A stretch of 64,000 nt of DNA from Sapientia aquatica. Lineage in GTDB: Bacteria > Pseudomonadota > Gammaproteobacteria > Burkholderiales > Burkholderiaceae_D. Below are positions 1 through 64,000 of this stretch, piece after piece. The translations under genes and the position numbers were made by a program. The notes under the pieces were generated by a model. The model made no database searches. It saw only the letters and a list, made by a program, of their open reading frames with translations, and had not been told where the DNA came from. The stretch covers positions 253,371-317,370 of the forward strand of contig NZ_SMYL01000003.1 of the NCBI RefSeq assembly GCF_004358105.1. The letters are read 5' to 3'. Numbering within the stretch: position 1 is the stretch's first letter; each line of letters opens with the position of its first letter.

Positions 1-527
1 ATCGCCATACCAACGGTATTTTAATCATTAGCTTAAGCCAGCCTGCACGTCACGCTCAATTGCAAGCGCAAGCAGAACAGATGCTCAGCACGGTGATGAA
101 CGCGCTCGATTACGTCGGTGTGATGGCAATGGAATGCTTTATGGTCGGCGGCAAATTAATGGTCAATGAAATTGCCCCGCGTGTACATAATTCGGCGCAC
201 TGGACGCAAGCTGGCGCCTCGATTAGTCAATTTGAATTGCATCTGCGCGCTGTGTGCGGTTTGCATTTAGCCCAACCGGTGCAAACTGGTTCGAGCATGA
301 TGGTCAATCTGATCGGTGTACCTTACAACCCAGATTGGCTAAAACACGGCGCAGCTCGCTTGCATTGGTACGGCAAAGACTGGCGTGCTGGGCGCAAGAT
401 GGGGCATCTCAATTTCCACCATCCTGACCCTGCCCAATTGCGCCAATGGCTGACTGAATTAGAGTTGCCGGAGCAGTTTCAGTCAGCAAAAGAATGGGCG
501 TTGAACAATCTTGGCGCTACTGCCTAG
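1..527 (+). CDS. purK: PurK, N5-carboxyaminoimidazole ribonucleotide synthase (C-terminal part)
   Basis: This is the C-terminal part of the ATP-grasp enzyme that carboxylates AIR with ATP and bicarbonate in purine synthesis. The reading frame is open to the left edge (first full codon at 3), so the gene begins outside the window. The metal-binding and active-site stretch NEIAPRVHNSAHW is clear. The family usually has NSGHW, so an Ala replaces a Gly here. The end of the protein matches the PurK C-terminal domain in length and has the usual YGK and KMGHLN segments. A terminator follows at once. Identification is firm; only the missing N-terminus is unknown. Confidence 0.93.
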   Translation, partial: RHTNGILIISLSQPARHAQLQAQAEQMLSTVMNALDYVGVMAMECFMVGGKLMVNEIAPRVHNSAHWTQAGASISQFELHLRAVCGLHLAQPVQTGSSMMVNLIGVPYNPDWLKHGAARLHWYGKDWRAGRKMGHLNFHHPDPAQLRQWLTELELPEQFQSAKEWALNNLGATA

Positions 528-556
528 GTCAGCCTATAAAGCATTCGATTAAATAT

Positions 557-592
557 AAAAAAGGGTGAACTTCATCAGTTCAACCTTTTTTT
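557..592 (+). terminator. Intrinsic terminator of purK
   Basis: A hairpin with arms GGGTGAACT and AGTTCAACC (one mismatch, 5-base loop) is extended by A/T pairing and ends in a run of seven T. It lies 30 bases after the purK stop. Confidence 0.8.
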
Positions 593-629
593 ACGCGCCA
601 TTTTTGCGTTTCTTTTAGGATCTCAAGGC

Positions 630-660
630 GGATGGGCTGAAGATTTAATTCAACCCATCC
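630..660. repeat. Inverted repeat in the convergent gap
   Basis: GGATGGGCTGAA and TTCAACCCATCC form a stem with one mismatch and a short loop between purK and the end of the Gln-rich lipoprotein gene. There is no T-run on either side, so it may be a weak terminator or transcript-end structure for the minus-strand gene. Confidence 0.45.
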
Positions 661-689
661 ATCCGTGATTACCTTCCACCGACAAGCGA

Positions 690-2108
690 TTAACGCTCGC
701 GTTTTTCCCTCTCGTCTTTCGCTTTCTCTTCTTTGCTCTTCACCTTAGCTTCTGGCTTGTTCTCGGCTGGATGAGGCTGAGCGTTGCGATTCTCTTGCTC
801 ATGCTGCATTTGCTGTTGCTTTTGTTGCAGTTCACGCTGTTGCTGCTCGCGCTGCTGTTGCTGCTGTTGCTGCTGTTGCTGTTGCTGCTGAATTTGCTGC
901 TGCTTTTGTTGCTGTTCATGTTGTTGCTGATCGCGCTGCTGTTGCTCACGCTGCTGCTGTTGCTCGCGTTGTTGCTGCTGAGACTGTTGCTGTTGCATTT
1001 GCTGTTGCTTTTGTTGCTGCTCATGTTGTTGCTGGTCGCGCTGCTGTTGCTCACGTTGCTGTTGCTGTTGCTGCTGTTGTTGCTGCTGCGGCTGCGCTTG
1101 ATTAGCAGCGTGCGCTTGCACGCTCTTGGCAAACGTTGGTGGAACCTCAGCGTGGACTACTTGAGCTTGCGGTAACGCGGTTGGCTGGCGACCTGCAACG
1201 TAAGCTGGAATTGCTCTATTCGAAGTCGGCATTGGCGCCATTGCTTTAACAACGGGAGGCTGAGCCGCTGCTAAATGTGGCTGAGCAGGCACTGCCGAAT
1301 TTACCGCTTGTCCGTTGGCGGTTGCACCCGGTGGAGCGACGATGGTGACATTGGTCACGTTCGTCACGTTGGTCACATTGGTTACGTTACGCACGTTACT
1401 AACGTTGTTAATTGTGGTGTTATTGACGTTCGTATTGTTGATATTGGTGTTGTTGTTCGTAATGCGCATACCTTGATTGATAATCGGTGGCGCGCTGGTA
1501 ACGACTGCCGGAGCGGTTCCAATCGGCGCAGGAACGATTAAGCCGAGATGTGAGCCGGGTGGCGCTGGAACAAACACACCGGAAGGTCCCATTGGACGCG
1601 GCCCAGCAATCACACCAGCGGCAACGATACCGATCGAGATATTAATTCCGACTGGCGGAGCAACGAAAGCAACGCCCGGGGCGGCCCAAAAACCATTGAC
1701 GAATACGACTGAACCGCCGCGGTTTTCATAGTACGGATTAACCCAGCCATAACCAGGGCGCGGCGGCGCGGACCAGCGACCATGCGCCCAAACCCAGTTG
1801 CCTTCCCATACCCAATAACCACCCGTCCAAATCGCGCCGTCATAAGGCATTGGCGGCGGTGTTTCAACCAACATCGGGGGCGGCGCCCACGAAACCAAAA
1901 CTGGCTCTGGCTGGGCTAATGGTGGCTCGACATACACGCTGACGACCGGCTGAGGCGCAGGTGCTTGGTAAGTCACTTCTGCTTGGACAGGTTGGTAAGT
2001 TGGCTGCACGTAGCGCACCGGCTGCACGTATACGTGTGCTGGCTCAACCACGCAGCCGCTCAACAACACAGCGGCACCTACTGCGGCAGCGATCATGATT
2101 TTTTTCAT
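690..2108 (-). CDS. YXWGXW repeat lipoprotein with long Gln-rich tail
   Basis: The N-terminus is a lipoprotein signal with lipobox LSGC (Cys19), so the protein is probably anchored to a membrane on the periplasmic side. Residues of about 85-145 carry the Trp/Tyr/Gly pattern of the YXWGXW family (GYWVWEGNWVWAHGRW). An Asn-rich part follows, with repeated NVT and NNT units near residues 215-255. From about residue 335 the protein is mostly Gln, with scattered Arg, Glu, Asp, His and Lys, and ends in a charged Lys/Glu tail. The motif REQQQRDQQQHEQQQKQQQ occurs twice. The biochemical function of the family is unknown; a cell-envelope role is an inference. The long open frames on the opposite strand are shadows of the CAG/CAA tract. 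Confidence 0.85.
   Translation of the reverse strand: MKKIMIAAAVGAAVLLSGCVVEPAHVYVQPVRYVQPTYQPVQAEVTYQAPAPQPVVSVYVEPPLAQPEPVLVSWAPPPMLVETPPPMPYDGAIWTGGYWVWEGNWVWAHGRWSAPPRPGYGWVNPYYENRGGSVVFVNGFWAAPGVAFVAPPVGINISIGIVAAGVIAGPRPMGPSGVFVPAPPGSHLGLIVPAPIGTAPAVVTSAPPIINQGMRITNNNTNINNTNVNNTTINNVSNVRNVTNVTNVTNVTNVTIVAPPGATANGQAVNSAVPAQPHLAAAQPPVVKAMAPMPTSNRAIPAYVAGRQPTALPQAQVVHAEVPPTFAKSVQAHAANQAQPQQQQQQQQQQQREQQQRDQQQHEQQQKQQQMQQQQSQQQQREQQQQREQQQRDQQQHEQQQKQQQIQQQQQQQQQQQQQREQQQRELQQKQQQMQHEQENRNAQPHPAENKPEAKVKSKEEKAKDEREKRER
893..1055. repeat. 58-bp imperfect direct repeat in CAG/CAA tract
   Basis: Positions 893-950 and 998-1055 are near-identical 58-base copies, about 105 bases apart, inside the Gln-encoding tract. 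They encode the duplicated Arg/Asp/His/Lys-punctuated Gln block. Smaller CAG/CAA runs lie on both sides. Such a tract can change length by slippage or recombination. Confidence 0.85.
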
Positions 2109-2250
2109 CAGTTATCTCACAATAATATTTTTAAATTAACTACTTCCCACTACTCATTAATGACAAGTCAGGCGTCAGCTAGAAAACGCAAGCATGGCGC
2201 ATTGGTTGACAAAATTTAACAATCTTAATTGTAAGCAACTGAAACCGCAA

Positions 2251-2649
2251 TTATTTAGAGCGATCCGCTGGATGGTTCACGCCATCATTGAGGGGAATAT
2301 TGGGTATCTCAAACGGGTTGACGCCTTCTAAACAACCCACGTTATAGCCATATTCATTTGGGTTGGAGCGACGTTGGTGGTGGGTATAAATGCCGCAGAT
2401 TGAGCAGAAATAATGACGCGCTGTGTTGGTATTAAATTGATACAGCTTCAGGACATCAGCGCCTTTAATAATTTCGATGCCATCCAAGGAAACGGACGCA
2501 ACAATCGCTCCCTTTCTACGGCAAATCGAGCAATCACAGCGGCGTGGATTGACGATTCCATCCGGTAGATTTAGCAGCAGCGCAACTGCTCCGCAATGAC
2601 AAGTGAGCGTATGCTTTGCGTTAATGCGGGTTGGGCCGACTTGTTTCAT
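2251..2649 (-). CDS. GFA/CENP-V-type zinc-binding protein
   Basis: The small protein (132 residues) has the spaced cysteines of the glutathione-dependent formaldehyde-activating (GFA) fold: CHCGAV near the N-terminus, CDCSIC about 25 residues on, and FCSICGIYTHH near residue 80. In this family these residues hold structural and catalytic zinc. Substrates of most members are unknown, so the GFA name is a fold label only. The ATG at 2649 is preferred over the in-frame TTG three codons upstream, because the protein then begins MKQVGPTR shortly before the domain. It stands alone between unrelated genes. Confidence 0.8.
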   Translation of the reverse strand: MKQVGPTRINAKHTLTCHCGAVALLLNLPDGIVNPRRCDCSICRRKGAIVASVSLDGIEIIKGADVLKLYQFNTNTARHYFCSICGIYTHHQRRSNPNEYGYNVGCLEGVNPFEIPNIPLNDGVNHPADRSK

Positions 2650-2665
2650 GATGATCAAATAGAAT

Positions 2666-4048
2666 TCAAGTAAGGCGATTTTTCGCTAACGGAGGCTTTT
2701 TAGCGAAGTAACGATTAATCCCCTTTAAGATCGCATCGGCCATTTGATTTTGGTAATTTTCATCGGTCAATTTTGCTTCTTCTTCGGGATTAGAAATAAA
2801 CGCCGTTTCAATCAATACACTAGGAATATCAGGCGCTTTTAACACGGCGAAACCAGCTTGTTCGACCGAGCCTTTATGCAAGCGATTAATGCCGCCGATT
2901 TCACCCAAAATTGCGCTGCCCAGCTTTAAGCTGTCACTGATTTGCGCTGTGGTCGATAAATCGAGCAGCACGCTAGCGAGCTGTTTATCGTGATTTTTAA
3001 TGTTTACGCCACCGATCAAATCGGCTGAGTTTTCTTTGTTCGCCAGCCAGCGCGCCGCCGTGGAGCTAGCACCTTTATCGGACAAGGCAAACACCGAAGA
3101 TCCGCGCGCCGAGGTTTCAATAAATGCGTCCGCGTGGATCGACATAAATAAATCTGCCTGCACCTTACGCGCCTTTTCCACCCGCACATTAAGCGGAACG
3201 AAAAAGTCCGCATCACGAGTCAGAAAAACACGCATATTGGGTTGCGATTCGATTTTGGCTTTTAAACGTTTAGCAATCGATAACACCACATCTTTTTCAT
3301 AACTACCACCACGCCCGACGGCTCCTGGATCTTCGCCACCGTGTCCAGGATCCAGGGCAATGGTAATCATGCGCATGAGTTGCGGCGCGTTCTTTAGATC
3401 GGACGAACCGGGTAAAGGCGCTTCGGGATTAGGATTTAATTTTGGCTGCGGCATCGTTTGTGCCTGCGAGGGCAATTGGGATGGCGTTGGCGGCGTTGGC
3501 AGGGTTGGTGCCTGTGCAATTGGCGGCGATGCTTTCGGATCTGATTTCGCCAGCGGCTGTTCTTGCAGCCATTGCCCCTTTTCGATTAAAGCGGCAATTG
3601 GATCAACGGGATTGGTTGGATAGAGATCAAACACCAAACGATATTTGTATTCACCCACCGGCTTTAAGGTAAATACCTGCGGGTTGATTTCTTCTTTCAG
3701 ATCAAATACCAAACGCACCACATTAGGCCGATTTTGGCCGACGCGCACTTGCTTGATGTAAGGATCATTGGATTGAATTTTGGCGATGATTTCTTTGAGC
3801 GTCGAATTGAGTTCTAAACCGTCAATATCGACCACCATACGCAATGGATCTTTGACTAAAAATTGGGTCGCTTTTAGCTCAACATCGCCTTCGAGCGTGA
3901 CCCGCGTGTATTCTTCCGCAGGCCAAACCCGCACCGCTAAAATCTGGGCCGCATAAGATAGTTTCGGCACCAGCACGGACAGCAAAAGCGTGGCACCAGA
4001 TTGCAAAAAAATGCGGCGGGATTTCTTCTTGGTATCCAATTGATTCAC
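2666..4048 (-). CDS. amiC: N-acetylmuramoyl-L-alanine amidase (AmiC-like, Tat signal)
   Basis: This periplasmic zinc amidase cleaves the bond between N-acetylmuramic acid and L-alanine, mainly during septum splitting. The N-terminus has a twin-arginine signal (SRRIFLQ followed by a hydrophobic stretch), as in E. coli AmiC. An AMIN domain follows (about 36-145), which in the family targets the enzyme to the septum. A Pro/Gln-rich linker spans about 165-215. The Amidase_3 domain (about 228-450) has the zinc and catalytic motifs LDPGHGGEDPGA, the Glu in SYEKDVV, the His in SIHADAF and the Glu in IETAFISNPEE. The start codon is GTG. It follows tsaE by 18 bases in a likely two-gene unit, a pairing common in Proteobacteria. 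Confidence 0.92.
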   Translation of the reverse strand: MNQLDTKKKSRRIFLQSGATLLLSVLVPKLSYAAQILAVRVWPAEEYTRVTLEGDVELKATQFLVKDPLRMVVDIDGLELNSTLKEIIAKIQSNDPYIKQVRVGQNRPNVVRLVFDLKEEINPQVFTLKPVGEYKYRLVFDLYPTNPVDPIAALIEKGQWLQEQPLAKSDPKASPPIAQAPTLPTPPTPSQLPSQAQTMPQPKLNPNPEAPLPGSSDLKNAPQLMRMITIALDPGHGGEDPGAVGRGGSYEKDVVLSIAKRLKAKIESQPNMRVFLTRDADFFVPLNVRVEKARKVQADLFMSIHADAFIETSARGSSVFALSDKGASSTAARWLANKENSADLIGGVNIKNHDKQLASVLLDLSTTAQISDSLKLGSAILGEIGGINRLHKGSVEQAGFAVLKAPDIPSVLIETAFISNPEEEAKLTDENYQNQMADAILKGINRYFAKKPPLAKNRLT

Positions 4049-4066
4049 ACTAAATCGCTAGTTAAA

Positions 4067-4564
4067 TTACAAATTCGGGGCAAAATTGAGTCCATTGACA
4101 CAAACCGCGGCGCGCTCCGAACGGGCGCATAATTCGACCTCACGTCCGCTGCCAGCGACTGTTAAATAAATATCTAAATCCGGCAACGGTAAAATTGATT
4201 CGCCTTTTTCTGGCCACTCCACTACACAAATCGTCGATTGGTTAAACACGTCGCGAAAGCCGGCTTCTAAAAATTCATCGGGACTGCTCATGCGGTACAA
4301 ATCAAAATGCATCAATGTGACCGATTGTCCCGCCAATTGAATTTCATACGGCTCAGCCAACGTGTAGGTTGGACTTTTAACGTGCCCAACGTAACCGGCC
4401 GAATGCAGCAAAGCCCGGGTTAAAGCGGTTTTGCCAGCACCAAGATCGCCATGTAGATAAACGACTAAGCCAGCAACCAGTTGACGCGCTAAGCATTTAC
4501 CTAGGGCGTCGGTGGCGGCTTCGTTTTTTAATAACGCTTTAAAGTGGGCTTTATAGTCTGGCAT
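4067..4564 (-). CDS. tsaE: TsaE, ATPase of the tRNA t6A system
   Basis: TsaE works with TsaB, TsaC and TsaD to place threonylcarbamoyl on A37 of ANN-decoding tRNAs. The Walker A loop GDLGAGKT starts near residue 40, and the family motifs SPTY and HFDLYR follow. The length of 165 residues is normal. The ATG at 4564 faces queG across a short divergent gap. The partner tsaD is at about 18.3 kb in this window. Confidence 0.95.
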   Translation of the reverse strand: MPDYKAHFKALLKNEAATDALGKCLARQLVAGLVVYLHGDLGAGKTALTRALLHSAGYVGHVKSPTYTLAEPYEIQLAGQSVTLMHFDLYRMSSPDEFLEAGFRDVFNQSTICVVEWPEKGESILPLPDLDIYLTVAGSGREVELCARSERAAVCVNGLNFAPNL

Positions 4565-4626
4565 CTCGTAAAATACTGTGTTCGCTAAAAAACATTATCG
4601 CTTTGGGCTCAATTTCAACAACCAGC

Positions 4627-5718
4627 ATGATAAACGACAAATACGCCATTCTGGCACGTAGCATTAAATCTTGGGGACAAGATTTAGGCTTTTCTGACGT
4701 GCGGATTTCGGATATTGATCTATCAGCCCACGAAGCGGGCTTGGCGGCGTGGTTGGAGGCGGGCTTTCATGGCGAAATGGACTACATGGCTGCGCACGGC
4801 ATGAAGCGCGCTAGACCGGCGGAATTAGTGCCCAATGCGGTGCGCGCGATCGTGGTCAGAATGGATTATCTCGCGCCTAGCACGTCACCCAATTGGCGCG
4901 CGGCTGAACAAGCGCGTGGTCAACTTTCAGACCAAGCTGTCATTTCGGTTTATGCCCGAGGGCGCGATTATCACAAAGTCCTACGCAACCGGTTGCAACA
5001 ACTCGCGCAAAAAATCGAAGCAGAAGTCGGGCAATTTGGCTATCGCGCTTTTACCGATTCAGCGCCCGTCATGGAAGTCGCCTTGGCAGAAAAAGCAGGT
5101 TTAGGCTGGCGCGGCAAGCATACCTTGTTACTCAATCGCGAAGCTGGGTCAACGTTTTTTTTGGGTGAAATCATTACCGATTTGCCGTTACCGATTGACG
5201 CTCCAATTAGCAACCATTGCGGCAATTGCACTGCATGCCTGAGCAGTTGTCCAACGCAAGCGATTATCGCGCCTTACCAACTGGATGCGCGGCGCTGCAT
5301 TTCGTACCTAACGATCGAGCTAAAAAGTAGCATCCCCGAAGAATTTCGTCCGCTCATTGGCAATCGCGTCTATGGCTGCGACGATTGCCAAACCTGCTGT
5401 CCGTGGAATAAGTTTGCGCAAATCAGTCAGGAACCCGATTTCGCCGTGCGTAACGGATTAGATAATTCAAGCTTGATCGAGTTATTTAGCTGGAGCGAAG
5501 AAGACTTTATGCGCCGCATGGAAGGTAGTCCGATTCGGCGGATTGGTTATGTCAGCTGGCTGCGCAATTTGGCCGTGGGTTTAGGCAATGCGCGGCGCGC
5601 ACGTCTGGCACAGCAATTGGATTGTGAACTCATCGATGCAGCCTTGTGCCGTCATTTGCAACACCCGTCTGACATTGTGCGTGAACACGTCAGTTGGGCG
5701 TTGCGACAAGGTGCCTAA
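4627..5718 (+). CDS. queG: QueG, epoxyqueuosine reductase
   Basis: QueG carries out the last step of queuosine synthesis, reducing epoxyqueuosine in tRNA with cobalamin and two [4Fe-4S] clusters. The ferredoxin-like motifs are complete: CGNCTACLSSCPTQAI near residue 197 and a second set in GCDDCQTCCPW. A HEAT-like region ends the protein. I chose the ATG at 4627, giving 363 residues. An in-frame TTG eight codons upstream exists but lacks a better ribosome site. QueA and Tgt of the same pathway are at 37-39 kb. Confidence 0.95.
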   Translation: MINDKYAILARSIKSWGQDLGFSDVRISDIDLSAHEAGLAAWLEAGFHGEMDYMAAHGMKRARPAELVPNAVRAIVVRMDYLAPSTSPNWRAAEQARGQLSDQAVISVYARGRDYHKVLRNRLQQLAQKIEAEVGQFGYRAFTDSAPVMEVALAEKAGLGWRGKHTLLLNREAGSTFFLGEIITDLPLPIDAPISNHCGNCTACLSSCPTQAIIAPYQLDARRCISYLTIELKSSIPEEFRPLIGNRVYGCDDCQTCCPWNKFAQISQEPDFAVRNGLDNSSLIELFSWSEEDFMRRMEGSPIRRIGYVSWLRNLAVGLGNARRARLAQQLDCELIDAALCRHLQHPSDIVREHVSWALRQGA

Positions 5719-6357
5719 TTACTTCAAAAGACCGGCTAATTCCACCGCTGTTTTGACCGCCATTTTGTCAAAAATATTGGCGCGATGGACTTCTACGGTA
5801 CGCATGCTAATTCCCAATTCGTCAGCGATCACTTTGTTCATTTTGCCCAGCAATATCAAATCCAGCACTTCGCGTTCGCGCGTCGTCAAACCGGCTAACC
5901 GCTCATACACTAACGCTAATTCACCTTCCTGACGCGACAAGGCCAACGCTTCTTGAACCCGATCAAAAAGAGCGTTATCGTCAAACGGTTTTTCGCAGAA
6001 ATCAAATGCGCCGCGCTTTAATGCATCGACCGCCATCGGAACGTCGCCATGACCAGTAATAAAAATCACTGGCAAGCGCTTGGTTAATTGTTGCGCCGCC
6101 ATCAAGTCAAAGGTCGCAATGCCGCTCAAGCCATCCATGCGCACGTCGAGCAACACGCAGTCACCAGCCGGATCGAATTTGAATTTATTGTCTTTGTTGG
6201 ACTCGTCATTGGCAGCCGGATACAGATGCGCAAAGTGATCAAAAGTCGCCAAAAATTGTTCGCCACTGGAATAACTCACACACGGCAATTGGCGCGATTT
6301 CGCCATCCAAATGAGCGCGTCGCGCAAGTCTGCATCGTCGTCAACAATGTGTAACAT
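5719..6357 (-). CDS. dctR: DctR/FixJ-type response regulator
   Basis: The receiver domain has the acidic pair DDD near residue 6, phospho-acceptor Asp71 in LLDVRM, and the conserved Lys in CEKPF. A LuxR-type HTH follows (about 148-205, TTREREVLDL and MRTVEVHRANIF). Asp71 lies further in than the usual position near 54, because a hydrophilic insert occupies about residues 42-66. The gene follows a large sensor kinase by two bases, and both diverge from a TRAP binding protein gene. This layout matches DctS/DctR of Rhodobacter capsulatus, which controls C4-dicarboxylate uptake. The true ligand here is not known. Confidence 0.85.
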   Translation of the reverse strand: MLHIVDDDADLRDALIWMAKSRQLPCVSYSSGEQFLATFDHFAHLYPAANDESNKDNKFKFDPAGDCVLLDVRMDGLSGIATFDLMAAQQLTKRLPVIFITGHGDVPMAVDALKRGAFDFCEKPFDDNALFDRVQEALALSRQEGELALVYERLAGLTTREREVLDLILLGKMNKVIADELGISMRTVEVHRANIFDKMAVKTAVELAGLLK

Positions 6358-6359
6358 GG

Positions 6360-8399
6360 TTATCCTTTTTGTGTGTCTGTTGGTAGATCTGTGGGTAGCT
6401 CAGTTGGTAAATCTATGGGTGTATCGGTTTGCGCATGCGCTTGCGGATTCGCCAGCGGCAACGTAAAGCTAAAAATTGTTCCGCCATTTGGATTATCCCG
6501 ATACGTTAGCTGACCGCCGTGGAATTCGATAATCGTGCGGCAAATATTTAATCCCATTCCCATGCCTTCGGATTTGGTCGAAAAGAACGGGGAAAACAAA
6601 CGTTCAGCCACTTCCGGTGGAATGCCTGTTCCGTGATCGATGACTTCGGTCAAAACGTAGTTATCGACCCGTTTTACTTCGATTTGCAAAATTCGCTGCG
6701 TTAAAGTCAGTTCTTGCATTGCTTGCAGCGCATTACGAGTTAAATTCAGAATCACCTGCTCTAATGAAATCGCGTCAACTAATACATCGGGCAGCGGATC
6801 ATCGATGTAAATTTCTACTCCGATCAAATACGATTTGGCCTGCAATTTTATCAGAGGCAAGATGCTATTGAAGATGGCCATTAATTGCAGCGGCACCCGG
6901 TTCGGCTCACGCTTGGCGACAAAGCCGTGCACGCTACGAATAATCTGCCCCGCGCGCTGCGCTTGATTTTGCATTTGAGTCAACGCTGGCTGCAGCATTT
7001 CAGCATCGAGATTGCCCGACTTCATCATGTTTAATGCGCCCGTGGCGTAACTCGAAATCGCGGCCAACGGTTGATTTAACTCGTGCGCCATCACGGAAGC
7101 CAATTCACCCATCGTCGCCAAGCGGGCGCTGCTTTCTAAACGTTCTTCGTGTTCGCGTAACACTTGTTCCGATTTTTTACGTTCGCTAATGTCCAGAATC
7201 GAACCCATCCAGCCAGTTTGTTCGCCATCGTCGTTGAGCAACGCAGATTCATAAATCAAGACCGGAATTCGGTGCCCGTCGGCGTGTTTATAGACGGTTT
7301 CAAAGCCATTTAACGAATCGTAATTGCTTGAATTGGAGGAGCGCTTTTTATAACTCTCAATTGCCTCGGACGCCCAAAAAACCATAGGCGCTTTTTGTCC
7401 AAGCAACTGATCTTCGCGGTAGCCCACCATGTCGCAAAAAGCTTGATTCACATAGACCAATTCGCCGTCCATGCTGCGCACTCGCAGTCCAGTGACGACC
7501 GATTTTTCCATCGCGCTTCGGAATGCGATCTGCTCGCGTAACGCTGTTTCGGCTGCTTGGCGACGCAAAATATCGCGCCACAAGGCCCACAAACTCCACA
7601 GCAAACCTAAGCCCATTAAGACAACCGCCGCGACCAGATAATTGGAAAGAAGTTTCGGCGCTTCTTTAATGCTATTCGTTTTGAGGATTAAGTTAACTCC
7701 GGACAAATTCAGGCTACGGCTGTGCGTATATACATTGCGTCCGTAACCGCCATCGGAGCGCTGCGCAAAAACGTTATCGTCCAAATCGCTCAAGCTGATT
7801 TGATTGTCTTTGGCAAACCACCACGGCACCATGTTTTCCAAAATCACCGACATTTTGTAGGTCAACACCAAGCTGCCGATGTACTGATCATCCTTAAACA
7901 GCGGTAAGTGATAATCCATAAAAATGGCTCGATCTTGCGCTTCTTGCACCGCTGGTTCGCTGTATTGGGGAGTTCGACTTTCGCGCGCGTGTTCAATCGC
8001 TTCTTGCGACAACGGCGACATATCGTCGAGCTTAAATTCGCGTGTGCTGTATCGGACATGATCGTTGGCATCCAACCAAACTAATTGTTGTAATTCTGGG
8101 TGACTTTCAATCAAATCAGAAAAACGTTCTTTTAGCTGTTCAGAAACTTTACTATTAGCGATAATAGTATCTCCAAGGAAACGTAAATTTTCCTCGTTAC
8201 GCAATAAATGAAAACGAATTCCCTGCTCAACCCATAACGTATCGGCAATTAATTGCTCTTGACGATTTCTGAATTCAATCTTTTGAGATTGCCAAGGAAG
8301 CAAGATCAAGACCGGCAAAATCAGTATCGCCATTAACATCGGCGTGACCCAATGCTGTTTTAGAAAGGGCAGGCGTTTTTCGGAGGGGTGGTTATCCAC
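6360..8399 (-). CDS. dctS: DctS-like membrane sensor histidine kinase with PAS domain
   Basis: Two membrane helices (about 19-35 and 252-272) flank a periplasmic sensing domain of about 215 residues. A PAS domain lies at about 290-410. The kinase core has an H-box ASVMAHELNQPLAAISSY, N-box LNLTRNALQAM and G-box GMGMGLNICRTIIEFHGG. At 679 residues it is close in size to R. capsulatus DctS. The start is a GTG (8399). The last residues are a small PTDLPTEL repeat of no clear role. It is transcribed with the FixJ-type regulator and probably senses a solute bound by, or related to, the adjacent DctP. Confidence 0.85.
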   Translation of the reverse strand: MDNHPSEKRLPFLKQHWVTPMLMAILILPVLILLPWQSQKIEFRNRQEQLIADTLWVEQGIRFHLLRNEENLRFLGDTIIANSKVSEQLKERFSDLIESHPELQQLVWLDANDHVRYSTREFKLDDMSPLSQEAIEHARESRTPQYSEPAVQEAQDRAIFMDYHLPLFKDDQYIGSLVLTYKMSVILENMVPWWFAKDNQISLSDLDDNVFAQRSDGGYGRNVYTHSRSLNLSGVNLILKTNSIKEAPKLLSNYLVAAVVLMGLGLLWSLWALWRDILRRQAAETALREQIAFRSAMEKSVVTGLRVRSMDGELVYVNQAFCDMVGYREDQLLGQKAPMVFWASEAIESYKKRSSNSSNYDSLNGFETVYKHADGHRIPVLIYESALLNDDGEQTGWMGSILDISERKKSEQVLREHEERLESSARLATMGELASVMAHELNQPLAAISSYATGALNMMKSGNLDAEMLQPALTQMQNQAQRAGQIIRSVHGFVAKREPNRVPLQLMAIFNSILPLIKLQAKSYLIGVEIYIDDPLPDVLVDAISLEQVILNLTRNALQAMQELTLTQRILQIEVKRVDNYVLTEVIDHGTGIPPEVAERLFSPFFSTKSEGMGMGLNICRTIIEFHGGQLTYRDNPNGGTIFSFTLPLANPQAHAQTDTPIDLPTELPTDLPTDTQKG

Positions 8400-8576
8400 A
8401 GTGGCTTTTAGTTGAAAAATTACGGAAAATGTAAAATTACTTTACGTAAACATGATGTATCTCGGAGAACCACAAAATTGTCGCTGCAAAGCACGCATCA
8501 CGTGCTGAAACTGAGTAATAGTTAAGTTGGCAGGCAAGGTTTTGCGCAAGTTCCAAAATAACCTAAGAAATCAAAA

Positions 8577-9596
8577 ATGCAACGCTTCACACATTATGCC
8601 TTGTTATTTATTGCTCTGGCTATAACAAATGGTAGTTACGCTCAATCGACGATTGTAATCAAGTTCAGTCACGTTGCCAGCATCAGTTCACCACGAGGAA
8701 TGGCTGCCGCTCGCTTTAAAGAGTTGGCCGAGTTGATGACAAAAGGTCGGGTTCGCGTCGATATTTATGCCAACGGACAACTTTATAAAGATAATGAAGA
8801 ACTAGAAGCCTTGCAACTCAACGCCGTGCAAATGCTGGTGCCACCGCTGTCTAAATTTTCCGCCTTAGGAATCCGCGAATTTGAAGTGTTTGATTTGCCC
8901 TATTTATTTCCTAATTACGACGGCCTGCATCGGGTCACTCAAGGGCCGATTGGGCGCGACTTATTAAATAAGCTCGACAGCAAAGGCATGGTTGGTTTGG
9001 GTTATTGGGATGGAGGATTTAAAAATATCTCCGCCAATCGCCCCATCCACACTCCTAACGATATGCGCGGTCTGCGTATTCGAATTCCCCCTTCCAAAGT
9101 ACTCGATAGCCAAATGCGCGCACTCGGAGCGACGCCATGGGCCTTAACCTACCCCGCTGTCGTCGAATCGCTGCGGAATAATTTCATCGATGGCTCGGAA
9201 AACCCGCCGACTAATTTTATTAGCCGCCCCGCTGGTGGCTCACAAAAGTTTTTGACGCTGACCAATCATGGTTATTTAGGCTACGCGGTGGTGGTGAATA
9301 AGGATTTTTGGGATGAGTTGCCTTCAGACATTCGGGTTCAACTCAGCAACGCGATGTTTGAAACCACGAAATACGCTAACAACATTTCTCAACAACAAAA
9401 TGAGCAAGACTTGGCCACTATTAAAAAATCAGGAAAAACCGTCGTCTACGATTTGACCGATAACGAAAAAGACCAGTGGCGCAAGGCCCTCATTCCCATT
9501 CAGCAGCAAATGGAAAATCGTCTGGGCAAAGAATTAATTAATGCAATTAATCGCCAATTGGGTAACCCCAGCGATTTCAATTTAATGGTGCATTGA
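8577..9596 (+). CDS. dctP: TRAP transporter substrate-binding protein, DctP family
   Basis: The first 22 residues are a cleavable signal ending in YAQ. The mature protein has the DctP family pattern, including IKFSHV at the start, the GxxYKDNEELEALQLNAVQM segment, the Arg-rich GLRIRIPPSKV that holds the ligand carboxylate, and the RNNFIDGSENPP region. It would bind a carboxylate in the periplasm and deliver it to DctQM membrane subunits. No dctQ or dctM is beside it: about 400 bases without a gene follow, then ogt. It may use a pump encoded elsewhere, or act as a sensing protein for the adjacent DctS-like kinase. Confidence 0.92.
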   Translation: MQRFTHYALLFIALAITNGSYAQSTIVIKFSHVASISSPRGMAAARFKELAELMTKGRVRVDIYANGQLYKDNEELEALQLNAVQMLVPPLSKFSALGIREFEVFDLPYLFPNYDGLHRVTQGPIGRDLLNKLDSKGMVGLGYWDGGFKNISANRPIHTPNDMRGLRIRIPPSKVLDSQMRALGATPWALTYPAVVESLRNNFIDGSENPPTNFISRPAGGSQKFLTLTNHGYLGYAVVVNKDFWDELPSDIRVQLSNAMFETTKYANNISQQQNEQDLATIKKSGKTVVYDLTDNEKDQWRKALIPIQQQMENRLGKELINAINRQLGNPSDFNLMVH

Positions 9597-9750
9597 ATAG
9601 ACTAGCTAACCACATTTGCACAAGATTTCTGCAATTAACGCGCTTACCAAAATATTCTTGATAAGACAACTCAAATTTTATTCCTTTTGCGCGGCTTTTC
9701 TCATATTTACCACATTTTGTTCGTCTGGCTTATTTCTTGATATGTTCAAA

Positions 9751-9779
9751 TTGCATATCTAAATACACTGTGCTATCTT
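9751..9779 (+). promoter_or_regulatory. Predicted sigma-70 promoter
   Basis: TTGCAT (9751-9756) and TATCTT (9774-9779) are spaced by exactly 17 bases. It points into a non-coding stretch that ends in a perfect terminator at 9913-9941. Confidence 0.45.
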
Positions 9780-9785
9780 CGGTTT

Positions 9786-9941
9786 CAGTCGAAGTTTTAG
9801 CAGGTGTAAAAAAATCGGAGCCATCCGAAACAACATCGAGGAGACCGCGTTTCAATATAGCTGAGCATGCATAAAACACATGACATTAGCAGTAGACGCG
9901 AAAGTAGTTTTGAAGGCATATCTTTTGATATGCCTTTTTTG
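9786..9941 (+). ncRNA. Candidate small RNA or leader upstream of ogt
   Basis: A predicted promoter at 9751-9779 and a perfect terminator at 9913-9941 bound a stretch of about 155 bases with no credible gene. Inside is a short hairpin TCGGAGCCATCCGA and a purine-rich GAGGAGA with no start codon at a useful distance. I do not recognise an RNA family. It could be an independent small RNA, or a leader whose terminator controls ogt-xerD. The evidence is only promoter plus terminator. Confidence 0.4.
9913..9941 (+). terminator. Perfect intrinsic terminator before ogt
   Basis: AAGGCATATC and GATATGCCTT form a perfect 10-bp stem with a TTTT loop, followed by a T-rich tail. It lies inside the longest open frame of ogt, which argues that ogt starts downstream at 9994. 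Confidence 0.85.
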
Positions 9942-9993
9942 TTTTTGGCGCCGCCATTACAATGACACCCACTATGTAAAGCTCGCTCTGACT

Positions 9994-10482
9994 ATGGATA
10001 TGCATTCACGCTTTTGCGCCATCATCCCCGCTCCTTTTGGTGCGATGGGAATTCGGACAGAAAACAATCAATTACGCGAACTCGTTTATCTGCCCGCCAA
10101 CATCCCATTAAAAACACCCACGTCGGCGCTCGCCATCGAAGCGGCACAACAAATTACTAGCTACTTCGATCATCCCGCATTCCAATTCACTCTACCTTTG
10201 GCCGCCCTGGGAACCGAACATCAGCGCAAAGTGTGGCGCGCAATTGAGCAAATCCCAATGGGGCAAGTAACGAACTACGGCGCGATCGCCAAACATATCG
10301 GCTCCGCACCACGCGCCGTTGGTCAAGCTTGCGGCGCGAATTGGTTCCCGCTCATCATCCCCTGCCACCGCGTTACGGCGGCTAACGGCATTGGCGGTTT
10401 TGCCAATCACAACGAAGCGGCAGGTTTCCATTCGAATGTAAAAAAATGGTTGTTAGCGCACGAAGGTGTTCATGGATATTAA
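9994..10482 (+). CDS. ogt: Methylated-DNA-[protein]-cysteine S-methyltransferase
   Basis: This suicide repair protein moves the methyl group from O6-methylguanine to its own cysteine. The active-site motif IPCHRV is intact, and the DNA-binding part (VWRAIEQIPMGQVTNYGAIAKHIG) is typical. The ATG at 9994 starts a 162-residue protein of normal size. The frame stays open upstream to 9880, but that stretch contains a perfect terminator and is very unlikely to be translated. The end overlaps the xerD start by 11 bases, so the two genes are probably co-expressed. Confidence 0.92.
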   Translation: MDMHSRFCAIIPAPFGAMGIRTENNQLRELVYLPANIPLKTPTSALAIEAAQQITSYFDHPAFQFTLPLAALGTEHQRKVWRAIEQIPMGQVTNYGAIAKHIGSAPRAVGQACGANWFPLIIPCHRVTAANGIGGFANHNEAAGFHSNVKKWLLAHEGVHGY

Positions 10483-11371
10483 TGCGTTAATGCAAGCGGA
10501 AATCGACGAATTTTGCGACACGCTTTGGTTGGAAGATGGTTTGTCAAAAAATACCTTGGAAGCGTATCGACGCGATCTAACGCTGTTTGCCAAATGGCGT
10601 CACGCGCAAAATATGATGTCGTTACTGGATGCTAGTGCCGACAACATTAACAACTATTTCACCTACCAAAAAGATAGCAAAGCCACGAGCGCCAACCGCC
10701 GCTTGGCGGTCTTCAAACGCTTCTACCAATTCGCCATTCGCCATCAAAAAATCAGCGTCGATCCAACCTTAAAATTAGCCTCAGCCAAAACTCCCTCGCG
10801 CAATATTCAAACGCTCAGCGAATCCCAAGTTGAAGCCCTGCTAGCGGCTCCTGACACCACAACGCCACTCGGATTACGGGACCGCTGCATGCTCGAATTA
10901 ATTTACGCCAGCGGCTTGCGGGTGACCGAATTGGTGCTCATTACGATGCAAGAATTAAGCTTAAACGACAACGTCTTGCGCATCACTGGCAAAGGTAGCA
11001 AAACGCGTTTAGTGCCGTTCGGTGAAATCGCCAGCAACTGGATACGGCGCTACGTCAACGAAGCACGGCCTCAGATTATGAACGGTCAGATCGACGATGC
11101 GCTGTTCGTTACCGCGCGCGGCGCAGCGATGACGCGCCAGATGTTTTGGGTGCTGATTAAAAAATACGCACGTCAAGCGGACATCAACGCCCCACTCTCG
11201 CCGCACACCCTGCGCCACGCCTTCGCCACGCACTTAATCAATCACGGCGCTGACCTGCGTGTAGTCCAGCTTTTACTCGGTCATTCAGATATTTCAACCA
11301 CCCAAATTTATACGCACGTTGCGCGCGAGCGATTGAAGCAATTACACAAAGATCATCATCCACGCGGATGA
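10472..11371 (+). CDS. xerD: Tyrosine recombinase XerD
   Basis: XerD and XerC resolve chromosome dimers at dif during division. The N-terminal SAM-like domain (about 5-90) has the pattern DxLWLEDGLSKNTLEAYRRDL. The catalytic domain has the Arg in ASGLRVTEL, the HTLRHAFATHL motif, the LLGHSDISTTQIY box and the Tyr nucleophile in IYTHV. Length is 299 residues. The ATG at 10472 has AAGG just upstream and is preferred over an in-frame GTG two codons earlier. XerD rather than XerC is the better fit, but this call rests on overall resemblance. Confidence 0.9.
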   Translation: MDINALMQAEIDEFCDTLWLEDGLSKNTLEAYRRDLTLFAKWRHAQNMMSLLDASADNINNYFTYQKDSKATSANRRLAVFKRFYQFAIRHQKISVDPTLKLASAKTPSRNIQTLSESQVEALLAAPDTTTPLGLRDRCMLELIYASGLRVTELVLITMQELSLNDNVLRITGKGSKTRLVPFGEIASNWIRRYVNEARPQIMNGQIDDALFVTARGAAMTRQMFWVLIKKYARQADINAPLSPHTLRHAFATHLINHGADLRVVQLLLGHSDISTTQIYTHVARERLKQLHKDHHPRG

Positions 11372-11392
11372 ATTTACTTTCCTCGATTTAAC

Positions 11393-11884
11393 ATGAACCA
11401 TCCCAAACACATTTCCGAAACTCCAGCCACGCAATTTCTGCGTAAAGCCAACATTGTATTTACCGAACATCCTTACGACTACGAAGAGCAAGGCGGTACT
11501 AAAGTATCCGCGCGCGAATTGGGGGTGGATGAGCATGCTGTGGTCAAAACATTGGTCATGCAAAATGAAACTGCTAAGCCGCTTATCGTATTGATGCACG
11601 GCGACTGCACAGTATCGACTAAAAATTTAGCGCGTCAAATTGGCTGTAAAAGTGTGGCACCTTGTGCTCCGGAGATCGCGCAAAAACACAGTGGCTATTT
11701 GGTTGGTGGAACGTCGCCATTTGGCACAAAAAAGCGCCTGCCGATTTATGTTGAGAAAACCATATTGGATTTACCAAAAATCTACATCAATGGCGGCAAA
11801 CGGGGTTATTTGGTTGGCATTGATCCTAACGTCTTGGTCGTCCATCTAAATGCTGTTGCAGTGGAATGCGCCTTAACCTCGTGA
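11393..11884 (+). CDS. ybaK: YbaK/EbsC-type Cys-tRNA(Pro) deacylase
   Basis: Members of this family hydrolyse Cys-tRNA(Pro) formed by prolyl-tRNA synthetase error. The protein (163 residues) has the typical start TPATQFLRKANIVFTEHPYDYEEQGG, the conserved Lys in VVKTLV and the GGTSPFGTKK loop. It begins 22 bases after xerD on the same strand and may be read through from it. Confidence 0.92.
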   Translation: MNHPKHISETPATQFLRKANIVFTEHPYDYEEQGGTKVSARELGVDEHAVVKTLVMQNETAKPLIVLMHGDCTVSTKNLARQIGCKSVAPCAPEIAQKHSGYLVGGTSPFGTKKRLPIYVEKTILDLPKIYINGGKRGYLVGIDPNVLVVHLNAVAVECALTS

Positions 11885-12059
11885 GAACTTATCCAAGCGC
11901 TTGCCTAATGAATGATTGTTAAAAAAGCTGCTTGAACAGTGTAAATTCAAGAGCTATATTGAATCAATCGAGGCGCTATTTGCTGGCGCAAGCCAAACAC
12001 ACTTCCGAAAAGTTTTATGTTCTTGATAAATAAAACACTGCAAAAATCTGAGGAAGAGC

Positions 12060-13196
12060 ATGGATCATCCAGATTTCAATGTATTGACTGAGAGTTTTTC
12101 TGGCTCGCATGCGAGCTTGAGTAAAAGCTTGCAAGCAATACACGAAGCAATTGGCCTGCGTTATCCCTACATTGATCGCGTGGCAATTGCCCTGTATGAA
12201 CCGCACACCGATCTGCTAAAAACCTTTATCAGCAGCAATAAAGACGATCAAAAATTGGTGCGCTATGAAGCCCATTTGAAGGATGTACCTTCGCTACTAT
12301 CCTTAGCCACGTCCCATCAAAGCCGGATTATTTCGGACATACCTGCGACCTTATGTACCCCAACGACCCACACCAATTGGCTCAAGGAACACGACTACCA
12401 TTCCAGCCTGACTGTTCCGATTTACCGCGCCAATAAACTGAACGCATTTTTATTCTTTGATTCAAAAATTGCTCATTCATTTGATGCAGAATCGGCTCGT
12501 TTTTTAGAAGTTTTTGCTGATTTAATCTCGCAGCTATTTCTTTTGCAAATCAACCAAATTCATAGCTTAGTTGGAACAGTTCAAGTTGCTAGCGGATTGG
12601 CGCGGATTCGCGATTTAGAAACCGGTCAACATCTTGAACGCATGGCCAATTACGCTCGCTTGATGGCGCAGGCGTTGGCGCACACTTATGAACTCGATGA
12701 TGAGTTTATCGAATACCTGTATTTGTTTGCGCCGCTGCACGATATTGGCAAAGTTGGCATTCCCGACAGTGTTCTTCTCAAGCCCGGCAAACTCGATGCC
12801 GCCGAGTGGGACATCATGCGCCGCCACGTGGAAATAGGCGTGACGATCACCAAAAAAATCATCGCCGATATGGATTTGGAGGATTCGGTCATCACCCGCA
12901 TCATGCACAACATCGTCGCCTATCATCATGAACGGGGCGACGGAAAAGGGTATCCGTATGGAATGCAGCTTGAGCAAATTCCGATCGAAGCGCGGATAGT
13001 CGCCGTCGCTGATGTGTATGATGCGCTGTCCAATAAGCGGCCCTACAAAGAGCCTTGGCGCGAGGAGGAAATTGTTGCCGAGTTGCGCAAAGAAGCGGGA
13101 TTAAGACGTTTAGATTCGCAGTGCGTGGAAGCCTTGATTGCCGCTAAGGAGCAGCGTTTAGCCATTCAAGTGCAGTTTGCTGACAAGATCGATTGA
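12060..13196 (+). CDS. GAF/HD-GYP cyclic-di-GMP phosphodiesterase
   Basis: HD-GYP proteins degrade cyclic-di-GMP with a metal centre. An N-terminal GAF sensor (about 15-165) is followed by the HD-GYP domain (about 175-370), with the metal-binding HDIGKVGIPD, the His of RRHVEIG, the HHERGDGKGYPYG motif and VADVYDAL. The signature is HHERGDGKGYP rather than the most common HHERWDGTGYP, but the metal ligands are all present. There is no membrane helix, so it acts in the cytoplasm. The next possible terminator on this strand is at 13485-13506, beyond an opposite-strand gene. Confidence 0.92.
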   Translation: MDHPDFNVLTESFSGSHASLSKSLQAIHEAIGLRYPYIDRVAIALYEPHTDLLKTFISSNKDDQKLVRYEAHLKDVPSLLSLATSHQSRIISDIPATLCTPTTHTNWLKEHDYHSSLTVPIYRANKLNAFLFFDSKIAHSFDAESARFLEVFADLISQLFLLQINQIHSLVGTVQVASGLARIRDLETGQHLERMANYARLMAQALAHTYELDDEFIEYLYLFAPLHDIGKVGIPDSVLLKPGKLDAAEWDIMRRHVEIGVTITKKIIADMDLEDSVITRIMHNIVAYHHERGDGKGYPYGMQLEQIPIEARIVAVADVYDALSNKRPYKEPWREEEIVAELRKEAGLRRLDSQCVEALIAAKEQRLAIQVQFADKID

Positions 13197-13230
13197 GTCA
13201 ACCGAGCGCAACTACCTCGTGCTTAGACGC

Positions 13231-13431
13231 TCAGCGCCCACCCAATAAACGCGCAGGTAAAAACAAAATTGCTCGCAGCAGCGCCAACAGCGCGCTCAAG
13301 ACGATAGCGACAATCCGAAACGGAATCGATAACAGCCAAAGCAGCGGCCAACTAATCAATACCACTAAGCCCAGCGGCCAGCATAAAAAGAACAAAATAC
13401 ATAATCCAACAAAGAGCAACATTGGATTCAC
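13231..13431 (-). CDS. Small hydrophobic membrane protein
   Basis: The 66-residue protein is almost wholly hydrophobic, with two or three membrane segments separated by Pro and Trp, and ends FLPARLLGGR. A good ribosome site (GAGAGGTG) sits seven bases before the ATG at 13431. It resembles small conserved membrane proteins seen in many Proteobacteria, but I know no function. It is convergent with the HD-GYP gene. Confidence 0.65.
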   Translation of the reverse strand: MNPMLLFVGLCILFFLCWPLGLVVLISWPLLWLLSIPFRIVAIVLSALLALLRAILFLPARLLGGR

Positions 13432-13484
13432 CTCTCGGTTTAGTCATCATGGCAGGAGTATATAAACCGCGAACGTGCTTGGCT

Positions 13485-13506
13485 ATGCCCTAAATAGGGC
13501 ATTTTT
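13485..13506 (+). terminator. Hairpin with T-run on plus strand
   Basis: ATGCCC, TAAATA and GGGCAT followed by TTTT form a short terminator-like hairpin. It lies past the small membrane protein gene, so it could end an HD-GYP transcript that runs antisense through that gene. Confidence 0.45.
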
Positions 13507-13552
13507 GGGCTTATTTTCGCTGATTTAGTGCTAATTTGACCTTAAAGTGGTA

Positions 13553-16396
13553 TTAACTGGGGTTTACTGTTGTCGCAACCACCACAGGAAGTATTAGCGA
13601 GAAAGTCGTGCCGTGACCCAATCGGCTTTTCACTGTAACGTCACCATCGAGCACTGATTTGATGATGTTATAACTAATGCTTAAACCTAGACCGTTGCCG
13701 CCACGGCCTAATTTGGTGGTGAAAAATGGATCGAAAATTTTCTCTAAATTCTCGGGCGGAATTCCCACACCGTCGTCCGTAAAACGCAGCATGACGTGAT
13801 TCTTTTTTATCGGGCCAGCCGAGATTGCCAACGTTCCGTGACTGCGTCCCTCGAACCCGTGCATGAGCGCATTCTGCATTAAATTCATTACGACCTGCCC
13901 AAGCGAGCCAGGATAACTATCCATCGAAATCGCACTCGGCACCGACAACTCAACTGCCACGCCTTTATTGATAAATTGATTGCGCATGGTCGCCACAATA
14001 TCGCTCAACAATTTATGTAAATCAAATACTCGACGTTGGGCATTAGTTTGATCGACCGAAACCTGTTTAAAGCTCATCACCAAGTCAGCAGCGGTTTGGA
14101 ACGAGCGGAAAATTAAATACGATCCGCGTTGGCATTCGTCCAAATAATCAACTAAGTCCGAACGGCGCATGGTGTTGTCTTTGTATTTCTGCGCGATGTC
14201 GCTCGATTTTTCGTTCAGGCTACTAGCGAGCAATAAACCGTTACCAATCGGAGTATTGAGCTCATGCGCAACACCAGCAACTAGCGAACCCAAGGAGGCC
14301 ATTTTTTCGTTGTAGACCAATTGCTTTTGGGTAGTTTGTAATTGCTGATAAGTTTGCGCATTGTCCAAGCCAATCGCGGCATAGGCGCACAAACTGCGGA
14401 AGATTAAAAACTCGCGCTGTCCAAAGGCATTCGCGCGCAACGATTCGACCGACATCACGCCAATCATGCGCTCACCGATCACCAAGGGGAAAAATAAGCC
14501 GGTCAAGGTTTGCAAAGTACCTTCGATTAAGGTCACATGCTCTTCAATCGAAAAGTCGCAAATCATTTCCAACCGCTCACGGAAACAGCGCGCCGAGTTC
14601 GCCGTTGGGTCGTTCAAATCGACATAACTGACTTCGTATTTCTCGCCATTTTCGACGCAGTAAATCATCTGCAATTGCTTGTGATCGTGGTCGACTAAAT
14701 AGACTTTAAACGTGTTGATATCGAGCAGCGAATGCACATAGCGATCCAACACTTGAAAAATATCATTGAGATCAAGATGGGTTGTAATCTCACAGCCAAT
14801 CGCGCCAAGTTGCTCTAAGGTGGTGGTAATTTGCTGCAATTCTTCTGCGCGTCTGGCTTCAGTAATCGCAAGTTCGCGATGCACTTCACTCTCTTCGCGC
14901 ACCCGCTCCATTTGATGGAACACCTGCATCGTGGTGGCGCGCGCAATCGTTTCATTATTCTGTATCTTTTCTCTGGCAGAAATTGCCTTTTGCGCCATTA
15001 AGTACGCTTGCTCAAATTCGCCGACAGCAGCATGTTCTTGACTAAGCATCTCGTAGAGCCGGCTAGGAATCACAAAACCCGAAATGCTTTCGGCAATTTC
15101 TAATGCTTGGCACAGGTAATCAAGTGCAATGGCGCGTTCGGTATTGGTCTTTTGAAATAAGTGTGGATAGCGGCGCGAGATGTCGGCCATCATCATCAAA
15201 ATTTCAATTTGTCGAAAACTTTCACCATCTTCGTGCGCTAAACTCAATGAGGCATCAATAGCGAGCAGGGCCTCTTCCGGTTTTTCTAAGAACGACAATG
15301 CTGTCGCTTGGCCGCGCAAGGCCGCGATTTTGAAATCAACCAGTTTTAACTCAATGGCACGCTGCTCTAATTGGCGAAAGGACTCAAAGGCGACATCGTA
15401 ATCTTGCCGACTTAGGGCAAGATTCCCTTGATAATAAAGCGCCAAGGTGTAGGTTCTGGAACTGGGAATCGGTGCCAACGTGGTCAACGCTTCATTCAAC
15501 ATATCTTGCGCCGCGGACAAATTATTGATGAAGCGCAGCGTTTCCGACATGACTAATAAACACGACGCAATACTGCGTGCCCAGGATGATTTACGCGCTA
15601 AATCCAAGGCGCGTTGCACCCACTCCAAAGCCATTAAATTTTCGTTGAGTTGATTGAGCTCGTCCGCAATATTATTCGCCGTCATAATGGCAAAATAAAT
15701 CTGGCCGATTTCCAGCGCTTTTTTGTAGGTTTTAATCGAGTGACTCATTGCATTGGCAATGTCGCCGGTGCAATAAAACAAAACGCTCAAAAATTCATTG
15801 CTCCACATCGCTCGCGCTGGATTGGGATCGTTGGCTAATTGCGCAAACTTATCGTGCCAACGTTCGTACGCCAAACTAGGATTACTGAATGCCAGCCAGC
15901 GCGCCGCTGCGGCTTCGGCAATATCCCTGCGTACTAGGTCGCCACCGCGTCGCGCGGCTTCTGCCATTTCGGCATACTCCCGATCTCGCACAGCCACATT
16001 GCCGGCATCGACTGCAATCCAAGCCAACAACCAATGCGTGTCGGCGCAGCCGCGCCAATCATTTATCTCGGTAAATTGTTGTAACGCCAAGTGCGCTAAA
16101 TTCTCGGCCTGCGGCAACGCCAGTTTTAAGCGCTGCACTTCGGCGTACACCAAGTTCAAGCGGGCACTGTATTTTTTTTGTGCGACGACAGCGGTTTTGT
16201 TGCTGACTGAGTGGTGTTGCTCGGCATCGTCGATCGCTTGTTTGGCTTGATCGGCGTACTGAATCGCTTTAGCCGAGTCGCGCTGATGCAATTTCCAGGC
16301 AAGCCGCACCAAGGCGTCGAGGTGCGCTCCGCCGGACAAATGCGGCAGTTGGAATTCCAGTTCAGCAATATCTTGGTCGGTATCGAACAAATCCAT
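13553..16396 (-). CDS. Soluble TPR-GAF sensor histidine kinase
   Basis: This is a 947-residue kinase with no membrane helix. Residues of about 30-480 are helical and TPR-like (for example [20 protein letters not shown]). A coiled-coil-like stretch with [12 protein letters not shown] follows, then a GAF domain at about 530-690. The kinase core has an H-box [18 protein letters not shown]-box [11 protein letters not shown], and G-boxes DDGVGIPPE and [14 protein letters not shown]. It probably senses protein partners or a small cytoplasmic ligand and phosphorylates a regulator encoded elsewhere, since none is adjacent. ATG at 16396. Confidence 0.88.
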
Positions 16397-16704
16397 TGAA
16401 CATGCCCAAGCGATAAGTATGTAATTAAAGTAACTGGCTTAATTCGACAAAAATGTTTTACACAAGCTTTGTCGTTCGCACATGCGAAAAAACCATGCAG
16501 GACACCAACTCAATCTTCGTCGTTTCCATCAGTCAACTGACGAGCACCGCACTACAGAATAGCAAAGGGTTTTACATTGTGCCAGCGAGCAAGATACATT
16601 TCGACAATATTAATGCTTTATAGAAACATTTTCTGGTATTTTTGGTCGTTTTAGGTGCTTTCGCTTAAAATAGCGCCCATTCCAACTTAACGTGCATCAA
16701 CTTC
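16397..16704. other. Divergent intergenic region, kinase/plsY
   Basis: This 308-base gap separates the TPR-GAF kinase and plsY. It holds the start regions of both genes. The best plsY promoter is TTGGTC (16642) and TAAAAT (16666-16671) with an 18-base spacer. I see no gene or terminator in it. Confidence 0.4.
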
Positions 16705-17322
16705 ATGCTCAATTCTCCTCTTGCTACCATTGGTTTTGTGATTGCTTCCTACTTGATCGGCTCGATTTCGTTCGCTGTCATTGTTAGTAAGTTATTTGGA
16801 TTGTCTGACCCGCGCACTTATGGCTCTAAAAACCCAGGCGCAACCAATGTGCTGCGCAGCGGGAATAAAGCGGCGGCGATGTTGACCTTGATTGGCGATG
16901 CGTTCAAAGGTTGGTTGGCGGTATGGTTAGCGGTGCGCTTTGATTTACCCACAGCAACGATTGCGCTAGTCGCGATTGCAGTGTTTTTGGGCCATCTTTG
17001 GCCGATATTTTTTAAATTTGTCGGCGGCAAAGGCGTGGCTACCGCAGCGGGTGTTTTACTGGGCTTGAATTTGTGGCTCGGCTTGGGAACCTTGGCGACG
17101 TGGTTGGTGGTGGCATTCTGCTTCCGCTACTCGTCCTTGTCGGCCTTAATGGCGTCGATTTTTGCACCGTTTTATTCAGCACTGATTTTTGGTACTGCAA
17201 GCCCGCTGTTTTGGTCAGTGTGTGCGATGAGCGCTTTGCTGATTTATCGCCATCAACAAAACATCCGCAATCTGATTGCGGGCAAAGAAAGTCGGTTGGG
17301 AAGTAAAAAGACAGCGAGCTAA
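16705..17322 (+). CDS. plsY: PlsY, acyl-phosphate glycerol-3-phosphate acyltransferase
   Basis: PlsY moves the acyl group from acyl-phosphate to glycerol-3-phosphate, the first step of membrane lipid synthesis. The family motifs are present: [27 protein letters not shown] and [20 protein letters not shown]. There are about five membrane helices. Its length is normal at 205 residues. It is convergent with tsaD with only nine bases between stops. Confidence 0.95.
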
Positions 17323-17331
17323 GGGCAATTT

Positions 17332-18360
17332 TTAAATCGCCTTGAGTTCCGCCAAAGGCCATTTCGGGCGCACATTGAACGCATAATCGCACTGCGCTTG
17401 AGCCGGATCGGCCTTCAAGCGCATCGCGCCCGCAAACGCAATCATCGCGCCGTTGTCGGTGCAGAATTCCAATTCTGGGTAGTACACCTCAAAGCGTTTT
17501 TTAGCCGCCGCTGCATTTAATCCAGCGCGCAATTGGGTGTTTGCCCCCACTCCGCCGGCAATCACCAGACGCTTTAAACCCGAATGACGCATCGCTGAAC
17601 TGCATTTGGCGACAATCACATCCACCAACGCATCAACAAAAGCGCGCGCTAGATTGGCTTTATCTTGCTCGCTCAATTCGCCCGGATGATTTTTTACCAC
17701 GGTTAGAACGGCAGTTTTTAAACCCGAAAAGCTGAAATTAAAATCCTTGGAATGCAGCATCGGACGCGGCAGCGTGTACACGCTTGGATCGCCCGATTCA
17801 GCTATACGCGAAATTGCCGGTCCACCGGGATACGACAAACCCAGCAGCTTGGCTGATTTATCAAAAGCCTCACCCGCCGCATCATCCAAGGTTTCACCAA
17901 GCAAGGTGTATTGTCCGATGCCTTCAACCCGCATCAACTGGGTATGTCCACCAGAAACCAGCAAGGAAATAAAAGGAAACTTGGGCGGTTTAGATGCCAG
18001 CAACGGCGAGAGCAAATGGCCTTCTAGGTGATGAATTGGGATCATCGGCTTACCTAACGCCAAACCCAGCCCGCAAGCCACCGATGCGCCCACCAATAGC
18101 GCACCAGCCAATCCTGGGCCTTGGGTGTAGGCAATCGCATCAATGGCTGATTTGTCGATCTTAGCTTCGCGTAGCACTTGTTCTAATAGCGGTAAGGCCC
18201 TCCGAATATGGTCACGCGACGCCAGTTCCGGCACCACTCCGCCGTATTCCTGATGCATGGCAATTTGGGAATATAAGGCGTGCGAAAGTAAGCCGGTTTC
18301 GGTATCCACCAAAGCCAGGCCAGTTTCGTCACAGGAGGATTCAACGCCGAGAACGATCAT
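17332..18360 (-). CDS. tsaD: TsaD, tRNA threonylcarbamoyladenosine transferase
   Basis: TsaD moves threonylcarbamoyl from TC-AMP to A37 of tRNA, together with TsaB and TsaE. The metal-binding motif HLEGH is present, along with [15 protein letters not shown] at the N-terminus and the ASKH-type ATP-binding motif VSGGHTQL. It is 342 residues long. Confidence 0.96.
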
Positions 18361-18432
18361 AGTTGCTGCCGATTTTTTGCAAAGCGGTATTGTAGTTGAA
18401 GTGAGCTCGCAACTTGAAGCGCTGCAAGACTA

Positions 18433-18657
18433 TTATTTGCGGAAAATTTCTGGGCGCGATTTGTTGCGTTGCTCGTACACCGTTTTGGCGTCTTGCTGGG
18501 CGCGTTCCAGCGTACGCATTTCCTCGTGATCGTCATGCAGGGTAAAAAAGTCCGCCGCTTGGGCGCGCATGACGTATTTGATGGCGGCAGCGTCCGACAA
18601 ATCAAACATTTCTGTCATTAATGTGGTGACTTCGTCTAGGTATTCTTCGTACGTCAT
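18433..18657 (-). CDS. Small acidic protein of unknown function
   Basis: This 74-residue protein begins MTYEEYLDEVTTLM and is rich in Glu, Asp and Ala in the first part, with a basic C-terminus (RNKSRPEIFRK). It looks all-helical with no signal or membrane segment. The ATG at 18657 has GGAAA upstream at a good distance, and the open frame further upstream is unlikely coding. I do not recognise the family. Confidence 0.6.
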   Translation of the reverse strand: MTYEEYLDEVTTLMTEMFDLSDAAAIKYVMRAQAADFFTLHDDHEEMRTLERAQQDAKTVYEQRNKSRPEIFRK

Positions 18658-18767
18658 AGCAGTTTCCAATCGGGTGAATATAAATCCTAGTATAGAGGGC
18701 AATTTGCACGACAACTAGGGCGAGGCGAATTTTGCCTTAAGTTAGCGCGTGTTGCTATCAAAGACGC

Positions 18768-18801
18768 ATAAAAAAGGGCATCCCAAAAAAAGATGCCCTT
18801 T
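18768..18801 (-). terminator. Intrinsic terminator of ald
   Basis: AAAGGGCATC and GATGCCCTTT form a perfect 10-bp stem. On the minus strand it is followed by a T-run, which suits the ald gene 33 bases upstream on that strand. Confidence 0.85.
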
Positions 18802-18833
18802 ATACAAAACCAACAACGAGTTCAAGCCAGCAC

Positions 18834-19946
18834 TTAAATCAGCGTGTCCGCATTGACATAATCCGTCCCGATTTCACGCGCTACCGCTTCGTAAGTCACT
18901 TTGCCATTGCAGACATTTAAACCATGTTTTAAATGCACATCATCACGGCAAGCTTGCTTCCAGCCCTTATCGGCTAACGCAACGGCATGACGAATCGTGG
19001 CGTTATTGAGTGCGAAGGTAGAAGTACGAGCGACTGCGCCTGGCATGTTAGCGACGCAATAATGCACCACGTTGTCGACCACAAAAGTCGGCTCAGCATG
19101 CGTGGTTGCGTGCGAGGTTTCAAAACAGCCGCCTTGGTCAATGGCCACATCAACCACCACCGCGCCAGGCTTCATTTTCTTAATCATGGCGCGTGTGACC
19201 AGTTTCGGCGCCGCAGCTCCGGGAATCAATACGCCGCCAATGACTAAGTCAGCCGCTAACACTGAGTCTTCCACGGTTTGTTCATTGGAATACAAGGTCG
19301 TAATGCGGTTGCCATAAATCAAATCGAGATGACGTAAGCGGTCGATATTTTTATCTAAAATTGTCACGCGCGCGCCGACACCGACAGCCACTTGTAACGC
19401 GGCAGTTCCCACGACACCCGCACCCAAAATCACCACATGGCCCGGCGCCACGCCCGGCACGCCGCCAAGCAGCAAGGCCATGCCGCCTTTGGATTTTTCT
19501 AGATGGGCCGCGCCTGCTTGAATCGACATGCGGCCTGCGACTTCACTCATCGGTGCTAACAAGGGCAAACCACCGCCCGCGCCAGTGATCGTCTCATAGG
19601 CAAAGCAGATTGCGCCGGAAGCGATCAGTGCTTTGGTTTGCTCTGGATCGGGGGCTAAATGCAAATAGGTATACAGAATTTGGCCTTCGCGCAGCATGGC
19701 GCATTCGACTGGTTGTGGCTCTTTAACTTTAACGATCATCTCGGCACGTTTAAAGATTTCAGCGGCGGTGGCGACAATTTCTGCTCCCGCGGTTTCGTAA
19801 TCTTTATTGAGCAAACCGATCGCTGTTCCGGCATCGCTTTGCACCAGCACTTGATGCCCGCGTGAAGTCAGTTCCCGCACGCTGGCTGGGGTTAAGCCGA
19901 CACGGTATTCGTGGTTTTTGATTTCCTTTGGTACGCCAATTAACAT
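18834..19946 (-). CDS. ald: Alanine dehydrogenase
   Basis: Ald converts L-alanine to pyruvate and ammonia with NAD, and the reverse. The start MLIGVPKEIKNHEYRVGLTP is diagnostic, as are GAGGGLPLLAPMSEVAGRMS and the nucleotide-binding GAGVVGTAA loop. The ATG at 19946 has AGGGAG upstream, giving 370 residues. The open frame continues 24 codons further upstream, but those codons are not family-like. The gene seems to stand as a single unit with its own terminator. Confidence 0.95.
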   Translation of the reverse strand: MLIGVPKEIKNHEYRVGLTPASVRELTSRGHQVLVQSDAGTAIGLLNKDYETAGAEIVATAAEIFKRAEMIVKVKEPQPVECAMLREGQILYTYLHLAPDPEQTKALIASGAICFAYETITGAGGGLPLLAPMSEVAGRMSIQAGAAHLEKSKGGMALLLGGVPGVAPGHVVILGAGVVGTAALQVAVGVGARVTILDKNIDRLRHLDLIYGNRITTLYSNEQTVEDSVLAADLVIGGVLIPGAAAPKLVTRAMIKKMKPGAVVVDVAIDQGGCFETSHATTHAEPTFVVDNVVHYCVANMPGAVARTSTFALNNATIRHAVALADKGWKQACRDDVHLKHGLNVCNGKVTYEAVAREIGTDYVNADTLI

Positions 19947-20140
19947 GTTGTCTCCCTGTGTTTTTTTATATCGGAATGTTGCTCTGGACTTTGTTACCAA
20001 TTCAGCTCGATTTCCCATTCTAGGAAACCTAGTGGATTTATTCTATTCGGGCGGATTTCGACCATAAATGCCAGTTTTTGAATGTCAGGTTATCGATTTG
20101 TGCAACTTAGGTGGGCTATGAGCACTTATCAAGCGACCAA

Positions 20141-20175
20141 CAAAAAAGCCACCTAAACACTGTTTAGATGGCTTT
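20141..20175 (-). terminator. Intrinsic terminator of the pnt operon
   Basis: AAAGCCACCTAAACA and TGTTTAGATGGCTTT form a 15-bp stem with one mismatch. A run of six T follows on the minus strand, 32 bases past the pntB stop. Confidence 0.85.
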
Positions 20176-20206
20176 GTATTGAAGAACACAGTGTGCGCTT
20201 AACGCA

Positions 20207-21640
20207 TTACTCCACCGCTTTGACCATATCTTCAATCACTTTTTTCGCATCACCGAAGACCATCATGGTTTTATCCATGTAGAACAACTCGTTGTCCAAA
20301 CCGGCATACCCGGAGGCCATCGAGCGTTTGTTGACGATCACGGTTTTGGCTTTGTAGGCTTCTAAGATTGGCATACCGGCGATGGGGGATTTCGGATCTT
20401 TAGCTGCAGGATTGACCACATCGTTGGCACCCAAAACCAACACAACATCGGCTTGTGCGAATTCGTTGTTGATGTCTTCCATCTCAAAGACTTGGTCATA
20501 CGGCACTTCGGCCTCTGCCAATAACACGTTCATGTGGCCCGGCATACGACCTGCGACTGGGTGAATGGCGTATTTAACGGTAATGCCTTTGTGGGTTAAT
20601 TTCTCGGTCAATTCTTTTAACGAATGCTGAGCGCGAGCCACCGCTAATCCGTAGCCCGGAACGATGATGACGGTTTCGGCATTGCTTAACAAAAACGCGA
20701 CGTCGTCAGCCGAACCGGATTTCACATTGCGCGCGACTTGTCCGCCTACCGCCGCTTCTGCTGGCGCGCCGCCGAAGCCACCTAAAATCACATTGAAGAA
20801 CGAACGATTCATCGCTTTACACATGATGTAAGACAGAATCGCGCCGGACGAACCAACCAAGGAACCCGCAATAATCAACATCGAGTTATTGAGCGAGAAA
20901 CCAATTCCGGCGGCTGCCCAGCCAGAATAACTATTCAACATCGACACCACCACCGGCATATCTGCGCCGCCGATAGGGATGATGATCAGTACACCGAGCA
21001 CGAACGCAATCGCGGCCATGATGGCAAACGGCGTCCAGCTTTGGGTCACACAGAATGCGATACCGCAGCCAACCATCGCCAACGCCAACACCAAATTCAA
21101 CATATGTTGACCAGCAAAACTCACTGGCGCGCCTTGGAATAAGCGGAATTTATACTTACCCGATAACTTACCGAACGCAATCACCGAACCAGAGAAAGTA
21201 ATCGCGCCAACAAAGGTTCCAATGAACAATTCAATCCGATTACCAAACGGAATTGCGCCGCCTTTTTCGGTCAGGTTAAATGCCCAAGGCTCCGATACCA
21301 CCGCCACCGCGATACACACTGCGGCCAAACCAATGAGCGAATGCATGGCCGCCACCAATTCAGGCATCTTGGTCATTTCAACCCGTTTAGCCAGCGTTGC
21401 ACCAATCACGCCACCAATCACAATGCCACCGGCAACTAGGGCTAAGCCAAAGCCTGCGCTGTCCAAATGCGATTTCAATTCCATCATCATCGCAATTGTT
21501 GTGACGACGGCAATCGCCATCCCAGTCATGCCGAACGCATTACCGCGCCGCGCCGTGGATGGATGAGAAAGCCCTTTTAACGCTTGAATAAAACAGACCG
21601 ATGCAATCAGATACAGCATCACAACTAAGTTAATACTCAT
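20207..21640 (-). CDS. pntB: PntB, NAD(P) transhydrogenase beta subunit
   Basis: PntB carries the larger membrane part (domain II) and the NADP(H)-binding domain III of the proton-translocating transhydrogenase, which makes NADPH at the cost of the proton gradient. About nine membrane helices precede the soluble domain. GYGLAVARAQHSL, the NADP-binding VAGRMPGHMNVLLAEA and the VLGANDVVNPAA motifs are all present. It is 477 residues long. It follows pntAb with a one-base stop/start overlap. Confidence 0.96.
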   Translation of the reverse strand: MSINLVVMLYLIASVCFIQALKGLSHPSTARRGNAFGMTGMAIAVVTTIAMMMELKSHLDSAGFGLALVAGGIVIGGVIGATLAKRVEMTKMPELVAAMHSLIGLAAVCIAVAVVSEPWAFNLTEKGGAIPFGNRIELFIGTFVGAITFSGSVIAFGKLSGKYKFRLFQGAPVSFAGQHMLNLVLALAMVGCGIAFCVTQSWTPFAIMAAIAFVLGVLIIIPIGGADMPVVVSMLNSYSGWAAAGIGFSLNNSMLIIAGSLVGSSGAILSYIMCKAMNRSFFNVILGGFGGAPAEAAVGGQVARNVKSGSADDVAFLLSNAETVIIVPGYGLAVARAQHSLKELTEKLTHKGITVKYAIHPVAGRMPGHMNVLLAEAEVPYDQVFEMEDINNEFAQADVVLVLGANDVVNPAAKDPKSPIAGMPILEAYKAKTVIVNKRSMASGYAGLDNELFYMDKTMMVFGDAKKVIEDMVKAVE

Positions 21641-21963
21641 TATTGATGCTCCTTAGTAGTTGCCGCTACTTGTTTAGGTTCTTTTTTCTTGAACATCTCT
21701 AGCATGCGTTGCGTGACTAAAAATCCACCGAATACATTAACCGCTGCTAACACCACCGCCAAGGTTCCCATTACTTGCGCGAGCAAGCCTTCGGTCAAGC
21801 CGGCGGCCAACATCGCGCCAACAATAATAATGGCTGAAATCGCGTTAGTGACTGCCATCAATGGCGTATGCAAAGCGGGCGTTACCGTCCACACGACGTG
21901 GTAGCCGACGTAAATTGCCAGCACAAAAATAATGAGATTGGTAAGGGTATGACTGACTTCCAT
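21640..21963 (-). CDS. pntAb: PntAb, transhydrogenase small membrane subunit
   Basis: This 107-residue protein forms the first membrane helices of domain II. It has the conserved HVVWTVTPALHTPLMAVTNAISAIIIVGA segment in helix 2 and the following loop (split here only in description). The three-gene PntAa-PntAb-PntB form is common in Alpha- and Betaproteobacteria, whereas E. coli has PntA as one chain. Confidence 0.95.
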   Translation of the reverse strand: MEVSHTLTNLIIFVLAIYVGYHVVWTVTPALHTPLMAVTNAISAIIIVGAMLAAGLTEGLLAQVMGTLAVVLAAVNVFGGFLVTQRMLEMFKKKEPKQVAATTKEHQ

Positions 21964-22023
21964 ATTGACCTCTTCGTTTAAATGTTTTTGATTGATTTGT
22001 TGTGGATTAGGTGCGGGCGCAAC

Positions 22024-23139
22024 TTATTTTCTAAGCACTTCGCCGCCGGAACAAATCAAGGTCGCGGCCACGATTTCGTCTTCACGGTTAATCTCTAAGC
22101 CAGCGTCTTTGTTAATAATTAGCTTGAGGAAATCCAAGATATTGCGCGCATACAAAGCGGAGGCATCGGCTGGAACCAAGGTCGCTAAATTTGGCTCACC
22201 GATAATGTGCACGCCGTATTTGGTGACCGTTTTACCGCTTTCGGATAAAGGGCAATTACCGCCCTGCTCGACCGCCATATCGACAATCACCGAACCTGGC
22301 TTCATCGCTTTGACCGTTTCTTCGGAGATCAAAATCGGCGCTTTACGACCGGGGATTAATGCGGTGGTAATAATGATGTCGGCTTGTTTAGCGCGCTCGT
22401 GCACTAACTCGGCTTGACGGCGCATCCAGTCCGCTGGCATTGGGCGGGCATAGCCGCCGACGCCTTGGGCGATTTCTTTTTCTTCGTCAGTAATAAAAGG
22501 CACGTCGATAAATTTTGCGCCGAGTGATTCGACTTGTTCTTTGACCGGTGGACGAACGTCTGATGCTTCAATCACCGCGCCTAAGCGTTTTGCCGTTGCA
22601 ATGGCTTGCAGACCCGCCACGCCCACACCCATGATTAATACGCGCGCGGCTTTCACCGTACCTGCAGCCGTCATTAACATCGGCATAAAACGACCATAAG
22701 TATTGGCCGCCATCATCACAGCCTTGTAACCAGCGATATTGGCTTGCGACGACAGCACATCGAGCGACTGGGCGCGCGTGATACGCGGAGCGGCTTCCAG
22801 CGCAAAGGCCGAAATACCGGCGGCGGCCAAGGCGGCGGTATTGTCCGCATCAAAAGGATTGAGCATTCCCACCAGCACGCTGCCTGATTTCATCAAAGCA
22901 CGCTCGGCGCTATCGGGGGCGCGTACTTTTAACACCAATTCGCTGCCCAATGCTTGCTCGGCGCTGCCTATGGTTGCGCCAACCGCAAGGTAGGCTTCAT
23001 CGGGAATGCTGGCCGCAATGCCTGCGCCGGATTGCACCACGACTTCGTGCTTGGCCGCGATGTATTTCTTAATTGTTTCTGGGGTTGCCGCGACCCGAGT
23101 TTCTCCTGATCTGGTCTCAGCGGGGATGCCAATTTTCAT
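22024..23139 (-). CDS. pntAa: PntAa, NAD-binding subunit of transhydrogenase
   Basis: PntAa is the soluble NAD(H)-binding domain I. The start MKIGIPAETRSGETRVAATP is typical, and the GVGVAGLQAIATAKRLGA nucleotide-binding loop and the DVRPPVKEQVESLGAKF stretch are clear. The ATG at 23139 has AAGGGAG upstream. The open frame continues 69 codons further but does not look coding. It is 371 residues long and the first gene of the operon. Two palindromes lie upstream (23263-23284 and 23341-23382). Confidence 0.95.
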   Translation of the reverse strand: MKIGIPAETRSGETRVAATPETIKKYIAAKHEVVVQSGAGIAASIPDEAYLAVGATIGSAEQALGSELVLKVRAPDSAERALMKSGSVLVGMLNPFDADNTAALAAAGISAFALEAAPRITRAQSLDVLSSQANIAGYKAVMMAANTYGRFMPMLMTAAGTVKAARVLIMGVGVAGLQAIATAKRLGAVIEASDVRPPVKEQVESLGAKFIDVPFITDEEKEIAQGVGGYARPMPADWMRRQAELVHERAKQADIIITTALIPGRKAPILISEETVKAMKPGSVIVDMAVEQGGNCPLSESGKTVTKYGVHIIGEPNLATLVPADASALYARNILDFLKLIINKDAGLEINREDEIVAATLICSGGEVLRK

Positions 23140-23262
23140 ACAGTTACTCCCTTTTAATAAAAATCTGCTGGTGCTTGGGTGCTTCATTCCTCGAACAATT
23201 ACGGTCCAGGCTGGGGTCAACATAATGTGAGCGGATGGCAATTCGTTACACCGAACGCGTAA

Positions 23263-23284
23263 AAATAGCACAACTGTGCTATTT
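23263..23284. promoter_or_regulatory. Perfect 10-bp palindrome upstream of pntAa
   Basis: AAATAGCACA and TGTGCTATTT are perfect inverted arms separated by two bases. The centre is about 135 bases upstream of the pntAa start and about 350 bases upstream of the nudJ start. It has no T-run and looks like a dimeric repressor or activator site. I cannot name the regulator. Confidence 0.5.
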
Positions 23285-23340
23285 CCATAGACCAACCTTT
23301 GCAAATACAACACTGAACTTAGTGTGGCACAAACGCGTGA

Positions 23341-23382
23341 CAACATTTTTTACGATCTTTTCATCATGTTGTAAAAATGTTG
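23341..23382. repeat. Second inverted repeat in the pntAa/nudJ gap
   Basis: CAACATTTTTTAC and GTAAAAATGTTG are inverted arms, differing by one extra T, around a 17-base centre. No T-tail makes it a clear terminator. The 484-base gap (23140-23623) holds this repeat, the palindrome at 23263-23284 and no gene I can support. Confidence 0.5.
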
Positions 23383-23623
23383 CACCAAACTCGTGCGGCG
23401 TTGCGATCGCGACCCCGTACTATATCGCGATAAGACGCCAAGTTTGTCTAATACGCACGAATTCTTATACAAATTTCGAATAAGTAAATTACAACCATCC
23501 GCACCACAACTGGCGATGAATTTATTCTGGATTAGCGCTTAATAATGCAAGAACCGTTAAAATAGCGACCTTGTTAAATCTGGAATGCCGCACGCTCTCT
23601 CCGCAGTCCATTATGAGGAACCC

Positions 23624-24106
23624 ATGTCAGATGTCTGGAAACCCGCAGTAACGGTAGCTTCAATCATTGAACGTGATGGCTTGTTCCTCATGATCGAAGA
23701 AGACACTTCCGACGGACGCCGCATTAATCAACCCGCAGGCCACTTAGATCCGGGCGAGTCGCTCATCGAAGCGGTGATCCGCGAAACCAAAGAAGAAGCG
23801 GCGGTTGAATTTAAGCCTAGCTATTTAGTTGGTACTTATCTTTCCCGTTATATGTCCAAACGGCGCGGTATTCCGGTGACCTATTTACGCTTCGCGTTTG
23901 CCGGTGAGATCGGCCAAACCTACGATCATCCACTCGATGTCGGCATCGTGCGCAGCATGTGGATGAGCTACGACGAATTGGTCGCTACCAAAGACCAGCA
24001 CCGCAGCGAGTTGATCTTAAAATGCATCGACGATTATTTGGCTGGCACACGCATTCCATTGGAAGCGATTTACACCGACAGCAGTGTTGCGGGTGAGATT
24101 AAATAA
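23624..24106 (+). CDS. nudJ: NUDIX phosphatase, NudJ-like
   Basis: The protein (160 residues) has a Nudix box [20 protein letters not shown], in which Ala stands where most families have Gly after the EE pair. E. coli NudJ dephosphorylates thiamine pyrophosphate precursors and nucleotides, and lies immediately before mnmA there too, so the name is supported by position. The ATG at 23624 has GAGGAA upstream, better than the ATG 13 codons earlier. The true substrate is not visible. Confidence 0.88.
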
Positions 24107-24159
24107 GTTTTAGCAGTTCACGTTGGTCATTCCTATTCAAGAAATTCGAGTTAGTCATC

Positions 24160-25251
24160 ATGTCAAAAAAGCGCGTCGTTATCGGGATGTCAGGCGGGGT
24201 CGATTCCTCGGTTTCGGCACACCTACTCAAAGAACAAGGCTATGAAGTCATCGGTCTGTTTATGAAAAATTGGGAAGATGACGACGATTCGGAATATTGC
24301 TCCACGCGCGAAGATTGGATAGACGCTGTTAGCGTAGCCGACGTGGTGGGTGTGGATATTGAAGCGGTTAATTTTGCCGCGGAATACAAAGACCGCGTTT
24401 TCTCCGAATTTTTACGCGAATACCAAGCTGGTCGCACACCCAATCCCGATGTGTTGTGTAACGCTGAAATTAAATTCAAAGCTTTTTTAGATCACGCCAT
24501 GCATTTGGGCGCGGACTACATCGCCACCGGACATTACGCTCGTGTGCGTGAAAATAATGGTCGCTTTGAACTGCTCAAAGCGCTCGATTTAAGCAAAGAC
24601 CAAAGCTACTTTTTGCACCGCTTAAATCAAGATCAGTTACGCAATACCTTGTTCCCTTTGGGTGAAATTCACAAAACCGAAGTACGCCGCATTGCCGAGC
24701 AATTAAAGCTGCCGAACGCAAGCAAAAAAGATTCGACCGGCATATGCTTCATAGGCGAACGCCCTTTCCGTGATTTCCTCAATCGCTATTTATCCAAGCA
24801 ACCCGGTCCAATGAAAACGCCCGAAGGCGACATCGTGGGCGAACACATCGGTTTGAGTTTCTACACTTTAGGCCAACGCAAGGGCATCGGTATAGGCGGT
24901 ATCAAGAGTCACCAAAATGCCGACGGCAGCAGCGATGCATGGTATGTGGCGCGTAAAGACATTGCCAATAACACGCTCTATGTGGTGCAAGGTCACGATC
25001 ATCCTTGGTTGCTTTCGCCCACTTTAGCCGCAGACCAAGCGAGCTGGATTGCGGGCGTTGCACCGGATTTAGACAATCTGAAGGCCAAAACACGCTATCG
25101 CCAAGCCGACGTGCCAGCGCACTTTGCGGCGGATGGAAACGCGCAATTCAATTTACATTTCACCGATGCGCAATGGGCGGTAACACCGGGACAATCGGCT
25201 GTGCTGTATCAGGGCGAAGTGTGTTTGGGCGGCGGGATTATTTGTAATTAA
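24160..25251 (+). CDS. mnmA: MnmA, tRNA-uridine 2-sulfurtransferase
   Basis: MnmA adds sulfur to U34 of Glu, Gln and Lys tRNAs. The PP-loop [10 protein letters not shown] and the two catalytic cysteines ([11 protein letters not shown] and [11 protein letters not shown]) are present. It is 363 residues long. It follows nudJ by 53 bases. Confidence 0.96.
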
Positions 25252-25353
25252 TTCGTGTGCCTGTCTGTTGGGTTAAGCATCAAAACAAGTAATCGCTCAA
25301 TCAAGTAAGTGGATTCACATCGAAATCGCCCAACCATTTAATGGAGCCTCGTG

Positions 25354-26979
25354 ATGCAAAACATGTTATTGCGCTACACCACATTCCTGATTTCTATCTT
25401 GGTATTTGTTCTTAGCGTGGTGTTTTACGATGTGCACGAAAGCATACATTGGTTCTTAATTATTTCGGCGCTGTTAATCGTCATCGGCATCCATGACATT
25501 ATCCAAACCAAAAGTTCTATTCTGCGCAATTACCCGATTCTGGCGCACTTCCGTTTTCTGTTTGAATTAATCCGCCCTGAGATTCGTCAGTATTTTTTAG
25601 AAGACGATACCTCGGCCAATCCGTTTTCACGCAATCAACGCTCCATCGTTTATCAACGCGCAAAACAGCAAATCGACAAACGCCCTTTCGGGACTCAGTT
25701 GAACGTGTATGAAACTGGTTATGAGTGGATGAATCACTCGATTAAACCCGCACCAATTTCCACTCATGATTTTCGCATCACCATCGGAGAAGGACGCGCA
25801 CAACCTTATTCGGCGAGCGTGTTTAATATTTCCGCGATGAGTTTTGGCGCGTTGTCCGCCAATGCTGTCCGCGCGTTAAACCAAGGTGCAGAGCGCGGCA
25901 ACTTCATGCACGACACAGGCGAAGGCAGCATCAGTCGTTATCACAAACCAGAATTGCCGGGACACCAAGGCGGCGCTTTGGTCTGGAATATCGGCTCTGG
26001 TTATTTCGGTTGCCGCAATCCAGATGGTAGTTTTAGCGAGGCTAACTTCGCTGCCAACGCGACCCAGCCGCAAGTCAAGATGATTGAAGTGAAGCTGTCG
26101 CAAGGAGCGAAGCCGGGCCACGGCGGCTTGCTGCCGGGTAGCAAAGTCAGCATCGAAATCGCCGAAGCACGCGGCGTCACCGCTGGCGTTGATTGTGTTT
26201 CACCTGCCTCGCACAGCGCCTTTGGCACGCCAATTGAACTGCTGCAATTTATCGAAAAATTACGTCATTTATCCGGTGGCAAACCAACTGGCTTTAAGTT
26301 TGCGGTCGGTCACCCTTGGGAATTTTTTGGCATCGTTAAAGCGATGTTAGCGACCGGAATTCATCCCGACTTTATCGTGGTCGATGGCGCCGAAGGCGGA
26401 ACTGGCGCGGCACCTGTCGAATTCACCGATCACGTTGGCGTGCCACTGCAAGAAGCGTTGTTATTGGTGCATAACACGCTGGTCGGTTGCGGTTTACGCG
26501 ACAAAATTAAAATCGGCGCGTCCGGCAAAATCGTTACCGCCTTCGATATCGCCCGCACCTTGGCATTGGGTGCGGATTGGTGTAATTCAGCGCGCGGATT
26601 CATGTTCGCGCTAGGTTGCATTCAATCCCAAAGCTGCCACACCGACCGTTGCCCGACGGGTGTCGCCACCCAAGATCCGCTGCGCCAAAAAGCCTTGGTG
26701 GTTCCAGACAAGGCCGAGCGCGTGATGCACTTCCACGACAACACCTTAAAAGCCTTATCGGAATTGATCGCCGCTGCCGGATTAACGCATCCAGATCAGC
26801 TACGCCCGCACCACATCGTACGCCGCGTGTCCGCTAACCAAGTCCGCTTGGTGTCGAGCTTGTTACCCTATTTGGATGACGGTCAATTGCTTGATCCAGA
26901 ACAGTTGTCGCGACTGCCAGAGGTCTATTCCCGCTACTGGCCGATCGCTCAGGCTGAATCGTTTCATGCCATGGGCTAA
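25354..26979 (+). CDS. FMN-binding glutamate synthase-family protein, membrane-tethered
   Basis: The protein (541 residues) has two N-terminal hydrophobic helices (about 5-50), then the FMN-binding barrel of the glutamate synthase large subunit, without the amidotransferase domain. Visible motifs are GEGSISRYHKPELPGHQGG, KPGHGGLLPGSKV, the FMN-binding VDGAEGGTGAAP, and the cluster motif CIQSQSCHTDRCPTGVATQ, which in GltB binds a [3Fe-4S] cluster. A role in glutamate synthesis is not proven, since GltB-like proteins of this kind have no known reaction in most species. An in-frame GTG lies one codon upstream. The ATG at 25354 has GGAG upstream. Confidence 0.88.
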   Translation: MQNMLLRYTTFLISILVFVLSVVFYDVHESIHWFLIISALLIVIGIHDIIQTKSSILRNYPILAHFRFLFELIRPEIRQYFLEDDTSANPFSRNQRSIVYQRAKQQIDKRPFGTQLNVYETGYEWMNHSIKPAPISTHDFRITIGEGRAQPYSASVFNISAMSFGALSANAVRALNQGAERGNFMHDTGEGSISRYHKPELPGHQGGALVWNIGSGYFGCRNPDGSFSEANFAANATQPQVKMIEVKLSQGAKPGHGGLLPGSKVSIEIAEARGVTAGVDCVSPASHSAFGTPIELLQFIEKLRHLSGGKPTGFKFAVGHPWEFFGIVKAMLATGIHPDFIVVDGAEGGTGAAPVEFTDHVGVPLQEALLLVHNTLVGCGLRDKIKIGASGKIVTAFDIARTLALGADWCNSARGFMFALGCIQSQSCHTDRCPTGVATQDPLRQKALVVPDKAERVMHFHDNTLKALSELIAAAGLTHPDQLRPHHIVRRVSANQVRLVSSLLPYLDDGQLLDPEQLSRLPEVYSRYWPIAQAESFHAMG

Positions 26980-27041
26980 GACCGCACAAAAACGCGGTGC
27001 GTCGCCATTGTTATCACTGCAAAAACTGACGCGCCGATGAT

Positions 27042-27509
27042 TTATGTGTTCGACGTAATTCCAATATACACATCCACCGCCTGCGCTCCCACATAGTGTT
27101 CAAAGTCAGTTTGAAAACTGCGTACTAATTCTGGGCGCTGCACAAAATAGGCCCAGATTTTTCCCCATGTTTGTATCAGCGCCGCGGGTAATTCGCCGCG
27201 TGCCTGAAAGACCAGATAATCCCCGGGACAGATATCAACATATCTAAATTCACTGCTAGGCTCATCAATCAATGCGCCAACGGTTAAATCATATTCTCCG
27301 CTCGCATCCGATTCGTAATGGGAATACACCGCATAAACTGCCTTGGAGACAGGCTGATTCGGGATTTTTTCTAATGCCTTGGTGGTGAAAACGGCATTCC
27401 ATAAATTAGGAATTTGCGCTTTGGTCGGATCAAATTCATCGCTATTTTTAGTCCGAACGGCAAGCCCTGCCACTCGAAAGGTCTGCATCCGCTTCAATTC
27501 TGTTTGCAT
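27042..27509 (-). CDS. GyrI-like/AraC-effector-binding-domain protein
   Basis: A stand-alone GyrI-like small-molecule-binding domain of 155 residues, with typical strands RMQTFRVAGLAVRTKN, AVYAVYSHYESDASGEYDLTVGA and YLVFQARGELPAALIQTWGKIW. Such domains bind drugs or other ligands and often sit at the end of AraC-type regulators; here no DNA-binding domain is attached. The ATG at 27509 has GGGAG six bases before it. It is convergent with the GltB-like gene and divergent from the Fur-boxed operon. Confidence 0.75.
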   Translation of the reverse strand: MQTELKRMQTFRVAGLAVRTKNSDEFDPTKAQIPNLWNAVFTTKALEKIPNQPVSKAVYAVYSHYESDASGEYDLTVGALIDEPSSEFRYVDICPGDYLVFQARGELPAALIQTWGKIWAYFVQRPELVRSFQTDFEHYVGAQAVDVYIGITSNT

Positions 27510-27648
27510 TGGCGCTCCCATAAAATGGCCTAAATTATCACAAAATCGCTGATGACTCGTCTTGAACGTGCTACTCCTTTTCCGATAAAAATTGCCCGCA
27601 ATCAAGCATCGGCGATTCGTGCAAACTATTTACGCAGATCGCTTGCTT

Positions 27649-27676
27649 TTCCTTCTTTTTTCAATAACAATATAAA
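27649..27676 (+). promoter_or_regulatory. Predicted promoter of the bfd-bfr cluster
   Basis: TTCCTT (27649-27654) and TATAAA (27671-27676) are spaced by 16 bases. The -10 box overlaps the Fur box, as expected for an iron-repressed promoter. Confidence 0.4.
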
Positions 27677-27694
27677 TGAGAATCATTCTCATTT
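27674..27694. promoter_or_regulatory. Fur box
   Basis: A near-perfect dyad of arms AAATGAGAAT and ATTCTCATTT overlaps the predicted -10 box. It closely matches the Fur consensus (GATAATGATAATCATTATC), and lies about 60 bases upstream of the first of three genes that include bfd and bfr. Confidence 0.9.
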
Positions 27695-27751
27695 AATCAA
27701 ATTCTCTGCCGTCGTTACTTAGCGCAATCACCTATCCCAGCGAGGAAATCA

Positions 27752-28081
27752 ATGATCACCATAAACCAAAGTCCAGCCTCTCCAGAGCAATTTACCAGCG
27801 CGAGCAAACCTGAAATGCTAATCGCCGCCGTGCTGCATTTGATGTCGCATTACAGTTCGCGCAGCGCATTCAGTAAAGATAGGCATGCGTGCGTGAAACT
27901 GGCTGCGGTGATTGAGCGGCATTTGTCTATTTTGTCGGAATTGAACGAATTAGGCCCGATTCTGCGGGAAACCTGCGCACAATTGTCGGAACAGTGGCAA
28001 CTCGTTATCGAGCACACATTACAAGAGCAGCGCAAAGAGAGGCTGGCAAAACGGTGGCGTCAATTTACCCAATTCACCTGA
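27752..28081 (+). CDS. Small helical protein ahead of bfd
   Basis: A 109-residue protein with no signal or membrane segment. It has a patterned helical section (SKPEMLIAAVLHLMSHYSSR, ACVKLAAVIERHLSIL, CAQLSEQWQLVIEHTLQEQ) and a basic tail. It is first in the Fur-boxed run with bfd and bfr. I recall similar small proteins before bfd in other Burkholderiales but cannot name them. An iron-linked role is an inference from position. Confidence 0.7.
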   Translation: MITINQSPASPEQFTSASKPEMLIAAVLHLMSHYSSRSAFSKDRHACVKLAAVIERHLSILSELNELGPILRETCAQLSEQWQLVIEHTLQEQRKERLAKRWRQFTQFT

Positions 28082-28108
28082 GCAATTACTACAACGTCGA
28101 GGTACAAA

Positions 28109-28330
28109 ATGATTGTTTGCATTTGCCGTAATGTGTCTGAAGCACGCCTTAAAGCTGCTATCAAACAAGGAATAAACAGTTTGCCTTTGCTACGCACGCA
28201 TTTGGACGTCGGCACTTGCTGCGGCCGATGTCACGAGTGCACCAAACAAATTTTGCAGGATTGTATGCAGCGCAGCGACACTATCAGCGACGCACCGCAA
28301 GTTATTTACTTTCAAAAACTCACCAGTTAA
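28109..28330 (+). CDS. bfd: Bacterioferritin-associated ferredoxin, Bfd
   Basis: Bfd carries a [2Fe-2S] cluster and reduces bacterioferritin iron so that it can leave the mineral core. Cysteines are Cys4 and Cys6 (MIVCICR) with a second pair in TCCGRCHEC. It is 73 residues long, normal for the family. A good GAGG ribosome site precedes the ATG. It lies between the Fur-boxed small gene and bfr. Confidence 0.93.
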   Translation: MIVCICRNVSEARLKAAIKQGINSLPLLRTHLDVGTCCGRCHECTKQILQDCMQRSDTISDAPQVIYFQKLTS

Positions 28331-28504
28331 TCGATTCACAAAAGAGCTGAAAACGCGCGCCAACAAGTCACAAAAAAACCTAATGTCAGCGATAGGCAGT
28401 TGGTTATTTTTCACTATAGTCTAGGGGAGTCGAGCTTACTGGCTTGGCGATTTGAGTCGGCGGACTTGAATATTTCCCCCGTAACTTCTTTGCGAGGTAG
28501 AGCT

Positions 28505-28981
28505 ATGTTAGGCGACGCTAAAGTGATTCAACTCTTGAATGATCAATTGACCAACGAACTCAGTGCAATCAACCAATACTTTTTGCATTCACGGATGTAT
28601 CGGAACTGGGGGCTGGATAAGATTGCGAAAAAGGAATACGAGGAATCTATCGGTGAAATGAAGCACGCTGATAAATTGATTGAACGCATTCTGATGATTG
28701 AAGGCCTGCCCAATTTGCAAGCACTGCACAAGCTGATGATTGGGGAAAACACCGAAGAAATGCTGGCCTGCGATCTCAAACTAGAACTCGCTGCGCAAAA
28801 AACCTTAAAAGAGGGAATTGCCGTGTGCGAAGTGCAGAACGATTATGTGTCGCGCGAGCTGCTAGAAGATATTCTAGAAGATACCGAAGAACACATCGAC
28901 TGGCTCGAAACCCAGCTCGACTTAATCGGCAAAGTTGGCATACACAATTATTTGCAATCCCAAATGAGCCATTCAAGCTAA
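28505..28981 (+). CDS. bfr: Bacterioferritin, Bfr
   Basis: Bfr is a 24-mer iron-storage protein with heme between subunits. At 158 residues it is the usual length. By E. coli numbering the ferroxidase residues Glu18, Tyr25, Glu51, His54, Glu94 and His130 and the heme-ligand Met52 are present. Residue 127, Glu in E. coli, is Thr here (ILEDTEEH). The ATG at 28505 has GAGGTAG upstream. The frame stays open upstream, but the extra codons are not family-like. A strong terminator follows. Confidence 0.94.
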
Positions 28982-29000
28982 GCTCAATTGGATAGGCAAT

Positions 29001-29037
29001 AAAAAAGGACACCCGTTTTAAACTGGCGTCCTTTTTT
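29001..29037. terminator. Bidirectional terminator, bfr/gst
   Basis: AAAAAAGGAC and GTCCTTTTTT, with further inner pairing, form a hairpin with A- and T-runs on both sides. It can stop both convergent genes. Confidence 0.85.
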
Positions 29038-29055
29038 AATCGGAACGAGCTAATT

Positions 29056-29664
29056 TTAGTACGGCACAGTTTCTTTAAACGATGGCCGTTCAGACAGTTT
29101 CTCAAACAGTCGCGCTAAATTAGGATAATCAGCACGCCAATCCAATTCTGGGAAGCGAAAACTCAACCAACCTAGGGCGCAGCCAACAGCCACATCCGAC
29201 AAGCTATAATGCGCGCCGCTGCAAAATGCGGAATCACCCAAATCGATAGACATGGTTTTCAAACCAGCATGCACCTTACTCATTTGGCGCGCAATCCAAT
29301 CATTGCTTTGTAATTCCGGCGGACGTTGAGTTAATTCCAAGCGCACTAAAATCGCTGCATCCAAAACACCATCTGCTAATGCTTCCCAACATTTCACGCT
29401 GGCCCGTTCGCGTCCGTGGGTAGGAATTAATTTACTGACAGGAGTGAGCGTATCTAAGTATTCAACGATGACGTGGGAATCAAACATCGGGCTGTTGTCT
29501 TCCATGATCAAACACGGAACTTTACCCAGAGGGTTAGATTGTTGAATGGTCGTCTCGGGCGACCAAACGTTTTCTAAAATCAAATCGCATTCCAGCTTTT
29601 TTTCAGCTAAAACAATACGAACTTTTCGCACATAAGGGCTTGCTGTTGAGCCGATTAGTTTCAT
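29056..29664 (-). CDS. Glutathione S-transferase family protein
   Basis: A soluble GST of 202 residues, with an N-terminal thioredoxin-like fold (MKLIGSTASPYVRKVRIVLAEKKL; catalytic Ser likely in STASP) and the conserved LGKVPCLI and DSHVIVEYLD segments, followed by an all-helical C-terminal domain. It is close to the YibF/stringent-starvation-like single GSTs. The substrate is not visible. On the minus strand TATAAT (29691-29696) sits about 27 bases before the start. Confidence 0.9.
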   Translation of the reverse strand: MKLIGSTASPYVRKVRIVLAEKKLECDLILENVWSPETTIQQSNPLGKVPCLIMEDNSPMFDSHVIVEYLDTLTPVSKLIPTHGRERASVKCWEALADGVLDAAILVRLELTQRPPELQSNDWIARQMSKVHAGLKTMSIDLGDSAFCSGAHYSLSDVAVGCALGWLSFRFPELDWRADYPNLARLFEKLSERPSFKETVPY

Positions 29665-29834
29665 AATTTCTCTATAGTTAGTGTGATCAAATTATAACAT
29701 TGCACATATTCAATTCAGTTACGCATCTGAAATATAACTATTGAACAACATATCCAGCGTTTTTAAGGTAAGACTAGTCGGGGAAAACGACCTAAGAAAT
29801 GGTAAAATCACGCCTTATCAATCAATGCTGCTGA

Positions 29835-31325
<1,491 letters not shown>

Positions 31326-31342
31326 TACGTCGTTCGCCCCTT

Positions 31343-31379
31343 AAAAAATTCACTTATTTTGCACAGGTGAATTTTTTTT
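31343..31379 (+). terminator. Intrinsic terminator of purB
   Basis: AAAAAATTCAC and GTGAATTTTTTTT pair around a 13-base loop, with a run of eight T, 18 bases after the purB stop. Confidence 0.75.
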
Positions 31380-31425
31380 GCTATGATTAGTTCTCATTAG
31401 TACTAATTATCACTAAATTAATATT

Positions 31426-31947
31426 ATGACCAAATACACCAAAACCGCGATGTTGCTGCACTGGCTTACCGCCCTGCTCATTATTAGCGCCTTCTGGCTG
31501 GGCGTCACGATGGTGGATATTCATGGGATTACGCCGACCAAGTTGAAATACTTCTCTTGGCATAAATGGATAGGAGTAACCGTGTTGGGGTTGAGTTGTA
31601 TTCGGCTGCTGTGGCGCTTAACGCACCAACCGCCGCCAAATCCGCCGATGCCCGCATGGCAAGAAAAGGCCGCGTCTGGATTGCATGGTTTGCTGTATGT
31701 GCTCATATTTGCCATTCCCGTCTCCGGCTATCTGTACAGCATGGCGGCCGGTATACCAGTGATTTACTTAGGCTTGTTTGAACTTCCGGTAGTAATGGAC
31801 CCTAATCCAGAACTAAAACCGCTATTAAAGGAAATACATTACGTGCTTAACATGACCTTATTAGCAAGTTTCTGTTTGCACGTTTCAGCAGCATTGAAAC
31901 ACCAGTTTATCGACCGTGATAACATCTTCAAGCGGATTTTTCCCTAA
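31426..31947 (+). CDS. Cytochrome b561-type membrane protein
   Basis: A four-helix di-heme cytochrome b of 173 residues, with conserved His in LLHWLTAL, SWHKWIG, GLHGLLY and CLHVSAALKH. It likely moves electrons across the membrane to a periplasmic partner. It is followed by two YceI genes and a MarR regulator, a grouping that also occurs in E. coli (yceJ-yceI). The electron donor and acceptor are not known. Confidence 0.9.
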   Translation: MTKYTKTAMLLHWLTALLIISAFWLGVTMVDIHGITPTKLKYFSWHKWIGVTVLGLSCIRLLWRLTHQPPPNPPMPAWQEKAASGLHGLLYVLIFAIPVSGYLYSMAAGIPVIYLGLFELPVVMDPNPELKPLLKEIHYVLNMTLLASFCLHVSAALKHQFIDRDNIFKRIFP

Positions 31948-31969
31948 TTTAACGAGAACGGAATTCATC

Positions 31970-32545
31970 ATGTCATTTTTAAAAAGCCTCAAAAAACACT
32001 CAGGTTGGATGGCACTTGCCGCAGTTTCGCTGACTGTTTCCAGCTTGGCATTTGCCGCCTTAAAGTTCGACAGTAAAGCCAGCAACGTCGTCATTACATT
32101 CAAGCAAATGAATGTCCCGGTGAGCGCCAAGTTCACCAAATTTAATGCCGCAATTGATTACAACCCAGCGGCACCTGAAGCCGCGAAAGCCAGCGTTGAG
32201 ATTGACATCACTAGTTTTGATTTAGGCGACCCTGAATACAATAAAGAAGTAACGAAAAAAGAATGGTTTAACGCCGCGCAATTCCCAAAAGCCAATTTCG
32301 TCTCCAGTAGCATCAAACCAGCGGCGAATGGCACATTAACCGCAACCGGTAAATTAACCATCAAAGGTAAAACTACCGACGTCAGCTTCCCAGTTAGCAT
32401 CAAAAAAGAAGGTAATAACCAAGTGTTTGACGGTTCATTACCGATCAAACGCTTAACCTTTAATATCGGCGAAGGTGATTGGAAAGACACCAGCATGGTG
32501 GCCGATGATGTCATGATTAAATTTCACGTAGTAGCCGCACCGTAA
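31970..32545 (+). CDS. YceI family periplasmic protein (first copy)
   Basis: YceI-family lipocalin-like proteins bind isoprenoid lipids such as ubiquinone. The N-terminal signal ends near AFAALKFDS. The family pattern is present, with VSAKFTKFNAAIDYNPAAPE, FPKANFVSSSIKP and TATGKLTIKGKTTDVSFPV. The ATG at 31970 has AGAACGG upstream. It is 23 bases after cytochrome b561 and probably co-transcribed. Confidence 0.88.
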   Translation: MSFLKSLKKHSGWMALAAVSLTVSSLAFAALKFDSKASNVVITFKQMNVPVSAKFTKFNAAIDYNPAAPEAAKASVEIDITSFDLGDPEYNKEVTKKEWFNAAQFPKANFVSSSIKPAANGTLTATGKLTIKGKTTDVSFPVSIKKEGNNQVFDGSLPIKRLTFNIGEGDWKDTSMVADDVMIKFHVVAAP

Positions 32546-32567
32546 TTCGCAGTAATCCAGCAACGTG

Positions 32568-32591
32568 GTAACGCAGTAACGCAGTAACGCC
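32568..32591. repeat. Three 8-bp tandem repeats
   Basis: GTAACGCA occurs twice in a row and a third time as GTAACGCC, between the two YceI genes. No function is evident. Confidence 0.6.
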
Positions 32592-32668
32592 GTAATTTAA
32601 GCAGCACGCAGCACCAATCCCTAACAGGTTGTTTTATTTAACTTTCACTTTCTCAAAGGATCTTTCCA

Positions 32669-33235
32669 ATGAAATTAGCAAAACTTTTAGCCATTGCCTT
32701 AGTTGCAGCCGCTCCGTCGGTCTTCGCACAAAGCTATAACATCGACCCAAGCCACACTTTCCCAAGCTTTGAAACTGACCACATGGGAATCTCGGTTTGG
32801 CGCGGTAAATTCAACAAAACTAGCGGCACTGTTACTTTAGACAAAGCAGCTAAAACTGGTACTTTGGATATCACTATCGATGCCAGCTCGATCGACACTG
32901 GATTTGCAAAACTGAACGAACATCTGCAAAGCCCAGATTTCTTCAACGTCGCTAAATTCCCAACAGCGACTTACAAATCCACTAGCTTCAAATTCGATGG
33001 CGACAAGCCAGTAGCTGTACAAGGCAATTTGACATTATTAGGCGTGACTAAACCCGTTGAATTGACCATCAATAAATTCAAATGCATTATTCATCCAATG
33101 ATGAAACGCGAAGTATGCGGCGCGGATGTATCAGCCTCATTCAAACGCACTGACTTCGGTATGAATACTTACTCACCACCGTTTGATCCAGTCATCAAAT
33201 TGGCAATCCAAGTTGAAGCAGTATTGGCCAACTAA
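32669..33235 (+). CDS. YceI family periplasmic protein (second copy)
   Basis: This is a second YceI protein (188 residues), with signal peptide ending SVFAQS, then [34 protein letters not shown] and [14 protein letters not shown]. It is closer to E. coli YceI than the first copy. Two Cys ([14 protein letters not shown]) may form a disulfide. It lies 124 bases after the first copy and 52 before the MarR gene. Confidence 0.92.
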
Positions 33236-33286
33236 TATTTGCCGATTAATTGTTGAATACCTTTATTACTCACACAATCAACCAAC

Positions 33287-33712
33287 ATGAGTGAACGTTA
33301 TCTACGCAGTATTCGCCTGCTGGTTGAATGTGTGCAGCAATTTGAAAAACTGTCGGATCCTTATATCCGGCAGTTTGACCTGACCCAAGCCCAGTTCGAC
33401 ATCATCGCCACACTCGGCAACACCCAAGGTTTTAGCTGTAAAGAACTCGGTGAAAAAACCTTAATCACCAAAGGCACGCTGACTGGCGTATTAGATCGGC
33501 TGCAAAGCAAACATCTGATCGAGCGCGTCCAGTGCAAAGAGGACCGCCGCCTGCACTACATCCGCCTGACCAAGAAAGGCGAGAAGCTGTTTGAAGAAGC
33601 TTTTCCGTATGTTATACAAAACATGAAAGCGCGCTTTAAAGGCTTCACCAAAGACGATTTTGCGGCGCTTGAAGAACAATTGATTCGGTTACGAGAAGCC
33701 ATTAGCGACTAG
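33287..33712 (+). CDS. MarR-family transcriptional regulator
   Basis: A 141-residue winged-helix dimer with the MarR pattern: TQAQFDIIATLGNTQGFSCKELGEKT, TLTGVLDRLQSKHLIERVQCKEDRRLHYIRLTKKG (described in two parts here, the wing motif ending DRRLHYIRL). Lone cysteines occur, including Cys48, Cys70-region and KCK-like residues, so redox sensing is possible but unproven. It follows the cytochrome b561-YceI-YceI run and may control it. Confidence 0.9.
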   Translation: MSERYLRSIRLLVECVQQFEKLSDPYIRQFDLTQAQFDIIATLGNTQGFSCKELGEKTLITKGTLTGVLDRLQSKHLIERVQCKEDRRLHYIRLTKKGEKLFEEAFPYVIQNMKARFKGFTKDDFAALEEQLIRLREAISD

Positions 33713-33763
33713 TTTTGCTGCCAAATTAGCGTAACGCGGCCGAGTAAAAAGTAGTTAACCAAT

Positions 33764-33796
33764 AAAAAAGCCAGCAATCAGTTCGCTGGCTTTTTT
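33764..33796. terminator. Bidirectional terminator, marR/secF
   Basis: AAAAAAGCCAGC and GCTGGCTTTTTT form a perfect 12-bp stem with A- and T-runs that suit both convergent genes. Confidence 0.9.
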
Positions 33797-33820
33797 ACAT
33801 TCTAAAACGAAGACGAAAAC

Positions 33821-34762
33821 TTAAACTACCGCTCCATCCGTTTCATCTTTCGGTTTAATTGGCTTAATCAAATCTTCACGCTTCACACCCAACCACATCG
33901 CAATCGCAGCAGCCACGAACACGGAAGAATAAATACCGAAGCAAATACCAATCGTCAACGCCATCGAGAAACCGTGCAACGTTGCGCCACCAAAGAAGTA
34001 CATCGACAACACCATCATCTGAGTAGAACCGTGGGTGATGATGGTACGTGAAATGGTGCTGGTGATCGCGTTGTCAATCACTTCGGTCACCGATGTTTTG
34101 CGCTGCTTGCGGAAGTTCTCACGAATCCGGTCAAAAATAACCACCGATTCATTGACCGAATATCCCAGCACCGCCAACACCGCCGCTAAAACGGATAAGC
34201 TAAATTCCCATTGGAAGAAGGCGAAGAAACCAATAATAATCACCACGTCATGCAAGTTCGCGATGATTGCCGCGACCGCGTATTTCCATTCGAAGCGCAC
34301 CGCTAAGTAAATCATCACACCGGCGACCACCATCATCAGCGCATACAAACCATTGGTGAATAATTCTTCACCAACTTGCGGACCAACGATTTCAACCCGC
34401 TGTTTGGCCACACTGGTGTCGTGCTTTTGCAAAGCCGCCAAAACGGTATCGGTTTGTTGCGCAGCGGTTTGACCGGCCTTGGGCACTGGCAAACGGATCA
34501 ACACGTCTTGCGCGCGACCAAACACAGCCACGCCGGCATCGTGGAAACCGATTTCTTCCAAACTCTGCTTAATCTCTTCCACCTTAGCGGCTTGCGAGTA
34601 CGACACTTCCATAATCGTGCCGCCGGTGAATTCAATCGACAAATTCAAGCCGCGATGCAGAATAAAAAACACCGCTGCCACAAACGTAATTGCAGAAATG
34701 GCGTTGAATATCAGCGCATGGCGCATGAAGGGAATATCTTTTTTGAAGCGGAATAATTCCAT
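33821..34762 (-). CDS. secF: SecF, protein translocase subunit
   Basis: SecF with SecD uses the proton gradient to help pull secreted proteins across the membrane. Six membrane helices are expected. Motifs are visible: GLNLSIEFTGGTIMEV, LAVLGYSVNESVVIFDRIREN and RTIITHGSTQMMVL. It is 313 residues long, and the last gene of queA-tgt-yajC-secD-secF. Confidence 0.96.
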   Translation of the reverse strand: MELFRFKKDIPFMRHALIFNAISAITFVAAVFFILHRGLNLSIEFTGGTIMEVSYSQAAKVEEIKQSLEEIGFHDAGVAVFGRAQDVLIRLPVPKAGQTAAQQTDTVLAALQKHDTSVAKQRVEIVGPQVGEELFTNGLYALMMVVAGVMIYLAVRFEWKYAVAAIIANLHDVVIIIGFFAFFQWEFSLSVLAAVLAVLGYSVNESVVIFDRIRENFRKQRKTSVTEVIDNAITSTISRTIITHGSTQMMVLSMYFFGGATLHGFSMALTIGICFGIYSSVFVAAAIAMWLGVKREDLIKPIKPKDETDGAVV

Positions 34763-34821
34763 AATAAATCCTAACTATCTGACGTAAGGTTGCGAACGCA
34801 CACTAAAACCTTGGGGTTAAA

Positions 34822-36681
34822 TTAATTCGACGGTTTCCAAATTTGACCGATAGCCAACGTGGTCAATTTACGCTTACGTCCATACCAAAGATTCACCACG
34901 CCACGCGACACAAACACCGACGAGAACAGCGAAGTCAAAATACCTAAACAGTGCACCACCGCAAAACCGCGAATCGCACCAGAGCCGAATGCCAGCAGAG
35001 CCAAACCAACGATAAAGGTGGTTACGTTCGAATCCAAAATCGTCGCCCAAGCACGATCAAAACCAGCCGAAATCGCTGCTTGCGGAGAATTACCAGCGCG
35101 CAGTTCTTCGCGAATACGTTCATTAATCAACACGTTTGAGTCAATCGCCATACCCAAGGCCAAGGCAATCGCCGCCATCCCCGGCAAGGTCAACGCGGTT
35201 TGCAGCAAGGACAAGGAAGCCACCAAGAGTAACAAGTTGAACGACAAGGCCAAGACGCTGAAGGCACCGAACAACATGTAGTAGACCACCATGAAAATCG
35301 AAATCGCGATGAAACCGTACAAGGTAGAATCAAAACCTTGCTTAATGTTTTCGGCACCCAACTGCGGGCCGATCACGCGCTCTTCAATAATGTTCATCGG
35401 CGCAGCCAAAGCACCAGCGCGTAACAGCAAGGCTAAGTCGCTAGCGGCTTCGGTCGAACCCATGCCGGTGATTTGGAATGACGAACCCAATTCTGCTTGG
35501 ATAGTTGCCACGGTTAACACTTCGCCTTTGTTTTTCTCAAACAAAACGATGGCCATTTTTTTACCGATTTTGCCGCGTGTCGCTTCACGCATCTTACGGC
35601 CACCGTCGCCGTTCAAATCGATACTGACGGAAGGTTGTTGATGTTGGTCGAAACTTGCCGATGCGCCGGAAATATAATCGCCCGTCAAAACTGGTTCTTT
35701 GTACAAAATCACTGGCGCACCGCGACCGACTTTGAATAATTCCGAACCGTATGGAACAGTCGCGGTAGCATCGGTGCCATCCAAAATCGATTCGTCTTTC
35801 ATGCGCACTTCTAAGGTCGCCGTGCGGCCAATGATGTCTTTCGCACGCGCCACGTCCACTACGCCTGGTAACTCAACGACGATGCGATCTGAACCTTGTT
35901 GCTGAATAATTGGCTCTTGGGTTCCAAGTTCATTAATACGCTTGGACAAGGTCGAAATATTTTGCTTAACGCTGTCCGCCTTAGCTTGTTGTAAGGCCGC
36001 TGGTTTTAACGACAGCGTCAACAACAAATCCGAACCGGTACCAGACTCAACTACATCGACATCGCGCTGTTGGTCGAGAATCAGATTTTTTGCTTTAGTG
36101 CGGGTATCAGCATCTGTAAATTTAATTGTGATTTGTTCCGCGTTGCGATCAATACCGGAATGACGAATATCTTTATCGCGCAAGCTAGTGCGCAAACTGG
36201 CTTGCATACCTTGCAAACGCTTATTCAACACGCCGTTGGTATCAACTTGCATCAAGAAATGCACACCACCACGCAAGTCCAAACCCAAGAACATCGGTGA
36301 CGCATGAATCGCTTGCAACCAAGCTGGTGCGCTCGACATCGAGTTAAACGTCACGCTGTAGGATGGATCGGTTTGATCGGGGTTTAAGGCTTTTTCTAAC
36401 GCTTCTTTGGCCTTAAATTGCGTGTCAGTGTCAGCAAAGCGCATCTTGACGCTGCCTTGCGTGCCATTCACGCCGAAGAAAACACCGGTGTTGGATAGGT
36501 TGGCACTTTTTAACGCATCTTCCACCCGCGCTTGCATGCTGGAATCGACTTTGACAGTAGATTTGGCGCTGTTGACTTGCAAAGCTGGCGATGGGCTATA
36601 AAAGTTGGGCACGGTGTAGAGTGCGCCGAACAATAAAGCGATGACGATAAGTACGTATTTCCAGGCTGGATAACGATTCAT
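34822..36681 (-). CDS. secD: SecD, protein translocase subunit
   Basis: SecD has a large periplasmic domain between the first helix and five C-terminal helices. GLDLRGGVHFLMQVD near residue 135, ALALGMAIDSNVLINERIREEL and FGSGAIRGFAV are diagnostic. It is 619 residues, as in other Proteobacteria. It precedes secF by 59 bases. Confidence 0.97.
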   Translation of the reverse strand: MNRYPAWKYVLIVIALLFGALYTVPNFYSPSPALQVNSAKSTVKVDSSMQARVEDALKSANLSNTGVFFGVNGTQGSVKMRFADTDTQFKAKEALEKALNPDQTDPSYSVTFNSMSSAPAWLQAIHASPMFLGLDLRGGVHFLMQVDTNGVLNKRLQGMQASLRTSLRDKDIRHSGIDRNAEQITIKFTDADTRTKAKNLILDQQRDVDVVESGTGSDLLLTLSLKPAALQQAKADSVKQNISTLSKRINELGTQEPIIQQQGSDRIVVELPGVVDVARAKDIIGRTATLEVRMKDESILDGTDATATVPYGSELFKVGRGAPVILYKEPVLTGDYISGASASFDQHQQPSVSIDLNGDGGRKMREATRGKIGKKMAIVLFEKNKGEVLTVATIQAELGSSFQITGMGSTEAASDLALLLRAGALAAPMNIIEERVIGPQLGAENIKQGFDSTLYGFIAISIFMVVYYMLFGAFSVLALSFNLLLLVASLSLLQTALTLPGMAAIALALGMAIDSNVLINERIREELRAGNSPQAAISAGFDRAWATILDSNVTTFIVGLALLAFGSGAIRGFAVVHCLGILTSLFSSVFVSRGVVNLWYGRKRKLTTLAIGQIWKPSN

Positions 36682-36808
36682 AGGAAGAAAATTTCAACTA
36701 AGTTAGAAAATAAAAACTACAGAAAGTCGACACGATATAAAAATTTAAACTAAAAAGCACGTCGCTAAAAACAAATAAAGCGGGGAAATCCCCGCTCTGG
36801 CTAGTTGC

Positions 36809-37135
36809 TTAGATCGTCTTAATCGTGCCTTTTGGCAGCAGCATCGTGACTGCGCTTTTTTGAATCACCACATCGGTGCCTTCAGAAACTTCGATCGTCA
36901 CATAAGCGTCGGTCACTTTAGTGACGCGGCCTAGAATTCCGCCCACGGTAATGACTTCGTCATTTTTTGCTAACGCATCCATCATGGCTTTTTGCTCTTT
37001 TTGACGTTTCATCTGTGGACGAATCATCAAAAAATACAACACAACAAACATCATGATGATAGGCAAGAAACTCATCAAATTGCCTTCTAAACCAGTCGCA
37101 CCGGCAGTTTGAGCATAAGCATTGGATATAAACAT
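36809..37135 (-). CDS. yajC: YajC, preprotein translocase accessory subunit
   Basis: A 108-residue protein with one membrane helix (LPIIMMFVVLYFLMI) followed by the conserved RPQMKRQKEQKAMMDALAKND and the small beta domain VITVGGILGRVTKV. It binds SecD/SecF. The ATG at 37135 has GAGGAAA upstream and is preferred over one 16 codons earlier. Confidence 0.95.
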   Translation of the reverse strand: MFISNAYAQTAGATGLEGNLMSFLPIIMMFVVLYFLMIRPQMKRQKEQKAMMDALAKNDEVITVGGILGRVTKVTDAYVTIEVSEGTDVVIQKSAVTMLLPKGTIKTI

Positions 37136-37257
37136 ATTTTCCTCAGTTGATTTAATGGACAAAATTGAACGCAAGCACGTCAAATGGTGCCCATTTACTA
37201 GTTTTAAAGCGTGTTTTGGGGAATAACTAAATAAAGTTGGCTATTCTAGCATTGAGC

Positions 37258-39452
<2,195 letters not shown>

Positions 39453-39552
39453 AATTATTTATTTACGGAATTTGCTGTATAAAAACACAGTAATATGCTA
39501 ATTTATCGCGTCGGCGAACCCGCCATTTTACGCTTTCTCGCTTAACTCCGAT

Positions 39553-41664
39553 ATGCCCACCGCCAACAAAACTAGCCCAACCAAGCCCAGCAAGGAGAAA
39601 GCGCCTTCCAGCACGGCCAGTAAACTGGCGGCTAGCTTAGCTAAACTCGGCCTGCGCAGCGATATGGATTTGGTGCTGCATTTGCCGATGCGCTATGTGG
39701 ACGAGACCGAAATCACGCCGATGAAGCAAGCAGCGATGCAAGGCGGACAAATGCGTCAGGTCGAAGGTTTAGTTACGGCGTGCGATGTGCAATACCGCCC
39801 ACGCCGCCAGTTAGTCGTAACCATTGCGGACGACGATGCGCAAATGGTACTGCGCTTTTTGAATTTTTACGGCAGTCAAGTGACCCAATTAGCGATAGGC
39901 ACCCGAGTGCGCGCACGCGGCGAAGTGAGGCACGGATTTTTTGGCTCAGAGATGGTGCATCCCGACTACAAAGTCGTCAATGAAAACACCCCCTTGCCGA
40001 CCCAACTCACACCAGTTTATCCATCAGGCGTTGGTGTTTCACAAGCAGGATTGCGACGCGAAATTCGCAGTGCAATGGGCAAAATCAATTGGCAAGACAC
40101 GCTCACTCCCGCCTTGCGCGCAGAACTGCAATTATGCGAATTTGCCGAGGCGGTCAAACTACTGCACACACCACCCGCCGATGTGGACGAATCCAGTTTA
40201 GAAGACCGCTCGCATCCCGCTTGGCAGCGCATGAAATTCGACGAGCTACTAGCCCAGCAATTATCCCTACAACGCGCACAAGCGGCGCGCCGCAGCAAAT
40301 CGGCGCCTAGCTTTAGCCTCGTGGGTGAAATCTCTAACGCGTTTTTAATGTCGCTGCCGTTCGCATTAACCGGCGCGCAACAACGGGTATTAAGCGAGAT
40401 TCGCAGCGATTTATGCGCCCCGCATCCAATGCAGCGCTTGTTACAAGGGGATGTGGGTTGCGGCAAAACAATCGTCGCTGCGTTAGCCGCCGCGCAAGCG
40501 TTGGACAATGGATACCAGGCAGCCTTAATGGCACCGACTGAGATTTTGGCGGACCAACATTTTCGCAAGATTGCCGCATGGCTGGAGCCGCTGGGCATCT
40601 CGGTGGTGTGGCTGACTGGCAGCTTGAAAAAGAAAGAAAAGCAAGCTGCGCGCGAAAAGATCGAAGCAGGGACCGCGCAACTGATTATCGGCACCCACGC
40701 GCTGATTCAAGAAGACGTTAAATTTGCCAAACTCGGTTTAGTCATCGTCGATGAGCAACATCGTTTTGGGGTCGATCAGCGTCTGACTTTGCGCAATAAA
40801 GGCCACGATGAAGCCAGCGCGGATAAATTTATTCCACACCAATTAATGATGTCCGCCACGCCGATTCCGCGCACCTTGGCGATGACTTATTACGCCGATT
40901 TAGAAATTTCAGTGATTGATGAATTGCCGCCCGGTCGCAGTCCTATCGCGACCCGCGTGATTGATCAGGAGCGCCGCAGCGAAGTGATAGAGCGCGTTGG
41001 TGCAGCAGCGGCAGAAGGACGTCAGATTTACTGGGTTTGTCCCTTGATCGAAGAATCCGAAACATTGCAATTGCAAACGGCGACCGACACCTGCGCGATG
41101 CTACAAATGGCGCTACCGCATCTGCAGATTGGCTTGGTGCATGGGCGAATGAAACCGGCTGAAAAGCAAGAAGTGATGGCGGAATTTATTGCCGGACGCA
41201 TGCAATTATTAGTCGCCACCACAGTGATTGAAGTGGGCGTGGACGTGCCTAATGCGTCGCTAATGGTAATCGAACATGCCGAGCGTTTTGGCTTATCGCA
41301 ACTGCATCAATTACGCGGTCGAGTCGGGCGAGGCAGCGCTGCTTCGGTGTGTTTATTGATGTATCAAGGGCCGCTGGGCCTAGTTGCCAAGCAACGTTTA
41401 ATGACCATGCGCGCCACCACCGATGGATTTGAGATTGCTCGCAAAGATCTAGAGATTCGTGGCCCAGGTGAATTTTTAGGCGCGCGCCAAGCCGGGCAAG
41501 CGATGCTACGTTTTGCTGACTTGGAAACGGATCAATGGATGGTCGAACAGGCACGCGACGTGGCGCAACGTTTATTGAAGAATCAACTGCCCGATTCCGC
41601 CGCCATGGTGGAAGCGCATTTATTGCGCTGGATGCATAACAAGGAAGAATATTTGCGGGTTTAA
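39553..41664 (+). CDS. recG: RecG, ATP-dependent DNA helicase
   Basis: RecG remodels stalled forks and recombination intermediates. The N-terminal wedge domain (about 15-200, starting SKLAASLAKLGLRSDMDLVLHLPMRY) is followed by the helicase core: Walker A GDVGCGKT, DEQHRFGV, SATPIPRTLA and HGRMKPAEK, then QLRGRVGRG. It is 703 residues. The 524-base gap after it holds an inverted repeat and a possible relic (see 41620-42057). Confidence 0.96.
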   Translation: MPTANKTSPTKPSKEKAPSSTASKLAASLAKLGLRSDMDLVLHLPMRYVDETEITPMKQAAMQGGQMRQVEGLVTACDVQYRPRRQLVVTIADDDAQMVLRFLNFYGSQVTQLAIGTRVRARGEVRHGFFGSEMVHPDYKVVNENTPLPTQLTPVYPSGVGVSQAGLRREIRSAMGKINWQDTLTPALRAELQLCEFAEAVKLLHTPPADVDESSLEDRSHPAWQRMKFDELLAQQLSLQRAQAARRSKSAPSFSLVGEISNAFLMSLPFALTGAQQRVLSEIRSDLCAPHPMQRLLQGDVGCGKTIVAALAAAQALDNGYQAALMAPTEILADQHFRKIAAWLEPLGISVVWLTGSLKKKEKQAAREKIEAGTAQLIIGTHALIQEDVKFAKLGLVIVDEQHRFGVDQRLTLRNKGHDEASADKFIPHQLMMSATPIPRTLAMTYYADLEISVIDELPPGRSPIATRVIDQERRSEVIERVGAAAAEGRQIYWVCPLIEESETLQLQTATDTCAMLQMALPHLQIGLVHGRMKPAEKQEVMAEFIAGRMQLLVATTVIEVGVDVPNASLMVIEHAERFGLSQLHQLRGRVGRGSAASVCLLMYQGPLGLVAKQRLMTMRATTDGFEIARKDLEIRGPGEFLGARQAGQAMLRFADLETDQWMVEQARDVAQRLLKNQLPDSAAMVEAHLLRWMHNKEEYLRV

Positions 41665-42057
41665 CTTCCCCATCTTAACTTGCGCTTTGCCCCATACTCC
41701 CTCCGATTGCCTACTAATTCCGACTTTGCTCCGACGTAAGAACCGCCCATCTAGCTCGACCAAGTGCAGTATGCCTGTCCGACTAATAGCATCAATGATT
41801 TGCCAGCACTTAATGGCAAATAATGCCCCGGTATGTTCAAGAGTAAAATACTGCGCTATTGGTTAAATTTCGCTAACTTTGCATAATTTCCGTGGCGCAC
41901 GAACAGCAATCTCACTAAACTGAGTGGTATTAGTTTGATTGCAAAGAAGTATTGGAGAATCTAGATATTGTTGCAAGCAAGGCAACCACAAGATTTGCCC
42001 CACCTTCAACAGCAATGTGACGGTGGTATCAATATTCGTAAGATTGCCCTTGGCAAA
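41620..42057 (-). pseudogene. Possible decayed coding relic between recG and oxyR
   Basis: On the minus strand one frame is open from 42057 to 41620 (about 146 codons), broken only by a TAA at 41863-41865. The last 15 or so codons run antisense to recG. The upper part reads ...LPCLQQYLDSPILL... and the lower part ...QYFTLEHTGALFAIKCW... and ...ELDGRFLRRSKVG. There is no ATG start or ribosome site at the head of either part. I do not recognise a family. It may be a decayed gene or chance; this is a weak call. Confidence 0.2.
41794..41824. repeat. Inverted repeat downstream of recG
   Basis: ATTTGCCA and TGGCAAAT form a perfect 8-bp stem with a 9-base loop (with a short A/T extension), about 135 bases after recG. 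There is no T-run on either side, so its role is unclear. Confidence 0.4.
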
Positions 42058-42188
42058 TCAACGCCCGAGCTGAAATAAAACCAAAGATTGCAAGGCACAA
42101 ACTGAAGTCGCCCTAATTAACAATAAGAATAATTGAATAACTCAAGCACGACTGCGCCACAATTCTACGGCCAACATATGAAACGTTT

Positions 42189-43130
42189 ATGACACTCACC
42201 GAACTTAAATACATCGTCGCCGTCGCCCGTCACCGTCATTTTGGTCATGCTGCGGAAGCGTGCTTCGTGGCGCAGCCAACTTTATCGGTCGCGATCAAAA
42301 AATTAGAGGACGAATTAGGCGTGATCCTGTTTGAACGCGGTGGCTCAGAGATCACCACCACGCCCATCGGAGCGCAAATCGTGGCGCAAGCCGAACATGT
42401 GCTGGAACAGACCGCCGCGATTAAAGAAATCGCCAAGCAAAATAATGATCCGCTGGCGGGGATTTTCCGACTCGGCGTGATCTACACCATCGGCCCGTAT
42501 TTGCTGCCGACTTTGGTCAAAGGCATGATCGAACACGCGCCGCAAATGCCCTTGGTTTTGCAAGAAAACTTCACCACTAAATTATTAGAATTATTACGCC
42601 AAGGCGAATTGGATGCCGCCATCGTTGCGCTACCTTTGCCCGAGAGTGGCTTTATGACTTTGCCGGTGTATGACGAGCCGTTTGTGGTTGCCGTTTCCAA
42701 CCAACATCCGTGGGGCAAACGTGAAAGCATTAATTCGAACGAATTAAAGTCAGAAACCATGTTGCTGCTCGGTAACGGTCATTGCTTCCGCGATCAAGTG
42801 CTAGAAGTTTGCCCTGAGATGGCGCGCTTTGCGACTTCCGATGATGGAATCGCTCGCACCTTTGAAGGTTCATCGTTGGAGACTATTCGGCACATGGTGG
42901 CTTCCGGAATCGGCATTACCGTTCTGCCGAAAGCCTCCGCACCCAACGCCGTAAGTTCCGATGGCATGTTGCGCCATGTGCCGTTTGAAGCACCGATTCC
43001 CATGCGCCAAGTCGCACTGGTTTGGCGTAAAAGTTTTACCCGCCAAGCAGCCATCAACAAGCTCCAACAAGTCATCCTGCAATGCGATGTGCCGGGTGTG
43101 ACGATGTTGCCAGACGCTGTCATTTCCTGA
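42189..43130 (+). CDS. oxyR: OxyR, hydrogen-peroxide-sensing LysR regulator
   Basis: A LysR regulator of 313 residues with an N-terminal HTH (AVARHRHFGHAAEACFVAQPTLSVAIKKLEDELG, read in two halves). By direct count the two redox cysteines fall at positions 199 (GNGHCFRD) and 208 (EVCPE), the same as E. coli OxyR, so peroxide should form a disulfide that switches it on. It follows recG at a distance of 524 bases. This pairing is common in Burkholderiales. Confidence 0.96.
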   Translation: MTLTELKYIVAVARHRHFGHAAEACFVAQPTLSVAIKKLEDELGVILFERGGSEITTTPIGAQIVAQAEHVLEQTAAIKEIAKQNNDPLAGIFRLGVIYTIGPYLLPTLVKGMIEHAPQMPLVLQENFTTKLLELLRQGELDAAIVALPLPESGFMTLPVYDEPFVVAVSNQHPWGKRESINSNELKSETMLLLGNGHCFRDQVLEVCPEMARFATSDDGIARTFEGSSLETIRHMVASGIGITVLPKASAPNAVSSDGMLRHVPFEAPIPMRQVALVWRKSFTRQAAINKLQQVILQCDVPGVTMLPDAVIS

Positions 43131-43190
43131 TCTGTCCGAACTAAATCCAGGCGCTTTTTTCCAACCCCTCATTTTTTACAGAGGATGTAT

Positions 43191-43511
43191 ATGGTGTGGT
43201 TTGTCTTATTGATGGCTGGCCTAATGGAAATTGGCTGGGCCATTGGTCTTAAATATTCGCACAACTTCACCCGTCCAGTTCCCTCAATTCTGACCGTTGT
43301 GGCGATGGCAATCAGTATTTGGCTCTTGTCGTACGCCATGAAAACTCTGCCAATCGGCACGGCCTACGCGGTATGGACCGGGATTGGCGCGGTTGGCACC
43401 GTCATTCTGGGCATCGTCTTATTTAACGAACCGGCCACGCCCGCCCGCCTGATTTGCGTGGGACTCATCATCGCTGGGATCGCTGGGTTAAAGATTCTCT
43501 CGCCTACCTAA
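43191..43511 (+). CDS. sugE: SMR-family exporter, SugE/Gdx-like
   Basis: A four-helix small multidrug resistance protein of 106 residues, with the essential Glu in [31 protein letters not shown] is the SugE/Gdx-type helix pattern; several such proteins export guanidinium. The ATG at 43191 has GAGG at the right distance; an earlier in-frame ATG directly abuts it. I see no guanidine riboswitch in the short upstream gap. Confidence 0.9.
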
Positions 43512-43695
43512 ACTCGCTCGACGGTCCGTCGCCTGCTAGACCGCGCCGCTATTTTTTGTATTTTGTCCACACTCAACAACTTGAAGCATAAATAGTTGAG
43601 AAAAGTCATGTAAAAAATAATGATTTATGGCAATAATACGTGCTGGATTTTCAAGTTTTTCCATCCAACATATAAAAATAGGGGGCCCATCCAAT

Positions 43696-44580
43696 ATGCA
43701 GAATCAGAATTCAAAACAACATCATTTGGCGAGCGACACAACGCAGGTAATGGAACGACGCGATTTTTTGCGATATACCATCGCCGCAGGGCTAGCGATT
43801 TCGGTATTTCCGGCTGCTGCTAAGACAGTCATCCACACGGACACCGATGGTTTAAAAGACGGTGAATTCACCTTGGACATCGCTGGTCAGCCAGTGCCAG
43901 TCTATATGGCGCAGCCCAAAGATAAGGGAAATCTGCCAGTTGTGATCGTGATCTCTGACGTATTCGGACTAACAGAACACATCGAAGACATCGCTCGCCG
44001 TTTTGCCAAACAAGGTTATTTGGCTGTGGCGCCCGACTTATTTTCGCGCCAAGGCGATCCGGCTAACTACGACAGTGTCGCGCAGATTATGAAAGAAGTC
44101 GCCTCGAAAGTATCCGATGCGCAAGTATTTGGCGATTTGGATGCATGCGCGGCCTGGGCCAAACGCAATGGCGGTGATGCGAACAAAATCGCCGTGGCTG
44201 GTTTCGGTTGGGGCGGGCGTCACGCGTGGTTGTATGCCGCACACAATGCCGAGATCAAAACAGGCTTGGCTTGGTATGGACGCTTAGTGACCGATTCGAC
44301 GTCAGCCGCAATCAATCCACAAAATCCAATCAATATCGCGCCAACCTTGGTCGCGCCGATTCTGGGATTTTACGCGGGCAAAGATAGCGCCATCCCAGCA
44401 ACTACCGTTACTCAAATGAAAGATGCTTTGGCACTGGGATCGAGCCATTCAGAAATCGTGATGTATCCCAAATCCGGCAGCGGTTTTTATGCTGATTATC
44501 GCCTCACGTACGCACCTGACGACGCCAAAGATAGCTGGAAGCGCGCCATCGATTGGCTGCATAGTCACGGTCTGGAATAA
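43696..44580 (+). CDS. DLH-fold protein with Tat-like signal and altered triad
   Basis: This matches the dienelactone hydrolase family. A twin-Arg signal (MERRDFLRYTIAAGLAISVF) near the N-terminus suggests Tat export. The nucleophile elbow, usually GFCWGGR, reads GFGWGGR here, so the catalytic Cys is replaced by Gly. The His of the usual APHGF is missing too: this segment reads KSGSGFYADYR. The Asp in AGKDSAIP remains. It is therefore probably not a normal hydrolase, or uses other residues. Start options are ATG 43696 (with GGGGG upstream), an earlier ATG at 43627, and ATG 43750 just before the RR. I chose 43696 as a compromise. Confidence 0.8.
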   Translation: MQNQNSKQHHLASDTTQVMERRDFLRYTIAAGLAISVFPAAAKTVIHTDTDGLKDGEFTLDIAGQPVPVYMAQPKDKGNLPVVIVISDVFGLTEHIEDIARRFAKQGYLAVAPDLFSRQGDPANYDSVAQIMKEVASKVSDAQVFGDLDACAAWAKRNGGDANKIAVAGFGWGGRHAWLYAAHNAEIKTGLAWYGRLVTDSTSAAINPQNPINIAPTLVAPILGFYAGKDSAIPATTVTQMKDALALGSSHSEIVMYPKSGSGFYADYRLTYAPDDAKDSWKRAIDWLHSHGLE

Positions 44581-44590
44581 CACCTTGATC

Positions 44591-44618
44591 GCCACTGTTA
44601 ATTCGCGTTAGCAGTGGC
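44591..44618 (+). terminator. Stem-loop after the DLH-fold gene
   Basis: GCCACTG and CAGTGGC, with further inner pairing TAA/TTA, form a stem 11 bases after the stop. The tail is only moderately T-rich (ACTCTGTTTT). Confidence 0.5.
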
Positions 44619-44627
44619 ACTCTGTTT

Positions 44628-44633
44628 TATAAT
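44628..44633 (+). promoter_or_regulatory. Consensus -10 box of the ZIP gene
   Basis: A perfect TATAAT lies 39 bases before the proposed ATT start at 44673. There is no good -35 box. Transcription would begin near 44640. Confidence 0.45.
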
Positions 44634-44672
44634 GAGTCGCTTGCACCGTAACTCTTCCTGCCGAGGCTCAAA

Positions 44673-45452
44673 ATTCACTCCACTTTAATTTCCATTCTGT
44701 TCACCACAGCGATTGCCGGTGTCATCAGCATTACGGCGGCTGCTATTTTTTCGTTCTCGATGCTGTCCAAAATGGTGGAACGCATGGTCAGCCTGTCGGT
44801 CGGGATTATGTTGTCCACCTGTTTCTTGCATGCGCTGCCCGAAGCGTTTGAATCCAAAGCCGATACCCACGCTTTATTCGCGTTATTGCTTGGAAGCCTA
44901 TTGGGATTTTTTCTGCTGGAGAAATTTGCGATTCTGCGCCATTCACATCATCACGAAGACGACGGACATCATCACGCACACGGGCATGACGCGCATCAGG
45001 CGGGCAAATCGGGTTGGATGATTTTGGTCGGTGATGGCATGCACAACTTTACCGATGGCATTTTGATTGCGGCCGCTTTTTTGGCCAATCCGCAGCTCGG
45101 CATCGTGACTGGCTTGGCGATTATTGCGCACGAAATTCCACAGGAAATCGGTGATTTCATCGTTTTATTAAATGCTGGATTTACCCGCCGCCGCGCGTAT
45201 ATGTATAACTTATTGTCGAGCTTGATGGCAGTCGTTGGCGGTGTGCTGGGCTACTACACGCTGGAGAGCGCCAGCAATTTGATTCCCTACGTGCTGGTGA
45301 TTGCTTCATCCGGATTCATCTATATTGCCGTTAGTGATTTGATGCCGCAAATGCAGCGTCGCGCCACATTAAAAGAAACCATTCCGCAAATTATTTTGAT
45401 TGGCTTGGGTGTGTTGATTGTGGTGTATCTGACCGGTCAACACACGCATTGA
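44673..45452 (+). CDS. ZIP-family metal transporter, probable ATT start
   Basis: The ZIP signatures HNFTDGILIAAAF and AHEIPQEIGDFIVLL are present, with a His-rich cytoplasmic loop (HSHHHEDDGHHHAHGHDAH). It probably moves zinc or a related divalent metal into the cell. The first ATG in frame (44760) would remove the first membrane helix. Upstream the frame stays open to a stop at 44649 and encodes that helix (STLISILFTTAIAGVISITA), but has no ATG, GTG or TTG. ATT at 44673 has GAGG six bases before it and is the best start. CTG at 44658 and a sequence error are alternatives. The length with ATT is 259 residues. Confidence 0.82.
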   Translation: MHSTLISILFTTAIAGVISITAAAIFSFSMLSKMVERMVSLSVGIMLSTCFLHALPEAFESKADTHALFALLLGSLLGFFLLEKFAILRHSHHHEDDGHHHAHGHDAHQAGKSGWMILVGDGMHNFTDGILIAAAFLANPQLGIVTGLAIIAHEIPQEIGDFIVLLNAGFTRRRAYMYNLLSSLMAVVGGVLGYYTLESASNLIPYVLVIASSGFIYIAVSDLMPQMQRRATLKETIPQIILIGLGVLIVVYLTGQHTH

Positions 45453-45487
45453 GCGCTTAATCGCTTGGTCACTCGATCAATCATCGA

Positions 45488-46114
45488 TCAAACGTAATAC
45501 GCCACCGAGGTCATCACCTTTGCCATGCCCGTCATGATTTTTTTGACTGGTTCGGGCAATTCCGTTGCGCCCAATTGCTGTGCCGCCGCGCCATGCGCGA
45601 TTTCATCGTCGCGCATTTGCACGACAATCGCGCGCGATTTGGTGTCTTGCAAGGGCAACTCGGCCAAATGACTAGTCAAATGGGCTTCGACTTGGCGCTC
45701 GGTTTCCACTACAAAACCTAGACTTGGTTTGTCGCCGACTTTAGCCGCGATCATGCCGCAAGCAAAGGCTCCGGCATACCAAAGCGGATTTAACAGACTA
45801 ATGTGCGAGCCAAGCTCACCCAATCGATGCGCGGTCCATGCTAAGTGGTCTTCTTCTTCGCGCCCTGCTTCAACAAATTGCTGTTGCACTGCCGGATCCT
45901 TAGAAAACAATCCCTGCGATTGATACAGCGCTTGCGCGCAGACTTCACCAACGTGATTCACCCGCATCAAGCCAGCGCTATGCTGACGCTCTTTATCCGT
46001 TAACGTGGCTTCCACGATTTTGGCCGAAGGATTAGCTCGGCTTTGTGCGGCAACACCCGCGACAACACGTAAAGTTTTATCGAATGCGGTGATGAAGGCG
46101 TCTAATTTATTCAC
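45488..46114 (-). CDS. coq7: Coq7, demethoxyubiquinone hydroxylase
   Basis: This di-iron enzyme adds the C6 hydroxyl in ubiquinone synthesis. It has the Coq7 pattern [42 protein letters not shown] and DDEIAHG, which give the two E-x-x-H iron motifs. It is 208 residues long. Confidence 0.95.
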
Positions 46115-46359
46115 GAAATAGTCCTAGGCGTTTAACAATGCGCAAAAGCGCGGAAAACAGATACTTTGGTGAGGCCACATTGTCGCGTATTTTAGTGAGT
46201 TTTACTTTGCTCTGCGACAGGAATTTGGGTACACGCAACCACGGCAGCGCGACAGTTTTGGGGACATACCGCAATCGAAGAATTAAACTTTGTCGGAATA
46301 ACAACCCAATACCAACTCCCTCAGCGTTAAGTTATGTCTGATGGCATATCTGTTACCTC

Positions 46360-46406
46360 AACATTAAAAACATTTAATGTTTGCAATAAGCACGGGCTCC
46401 TATAAT
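46360..46406 (+). promoter_or_regulatory. Operator-promoter of the RND efflux operon
   Basis: AACATTAAA and TTTAATGTT are perfect 9-bp inverted arms (46360-46368 and 46373-46381) with a 4-base centre. The right arm overlaps a weak -35 (TGTTTG, 46378-46383), placed 17 bases before a perfect TATAAT (46401-46406). This suits activation by a regulator such as the one at the end of the operon. The transcript would start near 46413. Confidence 0.55.
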
Positions 46407-46481
46407 TCGGCCATCACAAATATGCCCTGTGGAAACTTTTGGGGCATCGAATTCCCCAAAAAACTTCACTTTGAGGCACCC

Positions 46482-49400
46482 ATGCTTTGGATTGTCCGTG
46501 TTGCACTGAAACGTCCGTACACCTTTATTGTCTTGGCATTACTCATTTTGATTTTTGGTCCGCTGGCGGCGTTGCGCTCGCCGACCGATATTTTCCCTGA
46601 CATCAAAATCCCCGTCATCAGCGTAGTCTGGACATACACCGGTTTACCACCGGAGGATATGTCGGGTCGAGTACTGTATTACTACGAGCGCCAGCTCAGT
46701 TCGACCGTTAATGATATCGAACATATCGAATCGCAATCACTTGCAGGATACGGCATTGTTAAAATTTTCTTTCAGCCCAACGTCGATATCCGCACGGCCA
46801 CGGCGCAAGTGACATCAATTTCCCAGACCGTGTTAAAACAAATGCCGCCGGGGATTACGCCGCCGCTGATCTTGAATTACAACGCGTCCACTGTGCCGAT
46901 TCTGCAATTGGCGCTATCCAGCATAGAAGAAACTGAACAAAAACTATTCGACTTCGGCCAAAACTTTATCCGACCGCAATTAGCGACTGTCCCCGGAACG
47001 GCGGTTCCGTCACCGTACGGCGGCAAGGTTAGACAAATTCAAATCGATCTCAATCAACAGGCGATGCAGGCCAAAAACTTAACTGCCGAAGACATTGAAA
47101 ATGCCATCACTGCGCAGAATCAAATCATTCCAGTCGGTACGCAAAAAATTGGCAAATTTGAATACAGCGTCAAGCTCAATAACAGCCCTGATGCGTTCGA
47201 AAAATTAAGTGAACTGCCGATTAAGTACGTGGACGGCACGTTAATTTATCTGCGCGACGTAGCAAGCGTGCGCGATGGCAACCCTCCCCAGACGAATATT
47301 GTGAGGGTTAATGGCAGCCGCGCAGTTTTGATGACTATTTTAAAAAGCGGTGCTGCGTCCACACTCGACATTGTCAACAACGTTAAAAATTTGCTGCCGA
47401 AAATTACTGAAACACTGCCTAAATCGATTCATCTCGATGCCATCGGCGATCAATCTATCTTCGTTAAAGCAGCAGTTGGTGGCGTAGCACGCGAAGCAGT
47501 CATTGCGGCCTTATTAACCAGCTTAATGATCCTGTTATTTTTAGGGAGCTGGCGTTCAACTTTGATTATCACCGCCTCAATTCCGCTAGCAATTTTGTCG
47601 TCCATCATTGGCTTATACGCAGTGGGCGAAACGCTTAATATTATGACCTTGGGTGGTCTAGCGTTAGCGGTCGGCATTCTGGTCGATGATGCGACGGTGA
47701 CGATTGAAAATATTAATTGGCACTTAGAACAGGGCAAAGATGTGCACACGGCGATCATGGACGGAGCGCACCAAATCGTCGGGCCCGCATTTGTTTCATT
47801 ACTGTGCATTTGTATTGTGTTTATCCCGATGTTCTTCTTAAACGGGGTCGCGCATTATTTGTTTGTGCCAATGGCCGAAGCCGTTATTTTTGCCATGATT
47901 GCTTCGTTCGTTTTATCCCGAACCTTGGTGCCGACGATGTCACTATATATCTTGCGCGTTCACAGTATTGGCGGTCATCCTTCGGGAGAGTTACTACAAA
48001 ATGCGCAACCAAATCATCAAACCCCTTCGCATTCAAGCAACCCCTTAGTACGTTTTCAGCAAGGATTCGAGCAGCGATTTATTAAAGTCCGCAATACCTA
48101 TTATTCATTCTTGGTATTAGCAATGGAAAACAAAAAGTTATTCATTCCTGGCTTTTTAGCTATCGTTGCGATCTCGTTTGCTTTAGTACCGTGGCTGGGT
48201 CGTGACTTCTTCCCTGATGTGGATTCTGGTCAAATTAAATTGCATGTGCGCGCACAGATAGGCACACGAATTGAAGAAACGGCCAAACTATTTGATCAAG
48301 TCGAGCAACACATTCGCACCAAAATCCCAAGTAATGAACTAGGCACAATAGTCGATAATATGGGTTTGACCGTGAGTGGTATTAATCAGGTGTATAACAA
48401 TACTGGAACGATCGGCCCGCAAGACGGTGATATTCTTATCGCGCTCAATGAAGATCATCATCCGACGGCAGAATACGTGGCCGAGCTACGCAAATCGTTG
48501 GCGCAACAATTTCCTGGGACGACTTTCTCATTTTTACCGGCAGACATCATCAGCCAGATTCTCAACTTTGGCGCGCCCGCTCCTATTGACGTGCAGGTGA
48601 TGGGACCAAACGGTGCGGAGAATATGCTGTATGCACAAAAACTGGAACGTGAGATAAAGGCAATCTCTGGTATTGCCGACGTGCGCATCCAGCAGGCGAA
48701 TAATTATCCGCAATTAAAGGTTGATGTAGATCGCAGTCGCGCTAAACAAGCAGGCATTACCGAGCGCGATGTGACAAATAGTTTGGTGGTCAGTATGGCG
48801 GGGAGTGGTCAGGTTGCGCCGGCTTTTTGGCTCAATAAACGCAACGGCGTTTCTTATCCTATCGTCGCCCAAACGCCTGAATACAACATTCAATCCTTAT
48901 CGGATTTAAAAAATATTCCTATCGTAGGCGATAACGTCAAAGGCTTGCAGGTGCTAGGCGGGTTGGCCGATATTACACGGTCGGCTACGCCAGCAGTGGT
49001 GTCGCATTATGCAGTGCAACCAGTGATCGATATTTTTGCTACGCCACAGCATCGCGATTTGGGCAGTGTGGCAACGGATATCACCAAGATACTGAAGCAA
49101 AACGAATCCAGCCGTCCTAAGGGTTCCACCATCACCTTACGTGGACAGGTACAAACAATGAACACGGCGTTTAGCGGATTATTGTTTGGATTGTTGGCCG
49201 CGATTGTGCTGATCTATTTGCTAATCGTCGTCAACTTCCAATCGTGGAGCGATCCATTCGTCATTATTAGCGCACTCCCGGCCGCGTTGGCAGGCATTGT
49301 TTGGATGCTCTTTAGCACGCATACGACGTTATCAGTACCAGCCTTAACTGGCGCCATTATGTGTATGGGCGTCGCCACGGCCAATAGTATTTTAGTGATC

Positions 49401-49700
49401 AGCTTCGCCCGCGAGCGCTTGCAGCATTTGGGCGATCCGATAAAGGCTGCACTGGAAGCTGGGTTTACCCGTTTTAGACCAGTGCTAATGACCGCGTTAG
49501 CGATGATTATTGGTATGGCACCAATGGCGCTGGGTCTAGGTGAGGGTGGCGAACAAAATGCACCGTTGGGGCGCGCTGTAATCGGCGGACTCATGGCTGC
49601 CACCATTGCCACGTTATTGTTTGTACCTATCCTGTTTAGCATAATTCATCGAAATTACACACCTACTTCACCGCTTGGAGATACTCGTGAGCACGCATGA
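46482..49700 (+). CDS. RND efflux pump inner-membrane protein (HAE1-type)
   Basis: This 1,072-residue pump has 12 membrane helices and two large periplasmic loops. The proton-relay Asp pair is in VGILVDDATV. Residues of about 520-545 form an unusual hydrophilic central stretch (HPSGELLQNAQPNHQTPSHSSN). ATG 46482 with GAGG upstream is preferred; the ATG at 46377 lies upstream of the predicted -10 box. It is first in an operon RND-fusion protein-outer membrane factor-response regulator-kinase. Confidence 0.93.
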   Translation: MLWIVRVALKRPYTFIVLALLILIFGPLAALRSPTDIFPDIKIPVISVVWTYTGLPPEDMSGRVLYYYERQLSSTVNDIEHIESQSLAGYGIVKIFFQPNVDIRTATAQVTSISQTVLKQMPPGITPPLILNYNASTVPILQLALSSIEETEQKLFDFGQNFIRPQLATVPGTAVPSPYGGKVRQIQIDLNQQAMQAKNLTAEDIENAITAQNQIIPVGTQKIGKFEYSVKLNNSPDAFEKLSELPIKYVDGTLIYLRDVASVRDGNPPQTNIVRVNGSRAVLMTILKSGAASTLDIVNNVKNLLPKITETLPKSIHLDAIGDQSIFVKAAVGGVAREAVIAALLTSLMILLFLGSWRSTLIITASIPLAILSSIIGLYAVGETLNIMTLGGLALAVGILVDDATVTIENINWHLEQGKDVHTAIMDGAHQIVGPAFVSLLCICIVFIPMFFLNGVAHYLFVPMAEAVIFAMIASFVLSRTLVPTMSLYILRVHSIGGHPSGELLQNAQPNHQTPSHSSNPLVRFQQGFEQRFIKVRNTYYSFLVLAMENKKLFIPGFLAIVAISFALVPWLGRDFFPDVDSGQIKLHVRAQIGTRIEETAKLFDQVEQHIRTKIPSNELGTIVDNMGLTVSGINQVYNNTGTIGPQDGDILIALNEDHHPTAEYVAELRKSLAQQFPGTTFSFLPADIISQILNFGAPAPIDVQVMGPNGAENMLYAQKLEREIKAISGIADVRIQQANNYPQLKVDVDRSRAKQAGITERDVTNSLVVSMAGSGQVAPAFWLNKRNGVSYPIVAQTPEYNIQSLSDLKNIPIVGDNVKGLQVLGGLADITRSATPAVVSHYAVQPVIDIFATPQHRDLGSVATDITKILKQNESSRPKGSTITLRGQVQTMNTAFSGLLFGLLAAIVLIYLLIVVNFQSWSDPFVIISALPAALAGIVWMLFSTHTTLSVPALTGAIMCMGVATANSILVISFARERLQHLGDPIKAALEAGFTRFRPVLMTALAMIIGMAPMALGLGEGGEQNAPLGRAVIGGLMAATIATLLFVPILFSIIHRNYTPTSPLGDTREHA

Positions 49701-50865
49701 TAACGACGCAATTTTGCACAAACCATTGCCACCAAATCTAAAAATGAAAGCGTTGGTGGTACTCATTGTCGGCATTTGCGTGGTCGTTTGGGGCATTGGT
49801 TCGCGCTCCAAAGAACAAGCGGGATTAGCGCAATCAGCGCAAGATCAGGCCAACCCGATTGTAAAAGTCATTCAACCCAGCCAATCCAAAGCAGCGCCTG
49901 AATTAGTCTTACCCGGCACATTGCAGGCTTACTACTCTGCGACAGTGTACGCACGGGTTAACGGCTACTTAAAAAGTTGGTCGGCCGATATTGGAGCACC
50001 GGTCAAAGCGGGCCAAGTGCTGGCCGTGATCGAAACACCCGAATTGGACCAACAACTAAAACAATCTGAAGCCAACCTCGAATCCGCCCTAGCCAACCAG
50101 CGACTCACCGAAATTACCAGCAATCGTTGGAAAAATTTGCTAGCCAGTGACTCGGTGTCTAAACAAGAAGCCGATGAAAAAAATGGTGATAATGAAGCCA
50201 AAAAAGCGCTAGTCGTCGCCGCTCAAGCGGACGTCAACCGCTTGCGTGCACTCGCATCATTTAAGCAAATTACAGCTCCATTTGACGGCATCATTACCTC
50301 GCGCAAAACCGATATCGGGGCATTGATTAACGCTGGCCACGATGCAGGGCATGAGTTGTTTACCGTGGCCGACAACCGCAAATTGCGCTTGTACGTTAAT
50401 GTTCCCCAGAGCTATGCACATAAACTTAATGTCGGCATGAAAGCCGATTTAGACGTTCCGAGCTTTCCGGGTAAAACATTCGAGGCGACTTTACGTGCCA
50501 ATTCCGGCGCGGTCAATGAAAGTTCAGGGTCGGTATTAGTGGAGCTGGAAGTCGATAACAAGCTCGGGCAGCTCATGCCGGGTGGATATGGCAATGTGAA
50601 ATTCAAATTGCCCGTGGATGCTAGCCTGATACAAATTCCCGCCAGTGCATTGGTATTTCGAAAAGAAGGTCTATCGATTGCAACGCTCACGACGGACAAT
50701 CATGTTGCGCTCCGGCCCATCCAAATCAGCCACGATCAAGGTTCCGTGGTTGAGATCGCAAACGGCATTAGTCCGACTGACCGCATTATTGACAATCCGC
50801 CGGATTCAATCGAAAACGGTGACTTGGTGCGAATCAGCGGACCGACCGGAGGAAAGAGACAATGA
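49687..50865 (+). CDS. Efflux pump periplasmic adaptor (membrane fusion protein)
   Basis: The adaptor links the RND pump to the outer-membrane channel. A membrane anchor helix (MKALVVLIVGICVVVWGIG) is followed by the hairpin and lipoyl-like parts (TVYARVNGYLKSW, ITAPFDGIITSRKTDIGAL) and a beta-barrel (MPGGYGNVKF). The GTG at 49687 has GGAG upstream. It overlaps the end of the pump gene by 14 bases. Confidence 0.92.
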   Translation: MSTHDNDAILHKPLPPNLKMKALVVLIVGICVVVWGIGSRSKEQAGLAQSAQDQANPIVKVIQPSQSKAAPELVLPGTLQAYYSATVYARVNGYLKSWSADIGAPVKAGQVLAVIETPELDQQLKQSEANLESALANQRLTEITSNRWKNLLASDSVSKQEADEKNGDNEAKKALVVAAQADVNRLRALASFKQITAPFDGIITSRKTDIGALINAGHDAGHELFTVADNRKLRLYVNVPQSYAHKLNVGMKADLDVPSFPGKTFEATLRANSGAVNESSGSVLVELEVDNKLGQLMPGGYGNVKFKLPVDASLIQIPASALVFRKEGLSIATLTTDNHVALRPIQISHDQGSVVEIANGISPTDRIIDNPPDSIENGDLVRISGPTGGKRQ

Positions 50866-52322
50866 CAACCAAATCAAACGGTGCGAAGACTCTTTTTGGC
50901 CTGAGCATTGCGCTGCTGTTGGGTGGTTGCTCCTTAGCCCCTACCTATCATGCACCTGCAGTTGCACTCAAAGCCGATCAATGGCAGGACAGCCTTTGGA
51001 AACCCGCGCAAGCTGGAGATGCTCTTCCGCGCCAAGCATGGTGGCAGGTATATAACGATCCTGTTTTAGACGCATTGCAAGCAAAAATAGATCAGAGCAG
51101 TCCCACGCTAGCAATTGCATTGGCGCGCTTCGACCAAGCCAACGCGTTCGCTAACGGAGTGCAATCAGGGCTCTTTCCTAGCGTCGATGGCGGTGCGAAT
51201 GCCAGCAACAATCGCCAATCAGATAACCGTCCGCTGCGCGGCTCCAATCAACCGAATGTGTACAAAGCCAACACCATCGGACTGGGTGCGAGATATGAAT
51301 TGGATTTCTGGGGGCGCGTACGAAATTTAGTTCAAGCTGGTCAAGCCGAAGCACAAGCCAGTGCCGCGGACGTTGAAACTGTACGACTTAGTTTGCATGC
51401 TCAACTGGCCGATTACTACCTCAACTTGCGCGGCACAGATGCCAAAATCACGCTACTCAATACTACGATAGCGGCGTATCAACGCGCCTTAGAGTTAACC
51501 CAGCGACGCCATGCTGGCGGAGTCGCCTCAGGACTTGATGTGGCCCGAGCCCAGACGCAATTCAGTTCCGTCAAAGCACAGTTGGCCGATATCGCCTCAA
51601 AACGTGCTGTCCTAGAACACGCTATCGCCAGCTTGATCGGTGAACCCGCAATGCAGTTTCAATTAGCGGTGGCAAGCGAGCAGTTAAGTGTGCCAGAAAT
51701 ACCAACGGCCATTCCTTCAACGTTATTGCAGCGCCGACCCGATATCAGCGCAGCAGAGCGACGCACTGCGGCCGCCAACGCGACAATTGGCGTGGCGCGG
51801 GCCGCGTATTTTCCTGACTTTACCCTCGGTGCGGCGGTGGGTTACCAAAATACCGGCAAGGGTGAATTACTGTCATCACCAAATAGCTTTTGGTCGCTCG
51901 GTCCATCGGTAGTATTTAATCTATTTGACGCTGGCAAACGTGACGCCGATGTAGCACGCGCCAAAGCGGCTTTCGAGGCGAGCAGCGCGCAATACCGCGC
52001 TACCGTGCTTACGGCCTTCCAACAAGTTGACGACGCCTTATCGGAACTGCACTATGCGCAACGGGGTGAAATTGAGCAAGCCGCAGCGGTCAAGTCAGCA
52101 CAAACGACGTTAAATTTATCGCTCAACCGATATCGTGAGGGTGCGGTTAATTATTTAGACGTAGTGACTGCGCAAGCGGCGGCTTTATCGGCGCAAACCT
52201 ACGCACTGGATTTACACACACAACAATTGCGCTACAGTGTTGAATTAATTCGCGCCTTAGGTGGTGGCTGGCAAGCGGATCAAGCTCCCACTACACCCAA
52301 CTCGACATTCGCACAGAAATAA
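50862..52322 (+). CDS. Outer-membrane efflux lipoprotein, NodT family
   Basis: This is the outer-membrane channel of the pump. A lipobox LLGGC (Cys near 23) shows it is a lipoprotein, and the protein has two repeated TolC-like helical parts (GARYELDFWGRVRNLV and LLQRRPDISAAERRTAAAN). It is 486 residues. Its ATG overlaps the adaptor stop by four bases. Confidence 0.94.
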   Translation: MTTKSNGAKTLFGLSIALLLGGCSLAPTYHAPAVALKADQWQDSLWKPAQAGDALPRQAWWQVYNDPVLDALQAKIDQSSPTLAIALARFDQANAFANGVQSGLFPSVDGGANASNNRQSDNRPLRGSNQPNVYKANTIGLGARYELDFWGRVRNLVQAGQAEAQASAADVETVRLSLHAQLADYYLNLRGTDAKITLLNTTIAAYQRALELTQRRHAGGVASGLDVARAQTQFSSVKAQLADIASKRAVLEHAIASLIGEPAMQFQLAVASEQLSVPEIPTAIPSTLLQRRPDISAAERRTAAANATIGVARAAYFPDFTLGAAVGYQNTGKGELLSSPNSFWSLGPSVVFNLFDAGKRDADVARAKAAFEASSAQYRATVLTAFQQVDDALSELHYAQRGEIEQAAAVKSAQTTLNLSLNRYREGAVNYLDVVTAQAAALSAQTYALDLHTQQLRYSVELIRALGGGWQADQAPTTPNSTFAQK

Positions 52323-52368
52323 TTTAGCGTGTTCGATTACGCATGCAGTTAGCCAACCAGAACCGACT

Positions 52369-53046
52369 ATGCTTAAAATTTTAACCATCGAAGACGATCC
52401 AGTGACAGCCGAGGAAATTGCATCGGAACTGCAAGCGCATGGTTACGAGGTCGAGATTGAACACGATGGCCAGAGTGGCTTACTCAAAGCCAGCAGCGGC
52501 AAGTTTGACGCAATCACACTTGATCGAATGCTGCCCAATCTCGATGGATTAAGCATAGTGAGTCAACTACGCGCACAAGGCATCAACACACCGGTGCTGA
52601 TGATTAGCGCCTTAAGCGATGTCGATGAGCGCATCCGAGGCTTACGCGCGGGTGGAGATGATTATTTGACCAAACCTTTTGCAGTTGACGAAATGGCGGC
52701 GCGCCTAGAAGTTTTGCTGCGTCGGCGTCAGACGCCGCAATTAGTCATTACCTTACAAGTTGCCGATTTAACGATGAATTTGATGGAGCGCAGCGTTTTG
52801 CGTGGCACGGAATATATCGAATTGAAAACGACCGAATTTCGCCTATTAGAATATATGATGCGTAATTCGAATCAAGTACTCACCCGCTCGATGATTTTTG
52901 AAGCAGTCTGGAATTACCATTTCGATCCGTACACCAATTTAATCGAAGTCCATATGACCCGCTTGCGCAAGAAAATTAACCTACCCAATCTTCCCGCACT
53001 AATCCATACCGTGCGCGGCTCTGGCTATTTGCTTGGTCAACAATGA
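52369..53046 (+). CDS. OmpR/PhoB-type response regulator of the efflux operon
   Basis: The receiver has acidic residues EDD at 8-10, phospho-Asp in ITLDRMLPNLDG and Lys in LTKPFAV. A winged-helix C-terminal part follows (ELKTTEFRLLEYMMRNSNQVLTRSMI and VHMTRLRKKI). It is 225 residues from the ATG at 52369. It is likely to act on the inverted repeat at 46360-46381. Confidence 0.93.
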   Translation: MLKILTIEDDPVTAEEIASELQAHGYEVEIEHDGQSGLLKASSGKFDAITLDRMLPNLDGLSIVSQLRAQGINTPVLMISALSDVDERIRGLRAGGDDYLTKPFAVDEMAARLEVLLRRRQTPQLVITLQVADLTMNLMERSVLRGTEYIELKTTEFRLLEYMMRNSNQVLTRSMIFEAVWNYHFDPYTNLIEVHMTRLRKKINLPNLPALIHTVRGSGYLLGQQ

Positions 53047-54455
53047 AAGCCACGCTACTCGATCATTGGCGTATATCAATTTTCCGCCTGGCGATTTTGT
53101 ATGGCTTGGTTTTCACCATCGGCAATATCGCCTTGATGGGTTTAATTTATTGGCAGACATCGAGTTATTTAGTGCATCGCATTGACGACAGCATTATGAC
53201 GATGTCGGGCAACTTTACAAATCTCACACCCGAACAAGCCAAACAACAAGTGCACGAAGCTTTGCAATTCGATTTACGCAAATCGAATTTATATGCGCTC
53301 TTTAGTTCAGACGGCAGCGTCATCACCGGCAATATGCAAAGTTTGCCGGAACATGTTCCGATTGATGGAGCAATACACCAATTTCCGCATCTAGGCATTC
53401 CGCCGTACTTATCCAGTTCAAATCAATCACAACGCATCGATGGTTTAGCGCGCGCGAGATTTCAGCGATTATCGAACGGCAGCATTTTGGTTGTTGGACG
53501 CGATTTTACGCAACTAGCTGAAATTAAAGGCATTATTTTGCGGGCCTTAATCGGCAGCGGTTCAGCCATATTAATTATCGGACTGCTCAGTGGCTTTGCC
53601 TTTAGCATTCGACCTTTGCGTCGCATTAATGCCATCCGCGCGACCAGCACAAAGATAATGCAAGGTGAGTTAAGTTTACGCATGCCTGTCTCAAGCCGGC
53701 AAGATGAACTCGATATGTTGTCCGGCATTGTCAATCTAATGCTGGAAGAGATTGAACGCCTACTCAACGAAGTCAAAAGCGTCACTGACACAGTAGCTCA
53801 CGATTTGCGCACACCGCTGACCCGCCTGCGCTTAACGCTTTATCGCGCACAACAACTACCCAGCAACGACGCTCAGCATCAATTATTAGATAGTGCGCTC
53901 ACCGAAACAGATAGTTTGTTGCGCCGGTTTAGGGCCTTATTACGCATCTCCGAAATCGAAAATCGCCAACGCAAATCGGGATTCAAGCAAATTAACTTGC
54001 CCGAAATCCTCACTCAGATCCTTGAGCTGTTTGAGCCATTAGCAGAGGAAGCACAAGTCGCATTGACGTTCGAGGGAAATTGCAGCCGCACCATCTATGC
54101 TGACCCAGATTTATTGTTGGAGGCGCTGAGTAACCTGATCGATAACGCAATCAAATTTACCGATATTGGCGGATCAGTCCACATTCTTATTTCAGAACCC
54201 AACGGGGTCGTGCAGATCGATATTACCGATACCGGCTGCGGCATTCCCCCGGCGGAGCGCGCAACAGTCCTGCTGCGGTTTCACCGCAGTATGTCCAGCC
54301 AAAACCATCAACAAAAGGAAGGCTTTGGATTGGGTTTAAGTATCGTCGCGGCGATTCTGCGACTGCATAACTTTGGCCTAGAATTTAAAGATAACGCAGT
54401 AGGAACTCATGTCAGAATTACTTGCGCCAACGACTCAGTCCAAAATAACGGATGA
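53043..54455 (+). CDS. Membrane histidine kinase of the efflux operon
   Basis: Two membrane helices (about 13-36 and 158-182) flank a periplasmic sensing region of about 120 residues. A HAMP linker follows, then an H-box VAHDLRTPLTRLRL, N-box LSNLIDNAIKFT and G-boxes DTGCGIPPAE and GFGLGLSIVAAIL. It is 470 residues. It overlaps the response regulator by four bases and ends the operon. Confidence 0.93.
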   Translation: MKATLLDHWRISIFRLAILYGLVFTIGNIALMGLIYWQTSSYLVHRIDDSIMTMSGNFTNLTPEQAKQQVHEALQFDLRKSNLYALFSSDGSVITGNMQSLPEHVPIDGAIHQFPHLGIPPYLSSSNQSQRIDGLARARFQRLSNGSILVVGRDFTQLAEIKGIILRALIGSGSAILIIGLLSGFAFSIRPLRRINAIRATSTKIMQGELSLRMPVSSRQDELDMLSGIVNLMLEEIERLLNEVKSVTDTVAHDLRTPLTRLRLTLYRAQQLPSNDAQHQLLDSALTETDSLLRRFRALLRISEIENRQRKSGFKQINLPEILTQILELFEPLAEEAQVALTFEGNCSRTIYADPDLLLEALSNLIDNAIKFTDIGGSVHILISEPNGVVQIDITDTGCGIPPAERATVLLRFHRSMSSQNHQQKEGFGLGLSIVAAILRLHNFGLEFKDNAVGTHVRITCANDSVQNNG

Positions 54456-54472
54456 AAAATGAGCCTAATCAA

Positions 54473-54508
54473 CATCCCAGATCGAGGCTTAAAAGCTGCT
54501 CTGGGATG
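54473..54508. terminator. Stem-loop between the kinase and porin genes
   Basis: CATCCCAG and CTGGGATG pair around a loop with further pairing, in the convergent gap. T-runs are weak on both sides. Confidence 0.5.
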
Positions 54509-54523
54509 CATAAAGAGCAGAAA

Positions 54524-55723
54524 TTAAATCTTGTAATCAATCCCCAAAGTTAGACCTGTGGTGCTAGCCTTATTAGTTGCTGCGCCTTGGAACTGAGTTG
54601 GATCGCCGCCCCATTTATTGTGGTCGACTTCCAAAAACACTAAGGTCTTTTTAGAGAATTTATATTCCGCAAAACCAATCACTCGCTTGATGTTGGCTTC
54701 GGGTTTTGCATTCGCGCTCCAACTACGATCGACATTGTAATAACCCAATGTTAAATCAATGGCAGAGGTGGCTGCGTAGGTGGTACCGATCGACGCCACA
54801 TTAGTTTTGATCTGTGTTGACGTCGTGCGATCGGCAGTGCTGCTGCTATAGTTTCCAGCGATTTGCCAATCACCCAACGTATAACGACCACCGACTGTGT
54901 AATCGGTTAATTTCAACGTGTCATTAATGTTGTTGAGATCGAGATAAGCCGCCGACAAAACCAAACCATTATCGTGGTAAGTCAATGCGCCCTGCTCGCT
55001 TGAACCTGCTGCGCTTGAGCCGCTCACGCCACCAAACGAATAAACCAGCGTTGCAGTGACTGGGCCTATATCTTTAATGTATTTGATCGCGTTATCTTGG
55101 CGCTGCATCGAATCATTTCCGGCATTGCCAACACCGTAATACGTCGCAGCCGAACTCACTAACGACGCAGAGTTGAGTGACGTAAATTGCAAATTTGGAT
55201 TGAACGCAGTAAAACGACCGCCAATGGCATCAATGTCATCGATTACATCGCGCGCCGCATTTTGTTGGCGTCCCAATACAACACGACCAAACGGAGTTAC
55301 CAATCCAATAGTGGCCTGGCGCTCAAACAACTTATTGGCAGTGGTCGCTGAAGCATCTTTGCCCGCACCAAGATTGGGATTTACGCTACCAGTATTGGCG
55401 TATAAATCGCCTTCCAAGGTAAATAAGGCTTGATATCCGCCGCCTAAATCTTCGCCGCCTGTAATACCAAATCGACCGGAGCGGTCCACCCCATTGGCCA
55501 AACCCGAGGTACTGCCATTAGTAGCCGACGGTGACGATGTCGCCGATATTCCCAAACCTTCGGAATAGCGAGTACCCAGATCGACAACGCCGTAAATTGT
55601 GACCGCATTTGTTACCACTGGCGGCGCGTTGTTCTGAGAAATTTCTTGTGCGAAAACGAGGTGTGAAACCGCTGTACTAAGCGAGATTATTGCGAGTGCA
55701 AAAGTGCTTTTTTTAAAATTCAT
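54524..55723 (-). CDS. Gram-negative porin (Neisseria-type), first copy
   Basis: A trimeric outer-membrane diffusion channel, probably a 16-strand barrel. The N-terminal signal ends HLVFAQEI. The start VTIYGVVDLGTRYSEG, GRFGITGGEDLGGGYQALFTLEGD, ATIGLVTPFGRVVLGRQQN and the terminal Ile-Lys are typical of Burkholderiales porins. The ATG at 55723 has GGGAAG upstream. It is 399 residues. It lies next to a second porin on the same strand. Confidence 0.92.
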   Translation of the reverse strand: MNFKKSTFALAIISLSTAVSHLVFAQEISQNNAPPVVTNAVTIYGVVDLGTRYSEGLGISATSSPSATNGSTSGLANGVDRSGRFGITGGEDLGGGYQALFTLEGDLYANTGSVNPNLGAGKDASATTANKLFERQATIGLVTPFGRVVLGRQQNAARDVIDDIDAIGGRFTAFNPNLQFTSLNSASLVSSAATYYGVGNAGNDSMQRQDNAIKYIKDIGPVTATLVYSFGGVSGSSAAGSSEQGALTYHDNGLVLSAAYLDLNNINDTLKLTDYTVGGRYTLGDWQIAGNYSSSTADRTTSTQIKTNVASIGTTYAATSAIDLTLGYYNVDRSWSANAKPEANIKRVIGFAEYKFSKKTLVFLEVDHNKWGGDPTQFQGAATNKASTTGLTLGIDYKI

Positions 55724-55871
55724 TATTCTTCCCATTAGATTTGGCCGAGTCGTTAAATGGTTGACTAGGCGACAGATTTAATAGGTTAACAGTCCGCGTT
55801 TTTTTACAAAACGAATTGTTTCACGCTTCGATATGTGAAAAATGAATTTAGGAAATCCGATGACTCGCAAT

Positions 55872-55907
55872 AAAAAAGCCGCTCAATGTTTCCATTGAGC
55901 GACTTTT
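55872..55907 (-). terminator. Intrinsic terminator of the second porin
   Basis: AAAGCCGCTCAATG and CATTGAGCGACTTT form a long stem with one mismatch. On the minus strand the tail is TTTTTTA. It lies 57 bases after the porin stop. Confidence 0.88.
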
Positions 55908-55963
55908 AAATTTCAACCGCAGCAGCGAGTGCTACGGCATCGCACTACATCATTCTAATTAAA

Positions 55964-57361
55964 TTAGAACTTTGTACGCATACCAACAGCGTAGATGTAG
56001 TTGTTTGCGTTGTACACCAATGACGAGTAGTTATCGCCTTTGAGTTGTGTGTACATCAAACCAGCATATACGTCTGTACGCTTAGTGAAGTGGTAGTCAG
56101 CTAACAATGAATATGCATAGATATTGCCATCAGCTTGAGTCGAGTAAGCAACGCCAGTTGTAGCGTTAGTTACTTTGTTTGGTGCGCCAGCTGTCAAACC
56201 AGTGTAATCAGCAGATGCTTTTGGGTTGATGTCGTAGAAACCAACAGCCAAGTTAAATGCTGGAGTGAAGTTGTAATCACCACCGACCCAGATGATGTTT
56301 GTTTTCTGATCAGCAGCACCGAAGTCTGGTGAAGTTGCAGCAACAGCTTTGGTAGTCAAAGTTGCAGCGATCGCAGCAGTTGCTGGGTTACCGATTGGGA
56401 AACCGTAGTAGCTTGTTACGCCCAAAGATGCTAATGAGTTCGATGGTGCTTTTAATGTGTAGCTTTCGTAGCCAGCTTTAACTGTTGCATCGCCGAATGC
56501 GTACTTAGCAGCAACCATGTAACCTGTAGTGTTGTAGTTAGTTACGTTTACATCACCTTGGATTGCACTGTTAGCGCCTTTTAATGTATCTGTAGCCGCT
56601 TGATAAGCTGCTTGGATACCAAAGCCGTTAGCATTGTAGCCGCCTGTGAATGAGTAGCCTGAACCCGCAGTTTGGTTAGCAGACAAGCCGCCAAATTTGT
56701 ACATTGCACCTAAGTTGAAATCGCCAAAAGTGTTGCTGTACTTGATGCTGTTATCTTGACGTGTGTTTTCGGAGATACCAGAACCACCACCGTATGTACC
56801 AGAGAAGCCCAATGGTGAGAACAACTGAGCCAATTGAACTGGATCGTAAGTAACAACGAGGTCATAGAAGGCTGAATTGTTGCGACCAACAGTGATCTTA
56901 CCTAATGAGCTGTCTTGCAAACCAACAAAGGCTTGACGGTTGAATAATTGACCGTTCAATGAGGAGTTAGCAGATACTGTGCCGGAAGTTGAGTTGCGGT
57001 TGTTTGCCAATGATGCAGCAGCATTGTTCAAACCACCTGTTGGGAGGTTGATACCGGATTCCAATGTGAAGATAGCTTTCAAACCACCGCCTAAATCTTC
57101 AGTACCGCGAATACCAAAACGTGAATCTTGGATACCGCCGTTGAACAAGCCACTTACTGAATTGTTCACTGCTAATTTAGTAGCGCTAACTGGGTTAACA
57201 GTTGCTGGGAAGTTTGAATCAGCGCTCAATGAGTGATTCACAGTTCCCATTGCAACGTCTAATACGCCATACAATTCTACTGATGAACCATTGGTAGATT
57301 GTGCAAATGCGTTTGCAGCAAATAACATTGCGATACTAACGCCGATGATTTTCTTGTTCAT
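55964..57361 (-). CDS. Gram-negative porin (Neisseria-type), second copy
   Basis: A porin of 465 residues with signal AMLFAANAFAQS, VELYGVLDVAMG and SRFGIRGTEDLGGGLKAIFTLESG, and a terminal Phe that suits outer-membrane assembly. Its codon use looks different from the neighbours: many GCT, GTT and GGT, as in highly expressed genes. It has AAAAGGA ahead of the ATG. The first copy diverges from it strongly in sequence, so this is not a recent duplication. Confidence 0.93.
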   Translation of the reverse strand: MNKKIIGVSIAMLFAANAFAQSTNGSSVELYGVLDVAMGTVNHSLSADSNFPATVNPVSATKLAVNNSVSGLFNGGIQDSRFGIRGTEDLGGGLKAIFTLESGINLPTGGLNNAAASLANNRNSTSGTVSANSSLNGQLFNRQAFVGLQDSSLGKITVGRNNSAFYDLVVTYDPVQLAQLFSPLGFSGTYGGGSGISENTRQDNSIKYSNTFGDFNLGAMYKFGGLSANQTAGSGYSFTGGYNANGFGIQAAYQAATDTLKGANSAIQGDVNVTNYNTTGYMVAAKYAFGDATVKAGYESYTLKAPSNSLASLGVTSYYGFPIGNPATAAIAATLTTKAVAATSPDFGAADQKTNIIWVGGDYNFTPAFNLAVGFYDINPKASADYTGLTAGAPNKVTNATTGVAYSTQADGNIYAYSLLADYHFTKRTDVYAGLMYTQLKGDNYSSLVYNANNYIYAVGMRTKF

Positions 57362-58123
57362 TGTTCGTCCTTTTGGGTTTGATGAGTGGGTAATCCGAAA
57401 ACTAATGTTACAAATGCGTAACCAACTTGTATCGATTACGATTTGCTTATTGTTGTAAATAACTGAGCAAACTACAACCGATGATTAACGTGGAAAACTG
57501 ACTAAATTAAAACTTCACTGTCCGTTTTCGCCCTTTGTGACAGGGTCAATCCGGCCTTTGCTTTAACAAGGTTGCACTATAATAACGAATAATTACAGCT
57601 CTATGACATGTGCGTTGCAACAAAACAACAATTACTTTTCAGAAAAACAATACTCACCAAACGCATAAAACTAATTACAAAACGATAATAACCAAGCTCG
57701 CACACGCAATAATTAAAGGAGTGAATTGTGTCAGATTGGTGACAAAGATATTGCCGCATGGAAATTTCAGCTAGAGAATCAACAATCTACTAACTTGCGG
57801 CGTCGCAGCATTTAGTCACGCGGCTTCTTTGTCATAATTAATAAATCGCCGCCTTTTCACTTCAATTCGCTTAGGTAATTTTTAACAAAAGTTAACGTTT
57901 TCTGTTACATCTGAAACATTAAAGGTGTTGTTTTTTCGTAGAAATTAAAAAAAATAAATTCAGCAAACTTGATGAATATTTCATCGGACATGAAATATTT
58001 GGGTGCTTTGCCCAACAAAAAGAGTCAGCGGCAACGATAAATGGGCAGCGCGAGCAAATGGCGACGCATATTGCTGCCAAAAATACCGGTTCATTTTTCG
58101 CCTATTTGCTATTTATTTGCCAA
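57362..58123. other. 762-base AT-rich gap between the porin and polA genes
   Basis: No gene is supported. It holds the second porin's upstream region on the minus strand, a TATAAT on the plus strand (57578-57583) without a clear -35, and two adjacent hairpins near 57975-58015. No function is evident for most of it. Confidence 0.4.
57975..58015. repeat. Two adjacent hairpins downstream of polA
   Basis: AATATTTCAT and ATGAAATATT are perfect 10-bp arms (57975-57999). Immediately beside them TTGGG and CCCAA pair (57999-58015). On the minus strand a T-rich stretch follows some 20 bases later. They could end the polA transcript, about 110 bases after its stop. Confidence 0.45.
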
Positions 58124-60877
58124 TTAGTGGGCTTTGTCCCAATTTAATCCAACTCCCACCTCGGCCAACAGCGGCACTTGCAGACTGGCGACTTGCGCCA
58201 TTAATTCGGGCAGTTTTTGTTTTACTAACGCCAATTCATCTTCTGGCACCTCTAATACCAATTCATCGTGCACCTGCATAATCATTTTTGATTTCAGTGT
58301 GCTCGCCTCTAGCCAATTTTCCACCGCAATCATGGCGAGCTTGATTAAGTCCGCGGCTGTGCCCTGCATCGGCGCATTAATCGCTGCCCGCTCAGCGCCT
58401 TGGCGACGCATGCCATTGGGCGAATTAATTTCTGGCAGCCACAAGCGACGACCAAACACCGTTTCAACATAACCTTGCGCCTTGGCGGCAATTTTGGTTT
58501 CCGCCATGTATTGCGCCACGCCCGGATAACGACTGAAGTATTTATCGATGTAACTTTGCGCGGCAGCTCTCTCGATGCCGAGATTGCCAGCCAAACCAAA
58601 CGCGCTCATTCCATAGATCAAACCAAAGTTAATCACTTTGGCGTACCGACGCTGCTCGCTGCTAACTTCGGCGCTGGCAATACCGAAAATTTCGGCTGCG
58701 GTGGCGCGATGGACATCTTCACCTTCGGCAAACGCACGCAATAAACTGGCATCGCCCGAAATATGCGCCATGATGCGTAGTTCGATTTGAGAATAATCGG
58801 CCGAGACGATTACGCTGCCCGGCGGGGCAATAAACGCTTCACGAATACGTCTACCTTCGGCGCTGCGGATTGGAATGTTTTGCAAATTCGGATCGTTGGA
58901 AGCCAATCGCCCGGTTACCGCCACCGCTTGGGCGTAGTTAGTATGAACCCGGCCAGTGCTGGGGTTGACCATTTTTGGCAACTTATCGGTGTAGGTGGAC
59001 TTGAGCTTAGCTAGGCCGCGGTATTCCAACAGCACTTTGGGCAAAGGGTAATTTTCTGCTAATTTTTGCAGCACTTCTTCGTCGGTAGAAGGCGCGCCGG
59101 ACGGGGTTTTCTTCACGACCGGTAATTGCAGCTTGGTGAAAAATATCTCGCCCAATTGTTTCGGAGAATTCAAATTGAACGGCTGCCCTGCTAATTCATA
59201 GGCTTGGTTTTCAAGTTCTAATAGCCGTGTTCCGATTTCATTGGATTGAGTGGCTAACAAACTGGTATCAATTAATACGCCATTGCGCTCGATGGTTTGC
59301 AGCACCTGCGCGGTGGGTAGTTCAATTGCACTATATATATAGCGCAGCTTTTCATCGTGTTCGATATTGGTCGGATACATCGCTTGGTGCAACTGCAGTG
59401 TGATATCGGCATCTTCGGCGGCGTAATTGGTCGCGGCCACCAAATCAACTTGGTCAAAGCACAGTTGGTTGACGCCTTTGCCGCACACATCTTCAAAGCT
59501 GATCGTTTTGCGCTCCAAATGGCGCATCGCCAAACTATCCATATCATGCGATTTGTGCGATTCAAAAACGTAGGATTCTAATAAAGTGTCGTGCAATACG
59601 CCGCGCAAGGTTACGCCATGGTTGGCGAAAACATGACTATCGTATTTCAAATTTTGGCCAACTTTATGGCGATTAGCGTCTTCCAGCCAAGGCTTTAGCT
59701 CACTTAGCACATAGTCACGCGACAACTGGGTCGGCGCATCTGGATAACGATGGGCCACCGGAATGTAGGCCGCATGCCCCACTTCGCCGCAAAGACTAAT
59801 GCCAACTAACTGTGCGGTCATCGGTTCCAAGGAAGTGGTTTCGGTATCGACGGAGGTGAGCGGCGCCTGTTGGATTTTGTCCAGCCAACGCGCCAAGTCT
59901 GCTTCGGTTAGCACAGTTTCATAATTAGTCGCCACCGGTGCTTTGGCGGGTGCTGCTTTATGCGGGGCAGCTTGGTCAAACAAATCGGCGTTAGTAGGCG
60001 TCTCTTGCACACCAATTGCCGCTTGAGCTTCGCGCAACCAGCTCTTAAATCCGTAACGTGTATAAAAATCGATCATGCCTAAGGCATCTTCTGGCCGTGC
60101 GGTAAGCGACTCGGCAATGCCTTGACTGTGTTGCGTCAGATCGCAGTCGGTTTTAACAGTGACTAACACCCGCGCTTGCGGCAGCCAATCTAGGGCTTGT
60201 CGTAAATTCTCACCCACCACACCGCCAATATCCTTGGCATTTTGCATTACGCCGTCGAGCGAGTCGTATTGCGTTAGCCATTTGACCGCGGTTTTCGGTC
60301 CGACTTTAGCAACACCGGGTACGTTGTCCACTGTGTCGCCAATCAAACTTAAATAGTCCACGATGCGATTAGGCGGAACACCAAATTTGGCGATCACACC
60401 GGCAACATCGAGCTTTTCATTGGTCATCGTATTAATTAGCGTCACGTCTTCATTGACCAATTGTGCTAAGTCCTTATCGCCCGTGGACACAATGCACTTG
60501 AAGCCTTGCCGCACCGATTCCACCGCCAACGTACCGATCACGTCATCGGCTTCCACACCCTCGACCATCAAAATCGGCCAACCTAAATGTCGTACCACCT
60601 CATGAATCGGCGTGATTTGCGCGGCTAAATCTTCTGGCATGGATGGACGCTGAGCTTTGTATTCCGAATACAAATCATCCCGAAATGTTTTTCCTTTTGC
60701 ATCGAATACACAGGCCATGTATGCTGCCGGATAGTCAGCGCGCAGGCGGCGCAGCATGTTGATCATGCCGTAAATGGCGCCAGTTGGTTGTCCTGCAGCG
60801 TTGCGCAGATCGGGCATGGCATGAAAAGCGCGGTATAAATAGCTGGAGCCATCAACAAGCAGTAGAGTTTTTTGCAT
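58124..60877 (-). CDS. polA: DNA polymerase I
   Basis: PolA fills gaps and removes RNA primers. The N-terminal 5'-nuclease domain (TLLLVDGSSYLYRAFHAM; EGVEADDVIG) is followed by the 3'-exonuclease domain (SVDTETTSLEP, with the D-x-E metal motif) and the polymerase domain (VSADYSQIELRIMAHIS and QVHDELVLEV). The ATG at 60877 gives 917 residues; a TTG five codons upstream is less likely. It is divergent from a LOG gene with only 23 bases between starts. Confidence 0.97.
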   Translation of the reverse strand: MQKTLLLVDGSSYLYRAFHAMPDLRNAAGQPTGAIYGMINMLRRLRADYPAAYMACVFDAKGKTFRDDLYSEYKAQRPSMPEDLAAQITPIHEVVRHLGWPILMVEGVEADDVIGTLAVESVRQGFKCIVSTGDKDLAQLVNEDVTLINTMTNEKLDVAGVIAKFGVPPNRIVDYLSLIGDTVDNVPGVAKVGPKTAVKWLTQYDSLDGVMQNAKDIGGVVGENLRQALDWLPQARVLVTVKTDCDLTQHSQGIAESLTARPEDALGMIDFYTRYGFKSWLREAQAAIGVQETPTNADLFDQAAPHKAAPAKAPVATNYETVLTEADLARWLDKIQQAPLTSVDTETTSLEPMTAQLVGISLCGEVGHAAYIPVAHRYPDAPTQLSRDYVLSELKPWLEDANRHKVGQNLKYDSHVFANHGVTLRGVLHDTLLESYVFESHKSHDMDSLAMRHLERKTISFEDVCGKGVNQLCFDQVDLVAATNYAAEDADITLQLHQAMYPTNIEHDEKLRYIYSAIELPTAQVLQTIERNGVLIDTSLLATQSNEIGTRLLELENQAYELAGQPFNLNSPKQLGEIFFTKLQLPVVKKTPSGAPSTDEEVLQKLAENYPLPKVLLEYRGLAKLKSTYTDKLPKMVNPSTGRVHTNYAQAVAVTGRLASNDPNLQNIPIRSAEGRRIREAFIAPPGSVIVSADYSQIELRIMAHISGDASLLRAFAEGEDVHRATAAEIFGIASAEVSSEQRRYAKVINFGLIYGMSAFGLAGNLGIERAAAQSYIDKYFSRYPGVAQYMAETKIAAKAQGYVETVFGRRLWLPEINSPNGMRRQGAERAAINAPMQGTAADLIKLAMIAVENWLEASTLKSKMIMQVHDELVLEVPEDELALVKQKLPELMAQVASLQVPLLAEVGVGLNWDKAH

Positions 60878-60900
60878 AAGATTTTTGAACAAGGTAACGG

Positions 60901-61632
60901 ATGAACGAGAATAGAAAAAATATTTTGAAGCTGCGCCAAGTCACTGACAAACAGCGGGCGACAGCAATAAAAGCCAGTGAGTCATGGAATTTGCTGACGA
61001 TTATGGCAGAATTTATCGAGTCCACCGAACGTTTATCAGAAGTTCGCCCGGCGGTGACGATCTTTGGGTCGGCGCGCACCAAGCAAGACGATCCGTTTTA
61101 TATCAACTGCCTCGATTTATCTAAACGCTTATCGGACGAAGGTTTTTCGGTCATTTCGGGCGGTGGTCCCGGCATTATGGAAGCGGCCAATAAAGGCGCA
61201 TTCGACGGCCCTTCGGCTTCGATTGGCTTAAATGTTGAGTTACCGCACGAGCAGGTGCCAAACAAATACCAAAATATTTCGATCTCGTTCCGCCACTTTT
61301 TCGCGCGCAAAGTCGCGTTTGTGAAATATGCGGATGCCTACGTTATTTATCCAGGCGGCTTTGGCACCTTAGACGAAATGAGCGAGGCACTCACACTGAT
61401 CCAAACCGGCAAGTCACGCCGCATCCCGGTTATTTTGGTCGGCACCCAATTTTGGCGCGGCTTGTTAGATTGGCTGCGCAGCTCCCTGTTGGGCAACAAC
61501 ATGATTGCCGAGCAAGACTTGGAATTAGTCCAATTGATCGATGAGCCCGCCAATATCGTGGATGCGATTTTCGCTTTCTACGAAGCATTAGATATTGAAA
61601 ATACCACCGACGAATTGCATCGGCTTCTGTAA
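60901..61632 (+). CDS. LOG-family protein (TIGR00730), nucleotide phosphoribohydrolase
   Basis: LOG proteins cleave the base from nucleoside monophosphates; some make cytokinin, others act on AMP. Both motifs are present: SGGGPGIMEAANKGAF and PGGFGTLDEMSEAL. The protein is 243 residues and has an extra N-terminal helix region (about 1-45), as the TIGR00730 group with hydrolase activity has. Its physiological substrate is not known here. Confidence 0.9.
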   Translation: MNENRKNILKLRQVTDKQRATAIKASESWNLLTIMAEFIESTERLSEVRPAVTIFGSARTKQDDPFYINCLDLSKRLSDEGFSVISGGGPGIMEAANKGAFDGPSASIGLNVELPHEQVPNKYQNISISFRHFFARKVAFVKYADAYVIYPGGFGTLDEMSEALTLIQTGKSRRIPVILVGTQFWRGLLDWLRSSLLGNNMIAEQDLELVQLIDEPANIVDAIFAFYEALDIENTTDELHRLL

Positions 61633-61640
61633 AACCAAAT

Positions 61641-61664
61641 CGCGGCGTGTCTGGCAACGCCGCG
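61641..61664. repeat. Strong GC stem-loop after the LOG gene
   Basis: CGCGGCGT and ACGCCGCG form a perfect 8-bp GC stem with an 8-base loop. It has no T-run on the plus strand, so termination is unsure. Confidence 0.5.
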
Positions 61665-61771
61665 AAAAATCTAGTTAAAAGCGTCATCCCGCACGAAGAG
61701 CTTTGCTACAATGCCGCATACTGCGGTCGAACATCTTCATTGCCCAACATGTTTCATCACCCATACTTATC

Positions 61772-62182
61772 ATGATAACAACGCTCAAATCCTTATTCGC
61801 GCTCACTTGCTTTTGTGTTATCAACGCAACCACCGCACTGGCGCAACAATCGCCCTCCGACGTACCACCGCGTATGGATAAATTGGACGAAGTCAGCGAT
61901 CCGGCAGTGACCAACACAAAAAAAGCGGTCACTAAGCAAACCGAGCAAACAACCCAAACTGGCGAGCAAACCGAAGTAAAAGTCACGAACGGCGTTGGCA
62001 CCTATATCGTCAAGCCCAACCAAAGCGTTGGCAATTCGTTACCGGGCGATGCACAAAGCAGCAGCAATCACGCGGTCCAATGGGTCGTCAAAAGCTGGGG
62101 CGGAAGCAAAAGTACCGAACCCAAAGACAACGAACCCGAAGTCTTACCTCCTAACCCAAATCCTTTGCCGCCGCAAAAATAA
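61772..62182 (+). CDS. DUF2782-like secreted protein
   Basis: A 136-residue protein with a signal peptide ending TALAQQSP. A Gln/Thr/Lys-rich middle is followed by [21 protein letters not shown], which is DUF2782-like, and a Pro-rich end. In Burkholderiales this family often lies between polA and thrB, as here. Function unknown. ATG 61772 chosen so that the signal peptide leads. Confidence 0.7.
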
Positions 62183-62211
62183 CTCTCTCTAATCCAGCTT
62201 ATATTTATCTC

Positions 62212-63150
62212 ATGGCAGTTTTTACTCCGGTCACACTGACCGAACTCAGCGCGTGGTTGCAACAATTTTCGCTAGGAAGAGCGCATTCCATCAAGGGAAT
62301 CTCTTCTGGAATCGAAAACAGCAATTTTTTCATCACTACCGATTCCGGTGAATTTGTACTGACGATTTTTGAAAATCTCAGTTTTGAGCAATTGCCGTTT
62401 TATTTGCACTTAATGGATCATTTGGCACAGCGCGGCATTTTAGTCCCGGCTCCGGTGCCGAATAAGGCTGGCCACTTAGTCACCGCCTTGCACGGCAAAC
62501 CCGCTTCGATCGTCAGTAAATTAGTCGGTGAAAGTCAGCTCAGTCCTGTTCCAGTTCATTGCGCTGAAGTGGGTACGATGCTGGCTAAAATGCATTTGGC
62601 TGGACAAGATTACGCCATCAAACAAGAGAATTTGCGCGGTTTGTCATGGTGGGTCGAAACTGCACCTAAGGTCATGGGATTTCTCAATGACGATCAACAG
62701 CGCTTGCTCAGCACCGAATTAGCACAGCAGCAGGATTTTGCCGCCAGCCCAACCTATCAAGCATTGCCGCGCGGGCCAGTTCACGCCGATTTATTCCGCA
62801 ACAATGTCATGTTTAATGGCACCAAACTGACTGGTTTTTTTGATTTTTACTTTGCTGGATGGGACACCTTTATTTTCGATATCGCGGTGACGATCAATGA
62901 TTGGTGCATTGATTTGAATACTGGCGAATTAGATGCAGCGCGCGCCGATGCGTTAATTAAGGCCTACCAACAAGTCCGACCATTCACCCACGAAGAACAA
63001 GCCGCTTATCCAATCATGCTGCGCGCGGCAGCGCTGCGTTTTTGGTTGTCGCGCTTATTTGACTTTTACCAGCCCCGCGAAGCACACATGCTCACTCCGC
63101 ACGATCCAACTCACTTCGAACGCATTTTACGCAAGCGCTGCGCACAATAA
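62212..63150 (+). CDS. thrB: Homoserine kinase (type II, APH fold)
   Basis: ThrB phosphorylates homoserine in threonine synthesis. This is the aminoglycoside-kinase-like type, 312 residues, with the catalytic [13 protein letters not shown] and [17 protein letters not shown] motifs. It starts [16 protein letters not shown]. It follows the DUF2782-like gene and its stop overlaps the next start by one base. Confidence 0.95.
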
Positions 63151-63935
63151 TGATGAATCAACTCCCCGCAAACACTGGCTGGCTTTGGGTAAAGCAAGGG
63201 TTTGGCTATTTCAGACGGCGCCCGATGGAATTTTCATCGATGTTTTTGGGCTATTTATTTTTAATGCTCATTGTTGGCTTTGTGCCGATTTTGGGGCAGA
63301 TATTAGCGTTCGTATTTCTTCCCTTGTTCACCCTCGCGTTTATGCAGGCGTGCAGAGAAATTGATCAAGGCAAGCCAGTGCATCCGCGCCTGCTGCTTTA
63401 TGGTTTTCGCTCACCCCAAGCCGCCAAATTAATGCAGCTTGGCGTGCTGTATTTAGTCGCCGCCATGGTGGCGCTAGGCTCGTCATTTTTGATTGATGAC
63501 GGCGTATTTTGGCAAGCCATTACAGGTCAAATCCAACTCAACGCCAAGACGGTGGAAGACACCAATATGATTGGTGCGATGTTCTTCTCGTTCTTAGTCT
63601 ACATTCCCGCATTGATCGCGTTTTGGTTCGCCGGACCACTGATCGCATGGCAAGAAATGCCGCTACTGAAAGCGATTTTTTATAGCTTTTTTGCGTCGGT
63701 TCGCTCGTGGCGAGTATTCGTGGTATACGGTTTGTCGTGGTTTGTGGTTGGCGGGTTGTTACCTATGTTTTTCAGCGCATTGATCGCCGCCATCACGGGT
63801 AATCCGAACTTTATTATTCTCATCATGATGCCGTTTTCGATGGTGCTCAACATCATTTTGTATTGTTCGTTTTACCCGAGCTATGTATCGGTGTTTGGTC
63901 AACCCGCCGATAACGCTGAATCGACAATGTCGTAG
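63150..63935 (+). CDS. BPSS1780-type multi-helix membrane protein
   Basis: A 261-residue protein with about six membrane helices, starting WLWVKQGFGYFRRRPMEF, with GPLIAWQEMPLLKAIFYSF in the middle. The match to BPSS1780-type proteins is from memory of pattern. The function is not known. It is translationally coupled to thrB (stop/start overlap). A second ATG follows directly at 63153. The last 37 bases overlap the opposite-strand OsmC-like gene. Confidence 0.75.
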   Translation: MMNQLPANTGWLWVKQGFGYFRRRPMEFSSMFLGYLFLMLIVGFVPILGQILAFVFLPLFTLAFMQACREIDQGKPVHPRLLLYGFRSPQAAKLMQLGVLYLVAAMVALGSSFLIDDGVFWQAITGQIQLNAKTVEDTNMIGAMFFSFLVYIPALIAFWFAGPLIAWQEMPLLKAIFYSFFASVRSWRVFVVYGLSWFVVGGLLPMFFSALIAAITGNPNFIILIMMPFSMVLNIILYCSFYPSYVSVFGQPADNAESTMS

Positions 63936-64000
63936 CTGTGCGTGATTTCGGCGGTTTTTTCCATCATGATGGACGCCGAACAATACTTCTCGTGCGACAG
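63899..64000 (-). CDS. OsmC-like protein (C-terminal part)
   Basis: The right edge of the window holds the end of a minus-strand frame reading SHEKYCSASIMMEKTAEITHS. The EKYCS motif holds one of the two redox cysteines of OsmC/Ohr-like proteins, and ITHSYDIVD is a typical end. It stops at 63899-63901 (TGA) inside the 3' end of the BPSS1780-type gene. The rest lies outside the window. Confidence 0.75.
   Translation of the reverse strand: MSHEKYCSASIMMEKTAEITHSYDIVDSALSAG

Follow-up and report, generated by a model that had tools for sequence, protein, structure and literature searches.

SroC antagonises a small RNA (sRNA) that represses transporters, is itself tied to a transporter gene and is processed from an mRNA. 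It is a sponge of GcvB, and in Caulobacter the sponge CrfA inactivates four sibling sRNAs, SisA-D (both according to the available passages of PMC12559287). Among sRNAs of the Rfam family RF02278, NcS27 of Burkholderia cenocepacia has a CU-rich 5′ end that is predicted to cover ribosome binding sites; cells over-expressing it grow more slowly, whereas growth rose with an artificial RNA antisense to this 5′ end (available passages of PMC5688073). In Bordetella, S17S acts through its Site 1 on BP2158, with an 8/8 match and compensating mutations (available passages of PMC11722255). In the accessible parts of the open-access literature searched, we found no sponge for RF02278 sRNAs, and the available passages of PMC5688073 and related papers gave no answer as to an off-switch for them.

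Here, the gap before ogt and xerD in a 64-kb stretch of DNA (the whole stretch analysed, hereafter the window, from genome G000) very probably encodes a free structured RNA, which we predict from sequence comparisons to be, most likely, a natural sponge for the RF02278 sRNAs of the same cell. Conservation, structure, synteny, complementarity and co-occurrence were computed; that the RNA is transcribed, is helped by Hfq, forms the duplex in the cell and acts in the proposed direction is inferred. Like SroC, the RNA would antagonise an sRNA type that represses transporters, and it shares with SroC a tie to a transporter gene, as upstream tandem copies of the RNA adjoin tctA in some relatives; it differs in that SroC is processed from an mRNA, whereas the RNA here is preceded by a promoter of its own and is a predicted sponge. 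The likeness to CrfA is that one small RNA faces the shared conserved stretch of sibling sRNAs, with links to Hfq and carbon metabolism, although CrfA belongs to another bacterial class and its siblings to the alphaR8 family, not RF02278, and although CrfA is experimentally proven whereas the predicted sponge here is likened to it by layout and not by sequence comparison (CrfA according to the available passages of PMC12559287). With RF02278 (NcS27/bdhR1; relative S17S), the proposed partner, the RNA has 8–9 nt in common in antisense; it is not a member of that family, having another structure and the opposite motif sense, with no gathering match to RF02278 in the window and no RF02278 among the region's weak matches.

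The promoter TTGCAT-17-TATCTT and the perfect 10-bp terminator stem with T run described in an earlier note both lie in the sequence exactly as noted (Table 1), with a TG one base ahead of the promoter's −10. Taken alone, as bare patterns, the two elements are no better than chance: in a scan of positions 9000-10800, the consensus search did not pick the promoter at 9751-9779 and gave a single site, elsewhere, where shuffles would yield 3.0, and it gave two terminator-like sites, including the RNA's own terminator, where 2.4 would be expected. The predicted start of the RNA lies 7 nt past the −10.

Table 1 Predicted features of the locus, in positions of the window
Feature	Positions	Strand	Basis and description
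Promoter	9751–9779	+	−35 TTGCAT 9751-9756, 17-base spacer, −10 TATCTT 9774-9779
Predicted small RNA, ~157 nt	~9786–9942	+	Covariance models R1-R3, family-wide matches
Hairpin P2	9815–9828	+	9815-9819/9824-9828; both-side changes in 5/5 pairs (alignment A5), 4/5 (alignment A9)
GAGGAGAC block	9838–9845	+	Complement of RF02278 5′ end GUCUCCUC; conservation 0.86-0.99 per base
Helix P3	9846–9900	+	9846-9852/9894-9900; both-side changes in 7/7 pairs (A9); encloses P4
Helix P4 and variable tip	Inside P3	+	9860-9864/9886-9890; both-side changes in 3/3 pairs (A9)
Intrinsic terminator	9913–9942	+	Perfect 10-bp stem 9913-9922/9927-9936, then T run
ogt	9994–10482	+	Pfam DNA_binding_1; lies downstream of the RNA and is read here as a unit of its own
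xerD	10475–11371	+	Pfam Phage_integrase; constant downstream neighbour

A DNA search recovered the RNA stretch in all four same-genus genomes searched. Mean identity of these relatives to the window, taken per stretch from an alignment of the whole gap, was 0.76 for the promoter (9751-9779), 0.34 for the leader (9780-9796), 0.87 and 0.85 for the two parts of the RNA body (9797-9860 and 9891-9911), 0.62 for the variable tip of the P4 arm (9861-9890) and 0.78 for the terminator (9912-9941), against 0.28-0.46 for the flanking gap (9597-9750 and 9942-9993). Two of the four relatives, G002 and G003, have the same −35 and −10 hexamers as the window; in G004 each hexamer differs by one base, and in G001 they are weaker. 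Because same-genus genomes conserve the unit of promoter, RNA and terminator while the flanking DNA has diverged, we regard the unit as real; stem and promoter, whose conservation the earlier note had proposed to check, are both kept. Further upstream, window positions 5719-9596 encode a response regulator, a histidine kinase (opposite strand) and, standing alone, a binding protein of the DctP type.

The fold of the RNA family comprises, in order, hairpin P2, the unpaired GAGGAGAC block, P3 with P4 and its variable tip, and the terminator. Folding of the predicted transcript of the window outdid that of every one of 200 dinucleotide shuffles (z −3.66). Among 47 aligned matches (A5), 22 of the 26 base pairs had changes on both sides, including 7/9 pairs of the terminator helix, and 99.3% of cells could pair, compared with 31-49% in slid controls. 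Since A5 was fitted to the covariance model, the covariation count was redone on a plain, structure-blind MAFFT alignment (A9; 72 of 95 trimmed sequences, those left out mostly having long tips), in which 14/15 pairs had both-side changes and 92.3% of cells were paired (33-48% in slid controls). RNAalifold applied to A9 predicted P3 and P4 unaided, with both-side changes in 10/10 pairs; P2 was missing from that prediction and was added from the covariance model. A mutual-information scan of 102 sequences gave scores of up to 0.99 for pairs within the structure, whereas off-structure pairs with at least 85% standard pairs all scored 0.28 or less; some off-structure column pairs with fewer standard pairs exceeded this value, columns 153/221 reaching 0.45 with 75% standard pairs. 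The comparison of stems among related genomes suggested in the earlier note thus finds them covarying.

The Rfam search that the earlier note had also called for matched no family at the gathering threshold, either in the window or in 20 other loci (17 of them R1 matches). Weak matches to tsr26 (29 bits versus 141) and to Ysr49, TarB, STnc250, BASRCII26 and ncS54 were all far under the cut-off and were rejected; they rest largely on the terminator. Northern-proven Herbaspirillum sRNAs were likewise set aside, the best of six probes matching 20/30 bases across ten Oxalobacteraceae loci (PMC7011215, available parts). Neither xerD nor ogt is named in the accessible main text of PMC7011215 or PMC6337395; the H. 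seropedicae transcript list belonging to the former may contain the RNA.

The RNA is widespread within one family. A covariance model built from five genus sequences (R1; E ≤ 0.01) matched 195/392 family genomes, and a model without the terminator (R3) found the RNA in 293 of the 392 Oxalobacteraceae genomes (277/346 of good quality; 19/44 genera), leaving 99/392 without a match. Across 399 genomes sampled from the whole order, R3 matched 11, all Oxalobacteraceae; with 13 family members listed in this sample, the 386 genomes outside the family had no match, provided that the list is complete. Candidate homologues outside the family, all from model R2 and at most 37.6 bits, were rejected, none being left with R3; the 19 of these loci that were examined (L081-L099) show no XerD and are, by eye, mostly a bare terminator. 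At named xerD loci, the RNA was present in 64/80, five of these with two copies, in carriers that include Undibacterium, Herbaspirillum, Collimonas, Janthinobacterium, Massilia, Duganella, Rugamonas, Pseudoduganella, Telluria, Herminiimonas and Oxalicibacterium; the remaining 16, including all five from Noviherbaspirillum, had no match of comparable strength, and one of them (L117) retains a similar terminator. Conversely, loci located by the RNA model alone had xerD 3′ of the RNA in 30/30 and 20/20 cases.

On the upstream side, a scripted grouping of open reading frames (ORFs) at 96 loci gave DctP at 27, DctM at 25 and TctA at 7, where the types were Pfam-confirmed for single examples and some of the picked ORFs, being on the opposite strand, may not be genes. 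With R3, two copies of the RNA were found in 8/293 genomes, all 8 in one genus. Among named or fetched relatives, tandem copies occur at L060, L061, L105, L110, L112 and L109, and the upstream copy starts at or adjoins the stop codon of tctA (tricarboxylate transporter), like a 3′ UTR-derived RNA.

The link to RF02278, missed by the earlier note, lies in the GAGGAGAC block, which is the RNA's most conserved block and stands outside the covarying helices. The window's genome has four RF02278-like RNAs (35-43 bits, under the Rfam cut-off of 50), all carrying GTCTCCTC, the exact reverse complement of the block, at the equal position; the Rfam RF02278 consensus starts UGUCUCCUCCA, and its first seven bases are unpaired. 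The RNA is therefore complementary to the seed of a known sRNA type in the same cell. One of the four (L189, G000:C33:317981-318043) lies 611 bases past the end of the window. RF02278 matches were found in 42/42 RNA-bearing genomes tested (40/40 plus G000 and G001), with 1-12 matches per genome among the 40 and matches above the cut-off in 29/40. Because RF02278 is also present in genomes without the RNA (17/18 family genomes with no R3 match and 12/19 other-family genomes), it is the broader partner. GTCTCCTC was present in 58/60 distinct RF02278 loci from RNA-bearing genomes (60 examined of 221 matches, mostly top-scoring) and was kept in 16/17 family loci and 9/11 other-family loci from genomes with no match for the RNA, and since this motif persists where the RNA was not found, it is not this RNA that holds the motif in place. 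RF02278 matches are numerous in some Oxalobacteraceae, as if the sRNA multiplies: G043, which has no R3 match, carries 23, and in G139 and G271 several lie less than 30 kb apart.

On the side of the RNA, 102 blocks were collected, two gapped ones were set aside and 100 were counted: 84 are identical to GAGGAGAC, and in 98 every one of the eight pairs with RF02278 is retained, so that the pairing was kept through evolution. Of 23 block substitutions, 21 keep the pair, being A2>G (12) or C8>U (9), and two break it; they are spread over several lineages and represent few independent events, as judged without a tree. In an Undibacterium subgroup, the block is GGGGGAGAU, still able to pair with GUCUCCUCC via G-U and U-G, and because RF02278 RNAs from these genomes retain GTCTCCTCC, the change is one of pairing kept by wobble rather than of double compensation. 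Loci of this subgroup (L111, L116, L125, L150, L153, L174, L233-L239 and L241) have a changed block and flank, together reading GGGGGGGAGATT or the same with a G less, and a different P2 sequence. Given its purine/pyrimidine pattern, an exact block match is expected for 1/256 8-mers, and the match arises partly by nature, because RF02278 seeds are anti-Shine-Dalgarno-like and the block is Shine-Dalgarno-like; in 100/100 sequences, the Watson-Crick run with RF02278 was longer than the one formed with the 3′ end of 16S rRNA. A second RF02278 site in the G-rich 5′ segment was considered and rejected, runs of at least 7 occurring in 7/100 sequences versus 9% of shuffles.

Joint folding places the block on RF02278. 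For the four pairs from the window's genome, 0, 0, 0 and 3 of 200 shuffles were equally good, and across 30 same-genome pairs (26 genomes), at least six block bases lay on RF02278 in 28/30, with at most 3 of 60 shuffles equally good in 27/30; the three failures were G057 (28 of 60) and G268 and G039 (4 of 60 each). Unconstrained duplex energies of the four pairs were ordinary (98, 119, 34 and 22 of 200 shuffles equally good). When the window RNA was folded by itself, the five bases at the 3′ end of the eight-base block were mostly paired (probability unpaired 0.02-0.06); over 100 sequences, the mean unpaired probability of the block was 0.57, exceeding 0.5 in 66.

As a sponge, the RNA would be a free small RNA transcribed from its own promoter to its own terminator, whose GAGGAGAC(A) block would pair with the RF02278 5′ end UGUCUCCUC. 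RF02278 sRNAs (NcS27/bdhR1; relative S17S) would use this 5′ end to cover ribosome binding sites on mRNAs for transport and catabolism, such that their capture would free the target mRNAs and restore uptake and growth; a natural antisense of the RF02278 5′ end should, on this model, act like the artificial one. Hfq is present.

Alternatively, the free RNA might act in trans on mRNAs themselves, by way of the block or another region, with the RF02278 match incidental or minor. Its structure and conservation would suit any Hfq-type sRNA, and the block's bases A5 and A7 are never G, although pairing would permit it, and are thus stricter than pairing with RF02278 demands. However, the sole near-invariant unpaired block exactly complements the 5′ end of RF02278 and changes in ways that keep that pairing, and the only copy of GTCTCCTC in the 64-kb window is the one in the RNA gene itself (0.44 expected). 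We therefore consider direct regulation of mRNAs rather unlikely. Complementarity being symmetric, the effect might also run in reverse, with RF02278 sRNAs binding and switching off an RNA whose job lies elsewhere, and the broader distribution of RF02278 would fit such an arrangement. This direction seems improbable to us: a single RNA (in all but 8/293 genomes) facing 1-12 RF02278 matches would suit titration better, as would the spending of the most conserved block on RF02278 5′ ends.

Slightly less probable still is a protein-binding RNA (a CsrA decoy, a 6S-like RNA or another kind) or a leader in which GAGGAG would serve a tiny ORF as ribosome binding site. The block does contain a GGA motif and Shine-Dalgarno-like letters, the structure is family-wide, and 6S RNA (RF00013) is of similar length, likewise family-wide and upstream of a housekeeping gene. 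Yet no CsrA was found in the window's genome (0/1; a 98.3% complete draft); its 6S RNA lies elsewhere, above the cut-off at G000:C11:13994-14175, and the window has no RF00013 match; no start codon follows the GAGGAGAC block at ribosome-binding distance in the window, and no reading frame is conserved by eye in alignments A3 and A9; and the complementarity to RF02278 reaches beyond the Shine-Dalgarno core.

The earlier note had left two readings of the terminator, that it ends a free RNA or that it attenuates the repair gene ogt. For the latter speak the position of the terminator between promoter and ogt and the presence of ogt downstream of the RNA in 94/96 loci. None was found in the other two, and in G003 of the same genus (L023, G003:C14) ogt is missing with the RNA kept directly before xerD. 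In seven further loci, ogt is about 700 bases further off, and in the two of these seven that were examined, L130 (Herbaspirillum frisingense) and L102 (a Duganella MAG), an opposite-strand Glyoxalase_3 gene stands between RNA and ogt. A −10-like site between terminator and ogt is visible by eye in many loci. Because an opposite-strand gene can intervene, ogt can be absent and the mutual-information scan over 102 sequences shows no covarying alternative helix (antiterminator) with the terminator arms, it is very improbable that the RNA serves ogt (or ogt-xerD) as a riboswitch leader or transcription attenuator. The free-RNA half of the earlier reading is thus supported, with its conserved promoter, terminator and covarying structure, its persistence without ogt or across Glyoxalase_3 and its doubling in 8 genomes, and the attenuation half finds no support.

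Together, these results describe a structured RNA family that is an addition unmatched by Rfam release 15, and its probable role as an RF02278 sponge bears on how RF02278-type sRNAs, which are widely conserved betaproteobacterial regulators, may be held in check. There is about an even chance, in our judgement, that a dedicated, family-wide hub RNA, usually in single copy, titrates several growth-slowing RF02278 siblings beside carboxylate transporter genes. If this is true, RNA-RNA competition would toggle a whole family, including Herbaspirillum, Janthinobacterium, Massilia, Duganella, Undibacterium, Collimonas and others, between uptake and shutdown, and a conserved RNA naturally antisense to the 5′ end of RF02278 would offer a direct, testable genetic handle on these sRNAs.
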